DNA of 64,000 nucleotides from Peltaster fructicola. Lineage: Eukaryota > Ascomycota > Dothideomycetes. Shown piece after piece: positions 1 to 64,000 of this stretch (position 1 is its first letter; each line of letters begins with the position of its first letter). The stretch covers positions 3,612,294-3,676,293 of the forward strand of contig CP051141.1 in the NCBI GenBank assembly GCA_001592805.2, written 5' to 3'. Below the pieces are notes generated by a model, which saw nothing but the letters and a program-made list of their open reading frames with translations, was not told the origin of the DNA and made no database searches. The translations under genes were made by a program, and so were the position numbers.

Positions 1-1
1 G

Positions 2-1117
2 AATAGCTTGCCGCCAGTGATTGCAGCATCACGAGGCATTACAGCACCAGCAGTCACCTTCGCAGCGTACTCGAAACCGCATTCGACCATCCTGCACTCC
101 TCGCAGCATTCCCGACTAGACTTCACCGCTATACCCACTGAAGACGAGCTCAGACACTACGTTGCTGTCATTGACGGCAACAACATTCAGATCATACCCG
201 CTCAGCACACTCAACTTCAGTGCGTACCACGTACAGCACCAGTCGAGGAGTCATCACGCAAATCTATTGCGAACCAGCGAGTAGCACTTGGTCAAGAGTT
301 TGGTACGAAGAAGGCAAAGAAGGTGATCGCAAGCAGGACAGTCAATGCAATCACATCAGCTGGAAACAAAGAGGATGTAAAGAATGCCATATTAGAAGAG
401 GTCGCAGTCATCACTGGCAAGGAAGAGGTGGTTGAACTGGCTACGCAGCTTGCGGCAAAACCGATACCGACGCCGGTCCTCGATGCCGATGCCGTGGAGA
501 AGGTATATCCATTGACAACCTTGATCCCCGCTGGCGACATGCGCTCCATACCCATCAAAGAATGGCAGGAGAAAGCCAGAGCAGATGAGAACATACAACA
601 GCCACACCGCTTCACAGCGTATCGTGTTGCAGCTTTCGGCAAGACCAATGACATTTCTCGACTGAAGGCACTGAGATATGTCGGGCTACTCCTCCAATTT
701 CACGACGCTCTCAGCAAGGCCGGCAGGGCTGGCATGAAGGTGCCTAGGAAAGACATCCTCGCCGAAAAGCTTAAGGAGTTTCCTGAGGGCTTGGTGGACA
801 GCGTGAGACGGAAGTTCAGCGATGAGAAGAACGAGCTGAGCAAATGGCACATGGAGAACCTGCATACTCACATCTGCGCCCTGTCGCTGTATGTCGACAA
901 TTGGAGCACCGATACGAGCAACATCCGCGACGATCTGAGGTTAGATAACAGAGGCATCTCACAGTACTTCATGGAGCTTGGCTGCAAGGTCGGCAAGATG
1001 ACTGAGAAGGAGCGCACAGAGAAGAAGCTTAACGTGGCTCAAGCTAATACGGTGAGGATGGCCAGGCTTCAGCTACCGTTGGAGTTTCCAAAATTGAAGA
1101 CTGGCAGGAGAAAGTGA
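2..1117 (+). CDS. RPA49: RNA polymerase I subunit A49 (5' partial)
   Basis: The reading frame is open from the window edge to a TGA at 1115-1117, giving about 371 residues with no credible ATG at the left, so the start lies outside the window. The protein matches the A49-like RNA polymerase I subunit family. An N-terminal beta-rich part (dimerises with A34.5 in yeast) is followed by a basic linker and a C-terminal helical, tandem winged-helix-like part that includes RFTAYRVAAFGK and LRYVGLLLQFHDAL. The family works in the nucleolus, stabilising the Pol I initiation complex and promoting rRNA elongation. The family call comes from overall resemblance, not from a catalytic motif. The first codons visible could belong to an internal exon. 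Confidence 0.85.
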   Translation, partial: NSLPPVIAASRGITAPAVTFAAYSKPHSTILHSSQHSRLDFTAIPTEDELRHYVAVIDGNNIQIIPAQHTQLQCVPRTAPVEESSRKSIANQRVALGQEFGTKKAKKVIASRTVNAITSAGNKEDVKNAILEEVAVITGKEEVVELATQLAAKPIPTPVLDADAVEKVYPLTTLIPAGDMRSIPIKEWQEKARADENIQQPHRFTAYRVAAFGKTNDISRLKALRYVGLLLQFHDALSKAGRAGMKVPRKDILAEKLKEFPEGLVDSVRRKFSDEKNELSKWHMENLHTHICALSLYVDNWSTDTSNIRDDLRLDNRGISQYFMELGCKVGKMTEKERTEKKLNVAQANTVRMARLQLPLEFPKLKTGRRK

Positions 1118-1298
1118 GTTTGATCTGCAGCAGGGATTTTTCCGCCGAAACGGACGTGTCAGCTTCATGTGGGTGCAAACCAACATATACGACAATTAAC
1201 AATGAGTACCAGAGGGGCCGCGCCCAGCCTGAGCACGATGTCCTTTCCATATCTCACGATGCAGACGTCTTCGTCTCCTGTGTTCATCACCACACATC

Positions 1299-2642
1299 AT
1301 GCTCTTCACCGGCCTCCTACCTTACCTTCGCAGTGAACTATCAACACGCTCAGACCAATGTCCTTCTGCATACACAGCACCCAATGGCCTCAACTTTACG
1401 ACCTATTGCAATGTAGATCTCCCATGTCCGAGTTCGAAGCCCACTGGTTGCGATCTGTTGGGAACCAAGAAGCAGGCTAGCATGCAAGACTGTCTGAACA
1501 GCTGTGCACTAGACAAAGCCGGGTGCTATGGAGTGTCGTTCAGGACAACCGATGGCACATGCTACTTCAAGGGCAACTACACGACGACCAACCTCAGCAG
1601 CAGCAACACATCAATCAACAGTGCGTTAGTCGACACGAGGCAGCTGCAGCCATTGTCAGATTTGAGCTGTCCATACAAGAACTCGTTGACGACGACAACA
1701 ACAAGAGGTGGTATGCAAGTGGAAGTGCTCTGCGGTGTTGAGATTCCCACAGGCTCATTCTGTCCGTGGAGCGGAATCTGCGAGCCACATACGACCACTC
1801 TCGACGATTGCCTGAATGCATGCCAGGCAGCACATCCACTGTGTACTGCTATCTCGTGGAACCCCGACATGACACAAGGCTACGGGAATTGCTATCTCAG
1901 GCAGGATGTGAACGCTGCTGTAAGAGTGCCAAGCAATGCTGTTGTCATGCATTCTGCTAGACTTACGTCCGGTGCTTTAAAGGCTGGCACCTCTTCAGTC
2001 TCCTCGAATCTCTGGAATGCTTCAAACGGGATTGCGTTCGACGTAAGCATGTTCGATCAAAGGACGGGTGCCACGAACTACACAGCAATGCATTTCGACA
2101 GCCTCGAGTCGTGCATGGAGTCTTGTGCTCAAGGCAGCAATGGATCGTGTGTTGGCATTCTGTTCGACGTGCCTTTGAGCAGTGGTTACAACAACTGCTA
2201 TCTGCTCAATGGGACGGGCAATTCAAACGCAGGCGCCAACGTCACCTTTGCACAGATCAATGCTGCGCAAACGAGGTCGAATCAGGACGACTCACGACCG
2301 AACGCTGGATCGTCAGTCAACTTAGCATGGATTGCAGGGCCGGTTGTAGGTGGTGTGGTCCTGCTTGCCGTCTTCGTGACAACCTTGGGATTCGTGGCCA
2401 AGCGGCGGAAGCGTCTGCGACAAGAGTACGTCTATGAGTGCGAAGAGAAGTTGCCATACGCTGAGACTGTGTCTCACATATATGAGGCTCCAGATGGCGC
2501 TGTCAAGCATGGAGGTGACAATGCTCGTGAAGCGCATCACCACGGGAATATTCATGTGCAAGGTCGTCACGTCGAATTGCCTGGCTCGAGGACTATCTAC
2601 GAGCTACCAGTATCAGAGGAAGCCAAGGAAGTATCACGGTAG
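1299..2642 (+). CDS. PAN/apple-like cysteine-rich single-pass membrane protein
   Basis: This is a 447-residue intronless frame. It contains three successive cysteine-rich modules (about residues 35-95, 140-205 and 245-310), each with a pattern like DCLNSC...C...NCYL, which is typical of PAN/apple-type domains in fungal surface proteins. About nine N-glycosylation sequons lie in the outer part. A membrane helix at about 343-367 (WIAGPVVGGVVLLAVFVTTL) is followed by a basic stop-transfer (KRRKRLRQ) and an 80-residue polar tail with His/Tyr-rich stretches. The predicted topology is type I, extracellular N terminus. The first 20 residues make a weak signal peptide, so an upstream exon may be missing from this model. 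The ligand is unknown; binding of sugar or protein is inference from the domain type. Confidence 0.7.
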   Translation: MLFTGLLPYLRSELSTRSDQCPSAYTAPNGLNFTTYCNVDLPCPSSKPTGCDLLGTKKQASMQDCLNSCALDKAGCYGVSFRTTDGTCYFKGNYTTTNLSSSNTSINSALVDTRQLQPLSDLSCPYKNSLTTTTTRGGMQVEVLCGVEIPTGSFCPWSGICEPHTTTLDDCLNACQAAHPLCTAISWNPDMTQGYGNCYLRQDVNAAVRVPSNAVVMHSARLTSGALKAGTSSVSSNLWNASNGIAFDVSMFDQRTGATNYTAMHFDSLESCMESCAQGSNGSCVGILFDVPLSSGYNNCYLLNGTGNSNAGANVTFAQINAAQTRSNQDDSRPNAGSSVNLAWIAGPVVGGVVLLAVFVTTLGFVAKRRKRLRQEYVYECEEKLPYAETVSHIYEAPDGAVKHGGDNAREAHHHGNIHVQGRHVELPGSRTIYELPVSEEAKEVSR

Positions 2643-2736
2643 AGATCCCACCTAGCTTCAATTGTATAGTAAGATATTTTATGTGGCTTGCAGACCTCCT
2701 GCAAGTACTTCTCCAACTTCCTACACTCAATCTTCA

Positions 2737-3462
2737 ATGAGCACAACATCGCTACACACGCTGCTGTTGCTCGCAGATTCAGCCCTGCCATTGGGGTCCT
2801 TCGCCTTCTCGAGCGGCCTTGAATCGTTTCTCGCTCACAACAAGCTCAACAATGCTGTCAGAATACAAGCATTCGAGCAGTTCTTGTACGACTCCATTGA
2901 GAACTTGGCATCGACTGCACTGCCTTACATGATGACTGCTTACGACGACATCACGCGACTGAGAAATCTTGACAACGATTTCGATGCTAGCACACCCTGC
3001 ACAGTCGCCAGACGTGCAAGCACATCTCAAGGACGAGCACTTCTAGCCATATGGGAGCGTGCATTGATACATGAAGCATCTGGCGAATATGATCACATCA
3101 CAGCCTTCTCTCGAGATCTCAAGTCTTCCAAGCCGGATGCCTTTGGTCTGCAGCTCAACGCACACTTCGCGCCGTTGTTCGGTGCAGTCTGTCGCGCATT
3201 GGCCGTGTCTCGAGACGACGCTGCGTACCTATTCCTGCTCAACCATGCGAAGGCAGTATTGAGTGCTGCCGTTAGATCAAGTGTCATGGGTCCTTATCAG
3301 TCACAGGCGATCCTGGCGAGTGGCAGACTACAAACAAGCTTGAGAGCATGCGTTGGACGATACGATAGCACCCAGGCACATGGAGCAGCAGTCACAGTAC
3401 CGGTCATGGATCTATGGATGGGAAGGCATGAACTGCTCTACTCCCGTATCTTCAATTCGTGA
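2737..3462 (+). CDS. ureF: Urease accessory protein UreF
   Basis: A 241-residue protein starting MSTTSLHTLLLLADSALP. The early LADSALPLGSFAFSSGLES block is the family hallmark, and the C terminus DLWMGRHELLYSRIFNS also fits. UreF acts with UreD/UreH and the GTPase UreG to load nickel into apo-urease in the cytosol. I chose the ATG at 2737 because the in-frame extension back to 2662 adds a low-quality, non-conserved leader. The length matches fungal UreF. The 3' end converges with LTV1 and only 41 bp separate the two stop codons. No other urease gene lies in the window. Confidence 0.9.
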   Translation: MSTTSLHTLLLLADSALPLGSFAFSSGLESFLAHNKLNNAVRIQAFEQFLYDSIENLASTALPYMMTAYDDITRLRNLDNDFDASTPCTVARRASTSQGRALLAIWERALIHEASGEYDHITAFSRDLKSSKPDAFGLQLNAHFAPLFGAVCRALAVSRDDAAYLFLLNHAKAVLSAAVRSSVMGPYQSQAILASGRLQTSLRACVGRYDSTQAHGAAVTVPVMDLWMGRHELLYSRIFNS

Positions 3463-3503
3463 GCTCATATCTCGGGTATCATATCAACAGCCATCAGACC
3501 AAT

Positions 3504-4958
3504 CTAAATGGCTTTCGTGGTCGGCCTCTTCAACCTTGCGGGACCAAGACCAGCTCTAATCTCGTCGAGCTGCTGCATACCTGTCTGTGGACCACTTCGC
3601 TTCACGAAGCGACCAGTCTTGCCGGCCTTGGAATGCGAGCCTAAAAATTCGTCCATGATGGAGTTGAAATCAACTCGTTCAAGCTGCGGCGCCTCACTGT
3701 CGGTCGCTCGACTGTAGCTGGAAATGCCGCTTACACCGCTAAGACCAGAGATATTGCTGTAGTGACTGACTTTGGACGCCTTAGACATGCCGGTCATACC
3801 AGATGCAGCAGACATGGCGTCGTCGAACTGGCCATCGTCAAACTCATCAGCAGCATATTCTTCCTCGATTTTGTCGAAGCGAGAATCGAGAAGGGTCTGC
3901 TGGTCTGTCCGTACAAGGGCTGAGGAGGACATGGAGTAGTTTGATGTGGATGTACGAGCGCCTTTCCTCTTCTTGCGTCGTCCACTGGCTAGAGAGGACA
4001 GTCCGGACTCAACGGCAGAAGGTATTGCAGGTGCTTGCTTCTCGGTCTTGAATTTCTTGTACTCATTCAGCCATGCTCCTTCTGTTGGATCCGCTGGCGG
4101 CTGTGCTAATGCGTCCGCTGGCGGTGCTGCTTCTTCTTCTTCAGCAGGTCTCGAAGGTGACCTGGCGCGCACGGTGTGATCACTCTCCCAGCCATCGTCC
4201 AGCTCATCTTCTGCGAACATTTGTTGCTCACCGAGCCTGTCCCACTCGTCTCGATCGACTTCCCGACCCTCAGAAGTCAACTCAGCAAAGATGTCCTCTT
4301 CATCGTCAACGTATTCTTCGTCTTCTAATGCTTCGAGCACTTCTCTCAGACGTGGGTCCATGTCTGGCTGGAAACCTGCGATCTCATCGGGAACATCCTG
4401 CTGGTCTTGATACGACCTCTTTTGCACGAACTCGCTCGGTAGCATCTCTTCAGGGAGAAGGCTTCGTGCCACACTGCTTGCCATACTGCTCTGACCAACG
4501 CTCTGTGCATCGTCGAACCTCCCGAGATCCAACTCTTTCAATGCATCCTCCAACTTTTGCTTTCCCTTGCTTGCTCTCGGTGCAGAAGCCTCTACCCATG
4601 TGACCTGACCTCCTCCTTGACCTAGATCGCGCATGTGCTGCATGTAGTCGTACTTGGAGTCATCATAGAAGATGCCATGCTCGGCGGCCTCTCCTTCGTT
4701 TGCACGGACATTGAAGCCGTATTCCTGCTCTAGATCGCCTCGATGTCTGATCTTGCTAGTTCGTGAAGAGCTGGAGAACACTGAGGCGCCTGATGAAGGT
4801 ATTGTGTCGTCGTCGGGGTCCTGTGCTCTGTGTTTGCTCTGCTTTTCGGCAAAGACCATGGACGGTGCAGATTCATCATGGATGAGAGGGTCATTTTGCG
4901 CACGATGGACGAGCTGGAAGGTGGTCGCTGTCTTCTTGTCGAACTTTCGTCGAGGCAT
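3504..4958 (-). CDS. LTV1: Low-temperature viability protein 1, 40S ribosome assembly factor
   Basis: A 484-residue protein starting MPRRKFDKKTATTFQLVHRA at 4958; the open frame continues 39 codons upstream but that part is not family-like. The N-terminal block (PRRKFDKK...TFQLVHRAQNDPL), an acidic middle (EALEDEEYVDDEEDIFAELT) and the C-terminal DFNSIMDEFL followed by a basic tail are all typical of LTV1. The family is a nuclear/cytoplasmic assembly factor on the pre-40S head that binds uS3 and is released by casein-kinase phosphorylation. The Ser-rich stretches at about 360-450 are compatible with such regulation, which is inference. Length is close to yeast LTV1 and no break is seen. Confidence 0.9.
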   Translation of the reverse strand: MPRRKFDKKTATTFQLVHRAQNDPLIHDESAPSMVFAEKQSKHRAQDPDDDTIPSSGASVFSSSSRTSKIRHRGDLEQEYGFNVRANEGEAAEHGIFYDDSKYDYMQHMRDLGQGGGQVTWVEASAPRASKGKQKLEDALKELDLGRFDDAQSVGQSSMASSVARSLLPEEMLPSEFVQKRSYQDQQDVPDEIAGFQPDMDPRLREVLEALEDEEYVDDEEDIFAELTSEGREVDRDEWDRLGEQQMFAEDELDDGWESDHTVRARSPSRPAEEEEAAPPADALAQPPADPTEGAWLNEYKKFKTEKQAPAIPSAVESGLSSLASGRRKKRKGARTSTSNYSMSSSALVRTDQQTLLDSRFDKIEEEYAADEFDDGQFDDAMSAASGMTGMSKASKVSHYSNISGLSGVSGISSYSRATDSEAPQLERVDFNSIMDEFLGSHSKAGKTGRFVKRSGPQTGMQQLDEIRAGLGPARLKRPTTKAI

Positions 4959-7762
4959 GTCGGTTGAGTGCTGTTGTACGGAAGGGAAGGATGTTATGTG
5001 AGAGCATGTGACGAGTGAAGACCACCAGGGTTCTTCTAGAAATTTTGACGAACAAATTTGCATGACGAATTTCAACTTACCGTGGTTGATACATGCACTT
5101 GGGTCGCCAGGGAAGTGATGAGTACGTTGTCGTTGAGCTGCTCAAGGAGCTTCCGTGGGAATGGCGAATGATCGAGCGTGAAGAGTGTATGCGGATTGAG
5201 GACCGTTACGAACATGAATATGTAGTCAACGAAGGCATGATGGCACACAGCACGGCACAGGCACAGATCGCCATCAGATCTCACTCCCGCACCCTGACAG
5301 CATTTCTAGAAGGTAGGACTTCCTGCCACGCATCACTGCTTCCATCTGCCTCCTTGCGAGTCCTGACATGCTGTAAGCACAGCATAGAATATCCAGCTTT
5401 TCCTTCTACGTCTCGACATATGTGGCCAGTAGGTCTCGAACCCGATCGGCCTTCCAGCATCCGAATAAGTTGCAGGCGGATGGTCTCATGCACATCAACG
5501 TGCCAGGATGATCCAGGCCTAGCACTGTGTCGCACGATTTGATCGTCTTCCTCTGCAACTCGAACACTTCGTCTCATTGTCCTTTGCCTCAAAACGCAAT
5601 TTCAAGGCTGTTGATACTCGAGACTGCCGGTCAAGGCTCTGTCCTGATCCGAGACAAGCTGTATATTGTATTTCCAGCTGCTCCACCTCTTCCGCCATAC
5701 TCAGATGTCTACCGATCATTGTGACCTTGTTCATGCTCAGTAGCGTTGATGGGCAGTCTACACCAAGCACCTGTCTGCAAGTCTTGATCACTCTGGCCTG
5801 CATGTTCATTGTCTTCTTGAAGTTGCCCTGATTTCAGTATGTCCAGGCATTCTCGTTCGCGGTAGCAAGCGTATTTCAATGTGTGTCGCCATATATCGAA
5901 TTGTAGATGTGACTTGACTGTCAAGCGAGTTGCTCGGCTCTGATGGATGCGTCCTTCTCGTTCGCGAATCATGCCGCTATGTGCAATACGGCAGCCTAAG
6001 CAAGCGAACCGTTCGACTCAATGACCTTGAAGCTTCGTGCCGACCTGGTCTGAGGGTATAGTAGACGGCATTTCTCTCATTGTCGTAGTCACTGTGTCAA
6101 GGAGAGCTGCTGTTGACTTCTGTAAGCTCGAGCCTGGAGCTATGTGTGTCACTCCTTTAGTTGGAGCCAAAGCTGTACGATGAACTTTTGACGTTGAGAT
6201 TCGTTGAGCCAGCTGCACCGAAGGTGAATGGCATCAAGGGCATCAAGGGCATCAAGGGCATCGAGAGGGTGGAAATGCTCAGTAGTGATTGTACCGTTGA
6301 GGAGGCTTGAGAGGGAAGAATGGCAGGGGTCTCAGACTGCGAAATCGGGATGTGAAAGATCATACACGGAAACGAAGGAGCATTGTACAAGCTGTCAAGC
6401 TACATTACCTGGAAGCTTCTTCGAGCTGATCAGACTGCTGCAGCCAAAGCTGATCGTTATCATATGATCCCAAAGCTCTCAGAAGCAGGGGGCTGAGCGT
6501 CAGTGGTGTTATGCTGGCATAAGCGTAACCTTTGCTTCGACATGAGTGCGGGACTGTGTTCGAGGAGGGCATGTGTGATTAGGTGTACAAGGCTTGAGAG
6601 ACGATACTTGCAACTGGTGCTAGTGTAGCGCTGCAGAGCTCACGCGCAAAGCAAGGTATGGCTTGTTCTGGGTTGGACAAGCTTCTGAAAAGAGAGACAT
6701 ATAGCCTCAGTGACCTTGCCAATGTCTGTAGTCAGAACCTGGATCTGCCTGTCGAGGGACAATGATCGTGAGCCCCAGTCTCGGCAAGAATCAACCGCAG
6801 CTTTCGATAGGTCCTTTGTCGGTTGTCTTGCAGACTGACGGAACCGCAGCTAAACGGTACAGGGTCGTGCTTGGTCCTCTTGGCGCACGAGTGAGTGAAA
6901 TGCGTGCGGCTGCGTATCTTATCGTTGGAGACACAACTTGGTCACCGAAGCCTTGTAGTGTACGAGGCCTTCCAAGAATAGCAGGCTATGTCGTTCACCG
7001 CTCAATGGATACCAGGCACCTAGCTTGTGTATAGAGTTCTTGTTAGGGACCGCATTCATGTGAGATAGGAGCGCGAAACCTTCCTGCTCATCTCTCAACA
7101 GTAACGTACCTGTAAGACTGGTTATTGTTCGCGTGAATGTGCTTGAAACAATCCCTCGATAGGCAGGGTCCATTGCAGGACCCAGCGTGTCATCGGCACC
7201 AGTACCGGTGTTAAAGGCCCAAATGGTCTTGGATACCAACTTGCAGCTACTACGATCGCTGCTGCGATCGCGCGAGGCCTCTCACTCTCACACCATATCT
7301 CAGTCTGTTGTCACCATTTCTGCGCCTCTTTCGTGAGCTCAGTCAAGGACATCATGGCTGTGATTGGCAGTGGTTGGACGATCTTGGACAGTTTCGATAC
7401 TCGTGGGCTCGAGGCTTGGGATGATACGCACAGTGTAGACGGGTGCTTAATATCGTCGCGTGTCAGGTCATGGCTGTACGTCTTGACGTGGGTCGTGAAA
7501 GGTCTTCGACGCAGTCCTTGCTCGCCATCGATGCGCTGTGCAAGTTCTGTGCCACACAGCTGAGGGACTGGAGATGGGAGTGGCAGGTGTAGTGGACGGT
7601 TTGTAATCGAGGTTGGTTGGTGACGACCGTCGACAGCCCAAATTTGCAGGGTCTGCGCGTGCCTTCCCATGAATGACGAAAGTGGGACAGACTTCTTCAA
7701 AATATTAATCTTGACTTCCGTACCACTTCTACACCACAACACCTGCAGTCCTCTCAGGCATC
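4959..7762. other. Gene-free 2.8-kb divergent intergenic region
   Basis: This lies between the divergent starts of LTV1 and LSG1 and must hold both promoters. Short frames here have no family resemblance and change phase without splice signals. The only structure I can point to is a 9-bp tandem repeat at 6230-6265. The gap is much larger than the other spacings in the first 17 kb. Confidence 0.6.
6230..6265. repeat. 9-bp minisatellite, four units
   Basis: Four consecutive copies of GGCATCAAG; the last has one A-to-G change. It lies in non-coding sequence between LTV1 and LSG1. Confidence 0.9.
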
Positions 7763-9714
7763 ATGGTTCTCGCCAAGAGCAAGAATGCCGTTGGGCTGGG
7801 AAACAGCCTGATGAACGACCGTTTCGGCAAGGGCAAGAACAGTAACATGCACAGAGGCAATGAAGGTGCGATCACACGACGAGATCAAGCAGGCAATGAG
7901 TACATCACGAACGCACACAAGGAGGCAGACTGGGTCAAGATGCGCTCAGTCACCGAGCAGGGCGCCCTTGACGAGTTCCTGTCGACTGCTGAACTTGCTG
8001 GCACAGACTTCACAGCTGAGAAGATGAATAATGTCAAGATCATACATACCGACCAGAAGAACCCATACCTGCTTTCGGCAGCAGAAGAGCGAGGCGTCGT
8101 ACGGAAGCAGAACGCAAAGAGAGCACGACTTACCGTCCCACGACGACCTAAATGGAACGAGAAGACTACACCACAAGAGCTGGATGATCAGGAGAAGACG
8201 AGCCTGTTGGAGTGGCGGAGAGGACTTGCTGAGCTACAAGAGGTGGACGATCTGCTGATGACACCTTTGAGCGTAACCTTGAAGTCTGGCGTCAGTTGTG
8301 GCGAGTCATTGAGCGATCAGATCTGGTTGTGCAGATCGTCGACGCTCGAAACCCTCTCATGTTCAGATGTGAGGATCTTGAGCGATACGTCAAGGAGGTG
8401 GACAAGCGAAAGAGGAACTTGCTGCTAGTCAACAAAGCCGATATGATGACAGTCGAGCAACGAACAGCATGGGCGAAGTACTTTTCTCAGAATAGCATCA
8501 ACTTCAGGTTTTTCTCAGCAGAGCTTGCGCGAGAAGCGAACGAAAGCAGACTGGAGAGCGTCGTGACGCAAGAGGTGGGCGGCAAGTTCTCACAACTGCA
8601 AGTTGATGGTTCAGACAGTGACGAAGAGGACGACGATGACTATGATCAAGATGATAGCGAGCAGGATAGCGACGAGGATGACGGGGATGAGCCAGAGGAT
8701 CGCCCAGAGCCACTTACAATTGACGAACAGATTCGCATCCTCACGACCGACGATCTCGAAGCACTCTTCTTGCAACACTCTCCAGCACCTGCCGAGGGTG
8801 ATGAGGACAATCGCAAGACACAAATTGGCCTCGTGGGATATCCTAACGTCGGCAAATCGTCCACCATCAACGCTCTTCTCGGTGCGAAGAAGGTGTCAGT
8901 CTCGGCAACCCCTGGTAAGACCAAGCACTTCCAGACTATCCACCTGTCGCAGAAGGTCGTCCTATGCGATTGTCCCGGTCTGGTGTTCCCTAACTTCGCA
9001 TCGACTAAGGCAGAACTCGTCTGCGCAGGTGTGCTGCCGATTGACCAGCTTCGAGAGTATACTGGTCCAGCAGCTCTGATTTCCCAACGCATACCAAAAC
9101 CATTCCTTGAGGCTGTCTATGGTATCAAGGTCAAGACCAGACCTGCTGATGAAGGTGGTACTGGCATACCCACTGGCGAGGAGCTACTCAACTCATATGC
9201 TCGAGCTCGAGGTTTCTTCACCTCAGGTCAAGGACAGCCTGATGAGAGTCGTGCAGCACGTTTCGTGCTCAAGGACTATGTCAAGGGCAAACTGCTTTTC
9301 TGTCACCCACCTCCTGCTGATCCGGCGATCAGTCCGGCATACTTCAACCGAGAGCTATATGATCTCCTCCATCTGCCATCAAAGCGACAAGCAGCTCTGG
9401 CTGCCCTGGCTGTTGATTCAAGCGAGCCATCAATCTTGAATGGAGACTACTCTGCTAGGCCAATGCCGACCAAAACACAGTCGCTGGACACACAATTCTT
9501 CGCGCCTGGTCGAAGTGATGGTAATCTGGTTCGACCGTTTCACTACAAGTATTCCGAGCAAGGCGGCAAGCAACTCTCTGGTCGCAAGCTCAAGACTGTG
9601 GCTGCAATGGAGAAAGGAGTTGAGCCAGCTGACCTCCGCGCTGGCAAGAAACACTTCAAGGCTGGCAAAAAGGCTGCTAAGAAGATACGAAGCACCGATA
9701 TCGATCATGAATAG
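7763..9714 (+). CDS. LSG1: Large-subunit GTPase 1 (60S export/maturation), interrupted by a 1-nt frameshift
   Basis: The N-terminal part (7763-8266) begins MVLAKSKNAVGLGNSLMNDR and runs to EVDDLLMTP. The remaining 481 codons continue one frame over from 8269 with ERNLEVWRQLWRVIERSDLV. The G motifs are in circularly permuted order, as in the YlqF/YawG family: G4 NKAD (about residue 230), G1 GYPNVGKSS, G2 region SATPGKTKHFQT, G3 DCPG. An Asp/Glu-rich insert (about 275-305) and a Lys-rich C terminus also fit. LSG1 removes the export adaptor NMD3 from cytoplasmic pre-60S subunits and is essential in yeast. The break falls in the T run at 8266-8268, where one extra T restores the frame. Because the gene should be essential, I favour a sequence error over a true pseudogene. 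Confidence 0.9.
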
Positions 9715-9849
9715 TCGCCTGACTTGCCTTTCACTATCTTAACAAGCATCATCAAGGACAGTTCATTCATCTGGTTGTGCGGGGTCTAGCGACGGATATG
9801 AAAGCCACTCTTCTATTCCAGCTACTGTTTCGACATCATCACTAGCACA

Positions 9850-11119
9850 ATGTCCGATTCAGCTGAAGTATACGAGTTCAAGGTCGATATTCCACGAGAG
9901 GAGGTCGATCGTCTGAAGCGCAAGCTCAAGGATACCAGACTGCCACCAAAAGAGATCGTTCCTGATGCTGGGACGAAGTATGGACCAACGTATGAATGGG
10001 CAAAGAACTTGTACGATGCCTGGGTCAATGACTACGACTGGTATGAGCATCAGGACGAAATCAACTCTGCGCCGCATTACTACACCCGTGTTGAAGGCGT
10101 GAAGATACATTTCGTTCATGCTCGATCGCAGCGTGAGGATGCCATTCCCTTGCTCATGGTCCATGGATGGCCTGGTTCCTTCTACGAGTTCAATCAAGTT
10201 TGGGGACCATTGTCGAATCCGGATGATCCCAAGCTGCCTGCCTTCAATGTGGTGGTGCCGTCAATGCCAGGCTACACATTCTCAGACTGGCCGCCAAAAG
10301 CAGGGTGGACTCTTCAAGACAATGCACGTCTATTTGATGTCCTGATGAAGAGACTCGGCTACAAGCAGTGTGAGTGAGCTGAGGACCTGCACAATGCTCA
10401 CTGACTTTCCAGATATGATCCAGACAGGCGACTGGGGCCACTGGGTAGGACGTGAACTGGGCTCCAAGTATACAGCCTCCTGCAAATTGGTTCACTTCAA
10501 CTTTGCGCCTTCACCGTTACCGGAGAACATCAAGTACACCCAGCGTGAGCAGGATGTCAAAGACCGCGTTGACGACTGGCTTGAAAATCACATGGGCTAT
10601 GCAATCTGCATGCGCACACGACCACACACCATCGGCTTTGGCTTCAATGACAACCCTATGGGCATCTTGACCTGGGTGGGCGAGAAGTACAACGAGGCTG
10701 CAGACCCCGAGAAGCAGAAGCGACGATACTGGACGCAATGCATCCTTACGACCGCCAGCTTGTATTACTTCACGGACTGCATCATGCCGAGCATGCTGTG
10801 CTATTACGAGAATGTCAGACACGAGAACTTCGCTGCCTTTGCCATGGAACCACACAATCGAATCACAGTGCCTTTTGGCTACACCTCCTTCTACTGGGAT
10901 ACCGAACCAAGCTCGAAAAGAGCCGTAGAGCGGACTGGCAATCTCGTCTACTATAAAGGTTAGTTCCCTGTCTGCCTCGAAATAGCCGAGCTAACACACA
11001 ATACAGAGCGTAACGATGGAGGCCACTACGCTGCACTTGAAGATCCGGCTGGAATCATTGAAGACGTTCGTGAGCTAGCCAGCCAGGAATGGGCAAAGAC
11101 AACCGAGAGGTCTCCTTGA
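9850..11119 (+). CDS. Microsomal-type epoxide hydrolase
   Basis: The model joins 9850-10369, 10413-10958 and 11007-11119 (introns of 43 and 48 nt, GTGAGT and GTTAGT donors), giving 392 residues. The N-terminal region matches the epoxide hydrolase N-terminal domain (YEFKVDIPREEVDRLKRKL). The alpha/beta-hydrolase core has the oxyanion motif HGWPG (105-109), the nucleophile Asp180 in TGDWG just after intron 1, and the terminal catalytic His362 in GGHYAALE. These enzymes open epoxides to vicinal diols through an ester intermediate. There is no signal peptide or clear membrane anchor. The likely role is detoxification or processing of a secondary product; the substrate cannot be told from sequence. 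Confidence 0.88.
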
Positions 11120-11527
11120 CAGTGAAAGTGTAGCGATGGCAATGCAGCCGAGTTCTAAGCATCAGAACCGAATCTTGTCTCAAAACTCCACCAGCCCTTG
11201 CTTCTAGATCGCCGCTTCGTGAACGGCACTCTTCTCCGCAATGGTGTCGCACTGAATCTGGGGACTGGCGCGACTAATGCATGAGAAGGTACACGCCACA
11301 CCTCGTGGCCTTCCTCTGCTCCGTACTCAGTCTCGACTATGTCTACCGAAGCAGGTGCCCCATGCAATCTGTAACATGACGGAAGACACACCAGAGGTAC
11401 CCATGTGCCCATATCATCGCTGGTTGGAAAGCATATATACCATCTTCTCATTCCGCATCTTCTCTACTCCCAAGCAACATCGAGTTGTCTCCGTTGACCC
11501 TGACTATCCTTGAACCAGTTCTTCAAG
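11120..11527. other. Intergenic region, no gene seen
   Basis: About 400 bp between the epoxide hydrolase stop and the transporter start. The short frames on both strands lack family resemblance. It presumably holds the transporter promoter. Confidence 0.55.
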
Positions 11528-13293
11528 ATGGGTCTCTTCAATGCTCTCGACAACATTCAGGGCAAGATGCTCTACAACATCATGAGTGCAGCATGTGGGT
11601 CTGCATTCATGTTGTACGGCTGGGACGCCGGTGAGTGACCCCTGCCAGCTGGTGAATGATCTGACAATGCAGGTGTCCTGGGTGGTATTCAAGGTACTGA
11701 AGAGTTCCGGAATGCCATTGGCAATCCCGAAGGTGCATATGTGAGTGTCTCATCAAGCAGACCAGCCATTCACTGACGCTTTCAGATCATTCCTATCATC
11801 GCCGCCATCTACAATCTGGCAGCTGGCGTCATGGCTCTCTGTGTCAGTTTCTTTGGTATGAAGATTGGACGAAAGGGAACGATCCTCCTTGGCTGCCTGC
11901 TCATTTGCATTGGTGCAACTCTGCAAGCTACGACCTTCTCTGTCGCTCAGATCATCGTTGGTCGAATCGTGACTGGTGCCGGAATTGGTTGCATTGCAGC
12001 TGCGGTGCCTACATACATGGTGAGTGGTTGCGGACCTGTTCACTGAGCTGAACTGACTCTTCAGGCTGAGATGTCCCTCGAAGCCAAGGAACGAGGCCCA
12101 GAGGTTTCATATCAGCTCGCCTTGCTCATCACTGGTGTTGCCCTTGCGTACTGGGTTGATCTTGGCTTCGTGCAAGGTCTTCCGAAGAACAAGGATCTCT
12201 GGCGTGTTCCACTGGCACTCCAGTCATGCTTCGCCATCTTCTCGGCGTCCCTCCTATTCTGCCTGCCGGACACTCCCAGATGGTACTACGCTCGTGGCCG
12301 TCACGCCGAGGGTGACAAGATCTTAGCTCGTCTTCATGCCTTGCCAGTGGAGCACGAGGCTGTCCAGCTCGTGCGTTCCGAGATTCTCAACTCGATGGAG
12401 GAGGAGGCTGGCGAAGGTAAGATCAACTGGCTGATCCTGTTTTGGGACAACACAGAGCTGCAATTCGGTCGTCGTCTGCGCACATCCTTCCTCATCAATT
12501 GGGCTCAGCAGTTCCTTGGTATCAACATGTTGGTGTACTTCAGCACACAGATCTTTAGCAACCTCAACTACTCACCTCTACTTTCTGGTATCCTTGCAGG
12601 TGTGTTGAACACTGCGTTCGCCATTGCGTCATACCCGCCAATCTGGTATATCGAGAAGGTTGGTCGTCGAGCTATGATGATCTGGTCGGCTTTGGGCTGC
12701 GGAGTCTGCATGCTCATCTACGTCGTCATCACCACGCTGCCACCATCGATGAGCAACACTGCAACGAACTGGACCGCTGTTGCCATCATCATCCTCTACG
12801 AGATCGTCTTCGCCTTTGGCTGGTTGGGAACGTGTTGGATTTATGGACCGGAGGTAAGTCCACTGAAGTATCGACACGTTGCAGGATCTCTTGGAGCTGC
12901 AGGAGAGTGGTTCTCGACCTTCGTGATGGTATTTGGTGGTGGCACTGGTATCAACGCTGTTGGACCAAAGATCTTCATCTGGCCATTGCTTTGCTGCTTC
13001 TTGGCAGCAGCATATGTGTACTACCTGTGTCCTGAAAGTGAGTCTGACCGCACTGATGTCCAGATCGTTGCTGATATACCACAGCTACCGGCAAAACGCT
13101 TGAGGAGATCGATGTGTTGTTTGCTCGTTCACCTGAGGTCCGTGAGCGACTCCAGAACCAAATTGCTCAGCGCAGAGCTTCATTCGGTTCTATCTCTGGA
13201 CCAGCTGGTCGACGAGCTTCGATGGTGTCGGTCGGTGAGAAGAAGGACACCTATGTGTCACACCAAGACAGGGTGTACACAGAGAAGGTGTGA
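11528..13293 (+). CDS. MFS sugar porter (hexose/lactose-permease type)
   Basis: Five exons: 11528-11630, 11673-11740, 11786-12019, 12065-13037 and 13085-13293, giving 528 residues. The start MGLFNALDNIQGKMLYN is followed by a first helix ending FMLYGWDAG, a sugar-porter signature GMKIGRKG in loop 2-3, PDTPRWYYARGR after helix 6, WAQQFLGINMLVYFSTQIF in helix 7, and PETTGKTLEEIDVLFA at the end of the last helix. The cytoplasmic tail is Ser/Arg-rich and has no transmembrane sequence. Twelve hydrophobic segments can be followed. The last exon is visible only after splicing the 47-nt intron at 13038-13084; unspliced, the frame ends in unrelated residues. It imports a sugar across the plasma membrane with protons in most relatives; the substrate is unknown. 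Confidence 0.9.
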
Positions 13294-13759
13294 GCTATGG
13301 AAGCCGTAGATTGAGACCTAGACAGCTGAAGTCAGTGTTATCATGAAGCGTTGATGCGAGAGCCATCTCTGACAGCCGTCCTGCGTTTGTGTCAAGCTGA
13401 AGCTGTCAAGACAACATCATCGTGAGTTGACCGTATTGTGAGTCTGCTCTATGCTTTGTCATGCTCAATGTCGGCTTGACCAGGGATGGCAATGACAAAA
13501 CAGTGGTTACGCCGATTTAGGCCATGCCGCTAGTCTGGCAGCTGCTCATTGCCCTCCAGGTACTTCCGATGATGATGCTGGGCTAGATCGACTTCATTCA
13601 ATCTCTCCATCGGAACGAGATAGTTGGTGATGTGCATAAATCCCGCGCACGCCCGTCCTATCTGGCACGAACACCTCAGTCGTCACTGGAATGTGCTGAG
13701 GAGCCGCTTGGACTACACTCATTGAGGACTCTACATTGCCACACCACCGAGCCGCAACG
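13294..13759. other. Intergenic region, no gene seen
   Basis: About 470 bp with only short, unrelated frames between the transporter and the next gene. No repeat or RNA gene was recognised. Confidence 0.55.
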
Positions 13760-14306
13760 ATGTTCAACTCGCGAGCAGGATATGCAGATGCGATCGCTGG
13801 GACGACATATACACCTCCGATACAAGGCGAGAGTCCTCCATCACCGGTGCCTCGAAATGGTAGCGTCACAGTCATCTCCACGAGACCCATGACCTTTGGC
13901 CATGCATCTGCAGTGACATTCGAGAGGCGAGCGAGTGTGCCGCCTTCTGATGACGATATCATCATGGTTACGGTCAAGCTCACCACCAAGACAAGAAGGC
14001 AATCGTACGATGATGCTCTGCCCACCAGGTTTGTGTCAATGAGAGTCGTTCGATCGAGATGCTGATGCTAGTAGGCCACCAAAGCGAGGCTTTCTGCGTC
14101 GTATGAGCACACGTATACTGCCGCCTGCAGAACAAGAGAGATGGACAGCAGTCAAGATGCCTCGTGGCGAGTATAAGCGCCATCATATACGAGACAAAGA
14201 AGGCAACTATGCTGGTAGTGAGGCCCAACGAGACTGGGACGAGGAAGACCTCAAACGAGAGTATGGTGCTTTCCAGGAGATGCCCATTGGATCTGTGTTG
14301 TCATGA
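13760..14306 (+). CDS. Small conserved fungal protein of unknown function
   Basis: Two exons, 13760-14028 and 14072-14306, around a 43-nt intron with a CTGAT branch-like sequence, give 167 residues. The N-terminal half (MFNSRAGYADAIAGTTYTPP) is polar and Pro/Ser-rich. The C-terminal half carries a charged block, KMPRGEYKRHHIRDKEGNYA followed by AQRDWDEEDLKREYG, of a kind I recognise in uncharacterised filamentous-ascomycete proteins. No signal peptide or membrane segment is visible. The join is supported because both halves look coding and the splice preserves frame; neither half alone has a complete start and stop of good quality. Confidence 0.55.
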
Positions 14307-14688
14307 GTGTATGCTTACGAGATGAATGTGCTGTACCGAACCGGTGTGGCTTCATGCGTGGTCGAGGAGGTATCTTGTAGTGACGTGCTCATTGTTGCTC
14401 AGCGTCGCCCAACATATTCAAGCTCACTCGGCATGCCTTGCGTGAGAGGCCAGTGTCGCCATGGCCGTCCTCGGGTGCTGGCAATGCTGAATTGGTAGAA
14501 TAGAAAGCCTCGGCAGAAGATTGGAGGAGGCAGGTAGCATGCATGTGCGCGCTCCTCCACAAACTTTGGAATGTCACGAACCGGACCTTGGAGATGACAC
14601 TCGCGTGACACTGCTTCCAACTCTCCATCATCGATCGACGCCAGAATCTACAGATAGCCATCAGCTTGCTCGACTCCTCAATGCTGCG
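14307..14688. other. Intergenic region, no gene seen
   Basis: About 380 bp upstream of PEX3. Overlapping short frames on both strands are not convincing. Confidence 0.5.
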
Positions 14689-17127
14689 ATGATTGAAGCG
14701 ACACGCCGCTGGTTTCGGCGCAATCGAAACAGCCTACTCGTTGGCGCTGGCGTGATCGGTGCTGGCTACCTTGCGGGCCAATATGTCTTGGGCAGGATAA
14801 GAGAGGCCTCTCAGCGGATGAGGGATGACAAGACAGCGAAGGATAAGTGCGTATACGCGATCAGGTAAGTTGCAGGAGCTGACAGACGCAGTCTGCGAGG
14901 ACGATTCGAGCGCAACCAGGATGACTGCACATACACAGTCCTAGCACTGCTGCCAACCATCAGAGATGAGATCATCGGCGCGTTACCCGTCGAGCAGATC
15001 ACGGAGCAGCTGCAACAAGAGCGACAAGAGCGGTTGAAGCGATTGGCAGCATCAGAAGCACCTTCGTCCGAGTATCCTTCGGCACCAGCAAGCATCGTCG
15101 ACGATGCCAGCACAACGAGTTTCATCCATACAAGCCAGATGGGCATGAGCGCTTTCGAAGATTCATCGAAGCCGAAGCGTAGTAAGGCACAGCTATGGCA
15201 GGATATGAAGATTAATTGTGAGTTGTTTGAAGATACGCTGCACTTGACTGACATCAGCAGCCATTGCTCGAGCTCTAGCACTCTTGTACACCCTGGCCCT
15301 TCTCAACCTCCTCACACGAATCCAGCTCAATCTCCTCGGTCGCCGCACATACCTCGCATCGGTTGTCTCCATGGCCTCACCAGCAGGCCTGCACTCATCC
15401 ACCATATCTCTCGAGGATCGAGATGAGTTCAACTCTGAGTACGCAAACGGAAACGACTTCGAGACTAATAGGATGTACCTCACATTCAGCTGGTGGATAC
15501 TACATCGTGGAGCTAAGAGCATTCTGGACCGGGTCATGACTGCAGTGAAGGAAGTCTTTGCTTCTGTCAACATAAGAGAGGATATGTCCATGGAGAGGTT
15601 GTCAGAGTTGGTCATTGAAGTTCGACGGAGAGTTGAAGGTTCGACAGAGCAAGAGCGCAGACAACAGAGTTGGTTGGAGTACCTTCTGCCGCCACGAAAC
15701 GAGGAGTTATTCGTCATGAATCAAGCCAACCAGACTGAGAGCTCTGACTCTGCTTCGCCAGAGCCAAGATCGAATCCTCTAGACATCACATCGATCTCGC
15801 CATCACTGAGAAGACTACTGGACGAGACGGCGGATCTCATTGAGTCACCCACTTTCTCCCTAGTCCTTGGGCACCTCCTCGACACTGGCTTCTCCCATCT
15901 TGTCGACACTCGCATTGCCTCAGAAGCCTTCAAAGCCATTATTCCTACTGGAGAAGCAAGAATTAGTGAAGTCTTGGACACAAAGTGCAAGCTTGCGCAT
16001 ATTCTTCCAGTCTTCTGTCGACAGGCACATGTCATTGTGTCAGGCGGCGAAGAGCTTGCAGCAGGCGTTGACGGACGACCATCAACGAATGAGTACCTCG
16101 TTCTGATGGACCGAGTCCACGACCTGGAGGCATTCGCAGCAGTCATCTACTCGAGCAACTTCGAGTATGAAGTTGTGGATAGTCCTCAACTTAGCGCAGT
16201 CCAAGTACCGCAAACAGTGCAAGAGACAGTGCAATCAGTTCAGCGATCGGCGCAGCAATCGTTACACTCGGTTCAAGAGTCAACACAGCAGTCTCTACAA
16301 TCGGCGCAGCAAACGATTCAGTCGGTCTGGGGATCAGCACAGCAACCGATTCAGTCGGTCCAGGGATCAGCACAGCAATCGATGCAGGCGGTACAGCAAT
16401 CGTTGAAGCAATCGATTGAGTCCGTGCAGGAGTCAGTCGTCTCTCTGGCCGATTCTTCGATTGAGAAACTCAACCTAAACAGCCAAGGGTCTTCCGAGAG
16501 CAAGTCGCAGTCGGTTGATCCTCTCGGGAGAGCGCTGTAGCCATTGACAAGGCTGACCTCGAGTCGAATTCTACCAACCAGTCGAATCTTGCACGATCCG
16601 ATTTCGAGTCTGCATGGTGGAAAGCTACGTCGGGGAGTCAACAGTCAACACAGATGTCTGCAGAGGTGGTCAGCATTCCAGCTGGTGAGACGGACATCGA
16701 TGTCGAACCACAATCACTCCGGCAGGCTCCCGCCGTCGTTCCGACGATGGAAGCAGCATCCGAAGTCATCGGTGTTCCTAGCGCAGTAGTCGAGCAGCAG
16801 CCTACGCAAGTCAGCACACCTGCTGTACAGCAGCAGCCAAAGGCCGAGTCTACAGTTGTGAGCCTACCTAAGGAGAAGCAACAACCACAGGCTGCACCAA
16901 AGACACAGCCACAAACCGCACCACTACAGCAGCCAACACCCGCCACTTCAGCTTCGTCGAAGCCAGTTACTGTGGCATCGTCAGTCGTTCAGGACACCAC
17001 CTCGACCACGCCTGACTCCAAAGCGACTGCAAAGACTTCAGCAGACACCTCTGCACAACAGCAGATAACGCCGAATGTCTCATCGACCGCTGCCAAAACT
17101 CCTGCACAAGACACGAAGACCACATAA
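14689..17127 (+). CDS. PEX3: Peroxin-3 with a long repetitive C-terminal extension; probable 1-nt frameshift near 16526
   Basis: Exons 14689-14846, 14892-15217 and 15261 onward (introns 45 and 43 nt). It starts MIEATRRWFRRNRNSLLVGA, the PEX3 N-terminal peroxisome-targeting and membrane segment. A cytosolic domain follows with RFERNQDDCTYTVLALLP, LLTRIQLNLLGRR and FSWWILHRG. PEX3 docks PEX19 and inserts peroxisomal membrane proteins. The first stop is at 16538-16540 (587 residues). One extra G in the run 16526-16528 would instead continue through AVAIDKADLESNSTNQSN to 17127, about 783 residues, and that stretch looks coding. Residues after about 490 hold 11-residue repeats and then a Pro/Gln/Thr-rich tail, neither of which is usual for PEX3. 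The conserved part is firm; the tail is inference. Confidence 0.85.
16235..16450 (+). repeat. Coding 33-bp (11-residue) repeats in the PEX3 tail
   Basis: About six imperfect copies of an 11-residue unit of the form SVQxSAQQSxQ, with one copy shortened to seven residues. The spacing of V, A/T and the late L/I/M suggests an amphipathic hendecad helix. The repeats sit after the conserved PEX3 domain. Confidence 0.8.
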
Positions 17128-17232
17128 ATGATGAGAGACTTGTAATATAGGAGGAAGCCCAATGAGAAAGCTTGCTCCCGAAGGATAATGTATAAGATAT
17201 ACAACGAGGCTCTATTCCACCCACATGCAAGC

Positions 17233-18477
17233 CTATGCTGGCACACATTCGATGATGCTATCATTAAAACTCAAGGTGTAGGTATAAATCTTCTTGATCT
17301 TCAGTCCAGCATTGGCGATCACCTTCTTCCACTGCTCAATCGATCTTTCCTTTGCAGCAAGGCAAAGCATCATCTCCAGATCGACTTGAGATGCCTGCCA
17401 TGCGACCTTGCTTTCCGGAAGCACTATTTCATCGATCAGAATGACCGACTCGGGATCAGCCATAGCTTCTCTGGTGTTGCTCAGGATCTTCGTGCTGAGC
17501 TCATCTGACCAGTCATGCAGGACATTGCGAAGGTAGTAGACACGAGCACCTTCAATGGCTTGCGGCTGGAAAAAGTCTTGAGCAAGATGCTCGATGCCAG
17601 GATGCTGAATGCCGATCGCGAGCGTCTGCTCGAGATCCTCGTTGACGATCTTGTTCGGGAGCTGAGGCAACAGTTCGCGCACCGCAACTGCTTGGTGACC
17701 AGCATTGCCACCGATGTCTACGAAGAATGCTTGGTCTGCACGGAGACCCTCTGCCTTCTGCTTGATCGGATATGTGTCGAAGCACTTCGGCTGCGATCCG
17801 CGCTGGATCATCATGAATTGCATGAAGTTGCTCATTGGGACTGGCTGCTGCTGGAACCATGTGAAGAGTAGACCTTGAAAGTCGAAAGCCTTGTGGAAGG
17901 GAGTATCCAGAGCATTGTCGATAGGGGCATAGTTACGCTCCTTCAACCAAGCGGGTGCCACTTGGCAGATCGGTCCAACTAAATCATGATTGTGGCTGAT
18001 GAGACTGGCCTAGAAGAATCAGCCGTGGCCATGACGAGCAAGTGTACCCACCCAGCCTGGTATCGTCAAGGTCTTGGTAAGCTCATTTGCCTGCCAGCAA
18101 TGCTCACCAGGCTCAGAGAGTGCACCGATGCCTGCAAGATGTCGACAGTATCGATCGACGATATCGTAGGATGCGCCGGTCTTCTGCTGAAGGTCTTCTG
18201 TGGTGAGGGGTTTGTCACTCGAGGCAAGAGCCTCGAAGAGCTTCATATCGACGCCGACCTTGATGGAGTGGAGAGTGAGTTGCTTTGTTCATTAGTGCGG
18301 ATCAGTCGTTCGTGGATCACATACACTGTAGGCGATCCTCTGCATTGCATCGAATGGACTCTCAATCGACCAGCTCAGACGTTGCAATGCGTTGAACAAG
18401 GTCTTCCGTCCTGCCTCGTCGAGAGAGTGAGAGGTGGCCTGGACTCCATTGATCAGCGATTGGAGTGAGGTGTCCAT
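17233..18477 (-). CDS. SAM-dependent O-methyltransferase (fungal secondary-metabolism type)
   Basis: Three exons on the minus strand: 18477-18325, 18258-18052 and 18009-17233 (introns 66 and 42 nt), giving 378 residues. The N-terminal part is the winged-helix dimerisation domain, with VGVDMKLFEALASSDKPLT. SAM-binding motif I is VDIGGNAG at about 217-224, and the catalytic-type His lies in LRNVLHDWSDE at about 285. The C-terminal block runs from AKERSIEQWKKVI. The family moves a methyl group from SAM to a hydroxyl of a small aromatic or polyketide substrate. It starts the accessory half of the window and has no polyketide or peptide synthase nearby, so its product cannot be placed in a pathway. 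Confidence 0.85.
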
Positions 18478-19856
18478 GTTTCGAGGTGTGTTGATCGATG
18501 TATGCTCTTGATCGAGTTCGATATCAGATTGGTCGACCGAAGCTCTGAGTAGTGTCGACTAGAAACCTGACTGTATACGTTGTGATGCTGGTAGATTGCG
18601 ACTTATATGGCGTCAGCATTAACCGAACCTGTATAGATGTTGGACGTCCCAGATTAGCGATGTGCATTGTCATCAGCTAAGCTTAACTGTGCATGAGCTA
18701 GACTCGACATAGTACTTCAGTCAGCTCAGCAATGTCTATATTGAGATGTATACGAGCCGATGGTCCTCGTCGATATCATGTGGCACGTTGTAGAGCTGAA
18801 CTCGAGTACGCCATGCCCTGATTGCTTGCGAGCCTCTAACTTAGTGGGAGTATAGCCGGTAGGGTTGAGTGAGACCCACGGCCTGCGATGTATGATCGTG
18901 CAACAATCTTTCCATCGGATGGAATTTCGTCCGGTAGGCGGATGCTGTCGTCCTGTGAACCAGGCGGTCGCGGAGACTTTGGGAGGTGCGACGCAGGCGA
19001 TCCAGTCCTGTGTAGATACTGTCTGCCAAATGCTTGTGGAGTGAATGCTTACACAAGCTGGCCAGGACATCGTGGGCAGAATGCTCGTTCGTAGAGTAGG
19101 TTCCCAAGGTACTGCAATCGATGATCATCTGAAGCAGCGGTGACAGAGCTAGACCTCGACAGACGGCCTTGATGTGCTGGTGATGTCGTGTCCGTGTCTG
19201 ACTGTCGAGCTACGAATGCTCGACCAATGTAGGCATGCGCCAAATCTCATGAAGCATCCAACTGCATGTGAACCTACTCTTGCTTCGGTGTCCTAGTATG
19301 TTCCATCTCTTAACGTCGTGTACTTCATGTTGTTTGAGATAGCAACTTCGATGACTTCGGAAAGACTGGCGGCTCTCGAGAGACGACTAAGGACAGCTTC
19401 GTAGGTCTCGCAAGGTAGGAGGTCTGAGATACATTGAAGCCTGGCCATCGAGTCGTCTAGCATGACACAGCATGTACGAGGAGACGGCCTCAATCCGTGT
19501 CTGTTGAGCAGGCCATCGTCGGGTCCGGTTGATCCTGATGATGGTCCATCTTGGCCTTCCAGTAGCAGCGACAAGTTGTGTACCAATGCTGGTCCAGATA
19601 GCAAGCTGAAGGAACCAAGCCATGGGACGAGTGGCAATGCTGAGTTCATTGCTCGCATGACCGTCACTTCAATTGAATGGCGTGCTGGTATGATGACTAG
19701 AAGCAAATTGCTGCTGTCTTGTCAGTGTGCTCCATTGTGCTGAAAGTTGAACAGTCACTCGATCACATTTCATGACCTACTATGCGATACTCTTGCCTGC
19801 GCGATCATCACTCACTCTCAGCATTCCTCGACTCAAACATCGGAGCGAGCAGCACC
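18478..19856. other. Intergenic region, no supported gene
   Basis: This 1.4-kb stretch holds the methyltransferase promoter. A minus-strand frame at 19293-19706 (137 codons) has no recognised family and no splice context, so I leave it out. It marks the start of lower gene density. Confidence 0.5.
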
Positions 19857-20901
19857 ATGGCGACTGCAATCGATATTAGAGTAAGAAAGATCATTGCATC
19901 TGGGTACGACCTCAGTGCGACTACACTCGGCTTGACCAAGGTAAGCCAGCATCAAGATCTGATTGTGACCCTAGCTGATATCATCAGGCATACCGAGACC
20001 ATCTAGAGCTTGTCCCTCGTAGTGGGCAGAGCTTGTAAGTGATAGTCCTTCGATATGTACTGCGCTGACTCATGTTAGCAACTTCCTCAGGCTGCCTCGT
20101 GAAGTTCGTGACAAGATTTACCACTTCGCCATTGGAGATACCATCTGTGCGTACGAACATACTGCGTACGGACCAGGCGACCTCTCTGAGAACCATCGAT
20201 TCTCTAACGAAGCGAAGAGGGATGCGTGTGACAAGGTGGTTCTTGACAATATCGACCACGCGGCGACCTGGTCTCCTCCCACCACTCACATCAGCTTCGA
20301 CAGGACCTGGAGAATGGCCAGGGACGAGTACGAGTACTGGCATCGACCGAGTGGGTGCCTGCGAAGTCTGTCAGAGACCTGTCGACAAATCAGAGTGGAA
20401 GTGTTCCAGGAGGTACTTCCTACACGGCTGTTCTACTTTTCGACTGCACAAAGCATGATGCGCTTCATGTCGCAAAGCCTGTATCAAATGAGCCTTACTC
20501 AACATATACGCAACATCCACGTCCATCTTTCACCATCGCAGCTGTGGCAATGGGGCATTCTGCGGATGCGATACCTTCAGCCATACTGCGATATGCTGAA
20601 CAGCGATATTAACGACATCCCTGATGCTGAAGATATCAAGGCAATGCGACGAAATCTGTCATCTCTGCACTTGAATGAGTTCAGGTTGACCTCCGAAACG
20701 TCGAGCCCAGGCTCTGACAATCAATGGCTCATTCGTGCTCTTGTTCGGGCAGCCTCAGCGTGTTTCTACACCATGCAACTCAGGACTCATGTGGCGAAGA
20801 GCCTACGTGCTCGATTCATGAGGCGGCGCATGGATGAATATACCTTCTACATCGACATCGTCAAGGATGGGTACTGGGCGTTGAAGGTAGAGGGTGAGTG
20901 A
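19857..20901 (+). CDS. LPxEIRxxIY-family protein, copy 1 (F-box/2EXR/DUF7730-like)
   Basis: Three exons: 19857-19940, 19988-20034 and 20079-20901, giving 317 residues. Exon 1 is MATAIDIRVRKIIASGYDLS..., exon 2 is a 15-residue piece starting AYRDHLEL, and exon 3 opens with FNFLRLPREVRDKIYHFAIG. Later marks are LRSLSETCRQIRVEVFQEVL and LSSLHLNEFRLTSE. Proteins with such an LPxEIRxxIY start are abundant and mostly uncharacterised in Dothideomycetes and resemble degenerate F-box proteins. A GTGAGT sequence overlaps the stop, so a further 3' exon is possible. No signal peptide or membrane helix is visible. Shared architecture with three other genes and one pseudogene nearby supports the model. Confidence 0.7.
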
Positions 20902-21355
20902 GGTGGGCGAAGAAAGCGAGGCGCAATTCTGAGACATTGCGCAGGCTTGCCATTGATGGAAGATAGAGACAGTGTGTGATGTACACCACTTGCCATCTCG
21001 TGAGCAGACGATGCCCTGAAGGTTGAGCACGGGATAGATGACTTTGTTGAATAGTATTTGGATGGCGAAGGTGCGGCTAGTGAAGGTGCGACGCCGCGGA
21101 GGTCCTTGACTTCACTTCACTTCCAGTGCGTCCATCTTGTTTCCGTCGTCCGACACCTTCTTTGTATGCACTCCTCACATTCCTGCCATGTCCCTGCGCC
21201 TGCCATGACGACGACAATGGAATGCGCACCCAGCAAGCCTTCGAGTCCTCCTTCAATACTCTCGCCACGATCCTTTGAACCTACAGCGAATCAGAAGAGC
21301 TTGGGCGTGATTGAGATGACATAAGGAAGAAATGGTTGTTGGAGACGTCATGCTG
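20902..21355. other. Intergenic region between convergent paralogs
   Basis: About 450 bp separating the 3' ends of family copies 1 and 2. No gene, repeat or RNA was recognised. Confidence 0.5.
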
Positions 21356-22437
21356 TCAACGGATTGGGATAACCATCTCCGGCCAATGCTCCATTCTTGA
21401 CAGCATGGTGCTGCGAGGAACGACAAAGGTGACTGCCTTGTCTGCCCCAGCCACGAAGCGCATTCGGTAGAGCTGTCCTTCTACCGTCGCCTCCAGACCC
21501 TCTCTGACCAGGCGCCTGTCCACGTCGCTCGCGAAGACAGACATGTTAGGGTGGACCAGCACCACTTTCATCTCTCGCAGAGTGAGATCCTCCACTCCGC
21601 TCATCAGATCTGCATCTGTGAGTGTGCCGGAGAGAAGGACCTCACTCTGCCACCTTCTGTCGTGCGGTCGTGGGATCAGGACTCGAGGGTTTCTCGCGGT
21701 CCCCACAACGAAGCGCTCCAGCAGGACTCTCGTCAGGTTGGAGCCCAGTGGCCAGCGCTGAGAATCTCCTGGAGCTGTCCTTACCACCACCACTCGCATG
21801 TGCAGTCGCAGGGTTCTCTTCGACGCCGACTTCAAGAATCGTCGAAAGACGTCGATGGAGGTGAACTGCACTGCACCATGCTCAAAGATCTCCTCGAGAA
21901 CCTCCGTTCTGATCAACTGTGATGTCGCAAGAAGGTTTCGAAGGCAGCTCCCTCCAATACGACGCTCATTATGCTCTCCTGGTCTCTCAGTAGTGCTAGT
22001 CCTTCGATATGGGCATGGTGTGTCCTCTCTCTCTGGGATGTGGTAGTCTGTGCTTCGCACGCTGCCCACGTGAACGACTGGACCACATGCCGCACGGTAT
22101 ATTCTTCTGCGCAGCTCGATTGGAAGGTTCTCAAGTCTGACTTGGCACTGTTAGCAGCGTCGATCATTCTCCCCGATGGATACGTACAGTGTGCATTTCC
22201 CTCATTGTGCGACAAATCAGGGATCTCCTGAGCTCTTGTGGTCTACTCATGTCAGCCAAGTCATGCAAGGAACTGGCGATGTCTTACTTCTGTAACGGCA
22301 CTGATCGGGCCTTCTGCTACGGAGCATCTGTATGCCTCATCGACACGGCTTGCGAGGTTCTGTACTGATCAGTATGTTCATATGGTTCGATCACAAAGCC
22401 TTACAACTGGAAGTCCTGTAGGATGTTGTACGACCAT
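21356..22437 (-). CDS. LPxEIRxxIY-family protein, copy 2
   Basis: The proposed minus-strand exons are 22437-22405, 22335-22288, 22227-22188 and 22140-21356, giving 301 residues. The last exon is firm: it opens RLENLPIELRRRIYRAACG, continues with LRNLLATSQLIRTEVLEEIF and ends with MEHWPEMVIPIR. A conserved-position block near the end, VEDLTLREMKVVLV, corresponds to the LxLxEFxLT block of the other copies. The small 5' exons are less certain. Exon 2 begins AYRCSV at a GAG|GCATAC acceptor resembling copy 1, and the last acceptor is a non-preferred AAG. Unlike copies 1, 3 and 4 this model needs an extra intron, so the true start may differ. No function is assigned. Confidence 0.55.
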
Positions 22438-23199
22438 CAAGAAGTCATTCACGCGTCCAACATGGGCGTGCTCGATGCACTTTCCGTTCTTGTAGATGCA
22501 GTCTGCTATTGGATCCATCAAGAAGGTTGTATCGAGGAAGATGACTCGAGAGAAGCCTGGCTCGAGAAGTGTTGTGAAGAGTGTAAGAAGTTGTTGTGTG
22601 TCACAGCGACAGCGCGAGAAGGAAGTTGCGTTGTCATGCGCTCCACGATGGTCACCCTCAGATATGGCCTACAACAGCTCCCTACCACTTGCGACGAGGA
22701 CGAAATCGCCTTGTCGCATCCCTCCAGGAGCTGGAAGATCAACTTGCTTGTGACTACAATATGTGCCTCCGCAGACTTCATTGTCTTGGCATACTGCCAG
22801 GCAAGCCAACATAGGCAGGCAAAGGGCCGACAGGCACTGCGAATCTCCTATGCCACTGTCCAGCACTGCCCTGTAGGAGCGTTACCTGCACGCTCGATGG
22901 CTCAGTCACGCTCACGTTCACATTGAGGTATACATATGGCACATTACTGGATATTATGACAGTCATTGGACTGTTTTAATTGTTATGGACTATCGAAGGC
23001 GCGAAGCTATCGTGTGTCTCCTTACTGGGCGTTCGACAGCTTGACCTTGTCAAGTGTCGCCAGCTGTTATGCTTCCAACTGTGCTGGCCTGTGGACAGCT
23101 TGAGCTTGTCAAGTGTCGCCAGCTGTTATGCTTCCGAACATGCTGGACCGTGGACAGCTTGAGTGTGTCAAGTGTCGCCAGATGCTATGCCTCGAAGCA
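22438..23199. other. Intergenic region with 59-bp tandem repeats at its right edge
   Basis: About 760 bp between two minus-strand paralogs. A plus-strand frame at 22423-22926 has no recognised family. Only the 59-bp repeat near 23035 is clearly structured. Confidence 0.5.
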
Positions 23200-23205
23200 T
23201 CAGAT
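23035..23205. repeat. 59-bp tandem repeat, about three units
   Basis: Units begin at GACAGCTTGA at 23035, 23094 and 23153, and each carries GTCAAGTGTCGCCAG. The first two are nearly identical over their shared length; the third diverges after about 45 bp. The third unit runs into the last codons of family copy 3, whose stop is at 23200-23202. Confidence 0.85.
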
Positions 23206-24197
23206 GTCGAAGCAATAGCTCTGTGGATAGCCATGCAGATCGTCGAGGAACTCGACCTCAATGCAGTTGCGGTGACCGTTGCGGAACTGCAGAGGGTAGT
23301 TGAATCGGTTGATCCAGCGACTCATGTCTTGCAGCAGTCCATTGTCGATCCATCTGGCAATGGGAGCAGTTCCGACCAAGGCGAAGCCGTCTCTGATGGT
23401 CAACTTGAACTCGTCCAAGCGCAGGTGGTACAGATTCCACTTGAATGTCTGCAAGTCGTGGGTTGGCATGGTCTCATGGTCCTCACCTTCCTCAAGGCTC
23501 AAGTCAACCAAGTGGTGACTCAGTGGCAACAACTGAACACCCTCACGGAAGAGCATGATGTTGATCTTACGAATGTTCATCCATGGGTGTGGGAAGGAAG
23601 GAAGGCAGAGGATTGGTCGACGAAAGAATGTGAGGAAGCCGTAGATGTCGCCAAACAAGAAGACGCGTGTCTTGATGGTGTGGTCGAGGATCTCAAATCT
23701 GACGCTCTTGGAGACAGAGAGCAAGTTCTTGAGCGCTCCCGCTGGCTTCTTGTGGTAATGCCAGTCTTTGCCAAAGGCGATGGACTCATGTGGAAGCTCG
23801 TCAAGTTCTTCATGATCGTACACGGTTGAGTTGGCGTAAATGACCTCGCCGATGGACATGTCGTAGACCTTGTGGCGGATTTCAAGAGCGAATTCCATGA
23901 ATTTACTGAGTGTGTCAGTGGAAGAAACGCTGCCTCGCAAGCAAACTCACATGGATCCTTGTGGATTCTCGACATGCTCGCGATACGACTGCTTTTTGTC
24001 AGTGCTGGACAGCTGGTTGAATGGTTACAACTTACAGGAATCATGGTTCCGTTCGTGGCGGACATGTACTCTGACAGGTACTGTTGGAACTCGGCAGGCT
24101 CCATTTCTTCTTCCTGCTCCTGCAGGTGGATAGCACGAGCAAGTGCGAGTGCTTCGACAGGCTCCGAAGAGCCAGAGTTGCCAGTCATGGTAGCCAT
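23200..24197 (-). CDS. LPxEIRxxIY-family protein, copy 3
   Basis: Minus-strand exons 24197-24036, 23988-23951 and 23905-23200 give 301 residues. Exon 1 starts MATMTGNSGSSEPVEALALA and is acidic/Gln-rich. Exon 2 is a short SYREHVENPQGS piece. Exon 3 opens KFMEFALEIRHKVYDMSIGE, then shows LKNLLSVSKSVRFEIL and LYHLRLDEFKLTIRDGF. The intron ahead of the motif has the same phase (2) as in copies 1 and 4. The second exon has tandem CAG acceptors 3 nt apart (exon start 23991 or 23988), so one extra Gln is possible. The usual LP of the motif is FA here. The 3' end lies inside a 59-bp tandem repeat. Function unknown. Confidence 0.7.
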
Positions 24198-27100
24198 GTT
24201 GACGAGAAGATGTTGTTAAAGAAGGAAGAAAAGGTGCTGCAGCTCAAAGCAATTTGTGTGCGCACGCGCCTTGGAGCTGACGTTTTAGGCAGTTCTGAAG
24301 GAATTGACGTCAAGTCAAGCAAAGTGATAATCACATGTGAAAGTGGACCGCCAATCAGACTGGCTCTGCGAGGACATCGAAGGATGAGTTTGTACCACTA
24401 ATCACGAGATTCGAGGGCGGTATGCTACTGAGACTCGAAGTGATGTGCTTGGCTGCGCAGGACGTATCACTAGACGCGACAGAAGCAGAGAATCGCTGCC
24501 GCCACACGTTTGAGCAAACGTCACGGTCGAGTTCAGAGCCTGGCAATCACTTCAGTATGGCCACAGCACGAGGTGGGTCATATTTCACTGATGTACTAGG
24601 AGGTGCTGAGTGAAAGCACGTGAAGCACCCAGACCTGCTAGTCAGCTATGCTATGGACTGTTTCACCACACAGTGCCAATCGGAGAAGCCGAATCTCATC
24701 GACAGCATCAGAGTCTACACCACAAGCTGCCTGACGAGCAGCACAACGACCAGGATCCATCAATCGATCAAGCTCAAGAAGTGTCGAGTGTGTATCACGA
24801 GCACATGGACAACCAGCTACATGATGAGCGGGTATCGCGACTCGTGGGCGTCCTTGCCAGGACTCGGCTCGTTCCATGATGATCGTCACATGAGGTTTAG
24901 ATTACAAGCTCTGGGGAACCCCTGCTTTTCCTCTCGAACGACTGAGGGTCATGCCTTCGCGAAGAGCTCATATCACTCGGGCATCAGTGCAGTAAGAGCA
25001 TGGACATTCACATTGATGGGACTCGACGACCAGAAGTTACATCAGAAGCGTGGACGGCGAGGACTGGAAGCATGAGGATCGAAGATGGCTATGAATGAGG
25101 CGTGAGGGACAAGGGATCTTAGCTGCGTCGTCCACGAGAGACAGGAGCTCGATCATGAAAGCCTGCAAGCGAAATGCTTTGCCTTTGAGAAGATCTTCCA
25201 CCAAACACGACGCTCAACATCTCTACTCGTCGAAATGTACTTGTGTCTAGTCGCTAAGTCGGCCTTCACAACTCTTGTGCTGTTTGTGGTACCTAGTCCC
25301 TGATCTGAGGCAGATGTGCTGCTCGTACCGTGCGGCTACGATGTTTATGCTGTTTCTTGCGACCTAGACGCTACACGATTCCCAGACAGCCTAATTGGCT
25401 ATTGGTCACGTTGTGCAGTGATAATGAAGGTCGTGCTCGCGGCGATAACACGCGACGCTGCGCTCAACCGGATAGTGCACTTGGCATGACGACTGCGAAT
25501 AGGACAGTTGAGGATGTCGATGAGCCCTTCGAGAGGCACCGTAGACGTGCAATGTCAGCTTCCTGAGTACCCAAGTGTTCGTCCTCGTGCTGCTCGTCGA
25601 TAGCACGAAGCAGCGTTTCAACGCTGTTCGGGAGCCGTGGTGTCCGCTGATCGGCAAGTCCTCTCAGCAGACACTCTAAGGCCATGATCGTGTCGCTCAA
25701 GGAAGCAGTGTACCGAGGAAACGCGTAGGATGGAGAGCAGTCCATGGCAAACAGCAACGTCGACCGTGTTGCGGTTTGATTGATGAGCTGTCAAGACCAC
25801 TTCGGTGAGGTATACTTGCGAAGCTCAGATAGTCATGGCCTTGTGTCTTGAGCATGGAGGATGATGCTAATTTGGGAGGTGGAGGTGCTGGTGTTGTGTG
25901 GTAATATCCCTACTAGCGTACAGCGCATCTGCAGTAGCCAAGGAAACCTGGGACGTCTGTCCTCCCTTGGCGACAGATGACAACCTAGGGTGACAACGAA
26001 AGATGATCTTGAAGGTCAAATGATAGTGATGAGAAAGTGTTGGTGAGTGTTTGTACTTACATCTCGCGGGCACTGTCTACAGCGAGCGACATCGACGGAG
26101 ACGATAGGCTGCTGTAGCCAACAGGAGGCGTGTACGATGTATGCTCAGGATCATTACGACTTACAATTCGTCCTGGCATAGTCAGACCGCCGAGAGATCC
26201 TCGCAGCAATGTGTCGCGAAGTCAACGCCACAGCCCCAATGGAACGACCATCTCGTCGTCCTTGAGTCTTCACAAGCATTCGTGGCTTCTTAGGTTTGGC
26301 CAAGCTGCAGATGCGCTGCCGCTCACGTGGGCTCGTAGATGTTGTTCCATCTGAGATGCTTATCAAACAGACATCCTAGCATAGCGTTGGTCCTTGAGCA
26401 TGTGCGTCTGACAGCACCATCTAGATACTGAGGTGCCTACATGGAGCCGGACGTCTGTCAAGCATCGCTCAGGAGAGGTCAGGGTATGGTATCAAACGCG
26501 TTGCTTGTAGTATCACAATGTGTGTGCTCAGTGGTCAGTCCTTGATGGAGATGAACCATGGCGCATGGCTCACGATTGAAGGGCAGCTTGCTTAAGCTTG
26601 CCATAGCGACGACGCATGTTCTGCATGAGCTTCGGGTTCGACAGAATGCGTAGAGTGGTCCGCCGACGAGGTGGTGTCCTTCTTCTGCTTGATATGTGCG
26701 TCCATCCAGATGAAGCTTATGGTTCATCGTCAGAGGAGAGATCGTCGAGCGTGCTTGTACCCATGACTGAATCGTGGCAGCTGTGGCCTTCTTCGAGCAA
26801 GCAGATTCTTTCGCAACTGACCAAACTCTTTCTCTTGCCACCCGAGCGCCCTTGTGTATGTCCAATCTCTTGCTACCAGCCACGCTGCTCTTCCGTCATC
26901 AGGCCTGTTATTAACAGTAATGTGCGATATGATGTGTGGTACGCCGTCAAACCGAGGGAAGATTGTCAACTGCTGCAGCGTCGTGCAGCCCTGGAATGGT
27001 GGTTACAGGTGCGCTCGCCCGACCGCAGTGTGTAATGTCGTCCTTCGGGCGCAATGCACATGCTGATTGATCGGCTCAACGTTGGCCGTAAGCATTATCT

Positions 27101-27238
27101 CTGATGATGGCTTCGAGTTACGTTGTCGAGTTCGAGTCTCGAACGACGGCGTGCTCAGAAATGCACACAGGTATGTATGATACCTGCTCTTCGATGTCAG
27201 CAACTATCGCCTCGACAATGCTCTGCTAGACCGTGACC
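24198..27238. other. 3-kb stretch without a supported gene
   Basis: Many short frames on both strands, none recognisable. The best is a minus-strand C terminus ending at 26570 (RILSNPKLMQNMRRRYGKLK just before the stop), but the same frame has a TAA about 50 codons upstream. I treat it as a possible relic only. Confidence 0.45.
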
Positions 27239-28173
27239 ATGTCGCTGCAAACATTCGGATATGATGCTCAAGACTGGGCACCTGGGCGGGCGTATCTGGC
27301 GCCTGGATACGACAGTTTTGTTGCTCGTTTTGCGACTGTGGTTGCACCTCCAGTCTTGCTGCAGCATAAATTGGGAGAATCGCACTGTATGAGCTGACGC
27401 CGGCTACAGCGAGCTCCTTTCCAGTGGTAATTGTCCACGGAATCAACACTCCTGCACTTGGTATGCTCGACTTGGCTCGAGAGGTACGAAAGCTGCAGCC
27501 TCGAGCTCACATTGTCTTATTCGATCTCTGGGGCCATGGTATGTCGGACACTCCTGCTGTAGCACATACGCCAGAAGTGTTTTGCTCTCAAATCGAGCTT
27601 GTGCTTGCTCACATGAAGTGGCAGAGCGCACATTTCGTTGGCTTCTCCTTTGGTGCTTCGACCGTTGTTTCATTCATCCTGGGCAATCATGAGAAGATCT
27701 TGTCAGCGGCGCTTCTTGCTCCTGCCGGGTTGTTGAAGATCAGTACCGAGATGGAAAGAATGCTCGAGGATTCTAGGCTGAAGAAGGAGGCAACTGATGT
27801 GGTTTTCGAGTATCTCGGTGGTAGGCCAAGTCGAGAAACATCAGACCTGGAGGCGCCGTTGACAGGTGAGCCGCTCGCTGTCGCTCTTCGACAGTGGGAG
27901 TTAGTGGAGCATCTGGGTTACCGCCATAGTGTGCTAAGTATGTTTCGAGATGGAGGTGCTAGAGGTCGGGAGGAGTACTTCGCACGAGCAGCTCGTAGTG
28001 ATACGAAGATCTTCGCCGTTGTTGCTGAGTTGGACGATGTGTGTTCGATCAGTGCGTTGGAGAGGCTTGGATTCGAGGATGTGGTGATGGTGGAAGGTGT
28101 TGGGCATGCATTCGTTCGTGCAGTTCCCGCTCGAGTCGCACTTCTCCTGGACGAGTTCTGGAAGAAGCTGTGA
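27239..28173 (+). CDS. Alpha/beta hydrolase, interrupted by a probable 1-nt frameshift
   Basis: The frame from ATG 27239 (MSLQTFGYDAQDWAPG) reads well to QHKLG and then turns out of phase. One extra G in the run 27373-27375 joins it to IALYELTPATASSFPVVIVH and on to the stop at 28171-28173, about 311 residues. The hydrolase core is complete: HG oxyanion motif (VVIVHGINTP), DLWGHGMSD, nucleophile elbow GFSFGAS (Ser about 137), an acid in AVVAELDDV and the His in VEGVGHAF. It belongs to the broad esterase/peptidase-like alpha/beta hydrolase family. It has no signal peptide and its substrate is unknown. A 23-nt intron could be drawn instead but is too short for this genome. Confidence 0.7.
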
Positions 28174-29767
28174 ATGGTCTGATGATGAAGATGTCAGCCT
28201 GTGGCACTGGAGTCACCGCAAGACCAGGAGTCTTCGTAGCAGTAGTATGTCATGCAGTGACAGCTCAGATCGTGTACCTCCTCTGCATAGCTAGCAGCCT
28301 GAGTCTTTCTCACGATCTAGTGTGACCATAGTGCCGACAGCAGGTTCATTTCTGTTGTGGACAGCATTTCAGCAGACGCCGTAAGGAGAGCTCATGAGCT
28401 GCGAGCTTCTTCGACGAAACGAGAAGTGACACAAAGTACAGCACTCGGCGACGCATGACCTGCTGCATACCCGTCGCACTGTGTGTATCTTCCACCTCTT
28501 GCCAAGAGTGCTGTTGTCTGACTGGATGAGCTCGATCATGTCTGGTTGAGCTGGGCGTTGATGCGTTAGCAGCCAGATCTATAGCAACTTAGCGCTGTTA
28601 TAATGGCTGCCATCTCCCGGCGTAGGAGAGAAGACTATCATTTTGATGGAGGAGGAGAAGGGAAGCTGCTTGGTCTCTCTGACTGGTGGTTGTATTGTGT
28701 TGACGACTCGAGCCGCGAGCGCTATTGTGCGATGCGCTGTCTTCCCTGCACAAGACGATGCTCAATCAAGGCCCTGTTACGAGCACCGCACTGTCAGTGG
28801 TCTCGGAGCAGCGGTGATAGGCACTGGACATTGTTCGATGTGTGCAAGGATGAGGCAGACTCCAAGGACATGGAGTTATGTTTCACTCCAGCTTTCCCGC
28901 AAAGCTAGGCCCGAAGAAGAAGTTATGAACCACAGCACTACAACCAGCATTGAGGCGATGGCATCGTCGCAAGGAGAGCATATACAGTGTGCCGAACATT
29001 GCTAATACTGCTGTATAGACTATACGGCTACATAGCCTGATTACTCGATCGTATCAATTGCTGTTGCTAGAGCTGTAGCGCATGGTATAGGTCTCTTGTT
29101 CAGTCTCAGTGTGTCTTGTGGAGGTGGTGTTGCGCTGCATCTCTTGAGCAATCCTAGGTTCCTGTGAGATGCAGCGTGATGTGACGCACTGTGTTGACAA
29201 CACTTCCTGAACAGCTGGTCTGCTGCCAGTCTGGATTGGACATCGCCGCGGATCTTGCGCAGGAGGAACCATTGCCAGGCGAGCTTAATGTATCCCTTTG
29301 GATATCACTCGTCTGCCTCAGAGTGGAGGAGAGCAACCAGTGTTTGACTCTCGCTTGCAGACTCAACGTGAAAGACAGACATGGCTCATCCTCCATGATG
29401 CAGAGCACGTCTTTTGCCCATTTCCTGAACGATGCTGCAGCAGCTGTCACTATGATTGTGAGTGAGAAGCATACGTCTGCTGGTCCCAAGCCGTTGATAT
29501 TACTCTCAACTGTTCGAGAAGATCGTTTGAAATCGCCTACCGCAGTCCCAATCAGCGTTCATGTGTTGTGGGCGATTGCGCTTTCGAGTGCGACCTCCAC
29601 ACTAACGTCCTGCTCTGCCACAGTAGTGAGCCCTGGGCATTGATACAGACCCGCCACATAGCTTGAGCCAATGTGACTGGAACGCCCAGTGACTGGTAGA
29701 AGTCGGCCACATTCCTATAAAGACTGTGCGACATCGTCCATCTTCCCTGCTCTATCGATCAACAAAC
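28174..29767. other. 1.6-kb stretch without a supported gene
   Basis: Frames such as 29191-29643 (+) and 29154-29489 (-) overlap each other and match no family that I know. No repeat was recognised. Confidence 0.45.
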
Positions 29768-30343
29768 ATGTCTGAACACAACTCACCTCCGCTCAGATCT
29801 GGGCTCGATTCAGGAGCTCAGATATCATGCCTGTCACTGGAGAGCCTGCTCCTCATGAAGTATGTGCACTCATGTTGGCTGCGCTCCCACTGACAGATCA
29901 GACTTTAGCTCCTCCCACAGCGACAACCAAATCTTGGTGAGTGGCCTTCCAAGCCACCAAAGTCCTAGTGATCCGACAGTGACTTGCTGGACCTACCTGT
30001 TGAGATACGACGGCAAATATACAGCACACTGTACACTTCACTTCGATGGAGCGAACATTCTGCAAGGCATGGCCTCAGTCGCTTCCAAAGTCAGCAATTC
30101 TCCTGTCATCTTTCTGTGCTTGAACTCAAGGAGTTTCAGCTTAGGATTCAGTCCGCCCTGTGGAACCACAAATGGTATGCATAGCGGAAAGGTATCATTC
30201 TGAGGGATCTTGAGCTCGCCATCAATACAAGCATGTTTCCCATGAGATACGAGGAGGGATGGAAGAGGGAGATCGCACTGGGTGTTGACTTCAGGGCCGA
30301 GAAGGTAGTGGCGTGTCCCATTACGGAGGACACTGCTTTGTAG
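29768..30343 (+). pseudogene. Decayed LPxEIRxxIY-family copy
   Basis: A start at 29768 (MSEHNSPPLRSGLDSGAQIS) and introns at about 29860-29896 and 29936-29979 lead into DLLDLPVEIRRQIYSTLY, the family motif. Only some 35 residues later comes LSVLELKEFQLRIQ, which in intact copies lies 100 or more residues further on, so an internal deletion is likely. An in-frame TAG stands at 30182-30184. Beyond it the same frame goes on to a family-like C terminus (LRDLELAINTSMFPMRYEEG) that ends at TAG 30341-30343. The exon-2 donor also seems shifted by one G (TT|G|GTGAGT), putting the motif exon out of phase. Several independent lesions make a sequencing artefact unlikely here. Confidence 0.65.
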
Positions 30344-30683
30344 GCGGATGCTGACGCTGTCGCCCTTGCTCAGCAGTCCGAAGCCGTGAGCATTCGGGCA
30401 AGAACACCAGATGTTAGTGTCTGCGAGAAGGTTTGGCAGAAGAGATACGTATACTGGCTGTGACAACAGACTTGTGGGAGTTGTCTGGTATCGCGATCGT
30501 CTCGGGAGTGCCCACTGCATTCGAAGCGAGAGGAAGTTACTTGTGACTGCGAGATGTGGAACAAAGGAACGATTGAATCGTCTAAGAGTACTGTAAGTGA
30601 TTTAGCTGTGCATGCTCTTATAGCATACTACTCTCGTGCGTCGTACTTCCGCCCTCCTAGAACCTACCACATACCTTTCGATT
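30344..30683. other. Intergenic region, no gene seen
   Basis: About 340 bp between the pseudogene and family copy 4, presumably holding the promoter of copy 4. Confidence 0.5.
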
Positions 30684-31625
30684 ATGGCGCAACCAAAGGC
30701 TGTAGATGGCGAGCTCAAGCTCAGTAAAGTGAGCAGCTTCGCTGTGATATCGTCATCATGCTGATCAGGAGCAGGAATATAAAGCGCACATCACCAAGTT
30801 GAGCAAGGGAACATTGTAAGTACACTTTCACTCCTTCTCGACGGGACTTACCTGTGTAGCGACTTCATGGGCCTCCCGCTGGAGATTCGTAATGAAGTCT
30901 ATCGCCTCTCCAGTGATATGCACATCACTGTCAAGCACTTCCCACATGCGTTCCGATCCAAGAGTAAGCCTTCGAAGCCTGGACATTGGGGAAAGCGAGT
31001 CTACCGTTCGAAGGTGGACGTCCTCAGTGGCCGCTACCACTGCTGCTTTGCGGACCTAATCGAGGTGTCGAATGTAGTCCGCCATGAGGTACTGGCGATC
31101 GTACTTGGCGAGCGTTGGATGACTTTCGACGGTGCGATGGAGATGTATGCCTTCTTGTGCACCACTGCAATTGGAAGAGAGGCTGCTCGCTACATTCGTT
31201 TCGTCGATCTTCATGTCGACAGACAGACAATCGATCTGTTTCCTCATCCACGGCGAATGGACATCTTTCTGGAAGGATATCTCTCTGCGTATGCACGCGA
31301 GCATCCCACCACTCGAATAGCTAAGCGGCACTGGGAACAGTCGCTAGGATTGCTGCAACTGAAGCAACTTGCACTTACATGGCCGTCCATCATCCCTGGA
31401 ACGGTGATTCGAGAATGGAATGGACCAGGGCACGATCTTGTTGTCAACGAAATGTACCAAGAGTACATCGAGCGACTCATCGTTCCATCCAACTTCCCGA
31501 TCAGTTTCTGGCGGAATTGGGCGTCAGAGATACAGATTTGGGCTGATCATTTGTGTGAGGGCGGCCATAAGGCTGTTGCAATCGAAGATGGAGAGGTCCG
31601 TATACACTGGCACACTACTCTCTAG
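30684..31625 (+). CDS. LPxEIRxxIY-family protein, copy 4
   Basis: Three exons: 30684-30728, 30769-30815 and 30860-31625, giving 285 residues. Exon 1 is MAQPKAVDGELKLSK. Exon 2 is a 15-residue piece with EYKAHITKLSKGT and is 47 nt long, the same as exon 2 of copy 1. Exon 3 opens FDFMGLPLEIRNEVYRLSSD. Further marks are DLIEVSNVVRHEVLAIVLGE, an ARYIRFVDLHV strand and LGLLQLKQLALTWP. Intron phases are 0 and 2, as in copies 1 and 3. It is predicted soluble and intracellular. It lies next to a decayed copy on the same strand, which suggests tandem duplication. Function unknown. Confidence 0.72.
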
Positions 31626-34600
31626 ACGAGCAAGTCTTCCCACGGAGACTTCTTGCAACTGTCCATGATCGAGACTATGCGGTGACCTATCGACATGAAC
31701 GGTGCCTGAGTGCTGGATGTCACACTGATGGAAGTTTGGGTTGTAAGCTGAGAGACGATAGGTATGCCATATAGTTAGGTGCTGAAGCTCAACATCTGCC
31801 TCGCTGTAGTGTGCAGCGATGGCCGAGTCTGTCATTTGAATGCTTTCTGTGCCAGCCAGGATCGTATGCGGTAGTGGTAAGTCGTCGATTGGTTAGCAGA
31901 CCGCTTGTAATCGTGTGAACAGCGATGCTGCTGCAAGACTGACGCAGTGCTTATCATTGCCAACCCGACATCTGCCATCGTAGTGGTGTTGTAGCTCGTC
32001 GGTATGTCTTGTCTCTGCTGCACAAAGTGACATGTCGCTTCGAGCTCTGGACCAAAACTGACGAGAGAGTGCTTAGGAACGTAGTTCTGGTGCGTCTCCC
32101 AGCAGACGCCTTCGTAATGTCTTGCATGATGGATTGTCTTGCAAGAAGGTTGGTCTGACTGTGATCTGGGATGAATTTTGACGATGTGCGGTGGGTATTG
32201 CATGGGACCAGCCGACTGCATCAGAGTAGGGAGGACACTCCTGTTCATTGTGATATGTGCTTATTGACAGGATGCTTCGCCAGCGGCAATATGCCGTGCT
32301 CTTCGAGTGCGGGATCGCATCATCTTTTCGACTGCAGTACTGTGAGTGATGCTCTGATGCACATTTGCATGCCGAGGATGTGCTCCTGCTCTCACTGCCG
32401 ATGTTCTGTTGTTGTCTTGGCATCGATAACCGTCGAAGTCACCAGCTACGAGATGCTACTCTTGGTGGTGTTTGGCTATGTTGACGATTGCACTCCGCCC
32501 ATGATATCGACCACGGTCTCTGCTACGCATGCTGTTCAGACTGCTCCCGCAAGGACAATCCTGTAGTGCTCCGTATCACCATGAGTCTGTGGTCACTACC
32601 AGAACGCTGTTTGTCTTCTCCATCTGCATTGATACCATTGTTCTCCTGCTCTTCAGCTGGCGATGGTGACTCTGACGGCGTGCTCGGCTACTGGCGACTG
32701 CGATGTACAGCTCTGGTAGGCTTGCAGTCCTGTTGCGCTTGTCCATGGCGGCAGGGTGTGGCACTGGTAGCTTGACATCTGTCAGGCCGCTACCTGGTAA
32801 AGTTTGCTTCTGGACCGAGCTGTTTGTGACAGCAATCTTACGTATTGCTGTTGGCATTTATGACGGGGTGTCTTCTAGTCTGCGCATACTCTCTCGATGT
32901 GGGCTGCCTAGCTCTGCAGTGTAGAAGACGAATCGCCGTGCTGTATAGCATTACAAGCACACGACATGATCCTTAGTCTTTCGCTTAACCTTCATGGTCG
33001 ACGATAACCAGTCATGCTTCTACCATCGGCCACCGGACAGTGGATCTGACCCGGCGAGCATCAGTCGGAAGCTTTGCATGCCACAGATGCACTCTGTGAG
33101 GCTTGGTGCCGTGTCGAGGCGTGATGCTGTAGTGGTGCAGCTCTAGGCCAGTCGAGAAGTCTTGCGAGCGCACAATGATCCACGCCAGCGTCCTCGTGGT
33201 GCAGACAATTGGATGCTGCTGCTCAGATTCGACTTGATGAGTGATCGACGATTAGTAACGAAAGATGTTGAGTCTCGGCATGGAAGAGATGTGTTGTGCT
33301 CGGGAATGCTGGCCAAGCGCATTGCGTGACGTAGGCATTGAAGAGCGCGACACATCGTCACCACCTTTCTTTTCTGCAACAACCTGCAACAACTTTCTAT
33401 CCACACTGCTCTCACTCTTCTGCGACGTTCTGCAGGCTCAGACGGCCGTCAGTGCATAGGTCCGATCAGTCGACTGCTCGCTAGCTGCACCTACAATAAC
33501 GTCATGCGCCGAGCTTTCTTCCAGCCTCATACAGTATGGATACGCCTCATCACGAGGTATATGAGCGGCGGATTGTGGAAGCACCTGCAGCGCAGGCCTA
33601 CTGAGGTTCCAGATCATGTTGCGTGTTCATTCACACCTCACCAGACCGCCAATGTCATTACCTCCTCGATTACCTCCAGCCACCTAGCCATAAACGCTAC
33701 CGCAGCATCCTTGTGGTAGCCTACGCTATCTGCAGCTCATCGTAGTGGCCGCCGACGCCGATCACCAATCTCACATGGCAACATTGCGGAGATTGTATAC
33801 TTGCGAAGAAAGAGCAGGGTAGACTCCTGAGCTGTCCAAACCTCGAGAAATAGCAGGCTATACATGTAGTCAACGGTAACAGGCGGGAACACGCGCCTGG
33901 GATGCCTCCTCATGATGCTACAACCCGCAATCGAGTGCATACATCTATACTCGAGAGCAACCCAGCGGTGGACAATCGAACGAGGAAACACATGCATCCG
34001 AGGCTCATATTTGAGCTCCTGGGAACATCAGACGCAATACACTCGAATCGAGAACGCCTGCCGGATGCCCTCATGTCTTAAGACAAATGCATTGGAATAG
34101 CTCCGCGGAAGACCTCCAGACACCAGAGAGCGTCGGCGTACGCTGCGCCGATAGCTCGACCTGGCTACTGTTCCGTCTCAAGCGAGTCAGAGAGCGGTGC
34201 CTGAATATGTCATTACCTCATGCCTTGTGCTGGGATGGCCCACAGCTCAAGATTGCTTCGGTAAACTTGCTCCAAGATCGAATGTCATTCGAGGATACTG
34301 TCGAGTCCAGCCATTCCAACAATGGCTTTCAGTCTTTCAAGTGTCCTCACAAGCACAAGGTTTTCTCGCTTCCCGCTGTCAATATGCTTGAGAGCGTCTT
34401 TGAGTTTGACCATCGGCAGAAGGGTTCACCCCGCAAAGAGATCTTCTGGTTTCCCCTGACCAGCATCAGGAACGATGATGCTTAGTCGGAAGCTTCAAAC
34501 TCTATCTTTGCCTCAGCTGGCCAAGATCGATCGCTTTGAGTACCAATGACAATCTACTTGACACAGGCTATGGGCCGTGTGTGAGATGTTCAACATAACC

Positions 34601-34837
34601 TTGGATATCGTGCTCAGACTTTGCCAACGAGAAGCCTTCCGCAGAGTTGGCCACCGAGGTAGACCAACATCGGCTGCCCCAGAACCTCCAGCAAAACTTT
34701 GACTGGTATCACAGCATTCGCCAACGGCATGCTTCGAGCAGAATCACCCACCGAGGTAAGTCAAGCATTCGAGTCATGGTAGGTCAGTGATAAGTACTTG
34801 GGGTGTTTTCATCGTTGTCGAGGGCACATCATTCACA
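31626..34837. other. 3.2-kb stretch without a supported gene
   Basis: Only short unconvincing frames. The longest clean one is 34087-34485 (+, 132 codons, starting MHWNSSAEDLQTPESVGVRC). It matches nothing I know and is not called. A small direct duplication lies at 34621-34763. Confidence 0.45.
34621..34763. repeat. Short direct repeat, two diverged copies
   Basis: Two copies of about 45 bp start with GCCAACG at about 34622 and 34719, share ACCCACCGAGGTA-like ends (first copy GCCACCGAGGTA), and lie about 97 bp apart, just upstream of a secreted-protein gene. Confidence 0.55.
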
Positions 34838-36226
34838 ATGGCTCCATCATATCTCGAATTCTTCTTTCTTGCGACTGCAGCATTTGCTACCGCCGACAAT
34901 GTCTCTCCTGTCGTGCCAAACAACGCACAGATTGGTCTTCTACACTTTCCAGTGAGTGGACCGTCAGGAGGGATGATCGGCCTGACAGGATACAGGTGAC
35001 TTGCCAGCTTGCTGGTGTATTGACCAACACCTTCGAGACAATCTTCACAGCCACTGCTCCAGTCTTTGCTGGTCAGGGTCAGGATATCTACTACACTGAT
35101 GTCGTGGGCAACATCATCATACCTCAGTACATCACCTCTCTCGCACCAACTGTTGGAGCCACTCAAGCACAGGCTAAGGTCACTGCCAACTTGAATCTGC
35201 AGAACGCATTCCCGCCTGTCTTGACTGCATACCAAGACACCATCTACAACATTTCCATCAACAGCAATGGACCAGCCAACATTCGTATTCCTCCAGGAAG
35301 TGGCACTCTTCCAGATCTTGGCCCTGTCAAGATGGTGGCTGCCAACACTGCTCACAGAATCTTCTTGGGCAACGTTGAGGTTGACGTGACTCTTCAGGAT
35401 AGCACCGGCAAGACTGTCCTTGGCCCAGTGGCGGTGGTAGGTATTCTTGGACGTCATAAGAACAAGCTGACTCTCTAGATTTGTGGTCAGCAGGACATCA
35501 ACTTCGTTATTGGCTCTGTAGCCGTCAACAGCACACAGAACCTGCCACCACAGGCACCAAAGAATGGTTTCGTACCAACATTCCCAACTACTCCAGAGCT
35601 GTATGAGTCTGGTGCCTTCCGGTTCCCATATCAATGCGACTTTGGTCCTCTTGGGCCACAGACTGTTGATCTTACCATTCAGGGAACCATTGGTACGTAC
35701 TACCGTCCAGGAGCCAAGTTCTCCCTCACCAGTTCGAACTCTTTCCTGCGCATTCCTCAGCAGCTTGTAACTCTTGCCAAGCAAGCCTATCCAACTGTGC
35801 AGACCTTTGACACAACTGTGTCGAAGTTTGAGATCACCTTTGACAATGCTACACCGGCACGCTTCAACGTCGCATCGACACCACTCAACTCAAACATCGA
35901 TGTCACTGGTAGTGATAACCTAGTGATCCCAATTCCGAAGAATGGCAACCTTGTCGTTGGTCCTATCACTGCTGGACAGAATGGACAGGTCATTGCTGTT
36001 GGTGTTGGAAACGCTACCGCTACTGCTGTTCTTCGTGACGCTTCTGGTGCATCTCTGCTTGAGCTTCCAATCACTTGCAACCCTCCTTCACCGTTGGAGC
36101 TTATTGGGTACGTTTGAGGTGCTGTTATGGATGTTGCTGACAAGCTATAGTGTACCAATCTCGAATGCTCAGCTTACGAACAAGGCTCTTGGTGTGATGC
36201 AGCAGTCATTTCCAGATCCGTCTTGA
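34838..36226 (+). CDS. Secreted two-repeat beta-rich protein of unknown function
   Basis: Four exons: 34838-34951, 34996-35436, 35479-36107 and 36151-36226, giving 419 residues. A clear signal peptide (MAPSYLEFFFLATAAFATA) opens it. The mature part holds two similar modules of about 150 residues. Each starts with a cysteine strand (PVTCQLAG and PYQCDFGP) and ends with a second cysteine (VICGQQ and ITCNPP). Module 2 includes LVIPIPKNGNLVVGP and module 1 ANIRIPPGSGTLPDLGP. The pattern suggests Ig-like beta sandwiches with one disulfide each, similar to surface modules of actinobacteria and fungi; that is inference. Four N-glycosylation sequons are present. No GPI site or membrane helix is seen. 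A 336-codon antisense frame is a shadow. Confidence 0.72.
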
Positions 36227-37436
36227 GGTGTGTATGTGGTTCGTCAAGGGATGCAGAGCTTGAGAGCTAAAGAGCATTGTCGGATGTGGTTCTACAGCGT
36301 CAGGACGGTGGCCAATGTATGCGCCGACTGTATGCAACATCTAGACCTGGAAGATTGTGTAAGAATGACATATGATTCGATCACTATGATGGCAGTATAC
36401 GCCGCAACGAGTAGATGTACTGAGCACATCGTATTCTGCTCAGATAGAACAGCCATGTTGGTGGTTGGCGGTCGTTACGCCGCTATTGATAAAATCTGGC
36501 TCTTCGTCGAGAAGCACTTCATATCAGGCGTACAGAAGCAGCTCATACCTCGTACTTACGTCTTCTGAAGCTCAGATCGTCAGAGCCCTTGCAGCTCAAT
36601 GGCTGGTTGCCATTGCCAAGGGAGTTGGCACACGCTCTCACTACTGGGATACAATGTCGGCTGAGCGAGTATACCTATGGCAACAGACGAGTGTCGCACT
36701 GTGCTGCAGATATGTTCCTCCTGGACGTATCGAGAGTTGATCCCCCGACGTATCTTCTTACCTTATAGCCTATGCATCTTGCGTTCTGCTTGTTCATAAC
36801 CTTCTCTTGCAGCAGGACCTGTTCGACGACCGGCTACTGACCAGCGAGCCACGGCCGCTGGCGGGAACACGATGCGGTGAAAGTGTACAGTGGTGGGTCG
36901 ATTTCTGCCGGTTCAACACTGCTCGTGGGTCCTTGTGGTTGTTTGGGGTGCACAAGACGCAAAGATCGCCGATGGTCTATTGCTGCTCATGATTAACTCT
37001 CGGCGGCTGTGGCAGGTAGTAGCTCGCACTCGGCCAATGCGACAATGATGGCAATGGTAGAGAGATACGCTACCACGATTGTTGTATGATGCAACGAGTG
37101 GAGTCGAAGATCTTGGTGATCTTCGTACCAAGCCAAGGTAGGAAAATACAATGACTTCCGAAAAGCCACTTCTCCTTCTATACACCACTACCAACACAGC
37201 GCCATGACGTTGGTAGCCATGATGATCGCTAGCAACATGCATAGTACATCTCGCGGACCTTCTTGGCTCCTACGGATCACTTCCACAAGCTTTCCCAGGA
37301 CCATAGCACGCTGAGCCTAATGTCCGTTTGCTAAGCCATGCAAAGCTGCTCCACCAGATTGACGAGGTCGCAGACCTTCACGGTCGAAAGAGATAAGTAC
37401 AGGTCTTCGGTCTTTCGTCGTCTGCTCATTAGCATC
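36227..37436. other. 1.2-kb intergenic region, no supported gene
   Basis: The frame at 36230-36568 (112 codons) directly follows the preceding gene and has no recognised family; it is more likely 3' flank. The rest carries the promoter of the GMC gene. Confidence 0.5.
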
Positions 37437-39314
37437 ATGCATTCTCCTCTCCTTACAGCTGTCTCACTTGCTGTGCTTGCCGAAGCAAGCGTGTTGAGCC
37501 AGTACTCAGCTCATGGTCGACTGACTGGCAGCTCTTTTGCCATCTCAGGCACCGATGCCACCTACGACTATGTGATAGTTGGTGGAGGATTGGCTGGTTC
37601 GGTTGTGGCAACCCGACTGGTGCAGCAGACGAATGCTACCGTTGCTGTCGTCGAAGCTGGCAGTTTCTACGAGCTAAGCAATAGCAATCGAAGTCAGATA
37701 CCTTACTGGTCATACCAAGGAGTCGGTCCAGATTTGACAGACGTGCAGCCACTCGTCGATTGGGGATTGTTCACTGAGCCACAGGTGAATGGCAAGAGGA
37801 TACACTATGCACAAGGCAGAAACCTAGGTGGTAGCAGTGGACGCAACCAGATGATGTATCATCGTCCAACGATTGGCTCATATCAAGCATGGGCCGATCA
37901 CGTTGGTGACGACAGCTATACCTGGGACAGCATGAAGAAGTACCTGCAGCGCAGCATGCACTTCAGCAGGAATGAAGCTAAGCGTCCATACAACGAGACA
38001 CCTATCGTTACGCCTGGCACGTACTCCAACGGTGGACCTCTTCAGGTCTCCTATCCTGGTTGGGTTTGGCCGATATCACAGTATGCTTTGAGGGCCTTTG
38101 CTTCAATCGGGATGGGTCTTCTCAACAACTTCGCCGATGGTGTCCTCAATGGTTATGGATGGTGGCAATGGACAATTAATCCTCATACTGGGCTGAGAAG
38201 TTCTTCAGAGAGCACTTTTCTGGAACAGGCCTTTCAGAAAGAGACGTTGACGACGTATATTAACTCGCATGTCAACAACATTCTCTTCTTGAATGGGACA
38301 GCAGTGGGAGTGAACGTTACGAACTACGGACAGCGACCATTCACGCTCACCGCCAGGAAGGAAGTCATCATCTCTGCCGGTGCTTACCATTCACCACAGT
38401 TGTTAATGGTCAGTGGCATTGGTCCTAGAGCAACCTTAGAGAAGTACAACATATCGATCGTTTCTGATCTTCCCGGAGTTGGTCAGAACATGTGGGATTC
38501 CTGCAATGTTGGTGGACCGATCTATGAGGTGTCTCTCCCTGGCTATACTGCTTGGCAAGAGCCTGACATGATGCATCAGGCTGTTCAGTCGTTGCTCACG
38601 AACGGCAGTGGACCGCTATCAGGTACAGCGATTGACATTGGTGCTTGGGAGAAGATTCCGTCAAGAGAAGCCTTTACTGCTGATGCGATCAAGGCGCTTG
38701 CGACCTTTCCTGCAGATTGGCCAGAGGTCGAGTATAGTTTCTCGACTTCGTCGAAGACACTTGAGTCGTCGAGTGCAAAAACGCAGTACGCTTCTATCGG
38801 CTGTGTCCTGGTTGCAGCTTTGAGTCGAGGAAACATGACTATCAGTTCAGCAAGCAACTTTGATCCACCAGTCATCAGTCCAAACTGGTTGATGAACGAT
38901 ACTGACCAGCAAGTAGCAGTACAAGCGTACAAGCGAGCTCGACAAGCGTGGCAAGCTGTTCCTGTCCGAGTTGGAGAGGAAGTGTTTCCTGGGACGAATG
39001 TCACTACAGACGCACAGCTTCTGAGTGCTATAATGGGCAACATTACTCCGATTCATCATGCGTCTGCTTCTTGTGAGTAGTGTAACCTTGGTATGATCTA
39101 GCTGACGACTACAGGCGCAATGGGCAGGGCAGGTGATCCTCAGGCTGTGGTTGACTCGAGGGCGAGAGTCTTTGGAGTGCAGAACCTTCGAGTGATTGAC
39201 TCTTCGAGTTTGCCTTTCACGCCGCCAGGGCACACTCAGGGAGTGACCTACGCTCATGCGGAGAAGCTCGTCGACGATGTCTTGCAGGACTATTGGAGAG
39301 AATGTAAGCAGTGA
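37437..39314 (+). CDS. Secreted GMC oxidoreductase (FAD-dependent)
   Basis: Two exons, 37437-39072 and 39115-39314 (42-nt intron), give 611 residues. A signal peptide (MHSPLLTAVSLAVLAEASV) precedes the FAD-binding Rossmann motif DYVIVGGGLAGSVVATRL at about 44-61. GMC signature 1 is QGRNLGGSSGRNQMMYHRP and signature 2 is ISAGAYHSPQLLMVSGIG. The intron splits the conserved HHASAS-CAMGR stretch. The catalytic His/His-Asn pair corresponds to HH near the end of exon 1 and PPGHTQG in exon 2. Family members oxidise alcohols or sugars such as glucose and aryl alcohols and make hydrogen peroxide outside the cell. Ten or so N-glycosylation sequons fit secretion. Substrate unknown. Confidence 0.9.
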
Positions 39315-41060
39315 GCATGAGCATGGTCTTCCAGATGCCATTGCGTCGTCCTCTGTCGTACTGCTCCATGCCGAGAAATGATCATCTCTCGTTCGTGGCC
39401 ATCAGTGCCACAGGACGAATGATGTTGGCAGTCGAGACTGTGCTGTGGGTTGTTGGGTGCAGTGTAGCCCTCTGAAAGTATTCTTCTTCGGCAAAGCTTT
39501 GCTGTGTTCATCATCTGTGCGTGGCAGAGCACAGAGGATAGCCATAATGTGCCAGAGGTAAGCGATGGTGAGTTGCTTCCTCAAACTGCGTTGTCCACGT
39601 GCATGAGTACGGTCTCTGCTGTCATGGTGTATACTGCTCGTTAGTCGGTGGAGGTAGAGGATACGCCATGCGACAGCTTCCTGATTGATCACCATTGCCA
39701 TGTGCTTGCTTGACAGCGGACTATGTATTCGCTGCAGGTGACGCACAGGATCTGGTATACTGAAATTGCCTGCCGGCCAGTCGCTATGGTCTTACTCACG
39801 AGGCATTGAGCCGGGACCACTGTCTGAGCTTGAGCTGTGTTGCAGCCTCGTCAGAGTACCAGCACTGTCTGCTCAGGCCAAGTATAAGTATCGAGACTTC
39901 TGCTTGCTCTCTGTTGTCCTCTCGCTTGTCATATCCCACCAACACAACAGCAAACCGCGTAAGAAGAGTGTTGTCGCATGACTGGTAGTCGTCAAGTAGT
40001 GTTGTGTGGTGTGGCAACCAAGGATCGGCGACTGAAGCTCGTGCTACCTGGAGTGTGTTCTTTTTGGCCATGGCTGTTCAGCAGCTAGCCTTCCTCAGCT
40101 CTTCTGTATATGCCACAGACTTGTGTGTATTCCATGCTCTTGATACAGCCTCGCTGCTGGACACGCTGGTGCTATATAGCTGACCGTGACATCGCGGGGA
40201 TGGTTCTTTGCTGTCGTGTTTCGAGTGTAACTTCAAGCTTTGCAGCAGGATATCGATGGAGTGGACGGCAGAGAGATCGTCGTCGAGGAGGCTGTCAAGC
40301 AGGGTGCAGCACTATTGTCGAACTCCGAGTCGTCCGTGTTCTGCCATCTCGTACGTTTCGTGCTGTACAGCAGCCTGCTTGCGTACCGACCATGGGTGCA
40401 GAGTATCATGCCAAAAGTGCTTGATTGATCGACGTTGGCTGCCGCGAGTGCTGTGAAAGTGGTGAAGTGACAAAAGTCCTGGCACTCCCGCGGCATTCTT
40501 TGTCTGCTCTTTGCTCTTCCTCTATCCCGATAACCACAACTGAGCGGTGTACAACACGTCCACAGCCGGTGTAGCCATCATGAATGAGGCTGTTGGCCTT
40601 CTCATGCTGTCACAAGACGATCATCGAAGGTAGGTCGATCAAGCTAACAATGATCAGCACACCTCTTGCATGGCCTCAATGATCACTGCACCTGGCCTGT
40701 CCTATCCACGCAACAGCGACAAGAGCAGTCTTACTCACAAGATGACCTTGTCTCCACCATGCTCAAGCAATCATCGCAGGCCCGGAAGGCGAGAAGATAC
40801 TTGCTACGTGACAACGCACGCAAACGAGACGTACCTTGTGCATAGTCCAGCGGTCACCCTTTGTAGAAGGCCGATCTCAAGGTTGCATTTGATTACAGCG
40901 CATATGGACCAATAGAGATCGAGTCTCATCGACACCGCAGGTCTTCGTCCTGAACCCTGGCGACGATTTGTGAGTCATGGACAAGCTGTTGGCTATAAAG
41001 CTACGCCGTGCCGCAACATGCTTCTTGCCCACAATTACAATCCTCCTGCACTACTCCAGC
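39315..41060. other. 1.7-kb intergenic region, no supported gene
   Basis: Only short, mutually overlapping frames. No repeat or RNA gene was recognised. Confidence 0.5.
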
Positions 41061-42335
41061 ATGCCTGTCACAATCCACGACGGGAACGTCACGCCTGGAC
41101 CGGTGCCAGGTCTTGTTTTCACCAAAGAGAAGCACAAGATCTTACGAGAGGCTTGTCGGGCAGAGAGAAACAATTGCAAAGAGCTGATACAGTCATCATT
41201 CGACAAAGGACTGGAGCACGAGATCCTTCCTGTTTCGAACGGCCTTGTCTATACTCTGCGGTGGGCTTACAGCAACCACAACCATGTCGTTCTTCGGCCT
41301 GATGACTTCTGGAACGCCATCGTCACACAATTCAGCTTCTATGTGAATGCGCATGCAGAGGAACTCAGAGGACAATTCGTCGCCCACGAGGGTAAGAAAG
41401 AGCTAGTCGTGAACTACGAAGGATCAACTCGGTATACTGTAGACTGGACAGACTTCACGATGAGGATCACACATCTCCTACAGGAAAACATTCTCGATGC
41501 TGAGCTGCGGGAATGGGTCTTGCCTGCCTTCTCAACGACCACGTCTAATGATGTTGCTGTGGCGTCGGTGGTTATGATGGCATCCATGCAAAAGTACTTC
41601 GAATACACCGGCCATATGACTTGTGGATTGCCGTCGATCACACTTCTTGGAGAGAAGAGTGACTATGAGCTCATCTATCGACGTATTGAAAAGTTGAGCA
41701 CATGGGGAGCTGAGCCTACAAAGTTTCGGAATCTCTTACGGCCTGTTTTCAAGCGATTGATCGAGAGTTTCGACGACCCGACTTCAGATGCTACAATACA
41801 CTTCTGGTCACGAGTCTTCAAGCTCCACGCGTATTGGAGTGACTCGCCTGAGTACTCAGGATGGATTACAGCTTTCTGCTTCTGGGACGAAGATGGCAAG
41901 TGTCTATACTGGGAGCCTGCTAAACATCCAACTTCGGAAACATCAGAGGGGCCTGTCAATGATCCAACTTCAGAAGAACCAGAGGATGAGGCTAAGCCCA
42001 GAGCTTTGTATTTAGATGGTGTACGGTACCACAAGATCGACAGCGACGATGTCCCTTCTGCTGTATGCAGTGTTCCTGTCAAGATCATTGACAATGGCCC
42101 AACATACCAGGCAATGATGGTCGCAGGTTCGGTGGGTATAGCCTGTACGAGTAGTGGACAGACTGTGGTTGACGAGAGTTGGGTGAATGGAAAGAAAGAG
42201 AAGCGGTCACTGGTCGGACTGGATACAATGCAGCCGCAAACTGGGTGGTTCCTGTTCGAGAGAGAACAGGGTGCTAGTCGAGTGCAACGCAAGGCTGGTG
42301 AGTATGATTCCGATGATTCGGGAGAAGTTTCCTAG
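41061..42335 (+). CDS. DUF4419 domain protein
   Basis: A 424-residue protein from MPVTIHDGNVTPGPVPGLVF; an in-frame ATG at 40977 would add 28 residues that look like 5' flank. The sequence fits the DUF4419 family found in many fungi and protists: RPDDFWNAIVTQFSFYVNAH, then HEGKKELVV, GLPSITLLGEKSDYE, and a later FWSRVFKLH with SGWITAFCFW. A low-complexity Pro/Glu/Ser insert (about 320-345) lies before YLDGVRYHKID. The family has no known biochemical role. There are no introns, signal peptide or membrane segment. The acidic C terminus (YDSDDSGEVS) is a possible phosphorylation site by inference. Confidence 0.85.
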   Translation: MPVTIHDGNVTPGPVPGLVFTKEKHKILREACRAERNNCKELIQSSFDKGLEHEILPVSNGLVYTLRWAYSNHNHVVLRPDDFWNAIVTQFSFYVNAHAEELRGQFVAHEGKKELVVNYEGSTRYTVDWTDFTMRITHLLQENILDAELREWVLPAFSTTTSNDVAVASVVMMASMQKYFEYTGHMTCGLPSITLLGEKSDYELIYRRIEKLSTWGAEPTKFRNLLRPVFKRLIESFDDPTSDATIHFWSRVFKLHAYWSDSPEYSGWITAFCFWDEDGKCLYWEPAKHPTSETSEGPVNDPTSEEPEDEAKPRALYLDGVRYHKIDSDDVPSAVCSVPVKIIDNGPTYQAMMVAGSVGIACTSSGQTVVDESWVNGKKEKRSLVGLDTMQPQTGWFLFEREQGASRVQRKAGEYDSDDSGEVS

Positions 42336-43507
42336 CAACACCCATACTGAAAAGTTGCTGTCCTCTTCCACTTGACGTAGCATTGTCTATAGTCATGGCG
42401 CATCCTGTCTGCAGCACAAGGTCTTATCTGTTGGGCGTTATTCGATGCTCGTCTTGGCCCATGATATGCTTCGTCACAAGCCGAGTGTCTAGACGAGCAG
42501 CAGGCAGCTGAAAGTCCGTTCGCTGGACCGCCAGTCAAGATGTGTATTGCTGTGATGTTCCCGGACGGCGATTGTGCTTGTTTCCACGGACGCAGCTGCA
42601 ACGGAGTAGGTGCTAGACATGAATCAGTCGGTCATGGTAGGATCAGTGTACTGAAGCAGAGTGTGATCGATGGAGCTCCTCGGGCAGTCCATAGCCGCAT
42701 CTAGCAATCGAGCGGCATGTGGTCGATCATCTAGAGGAAGTCTCTGATATCGAGCCTCCACGAAGTTGTGAATGATCTCAGTGGACCAAGTGCTACGTCT
42801 TAGTCTGTCTGCCCAGGATATGATGAGTGCCAGGTGTGTAGGGAGTGGTTATCGCATCAATGTGATGCACTCCTGCACGATGGCACTGCCATCTGTCGTC
42901 AAAGTAGTCTCAGTGAACATGTTAGGATGTGTGTGTCCTGCTGTGACCAGTCTCATAGTGTATGATAGTATGGTGGGTTGTTGGAGCATTCGGTCTCGAT
43001 GTCGTTGAACGACAGGAGGGCACAGATGTGCTATGGCGCCTGTCTGAGTAGGCTCGCCTACATTTGAGCTGGTGGTCGTCAAGACGATCAAGTGAGCTTT
43101 TACGATGGCGATTATCATAGAGCAGCCTCCCAAATAGCGATTGATAGATTATCGCTGAAAAGTAAGCATAGGCGTATCAGTAAACCTGCTCATATGGCTG
43201 CTGAGTGTGATGCAGGAGGCTTGCCAGTGCTCATTCTGAACAGAGTGTATCCTTTGTGAAGCTTATAGAGGTCTATCGCCATGTCAGTAACAGCGATGTG
43301 AGTCGTAGAGCGATGAAGTAGGCAAGAAGCGTGGCAAACCAGAATGATCGTGAGACGAGGGAGATGAGGTGTAAAGATCCATTGTTGTGGCATGGAGACC
43401 ATGTGTATCTCTCTACAGCACCAGGAGCTGCGCAGCTCGCAGCATTGCGATATCGACAATTGATGACCCTAGTATGTCTCGACTCCTCAGATCTCTCTTC
43501 TCAAGAC
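42336..43507. other. 1.2-kb intergenic region, no supported gene
   Basis: Short frames only, no family resemblance; the flanking genes converge here. Confidence 0.5.
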
Positions 43508-44986
43508 TCATACACCCTTGTACGATCTTCCTGGTGAAGTATAGTTGTTGTAGCCAGTGGTCCAGTTGAGGATACCCATATTCTGGTAATTGGTACAGGA
43601 GATCCACGAGACGAGCGTTCGATTGTCATTGAGACCGTAGTAGTCCCAGTGCACTTGCATGAAGTCTATGAACTCGAGAGTACCATTGTGAGGCACACTC
43701 GTGCAGTTGTTGTCAAGTGGTAGCACTGCAAGAGTCACTGGATCTGTGTATGGGCCGGTGATAGCACCGGTTTTAGAGTACTGAACGTGCAGCTCGAAGT
43801 CGATAGGTGCTGCTTGATAGGTGAGGACCTAGGATGTTAGCTGGTTCATAGTCCTACGAACTAACGCACATATGTCTGGAATCGATCGACCCAACGAATA
43901 TCAGAGCCCCAGGTTCCAGGTGAGGCTAAAGCATTTGCGGTGAAGTTGTATACATTGCCGTAGGTGTCGTTGTTGCGCCGCAGGGGTGTATTCTGCCATC
44001 CAGCCTGTCCATGCCAGAAGCTGTATGTACTGGTGTCCGTCCTTGTTGCCCATGGTGCGCGAGCCTAGTATGTCAGCGTGATTGACAGTCTTTCGTCCCG
44101 ACATACAACTTTCCAGCCTGTAGAGTCACCCTAGTACATTAGTGATAGTCAAGTGATGAGGAGAGCACATACTGCCCATAGGTAGAAGTGTGTGTTGGCC
44201 TCACTTCCACGACCAGAAGTCAACATTGCACTGCCGTAGTCGGTGATGTTCTGATGTTGTCAGTGAGACGAACCTGAAGACCAGTGTAGACCTCACCTTT
44301 GTGACATCGAACAGAACCGGCACAGTTCGCTGCACTGGAACCTGCTTACCAAGAGCGTTCAGATAGTTTGCGTCGACATAGAAGTTCATTTCGAACATAG
44401 TCGTGAAGACGTATTTGGTCTCGTTGGCATAGACTGGCCAAACATTCAGTAGACCAGTACTATTGCCTGGTATAGGAATAGCAGCTGTATGAGGTGCAGG
44501 AGCAAAACCGCCGGCACCTTTGATGCCGTATGGTGGATCGGTGACATTGTTCCAAGGTACAAGGCCTGGTTGTCAGCTCAGAAGTGCTGTGCAATGGCTT
44601 ACCTTCGCCGCCTTGTCCACGATAGAAGAAGTCTTCAGTACTGTTGCCGTTAGCAAGAGAATCTTTACTGGGTTGACATACTAGTTGGCGATGATGTTGA
44701 GCTTCGTTGGGTCACTGTAGTCGATGCCGGCGTAGGCAGTATGGACTGGGAAGGAACAGGTATCGTTCAGCTCAAGGTTGTCGAAGTGAGCTTGTTTACA
44801 CTTTGATCCGTCGGAGATAGAGAATATGCTGAGGTTGTACTGAGAGACGAAGCCCCCAGCACCTCCATCAGAGATGAACCCACCGAAAGCGCTGTCGGTA
44901 GCGTGCTGGAGGACCGTGAGGTTAGCTTTGGGAGCGATGATTGCCTGAGTAGCAGCAAGTGCTGCAAATGAGAGGATGAGAGCCAT
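43508..44986 (-). CDS. Secreted, heavily N-glycosylated protein of unknown family, seven exons
   Basis: Minus-strand exons: 44986-44682, 44640-44603, 44565-44297, 44250-44173, 44130-44107, 44064-43870 and 43828-43508, giving 409 residues. All introns are 37-47 nt with GT-AG borders and keep frame throughout, which supports the model. A signal peptide (MALILSFAALAATQAIIAPK) precedes a mature chain with 15 N-X-S/T sequons, many aromatic residues and few cysteines (SKCKQAH, NDTCSF, NNCTSV, WISCTN). Exon 5 is only 24 nt (GDSTGWKV). No GPI signal or membrane helix is seen at the C terminus (YTSPGRSYKGV). I do not recognise the family; an extracellular beta-rich or carbohydrate-active role is possible but not shown. 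Confidence 0.72.
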
Positions 44987-47074
44987 GCTTGCAGTGAATG
45001 GTCATCGTGTAGGCGTCTTATGTAGCTGGAGTAAGTTCAGATATGTGGCTGAAGAAAGCCATCTCGGAGCCCGTCGGTCAGCACATCAAGCGCTAGTGTA
45101 GTCCAAAGCATATCTCAGCCCTCTGAGCACAGCCACTTAAGGAGCTCGGCGATAATTGTCAGGCAGAATAGGAGTGTTGGTCCATCTTCTTAGTGCTGTG
45201 GAATGCGAATAGTGTGTCCTTTGTTCGGATGATCGGCGCCTGCAGTGGACGCAGTAAGAACATATCCAGGCTAGTGTAGTCGGATTGCGTTCGCATTGTC
45301 ACCTGCCGAGTCTCCGACCGTCCGTATGGTCTAGCGAGGATGATGGAGCCGTGCTGAGGATGTCTATGCCGCTCAGCAACCATCCGCATGAGTGTGTGGC
45401 TCGTAGTGAGGAATGCAACGACCGAAGAGTCTTGCCGGAGACGCTGTGGCGTCCGCAGTCTCATAAGTTGAGCTTGCAACTCCGCTCGTATTGCTGCTAT
45501 CGAACCAGGTATTCCAATCCATGCTGTCCGTACGTGCTCTCAGAACCTTGTGCTTGAGGCGGAGCGTCTGTTCAGCCATCGACATGTGCTTAGAAGTGGA
45601 TCTTTCGCAGTGCTTGATGCCGTGCATGAAGGGTCAGGAGAACGCAACGAGCAGGCGGCTGCAGTGCGTGCAAGACCAGTAGAAACCTCTTCACGACTCG
45701 AATGATGCTGTTCGACATAGGCGCCATGTACATGCGATCAGCCTAAGAACGAGAGGTTAGTGCAATGGACCTCGTAGCGTGATGAATGTCTCATCCATAA
45801 AGAGCTGCTAGTGGCCTGAGTGACACTCGTCTTTCTGATGAGTGGACAGCAGAGCTGCTTTGATGCAACGTCCGATGAGCCAGAACTCTCATCTCCTAGT
45901 CATCACATATCCAAACCTGCTGAGGAAGTGCTAGCTGCATACTACAAGCCTCTCGGTGGTAGTGGAGAGCGATCGAGTGTTCGACAGTAACGATTGATGT
46001 GATGGGGCTTCGGCCAGCTATTGTGTTTGGACTCTGTTGTCGCATGTTCGCATCGTTCCTCATCATATTCTTACCTCATTGTCTCCTCGCTATATGGATC
46101 GATCGATCGATATCTCTCGCTACTTGGCTGCGATCACAAGCTGTCTCACCATGGTATACGTGCTCTTGCCCAGGGTTACTGTGGAAGCAGATAGCTCGCA
46201 AACAGCACTGAAATGCTGACGGCTGGAGATGACTATGTGGCAATCGCTTGGAGTGCGGCATGATGCTTAGTAGTGAGCAAAGCGCATAGGCTTTCACTGT
46301 CGTTGAGTGCGATGTCCTTGTGCCTGTGTGTGTACTCCCACCTCGTTGTTCCACATGACATGTCACCATGCCTCATTACCACTCTTGTATGTCTTCGAGC
46401 TGTGCTCTGACGCCATCAACCGCATCGCCTGTTAGGCTATATAGTGCTTATTAACACTGGTGTTTGTTGACAGACGAGGTGAGGATGAAGGACGCAGCTT
46501 TGGCGGTCATCATTGCGACGAGGCGGCGTTCAAGCGTGATCGCTTGGTGCACAGGCGCACACAAGCTGGGGCAGTGCGTAGAGTCGATCGACAAGATAAA
46601 CCATGTCGATACGATGAGAGCGAGGGAATAAAGAGCTGTCGTGGTCTGTGGTTGTAGAAGCCAAGGTTGTGGTCGTGGATGCTGACTGAAAGTTCGGCGC
46701 TCTCGGGGGTGTTGTAGTTCTATCCGCCGTCCTCACCTGACTTCACCTCTGCATCCTTCCTCTTCAGCACTTCACAATGCCGGCCACGTCGCAAGCTACT
46801 GTCAGTATGATGAGCATGCTGGTGAGCGATACGATCATCCAGCGATTGCTTGGGCACACTCGGCGATCATTCAGTCTGTCACGACGTGATGCCTATGATG
46901 GTTGTCTTTGACCTCGGCGGCTAGAGCTGACAACCTTGCATGCAGCTGCGCCGCAAGTGTGTTCAAGTCCTTCATTACGCCTTCGCGTTGAGGTCGTCTT
47001 ACTTCGCACATCAATGTCTCAGTCCCTGATTTCGTCTTGGCTGTAAAGGACTGCTCTCGACATCTGAGTTCAAC
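44987..47074. other. 2.1-kb intergenic region, no supported gene
   Basis: Short frames with no family match. A short GATC-type run occurs at about 46096-46110. Confidence 0.5.
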
Positions 47075-48529
47075 ATGGACAATCTTGTGCCTGAACTACT
47101 GGAGCACATCGCCAGCTTCCTAGATTCGTCTACCTTGGACTGCTTCTCGAGGAGCAGTACGAATTGCAGAGCTGCTTCAATGCGCTGTCTCATGAACACA
47201 ATCAGCATCAGTTTCGACTCGCCCGAGCAATTCAGTGCTTCTCTCAACAAGACTATCGACATGCTAGAGGCGACAGAAGGCCACAAGTATGTTCGCCATC
47301 TCCGAGTCCACGCTACACACAGCTTGGAAGTCGATCGGTGGTACAATACCGATCACAACGACGTCTGGCGTCAACGTCACGAGGATCGATGCCTTGTTTC
47401 GTCGGCATATAGATGGCAGGAACCGCGGCTGCTTGATCTGAGTTCACCGTGGCCGGCTCTGTGTAAGGTTGTCAAGAGCCTACTAGCACTGCGTGAGCTC
47501 ACTTGGGCGACTCCAGAGCAGATACCTCTCGACATCTTGACACATTTACACACTTTGGGCAGACCTCGACTGCACATGCTTATGTTCGACCTCGCAAGCT
47601 TGTGCTGCAGGGATGGGCGACCACCGCACCTGAGTACGCAAGAGCTTGAGCTCGCCAGATCGCCGTATCTCCGGAGCATAGACCATGTCTCAGACCTCTA
47701 CTGGTACGATGACTACAAACAAGACGCCCTCCTGGAGATAGTCGCAGCCGGTGCGCTCAGGAACCTATGCATACGCAATACGGGTCCACCGCGGTATCCA
47801 GTGCGTGATACACAAGCTGCTAATAAGTCATTCGATCCATGGCAAGCTGGTATCATTCGGTCTACGGACTCTCTTGGTGCCCTCGACACTCTCATGTTAA
47901 TTGGCATCCAGACAGATACGACACTAAAGAATCTCAGTCTTCGTACAGACTTCTCCGTTCTAAAGTCGTTGAGCCTGTATGGACAGGTTCCGATGTCCAC
48001 CTTCTCATGGCTCAGTGAGCTCGATCTTCCTCTCGATCACCTTATCATTGGGATGCAAAAGTACTTGGTGAGCGTTGCGATTATCACATCCTTCACTTCT
48101 CTTACTAGCCTGCGCCTCGATAACAAGTACGATGTGGACTCGCTATACGAGATACTCAGACATTTCTCGGAGCGTCTGCGGGCTTTGCACTGCAAGTCAA
48201 AATTCATAGACCTGGACATGTTAGCAGTACTGTCTCAGTTCTGTCCACGAATTGAACAGCTAGGCTTCTGCATGGTCCGCAATGCCGACTCAGCTGCAGA
48301 ATTTGCTATCTATCACAGCATCGGGCGCCTGGTGGCAGTGAAACAAGTTGAATTACACTTTCGTCCTCATCAGGTTCCGCCAGAAACTATCAGTCAGAAC
48401 TATTACAGAACGATTGACCTTAAGAAGGAGAAGCAACTTGTATCATCGATCGTCCGTGCCATAGGCTCTTCGAAACCACAGTACGCAATCCCTCTCGAAG
48501 AGGTGCGCCTCAATGCGATAGCGAGGTAG
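47075..48529 (+). CDS. F-box protein with LRR-like C-terminal part
   Basis: A 484-residue intronless frame. It begins with an F-box-like motif (MDNLVPELLEHIASFLDSST, then CFSRSSTNCRAA). Repeated leucine-rich segments follow, such as LGALDTLMLIG, FSVLKSLSLYG and LTSLRLDNKYD, at roughly 25-30 residue spacing, consistent with irregular leucine-rich repeats. Fungal F-box/LRR proteins are substrate-recognition parts of SCF ubiquitin ligases; that role is inferred from family. It is the last gene I can support before the telomere, about 15.5 kb from it. It is distinct from the LPxEIRxxIY family in having no introns and a canonical LPxLLxxIxxFL-type box. Confidence 0.8.
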   Translation: MDNLVPELLEHIASFLDSSTLDCFSRSSTNCRAASMRCLMNTISISFDSPEQFSASLNKTIDMLEATEGHKYVRHLRVHATHSLEVDRWYNTDHNDVWRQRHEDRCLVSSAYRWQEPRLLDLSSPWPALCKVVKSLLALRELTWATPEQIPLDILTHLHTLGRPRLHMLMFDLASLCCRDGRPPHLSTQELELARSPYLRSIDHVSDLYWYDDYKQDALLEIVAAGALRNLCIRNTGPPRYPVRDTQAANKSFDPWQAGIIRSTDSLGALDTLMLIGIQTDTTLKNLSLRTDFSVLKSLSLYGQVPMSTFSWLSELDLPLDHLIIGMQKYLVSVAIITSFTSLTSLRLDNKYDVDSLYEILRHFSERLRALHCKSKFIDLDMLAVLSQFCPRIEQLGFCMVRNADSAAEFAIYHSIGRLVAVKQVELHFRPHQVPPETISQNYYRTIDLKKEKQLVSSIVRAIGSSKPQYAIPLEEVRLNAIAR

Positions 48530-51500
48530 CGTACTGCGTTGCAAGACTTTCCTCTCGGTTATGCCATTGCGATGTGACTTGATGAGGAGGCTTGGAAGAT
48601 AACGCAGTCATGGCCGATGCTCCATACAGCCGGATGAGCCTGCTTTTGCTAACCTTGGCGAGTATAACAGCCGTTCTTCAGCAGCTGATGACTGCTCAGT
48701 AAGTGTAACAACGATGCCTGGACTTGCGATGAGCTCAGAGCTGTAACCTGAGAGCGTGGAGGTCCTCATACTAGTTAAGTTCATTATTGATGGAAGTCGT
48801 CACTCTGCCTGTTGACATGCCTTTTGAGGGTGCTCCCGTCCTCGCAACTGTGTGTGTGTTGTGAGAGGAGTGTACTCACTGCTGCTGCTGCGGTGAGGTC
48901 ATCTGCGGCTTATAAGAGTATGATAGAAGCTCCATTAGAGTATGATGCTCAATGTCGACACTGCGGACAGCTATAGGAGTCCTGGGCACGATGAAGAGCT
49001 TCGAACGCTATGAAATCTTAAAGCGTATGCATAGCTCACCCACTGGCAGGGCCTGTAATCGCCGAGCCACTCACTACAACAGCTGAGGTTTGAAGTGTGA
49101 TCCTTCGTTCAGAAAGACGTCTAGGAGTACGAGTCTTGTTCTTCGCAGCCCACACTAGCTGCTCGAAGAGATCAGCATGATTCACTTGAACGATCTTTGC
49201 ACAGAAGCTCCGTCTGGTGATGCACGAACTGTGTGCTATAGTGGAAGGTGTTACGGCATGCGGTGCAACTTGACAAACGCTTGAGCTCTATTGCTGGTAA
49301 GAGCTATCAGAGAAGCGATCGGAAGCACACGAGAAGCATGCCAGCAGGTGATGAGCTGCTATGGGTTGGAGCTGCTACAGGTTGCAGCTGCCGAAGCGAT
49401 AGAAGGTCTTTGCATGATGGATTGATGATGGCAACGGCTGTCGCAGAGACAGGAGGTGTAGTGTTGTAGCAGACGTATGCAGTGCTTCTTGTACTCATGG
49501 ACTGACGCAACTTGTCCTTTGCAGGGTTGATGTGGCCCTGGTGTGTTCCGCATGAACAGTCGTCGGGAGTGTGGCTTGAGTTGTGCTCATGTCGACCACA
49601 GTGTTCCAGACGATTCAGCATCCCACAGTCTATGAGATGGCTGTGGAAATCTCGTGCATGTGCGTGCTGTATCCTGGAACGGTTGGTAGCGATCACTGCT
49701 CAGCTCAGGAGCAGATCGCCATACAGACAATGGGCGCGCACGACAATGGTACCAGTACTGGCGTGGAATGCGAGTCGGCCAGTGATGCTACAATGGGAGC
49801 TTGTCTTGCTTGTATGGCTTCTTCTCTCGCAGCAGCCTCGAAGGCCTGGCACTTGTCCTTTGAACGTCCGACCGAGAGCTGATACAGCACGCCCGCTGCG
49901 ATTTGTCTTCCACGACAACCTGACAATCTTGGGCACAGAATACGACAGAGAACAGAATGAGGTGTCTCGATGGCTGTCATTACCGATATGGCATTGAGCT
50001 CGTCCCAGGAAGTGGCAGTAGCTGGCCAAAGACTTACAAAGGCGTTTATGATGACTTTTTGAGGCGAAGACTTTGTAGAGTGGCTCAGGCATGCGCTGTG
50101 CTCTGTATTGGGAGTTTGGGGAGTGTGTCAGGATGTAGGGGTGCTCTCGAGATACGAGTGAGCTCTTGCAGTGAGCCGGTGCTGATGGACGGCGAAGAAG
50201 ACCAAGAAACTAAGAATGTCATGCTCAGATGTCTGCTACAATGTTGATATGGAGCTTTCGCTGCATGGCCATGGTGTGCAGTGCCAGTGATCCTGAACAG
50301 AGCCAGTAGCCGAGCGGCTGTTTCGATGTGTCCACTGCATGCCCATCATGTGGCCTCGCAGCCATCTGTCGAAGGCGCAAATTGCTAGATCCATGTTGAA
50401 AGGTATCTGGTATGGCCTGTTGGTGGCGAGGTCTTGATCGTGGGCCTCTTCGCTACAAACTCCCTGCGCCGCAGACTGCATCGTGATGTAGCTCGTGCAT
50501 GACCAAACTGCTTAGGGTGGAAAGTCTGTTGCGAGCATCAGTGGTCCTCATTCCCACCATTATCAACATGGGTTGGTGGTGTCCGTGACTGCTCAACAAG
50601 GCTGGGACAACCAGGCTGGGCAGCTGCTATGAGCTTCATGCAAATGAGTGAGTGAGGCCTACCATCTTCACTTTCTGGAAACGTCTCGATTGGACTGACA
50701 AGGCAGAGCTGTGGCTTGAGACTGCGATTCGACGGAGAGGGAGCTCGAACACAGCGTACGATTGTAGGTGGCCTAAACAAGTGACTGATGCTGCGAGAGT
50801 ACTGCTTGACGAGGAGGTAATACTGCTGCGAGATCGATCGCCTGAGTGATAGTGACACAGTGGGTGAGAGAGCTTGTGAGCTTTCGTACGATCGATGGTC
50901 CTTGTAGAGCTGAAGCTGCCAGTATTGGTGATCGCTGATGTGTCGTATTCGCAACGAACATTGACCTCCATCGAGCTTGCAATCAACGCAGTGATCAGAC
51001 TTGTGCATTGCCTGCATGATGCATGGCATCGATGGACAAAGTGGTGTCAAGCTGCGTCCTTGCTCGATCCTGTGTGCTGGTGCATTGTCGCTCCTGCAAC
51101 AGTCGATTGTCACAGTCTGCCTGATGTATCATGCTTTGTGAACTGAGTCATAGTAGAGCACTGGTTGACAGGCCATGAAACCATCCGCAACGGCGAATCG
51201 GTTTGATGCCTGCGGGAGCATGTGTTGTTGAGTACGATCCACCCTATGCAGTGTAGGGGCGGTGTCTCGTCGCCTCCAAAGCGTCCTGCGTATGTACGTG
51301 CATTGACGCTCATTGCCTAGATTCACCTTGCTCGTGTGTATGGCGCTCCTCCTGCAATGTACGTGCCTTGCTCCAAATGACGTCGACGAGCAGCCAGAGC
51401 ATTACACTGGCCCTATCCATCGACCTGAAGTAGTGTGAATGGTGGTTGAAGCTAGAGTGGACAGCGTGGCGACTCAAAACTCAAGCATAGAGACGAGACT

Positions 51501-54250
51501 GGGATCGATGCAGATCGCACCAAGTGTAGTTAAGCAAGTAGACGAGGAACAAGCGCATTGTTGAGTGGGAGTCAGGTGAGATGACCGTAGAAGACAAGGC
51601 GCTGTCGATCGTAGAGTATAGGATGTGTTGAGTGAACGAGCACTATACATCGTGGACGCTCTCGTCACCCAGTAGGGACGCTGCCTTCGAGTTGCTTTCG
51701 CAATGCATACCTCAGCAGTGTATTGTCTGCACGCATCATACAGCGTCACGTTTTGCCTGTTGCTCGTCAGTGCAATGCTCGTGGAACATACTGTGCACGA
51801 GGGACGCCATCTTGCGCCTGCAACTCTTCAGTGTAGTGCTCGAGTACCTTCAGCTTCCGTTGCCGTCGTCTCGGCCGAGAAGAAGGCATCACTGAGCTCA
51901 ATGACATGCTCGAGGTGACCAGAATGCGAGTGATTCCGCTGACACGAAGGGATTATCATTCGCTGTCCGTTCGATCGATCTTGGACTCATCGTCATTCGT
52001 CTGAGTGTGTGGTGTCTTTATGGAGCAGCATCGCATTGCTGCGAGCTCACAGCAGCGCAGATCTGTTTATGAGAAGATGCTGACAGTCCTTGCGTCCATC
52101 CTTGAAGCAGGACAAAACTCCAGTGGCAGCGCTTTGAGACCATTGAACGCTTCTTCATTGCGAGTCGAGCTGATAGCCACCGCGAGGTATCGACATGAAG
52201 CGAGCTTGAGAGCAGAGTAGCGCTAAGCTGAGGGAATGTGTCGCCTTGCGATGTCTCGGCAACGTGCCTTGTAGATGCTGAAGCAGTTCGATGGTAAGTT
52301 TGTGAGTGACAGAAGCTTACAAGAGAGAAGAACATTATCTTGAGACCGAAGAGCGATTACACAACGCAACGCAGCGACGTAAGTGCTCCTAGAGATATAG
52401 CGATGCACGCAGATTGCCTTGTGTAGTGGCGCTACAGGGTAGCGACCTGTAGGTGGCGGTGTGCATGCTGTTCTGCGTCGTGGTTGCTGTTTCGTTGCGA
52501 TGACTCAATTTTGTGGTGGAATTTGACCGAGCTTCATCGTAACTCTTTCTTCCCACATCATCACGATTTCATCAGATCTCACCGCATTTTCATCATCTTC
52601 GATGCCTTGAACGTGCTATACGCACTTGGCAACCATACAACGGTCATTCAGCACTCATTCAACTTGTCTGCTGTCCGTTGGGGATCTCTATCGATCGATG
52701 TCGAACTCAGTCAGCCCGATTCAACATCCTGTGCTCCTTCGATCAGCCAACGTCCGCCGCCACACTTCGACGCCTGGAAAGATGCTTAAGAGATGGTGTA
52801 CACGTTGCTGGAACATGAAGATGTGGCGGTGTTGGTACGATCACAATGATAGACTCCATGCAAGGACATCCGAACCTGCCTTCACTGCAGCCTGCCTCAA
52901 GCATCTTACACTTCCATTCCTCTACATTCTTCAATCAAGCGAGCAGATTGTGGCTCAAGAATATGCATACGTCAGCCTTCGAGCTACAAGATCCACCCTA
53001 GCCTTCACATGCCCTTCGCATATCCCTCTCTCCCATGTCGATCACACAGCAAGCAAGCAGATAGCACCGCCCTGTTGTGTGTCTCTCAGCACTACCTGGA
53101 CTACCCTTGCACCTCCGCCGCCCCTCCATCTTCCCTCAGTCAGCTGCTAGACATTGCAGTCACAGCATAGACGCATCCCTTCACTCTCAATACGTCCCAA
53201 CCATCCTTTTCCTGCCCAGATCACATCCACTCCTAGCAGGATTTCCGATAGTCTTGCATCAAGCCAGCAGACTTTGCAGCAGCAGCCTGCGTAGAAGACG
53301 GCTTGCTCTTGTTTCCGATCATGCAGCAATCGAAGACACTGGGCAGTGATACCTAGGCACCTTACTGTCGCCATCGAACGCACCACCATTACTCCCACGT
53401 CATCCTCGTGCCTAAGCAGATCGTCCGACGAGCCGACAAAGTTCACAACACCATTTCACACGCGCGACAAGCACCAACCGATCACCACTCCTCCATCGAA
53501 AGACCAGCCATCTGTCGGACCTCCCACGCCTGCCCCTCGCCATTACCGCCCACAAACGATACACATAACAGTAAGAGCAACACTATGTCAGCGCCCCCCG
53601 GTACGAACGATGTAGCAAGAGCATGCACATGATGGCTTGGCCTACCACATTACCTGTCTGCGCAGATGAGACTGCGAAGCATACCGACGAGCGTCAACAC
53701 ATTGACATTCGCACGACATCTCACGACAACACAACCCGACCAGCGAGACAAGAGTAGGAACCCGTACAGACGAGTGTCGCCTCGATAACTCGAGTACTAC
53801 AGCATCGTCCTGTCACCACAATCAAACACATATTATGTGACACACGAACAAGACAGCAATCCCGCCTTTTCCATTGCTTCAGCAAACGGACAGGTCGTAT
53901 AATGAAAGCTTGCCCAGGATGTACTTTACAGAGGCTTCTCCATGCGAACGACAAGCAGGTAAGCACGGCTTCAGTCACAGAGTCGACACCAGTGCCGTCC
54001 TTTGGCTTCCGACTTCCCGATCGAGGGACAACGCCGACCGAGCAGCCTTGAAAGCAGGTTCATGATCCCGAACTCCCACCTGCCCGCCTCGTATCTCAAC
54101 CCACTAGCAACTGAGTCGACGCTGGTTCTCGACGCACGACAGCATTTCCTGCTTGGCCTCCTTCAACCACAATTCACCTGGGACAAGCACATTCCTCGCA
54201 TGAAGAGCATAGGCATCACTCTTGCATAGCTCTAGGGTAACGAGAGCGAG
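48530..54250. other. Subtelomeric stretch without a supported gene
   Basis: About 5.7 kb of short overlapping frames on both strands. The longest, 49512-49997 (+) and 52626-53150 (+), have unusual composition (Trp/Cys/Arg- or Ser/Thr-rich) and no recognised family. From about 52.5 kb the plus strand becomes rich in A and C. Confidence 0.5.
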
Positions 54251-54254
54251 CGGC

Positions 54255-56020
54255 CTGTATACAGAGAGCTTGTACACAACAGACTGCGATCCATCACACC
54301 TATCCTGATCGGTCCTCCAGCAAACACGACGTACAGCAGGATCACTTCTCCTTGACTGGCGTGGGCCCACCTGCACTCCCACGAATATGCACCGTTAGCA
54401 GGACCGACGATACAGAAAGAGCAAGTGTACACAACTGAGTCGTTTCGTCCACCTACTCAGACTACGACAAGACTGGAGGATACACAGCAAGAGCTGGTGT
54501 GCGCAACACAATCACTGTCGTTTGCGTCGCGGTCGATACACATACTACGAGATCATCACACAAGGAAGAGCTTGGACACGGCAAGTCGCCTGACAGACCT
54601 TTACACAACCTCAACATCAGCCAATGAGCTCAACCTAAGGTCGGAAAGTGGCTGCTAGCCTCGCCGCATCGATTAAGGAAGAGCGTGGATGAACGACATC
54701 ACTGCTGAATTGCATCACGAATCTCGGACCGGCCACTGAATGGACCACACAGGACATCTGAATGTCTCCAATCTGCCTTCCTTTCCAACCTGCTGCTGTC
54801 AAGGCACGAGCAGAGCGACTGTTTTTTCGGATCCGCTACGTCTCTGTCCCGATCGATGAGACTCCTTCCTACACCGATCTCACTTCCCGAGTCGACGGCG
54901 AGCGAAGAGACTGCAAGAGTGCTTGGGAGCAGCTGGAACAATTGCGCTGGACCTCAACGCCCATGGAGCATGTGTAAGAACTTGACTGGCCAATACACCC
55001 GCCTACACTCCGTTCACTGCGCACGAGCAGTTTGATCTCTTCCTCTAACCACCTTCCGATACTGCATCTCTCAGCGAACGAGCCAAGTAACTGCAGTCCT
55101 TGCACCATCCACGAATACTGCTGAAGGAGCTTGGACACACCTCAGCCATCGTCGTACCAGCTATACACACAAAGTGAACACACCCGGACCTTGCGAACAC
55201 GGCTTACCCACTACCGAATGAACTTAGATCCTACTTGACCGCCCTCATCCTTCCTACCTCGATGTCGCCGAGATACACAGATTTTGTATCTGCAGCTTCT
55301 CCACTGCGGAAAGAGCTTCAACACAGACCAACCATCGTCGTGCGGCCTATGTCAACCACACAAACACACAGAGAGCTTAAATACACAGCCTGTCTACTAC
55401 AGAAAGAGCTTGGATGCAACTCGGATACCAGGAACTGCCTACTTCCACTACACAGACATGAAGAGCTTGAACACACAGCTGTCCGATGGCAGAAGAAGTT
55501 TGAGAACGTCTCAATTGGCGTTGTACCGCTTTTGTCGCTTACACAGACACAGAGAGCTTGAATACGCAGCCTACACATCTCACTCGCACCCATCTGGCCT
55601 AGCAGCAACGAACACATCGACTGCCTTCGCAATTGCTTCTACCTGCGTGAGCAAACCATTGATGAGATCATGAACACAACCCAGTGTCTCCTACAGTGTC
55701 AGTCTATACCAGCGTGGAAGTGAACCATGAACAGCAGCGATTGTACACCATACCTACACTCCGCCACTGCGACTACGTAGCAAGCAGATCGACCAATTGT
55801 CCTTCCTGCTCACCCTTCCATTCGACAATCGACCGGCGAACGAGCACTGACCGGCAAACGAGCACTGCGAAAAGAGCGTGGATCCACAACTGAAATGGTC
55901 ATATCCCGATGGCGCTATGCTGGCCTTGTTGCTAGCGAAGTAGCAGACTGGCTCCCTGTTGCACGATCTCCTTCCCCGGCACCGAAGAAGGACTCACAGA
56001 AAGAGCATGCAAGCACACAT
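54255..56020. repeat. Dispersed degenerate motif related to AGAAAGAGCTTGGACACA
   Basis: At least a dozen imperfect copies on the plus strand, for example near 54256, 54412, 54562, 55126, 55307, 55368, 55402, 55456, 55548, 55867 and 55991. Those at about 55120 and 55300 extend similarity further to CCATCGTCGT. Spacing is irregular (about 30-250 bp). It looks like an old, decayed repeat family. Confidence 0.55.
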
Positions 56021-56589
56021 CGGCCATTGTCGAAGGTTCGGTGTATGCGCTGCTTGGAATATACCCAGTGTAGGACGCAACTGGAGTACAACTAGTGGAT
56101 ATCAACTCTTGCCGTCAACTACACGTACAATGCCTACTCTTATGCGTGGGACTCGCAGCCACAGGAGCTCCGAATCGTTTGGAACGAACGCTCAGCTCGA
56201 GGCGGACAGGATGGCAGTCTGGACAAGGAGTCTTGCTCGTAGAGTCAAGACTGATCAGTGCAGGACAGTCTTTACGAAGCCTTGACACAAATCTGGTCAT
56301 TCGCAAATGAGAGACGCTGGCTCATGCCCTGTCGATCAGCCAAGCCGACCTTGGAGAGAAGGATAAACACATCGATGCCAGAGGGCAACGGAACATCGTC
56401 TGGATGGGTAGAGGTGATACCAGCAGCCCAGCATGTCTTGCATGGTGCTCTATCCCTCACGAAAGACCAGACTGAATGCAGCCTTGTCCACGGCGAGAGG
56501 ACTCAATGGCTTGTCCACCTGCCGCAGCGCGAGACTGCCTGACGACACCGAACGATTCGTTGGTTGCGCTGCATCGCTACTAGCACTCT

Positions 56590-56850
56590 GGAAAGTACTG
56601 AGCACGAGCTGAGTATGTCTGCAGCGAGATCAAGGGGTATGAGTATACTGCACAGTGCTATGGGCTCGAAGACGCTCTACGGCTGTATGAGCACGAAGGT
56701 ACTATACAACAGCAGTCACACAAAAGTGCTACAGCGGCCCGAGTGCGAAGACGCTGCACAGCAGGACATCATGAAGACGTTGTACAGCATAGGTGTAAGA
56801 GTACTGCACGCAGCGACGGGAGTACGAACTCTCCACAGCGCCCACCGCAG
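56590..56850. repeat. Degenerate tandem repeat, about 26-bp period
   Basis: Units related to AAGACGCTGTACAGC start near 56590, 56641, 56669, 56696, 56723, 56748, 56774, 56798 and 56825. Within the frame 56564-56908 they read as roughly nine-residue units with a repeated (V/T)L(Y/H) core, but I see no evidence that this frame is a real gene. Confidence 0.6.
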
Positions 56851-59800
56851 AGCGAAGAGCGATTACGGTACGATGGCCAACGGACTACAAGACGTCGATA
56901 CAGCATAGTCGAACTCCTGGTATGCTCTAATGGACAAGGACTCCAACGTCTCGCCACATAGCGTCGTAGTCGGATCTATCGCCTACATGGCATGGCAGCG
57001 GACGTTCACAACGTGGAGCTGGTCAAGCCGGAGTATACTGCCATCGTCGCTGAGCTACCTGTGACTTCACTATGGTGCTGCTGCGAGGAGTGCTGTTTCT
57101 CTTAGAGGAGAAGAGCCATCTACTGCCGAGTTCGGGGCCGAGCAGCACACTTCATCGTAGAGTGGAGAGTCGGTTAGACGCAATAGTCGTATCATTGTCT
57201 ATGGGAGGAAGTCCAGGCTGGAGCTCGTCAATATGCAACGATCGATCACACCTCTAGATCACCTTTAGCTTTCGACTCGTCGGTCTCGCTATCGCACTGC
57301 GTTGATCTTGTGTAGATCTTAGCAATCTCACACCGCTGGTGAGGGCGCAATGCTCAGGCTGCTCAGTCTGCAGATGAGGACTTCAGAGGGCTCAGGATGA
57401 GGACATCTATCGAGGCGATCGTATCTCAACGCTGCGATGAACCAGAATGTCGCGATGTGTCCGAGGAGCGTCCCATCGGTCGTGAGTGCCTCGCAAGTGT
57501 ACTCGCCGGCTCGCCCTCGTCGGTCAGGCATCAAGGAGGCCGCATGATGCTGGACCAGCTCTGTCCACGTCTATGCACGCCAACGATCCTGATCGATGAA
57601 GTTCATAAGCATACGACATACTACAGAGACGAAGGAGGTGCGTAACGTCTCGCTGCGACGGTGGGAAGCTGTCGTTGACACCTGGCGAAGGCACCGTTTA
57701 TGATGAGACCAGTTGAGGGACGTTGCACTGGCAGGTCAGACAAATGGTCGTGGTCCTGTGAAAGATGTGCATCTTGTGAATGGCATCGCTGAGGACGTGC
57801 AGGAGATTACGATTTAGTGCCGACGGTGAGTGAATCTCTGATCGCACTGTACTTTCGCCTTTCGCTCCTCTCCTCTTCGTATCACTCCAGTGGCAGCTCG
57901 TCGTCAGCAGTCTCGTTGGTTGTTCAGTGTTGTTCTCTTAAGGCTCACGGCTGTAGTGTCCCTTGATCTATCGCCAGTGATCATCTTGTTCTTTGCAAGT
58001 TTGCGCATGCTCCAAGAGCTCGTACCAGAGTCTTGCACAGATCTTTTGTGAGTTTCTTTGTGTCTAGGCTACAGTGCTGAACCAGCACAAGGTTAGCACT
58101 CATCATGGCTGCACAGCGGCCGCATGATGGTGCTATCGAATGCTGATGGGTGCCTCGCTAGTATATGACGATCAGATGGTACTGCTTGCACAGCATCGCC
58201 CTGGCGAGACGAGCATCGACTGCGACCACCTGATGCTGTATGCGTATCGCTTACATGGCACAGCATGCGATCTATGGCACGCTTGTTCCCATGCTGAACT
58301 TGCAGCAGCCAGGACTGGACATCGCACAACTGCTGCTGTCGAGCTGTCTGTCCATCCTGCACCTGATCATCTGCAGCTTCGTCATGAAACCTCAGGTCTT
58401 CCGGGGACAGCATTGATGTGTAGAGGAGGCCACTGTGGTACTTGTCTCCTGCTTCACTGAAAACTGTTCGCTCGGCGATCACTACTCACAGTCTGGGCCC
58501 TCTCGACAGCTTATCATTGGCAGCGGTACTCCTTGTGCTATGTACTGTTCGCAGCGATGCTCCTGACGATGCTGCTCTTGCCAGAAACACGCTGGGATAC
58601 ACTGTGATGTCTCATGGCGTGTTGCTAGCATCCTTCATCTGGTTGCATCTCGCTGACGTCGGCTGCATGAATGCCGAGTCGCTCTGGCTGTCCTCTTATT
58701 GCTCAAGCTGCTGCAGGTATGCGCTGTCAGCAGATGCCCTTGGTGGCAGAGAGAGTTCTGTCGGCATTGACAAGTCGGGGATTTGTTAGATCGACCGCAA
58801 TGGCATACTTTGACACTCAATCTGCACGCCCTCGAAGTCGAGGGAAGGCGAGGTTGCTGTACGTGGTCGCCGATGTGCTCGCCTTTAAAATGAGCGACAC
58901 CTGGATGCTGCCATCGAGGGTCCAGATGCTAGCATCGCCCATGCTGCGTGCAGTCCTTACTTCTAATACAGAATGCTGCCTGTGGTGGGATATGCTGCTC
59001 TATCGACCAAGCGCTGCTTGTACTTGGCTTTCGACTGATAGCTATGTAATGCTGCTGTGCGCGAGGCTGTATGGCTCTTGCGGGCGACAACGTACTGCTC
59101 TCGCTTGCCTACCTTGGTTCGCTCGTCGTCTGACTGCTCTCCTTGAGAGGCTGTGTAGAACGAACGACTGCACTCCTCCAGTAACCACGCTGTTGCTCTT
59201 GACGATGCTCCTTTGTTGCTCTATCGCTATACACTGACTGTGGAAGACGTTGATAGCACAGTGTTGCCGTTGTGGCCATAGCTGATGATCTCATGTGGTG
59301 TACTACCTTCATCGTACACTAGGAGTGCTCGTCGAAACCTGTGCGCTTCTTCTGCTGCTCTTTGCGACCTGCGCTGTCCAGCGTGCTGATTTGAAGCATT
59401 CTATCCTCGGCGGCGTGCCGCTCTGAACATTCCCTCTGTTCACTGTCCTGCTTCTGTCTCAACGATTGTTCAGTTCATCTGGTGCGCTATAGTCCGTGTC
59501 CTGGGGATGTTACTATGGCATGCTGCTCGAGCACAGGCTTCTCCGCGATCCTCAATGGCAGGTCGCATATGTCCTTCTGACGATGCAGGCACTGGTGTGA
59601 CTGGTTGTACGGTTCTCTGAGCATTCGTTGTCGTGCTTCGCTCTCCATATCGCCTTCTGCTGCGGTACTGAGCGTCGGGTGTCAATCGCCTTGAATGATT
59701 GTACGATGGACTCTTGAGGTCGTTGCCGTGTGTCATAGCGTATGAAGGCTGGGTTGTTCGTATTGCTGTGCTGTACGTTGTGAGCCGTACGCACTGCTTG

Positions 59801-61700
59801 AGCCTACTTCTGAGCTTCACTGCTTACGAGGACGATGCCGCAAGACGCTTAGGAATGTGGCGTTGTAGGTCGTTGGTGGTGATGACCGCTCGACGGCTTT
59901 GTACTTCTCTTGCATGTCTGGGGGCATCACTCTGGTGCTGAGGACGGTGGTATGGTGCTATGTACTCATCGTGGTGCCATCATGCTTCGTTGTTGATGCT
60001 GCGTTGCTTGTGCTCGTGTCTTCGTGGTAGGTCGATGATGCTTGCTTCTGGCGACGAGGCGAGGAGGAGATCCCACAGTCCTAGAGATGCCTTGTCAGTA
60101 AGATTCTCGTTACTGTGCTTGGGAGCGCTACTCAAAGTATGCTGATCTCTTGGTCAGTAGTGGCTGCTTGGTGTGCTCAGTGCTCTCATGACGGCAGTCT
60201 ACTGTCGCACTCCATCTCGAGAACTTCCGATGTTGCTGTTGGCTTGAGGAGATAGCTGTTCAATCATACGTGTACACTTCATTGTACATGATGCTTCCTC
60301 TGATGATCGTGCTTGGCTGAATAAGGTCGTGATGCTGATGATGATTGAGTCTTGCGACGGCGAACTTCGGGATCTTGCGATCTTATTGCAGATCGAGCGA
60401 CATCTATAGTGTATACTCCGACAGCCTTATGCTAGCGATTCCGAGAGTTTGGAGCAGATCGTCGGAATGGAAAGGTTGGAAAATTCACATCTGCATTGAT
60501 GTGTGTTGCAAAGGCCATGTCGCTTGAGGTAGGCATGATGTTATCGATATTATTGCAAGAAGGTCAGCGCTTTGACTGCCAGATGTCATCGCTAGAGTCC
60601 TACTCATGTACAGGTTTGAAGGCGATCGTTGGATCATGGAGCTGGGAATCGTGGATTTTGCTGCTGTGTTGAAGCTGCTGCATGTGGTGTTGAGGACCAC
60701 GATATGTCGACGGTCAGGACTTACGCTGCTCAACAGAAGGAACATACTCCTATAGTTGTGCTCTGGACTGATTCGCTTGAGTTCAAGCTGCGCAAGTGGT
60801 GATGCGCATGTCGCAAAGGTCATATCACAGTGGGTGGTGAGTCCTGAGAGCGCTCGATGTCACCTTGTGTCAGGATGCTCAAATAGCTGTACAGCCACCT
60901 GGTCTGCCAGTACTGAGAGTTCGAAAGCTTTTGCTGATGTAGTCCCGCCGGCATGGCTAGTTACGATGATCTGAAGCCTGTGATAGATCTCGAAGATGCT
61001 ATGATTCGACATTTGAAGACGCTGAAGATCAGCACTGTCAGAATTCCAGAAGTGATCAGCCTTCGAGTATGATTGTGAGCGAGCTGTTCAAGTACGCTCA
61101 TCGCGGTGGACAGTGCTTGTAGCGCAATGGTGCCTGAACTCGATGTAGATGATCGGCGACTGCGAGAGTGCGCATGAGCTTGGTGGTGTTGTATGCAGTC
61201 GGTTGCACTGACGCTGTGAACCAGTTGGCGTACACTGGTTCATATCGTTCAGAGCAATGCGAAGACTCTGCGGATACCCCAGCTCTTGCTCCTGTCTGAT
61301 GATGCAGACTGGTAGAACGGCTGACGATGTTGATGCCATCGCTGATGCTTGCATGTCATTCTCACATAGGTGGAAATTGGTGGGAAGTAGGGTGCTTGAA
61401 AATGGACCTAGAGAGTCCATATCTATATCAGTGTGTAGCTACAGAGCCACTGAGCACGCCTATGAGGTCTATATATCTATATATCCTTCCTAGAGCTCAC
61501 TGTCGCTGTCGCCAATCTGAGCGCACAGGTCACCTACAGCTGCGCACAGACCACCTGAATTAATGATTACATTAGGGCAGTAATCAAAAATGGTCTCAAC
61601 ACTCAGAGCTCGTAGAACTTAGATAGACGTATAGGTGTGTAGAGCTGGTCATTCTGATGAGAATCTATATGGTTAGGAGTCTGTAGAGTGAGAATTGAGC
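56851..61700. other. Subtelomeric stretch without a supported gene, T-rich on the plus strand
   Basis: The longest frame, 58671-59237 (188 codons), is Leu/Cys/Arg-rich, has no recognised family and lies in a T-rich, A-poor strand context that lengthens frames by chance. No helicase-like or other telomere-linked gene is seen. Confidence 0.5.
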
Positions 61701-63955
61701 TCAGGGCGAAGGATCATAGAAGTAGAGTAGAGTTGGGTGAGAAACCCTAACAAATTTCCTCCACACACATGCAGAACTTCTCTCCCTTGCAGACAGAGCT
61801 GTAGGCGTGTGAGGAAGCTGATATATGGCTTGTTGGAGAGCCTAGAATCAGGGCTACAACTTCATCATACAGAGTGAATCGATCAGAGGCATATTGGTGA
61901 AGTTGGAGATGGAATGAAGTGAAGATGAGATGAAAATCAGGGTCTAGAGAAGCTTTGTATGAGGATCACACCAAGCAGTTCTCCACCCTGTAGAATGGGC
62001 TACAGGCGAGTTATCACAGTGGTACATGGCTCAATCGACAGCTCAGAGCGAGCACTATCAGTCTCTCATACAGTGTGAAGCCATAGGACCTATATTGAGA
62101 GAGTTGTAGGGGCATACAGGCAGGTATGAGATATACACAGTGGAGTGAATTTCTGAGCATGGAGGAATTTTGTATGAGAAACACACCAAACAGTTCTCTA
62201 CCACCTACACACAGCTACAGGACAGCTATCAGCCTGGGGGAAGCATCACTGCGTAGAGCTGAGTGAGTGCGTGAGAAACCTCACTTTCATAGTCCCCTAG
62301 CATCAGAAATGACTGCCCAGCTCACTGACACAAAGATGGAGAAAGAATGTATGAGAAACACTAACAAATTTCCTCTAACTCGATGTCAGTAGGTCAGGCA
62401 GTCACTTTTCTCGCCACACACACGTCAACACAGGGAACCACGCACGGGGGACAGTTCAGAGCGAGGAGACCAATTCACTCATACAGAGTGAAGCCATAGG
62501 AGTGATATTGAAGGAGTTGACTGTAGCATCAAGATAGAGGAGTTTTGTTAGCAATCCCCACCAAAATTTCCTCCATCTGAGTGTGTGAACCACTTCACTT
62601 TGCGCAAGCAGCTGCAGGTGAGCTATCACAGTGATATATGGATGGATTGAGAGCTCTGAGTCGCAGCTACAACTCTCTCATAGAGTGTGAGTCCATCAGA
62701 GCTATATTGGGAGAGTTGTAGGGGGATACAGGCAGGTATGAGAAATACACAGCACTGTGTATATGTGGGGATGGAGGAATTTTGTATGAGAATCACACCA
62801 ACCGCTTCTCCACTGTCTACACGCAGCTACAGAGGAGCTACGAAGCTGATATATGGCTGGTTTGAGAGCTATCACTCGGCGCTACAAACCGCTCATAGAA
62901 GCCATCTCAATCAGAGCCATATTGGTGAAGCTGAAGATGGGCTGAAGTCGAGTTGAGATGAAAATAAGGGTCCAGAGGAAGTTTCTTAGCAAATCACACC
63001 AACCACTTCTCCACCTCCTAGAATGAGCTACAGAAGAGCTATGAAGCTGATATATGGCTTAATCGACAGCTCAGAGTGAGTGCTAGAAGTCACTCATATA
63101 AAGTGAGACGATTCACTCAGAAATGGACCTGCTGATTGGCCTGATGCAGGCGGGTATGAAATGTACGCAGCACTGTGTATTCTTCAGAATGGAGGAAGTT
63201 TGTTAGTAAAACACACCAAGCAGTTCTCTACCCTGTAGAATGAGCTACAGGACAGCTATCACTCTTTCGACAGCTGAACTGAGATGAGACGACTCAGGAG
63301 CTCCTAGATATAGCTGTTTTGAAGCTCCTGTGCGAAAACTCGGAAAGTGAGAAATCAGGCATCAAGGCATCAAGGGTCTTAGAGGAATTTACTATGGCAT
63401 TTACACCAAGGAGTTCTCTACCTTACAGAAACAGCTACAGGCCACATATAGACATGATATATGGCTTATTTGAGAGCTTAGAGTGAGGGCTATCAGTCGC
63501 TCATAGAAAGTGAGTCCATTAGGTCAAAATCTGACAAGCTGAATGGCCTGATGCAGGCAGGTATGAGATGTACTGTGGGGTGTGTATTCTTCAGAATGGA
63601 AGAAATTTGTATGAGAAATGCACCAAGCAGTTCTCTACCACTTTGCAGCAGCTACAGACCACCTATCGCGAATCCGAGCTCATATTTGAAGTCAGCTCGA
63701 CGAGGAGCTCCTGGAAAAGCTCAGAAACAGCATAAAAGACGAAAAGTGAAAAACAGAAAATGGTGATTTTCACACGCCAAGACTTTCGAATTTCAGGGTC
63801 CAAGGAGGAAATTTGTATGAGGATTACACACACGACTTCTCCACCCTGTAGAATCACCAATAATGGTGTCGCATACATGATAACAGTGTCAGTGGAGAGC
63901 AGAAGACGTGCGCTTTCCAGAGGCACAATAATCAACTCGATAGCACCATTATTGG
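61700..63955. repeat. Subtelomeric degenerate satellite, roughly 205-bp period
   Basis: About eleven diverged units. The most regular block is GGAGGAATTTTGTATGAGAA followed by CACACCAAGCAGTTCTC and, 30-40 bp on, GAGCTACAG. Copies occur near 61751, 61953, 62162, 62346, 62537, 62774, 62973, 63193, 63382, 63600 and 63808. Secondary shared blocks include GATATATGGCTT (61820, 62850, 63050, 63451) and ACAGGCAGGTATGAGA (62115, 62730). It runs up to the telomere. Confidence 0.85.
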
Positions 63956-63956
63956 T
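63855..63956. repeat. 13-nt inverted repeat next to the telomere
   Basis: ACCAATAATGGTG at 63856-63868 is the exact reverse complement of CACCATTATTGGT at 63944-63956, with 75 nt between them. The right arm touches the first TAGGG unit. Confidence 0.85.
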
Positions 63957-64000
63957 AGGGTAGGGTAGGGTAGGGTAGGGTAGGGTAGGGTAGGGTAGGG
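63956..64000 (+). repeat. Telomere-type repeat (TAGGG)n, nine copies
   Basis: Nine perfect copies of TAGGG fill the last 45 bases, with the G-rich strand running 5'->3' toward the window end as expected for a right telomere. The unit is five bases rather than TTAGGG, the common filamentous-ascomycete repeat. The array may continue beyond the window. Confidence 0.85.

Follow-up and report, generated by a model that had tools for sequence, protein, structure and literature searches.

We analyzed a window of 64,000 nucleotides, by which we mean the whole stretch of DNA under study, numbered from its first letter. The right-hand end of this window successively displays a degenerate satellite, a short junction and an array of TAGGG units (Table 1), while recognizable genes lie further inside. 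Indeed, nine of ten open reading frames (ORFs) elsewhere in the window gave Pfam matches, corresponding to a PAN-domain protein, UreF, LTV, a ribosome-binding GTPase, a sugar transporter, Peroxin-3, an O-methyltransferase, a GMC oxidoreductase and DUF4419. Of the 13 ORFs that reach 130 aa or more and overlap the region 42-64 kb, we also tested ten, located at 47-59 kb. Only three weak matches were obtained, all below the Pfam cut-off, namely two F-box models for 47030-48526 and one phage model for 50541-51128. No match to Rfam was found in the window at gathering thresholds, and no tRNA was detected in it by ARAGORN used with the bacterial code. A small tandem repeat is present at 23035-23190, where Tandem Repeats Finder (TRF) reports 2.6 copies of a 59-bp unit with 89% matches; it overlaps the start of the ORF 23128-23829.

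Table 1. Features identified at the right-hand end of the window.
Feature	Position	Strand	Evidence
Degenerate subtelomeric satellite, head-to-tail units of ~205 bp	61772-63856	+	Repeat spacing, nhmmer, alignment
Junction of 99 bp, satellite to telomere	63857-63955		Sequence and exact-match scan
Telomeric array, (TAGGG)x9	63956-64000	+	Direct reading; TRF; perfect-run scan; TAGGG published for P. fructicola

The GC content of the window is 51.6%, and a splice rule accepting only lengths of 40-120 nt yielded six candidate introns of 42-50 nt (median 44). A GC content of about 52% combined with introns of about 50 nt fits other fungi too; for example, Pseudocercospora fijiensis also has short introns, with a median of 45 nt. 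For Peltaster fructicola, the published genome, with accessions CP051139-CP051143, displays a GC content of 51.95%, a median intron of 50 bp and gene-poor subtelomeres (PMC7181583). The composition of the window, its short candidate introns and its gene-poor end thus fit this genome. The same paper places a GH31 and an amino acid permease in the right arms of chromosomes 2 and 5 (PMC7181583). Neither was found among the ORFs that we tested, which represent only some of those present, so that the window could still come from either of these arms.

One gene region deserves a particular comment. The ORFs 7763-8428 and 8359-9714 overlap in different frames, and the second one carries the ribosome-binding GTPase domain identified with Pfam. 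They may both belong to a single LSG1-like gene. The original prediction had considered that three genes of the window look as if single bases had been lost from short homopolymers. There is some ground for this view, as one candidate region was found, the present one. The two frames at 7763-9714 may stem from an indel left in the assembly of a single gene, from an intron or from a true change.

A degenerate satellite next to the TAGGG array

The satellite was recognized from the spacing of its repeats, which ranges from 190 to 217 in the repeat search, with multiples near 407 and 612. In the second round of nhmmer, 11 matches were obtained on the plus strand, with E-values from 8.8e-10 to 1.4e-51, these scores being partly circular since the profile was built from copies of the window and rebuilt from its own matches at E <=1. 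They correspond to nine whole or nearly whole copies and two partial ones. As a control, the window was read backwards and the model rebuilt once more, which gave two matches at E <=1. An additional match on the minus strand (61761-61720, E-value 7.8e-4) was excluded from the copy count. The copies have diverged considerably, the mean pairwise identity of the nine longer ones being about 56% (40-73%) when the two partial copies are left out. The array was not reported by TRF run on the window.

In the main text of the paper that described the P. fructicola genome in 2020, the terms "satellite" and "tandem repeat" do not occur, and we found no description of this array of about 205-bp units (PMC7181583). 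The authors compared the subtelomeric regions over up to 25 kb and report that none of them are homologous at an E-value of 1e-3 and a coverage >10% (PMC7181583). The array found here is 2,085 bp long and represents 8.3% of 25 kb. Provided that coverage was computed relative to 25 kb, it would fall under the 10% cut-off, and related satellites at other chromosome ends could have been missed in the same way.

Between the satellite and the TAGGG units, the junction is bracketed by a perfect inverted repeat of 13 nt (63856-63868 with 63944-63956), the second arm of which extends by one base into the TAGGG units. However, the same scan returned a further match of 13 nt, between 63937-63949 in the junction and the reverse complement of 58127-58139. 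It is thus quite possible that the bracketing repeat arose by chance.

The terminal TAGGG array

Direct reading of the last 45 bases gives nine perfect and uninterrupted TAGGG units, among which no variant unit was seen. The G-rich strand runs 5' to 3' toward the end of the window, as expected for a right-hand chromosome end, and the array reaches the very last base (64000). This description, which was that of the original prediction, is borne out by TRF, where the period-5 run begins slightly earlier, with the two G at 63954, and extends over 47 bp with 100% match and a score of 94. It is also borne out by a scan for perfect runs with a period of 4-7 and a length of at least 18, in which the array is the sole run of the window. 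When TAGGGTAGGG was searched on either strand with at most one mismatch, eight matches were obtained, all of them within the end array, whereas 100 shuffles yielded 0.90 matches on average and never more than 4. Conversely, the search for TTAGGGTTAGGG with at most one mismatch gave no match in the window, for 0.02 expected. The TAGGG run at the end of the window is not due to chance. With an end array made of TAGGG and TTAGGGTTAGGG absent, what we observe is not a telomere of the six-base TTAGGG type; it is the unit known from P. fructicola, with the G-rich strand directed toward the chromosome end. Altogether, we propose, with a probability of about 0.93, that the array is a true TAGGG telomere, made by telomerase and terminating a chromosome of a Dothideomycete that is most probably Peltaster fructicola. 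The presence of TAGGG rather than TTAGGG at a telomere of a filamentous ascomycete, as had been predicted from the sequence, is supported by two publications that give this unit for P. fructicola (PMC7181583, PMC10100673).

One would nevertheless wonder whether the real unit could be TTAGGG, one T having been dropped from each TT through a sequencing or base-calling artefact. This caution accompanied the original prediction and was a reasonable one: the published Peltaster assembly was built from R9.4.1 nanopore reads (PMC7181583), and the gene region 7763-9714 is split over two overlapping frames. However, isolated TT or AA runs are common in the open frames of the window. We counted 879 of them within nine frames of 11,952 bp in total, a number to be read as a bound and not as an unbiased loss rate, since these frames were chosen for their openness and comprise one without a Pfam match and one from the split region. 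Moreover, the same base would have to be lost in nine of nine units. Other fungal assemblies obtained with nanopore reads yield TTAGGG. The nanopore errors documented at telomeres convert TTAGGG to TTAAAA, and CCCTAA to CTTCTT or CCCTGG (PMC9414165), and TAGGG is not among these. Finally, the P. fructicola assembly is a Canu and SPAdes hybrid of R9.4.1 nanopore data corrected with Nanopolish and with two rounds of Pilon, the first one using about 256x Illumina reads (PMC7181583). Because two-base T or A runs are so frequent in the open frames, and because the published nanopore errors give other repeats, a systematic loss of T in all nine units is unlikely. The caution is therefore not supported, and we regard an artefactual five-base unit as very improbable.

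Another explanation would be that the array is not a telomere, the window simply stopping within a TAGGG microsatellite of interstitial location. Exact (TAGGG)x7 does exist elsewhere as a plain microsatellite, in 13 stretches of a prokaryote genome collection and in two of a viral collection. Seven of the 13 prokaryote stretches are titled Hymenobacter (L003, L006, L007, L008, L011, L012 and L014). In three of these 15 loci (L001, L002 and L013), the surroundings of the array contained nothing like a fungal telomere. The locus L002, a viral contig from IMG/VR, carries 17 consecutive TAGGG units in its interior, at 1629-1713, which form a plain microsatellite by their position. On the other hand, 13 stretches per 257 billion bases of the prokaryote collection make the occurrence of such a run by chance in 64 kb negligible. 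TAGGG microsatellites are very rare, and the location of one right where a gene-poor stretch of the window stops is not a matter of chance. In addition, the GC content drops to 0.485 and 0.459 in the final 4 kb, compared with 0.50-0.54 before, none of the ten ORFs tested at 47-59 kb passes the Pfam cut-off, the satellite stops 99 bp short of the TAGGG array, and TAGGG is the published telomere unit of the fungus that matches the window (PMC7181583). An interstitial microsatellite is thus extremely improbable.

A third explanation would be that the window belongs to another fungus, as yet unreported, with the same TAGGG telomere. The species, and with it the class, is inferred from the fit described above. 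However, the GC content, the intron size and the telomere unit all agree with P. fructicola, which TelFinder names as the Pezizomycotina species with TAGGG (PMC10100673), and among the papers that we consulted no other such fungus was encountered. We consider this third explanation improbable.

Possible origin of the five-base unit and comparison with other telomeres

The TAGGG motif of P. fructicola is already known and has been in print since 2020. Wang et al. reported it as the unit at all chromosome ends of this species, with ten telomeres assembled for the strain LNHT1506, and called it new for fungi while stating that Giardia shares it (PMC7181583). In 2023, TelFinder named P. fructicola as the Pezizomycotina species with TAGGG (PMC10100673); its input consisted of public genome assemblies, perhaps including the same P. 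fructicola assembly, so that its result cannot stand in for an inspection of reads. In the TeloBase article, neither TAGGG nor Peltaster appears in the main text. One statement of the 2020 paper needs to be corrected, namely that five bases would be the shortest unit among reported eukaryotes, the others having 6-26 (PMC7181583). The insect unit TTAGG, also of five bases, has long been known, and a paper of 1993 on it is listed among the references of TelFinder (PMC10100673).

As the motif itself has been known since 2020, the worthwhile question concerns its mechanism. Telomerase makes each telomere unit by copying the template carried by its RNA (PMC10100673). It is likely, on the basis of a simple model, that TAGGG would be specified by a template devoid of one A in its copied half. 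The ancestral template would have specified TTAGGG, as in most Pezizomycotina, before losing one A in the half that is copied. Each cycle of translocation would then add five bases instead of six, and the proteins of the double- and single-strand telomere would bind the shortened unit.

In our toy model of translocation, a TTAGGG-type template that is shortened by one A in its copied half produces an AGGGT unit when realignment involves 2 or 3 nt. A loss restricted to the alignment half keeps TTAGGG under the same conditions. If 4 nt are needed, realignment no longer takes place when only one of the halves has lost a base, and a five-base unit requires both halves to be changed. Since the five-base unit is obtained with a pairing of 2-3 nt, one deletion can suffice in this model. 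A broader scenario can be drawn, in which TTAGGG would have become TAGGG in one step by the loss of a single template A, the binding proteins would have followed, and about 2 kb of degenerate 205-bp satellite would cap the subtelomere, possibly at several chromosome ends. Taken as a whole, this scenario is tentative, and we hold it as conceivable rather than probable.

A five-base telomere in one Dothideomycete, when most Pezizomycotina have TTAGGG, amounts to a natural experiment. Telomere proteins are of Taz1/TRF-like and Pot1-like types. The comparison of these proteins and of the telomerase RNA template with those of relatives should help clarify how a telomere unit changes.

The window resembles the published genome of P. 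fructicola LNHT1506, to which it very probably belongs, in its TAGGG unit, its GC content and its short candidate introns, and no difference was found with what is reported in these papers (PMC7181583, PMC10100673). A parallel can also be drawn with Giardia, the main telomere unit of which is TAGGG as well. Giardia belongs however to an unrelated lineage, and the variants TAAGG and TAAGGG described there have no counterpart among our nine units (PMC10999387). A review on Giardia cites the formation of a G-quadruplex by d(TAGGG)4 (PMC10999387), a property that would extend to all DNA with the same sequence. Finally, the TTAGGG telomeres of most Pezizomycotina share with the present array the A followed by a run of G and the same orientation, but their unit has six bases, with one more T in each of them.
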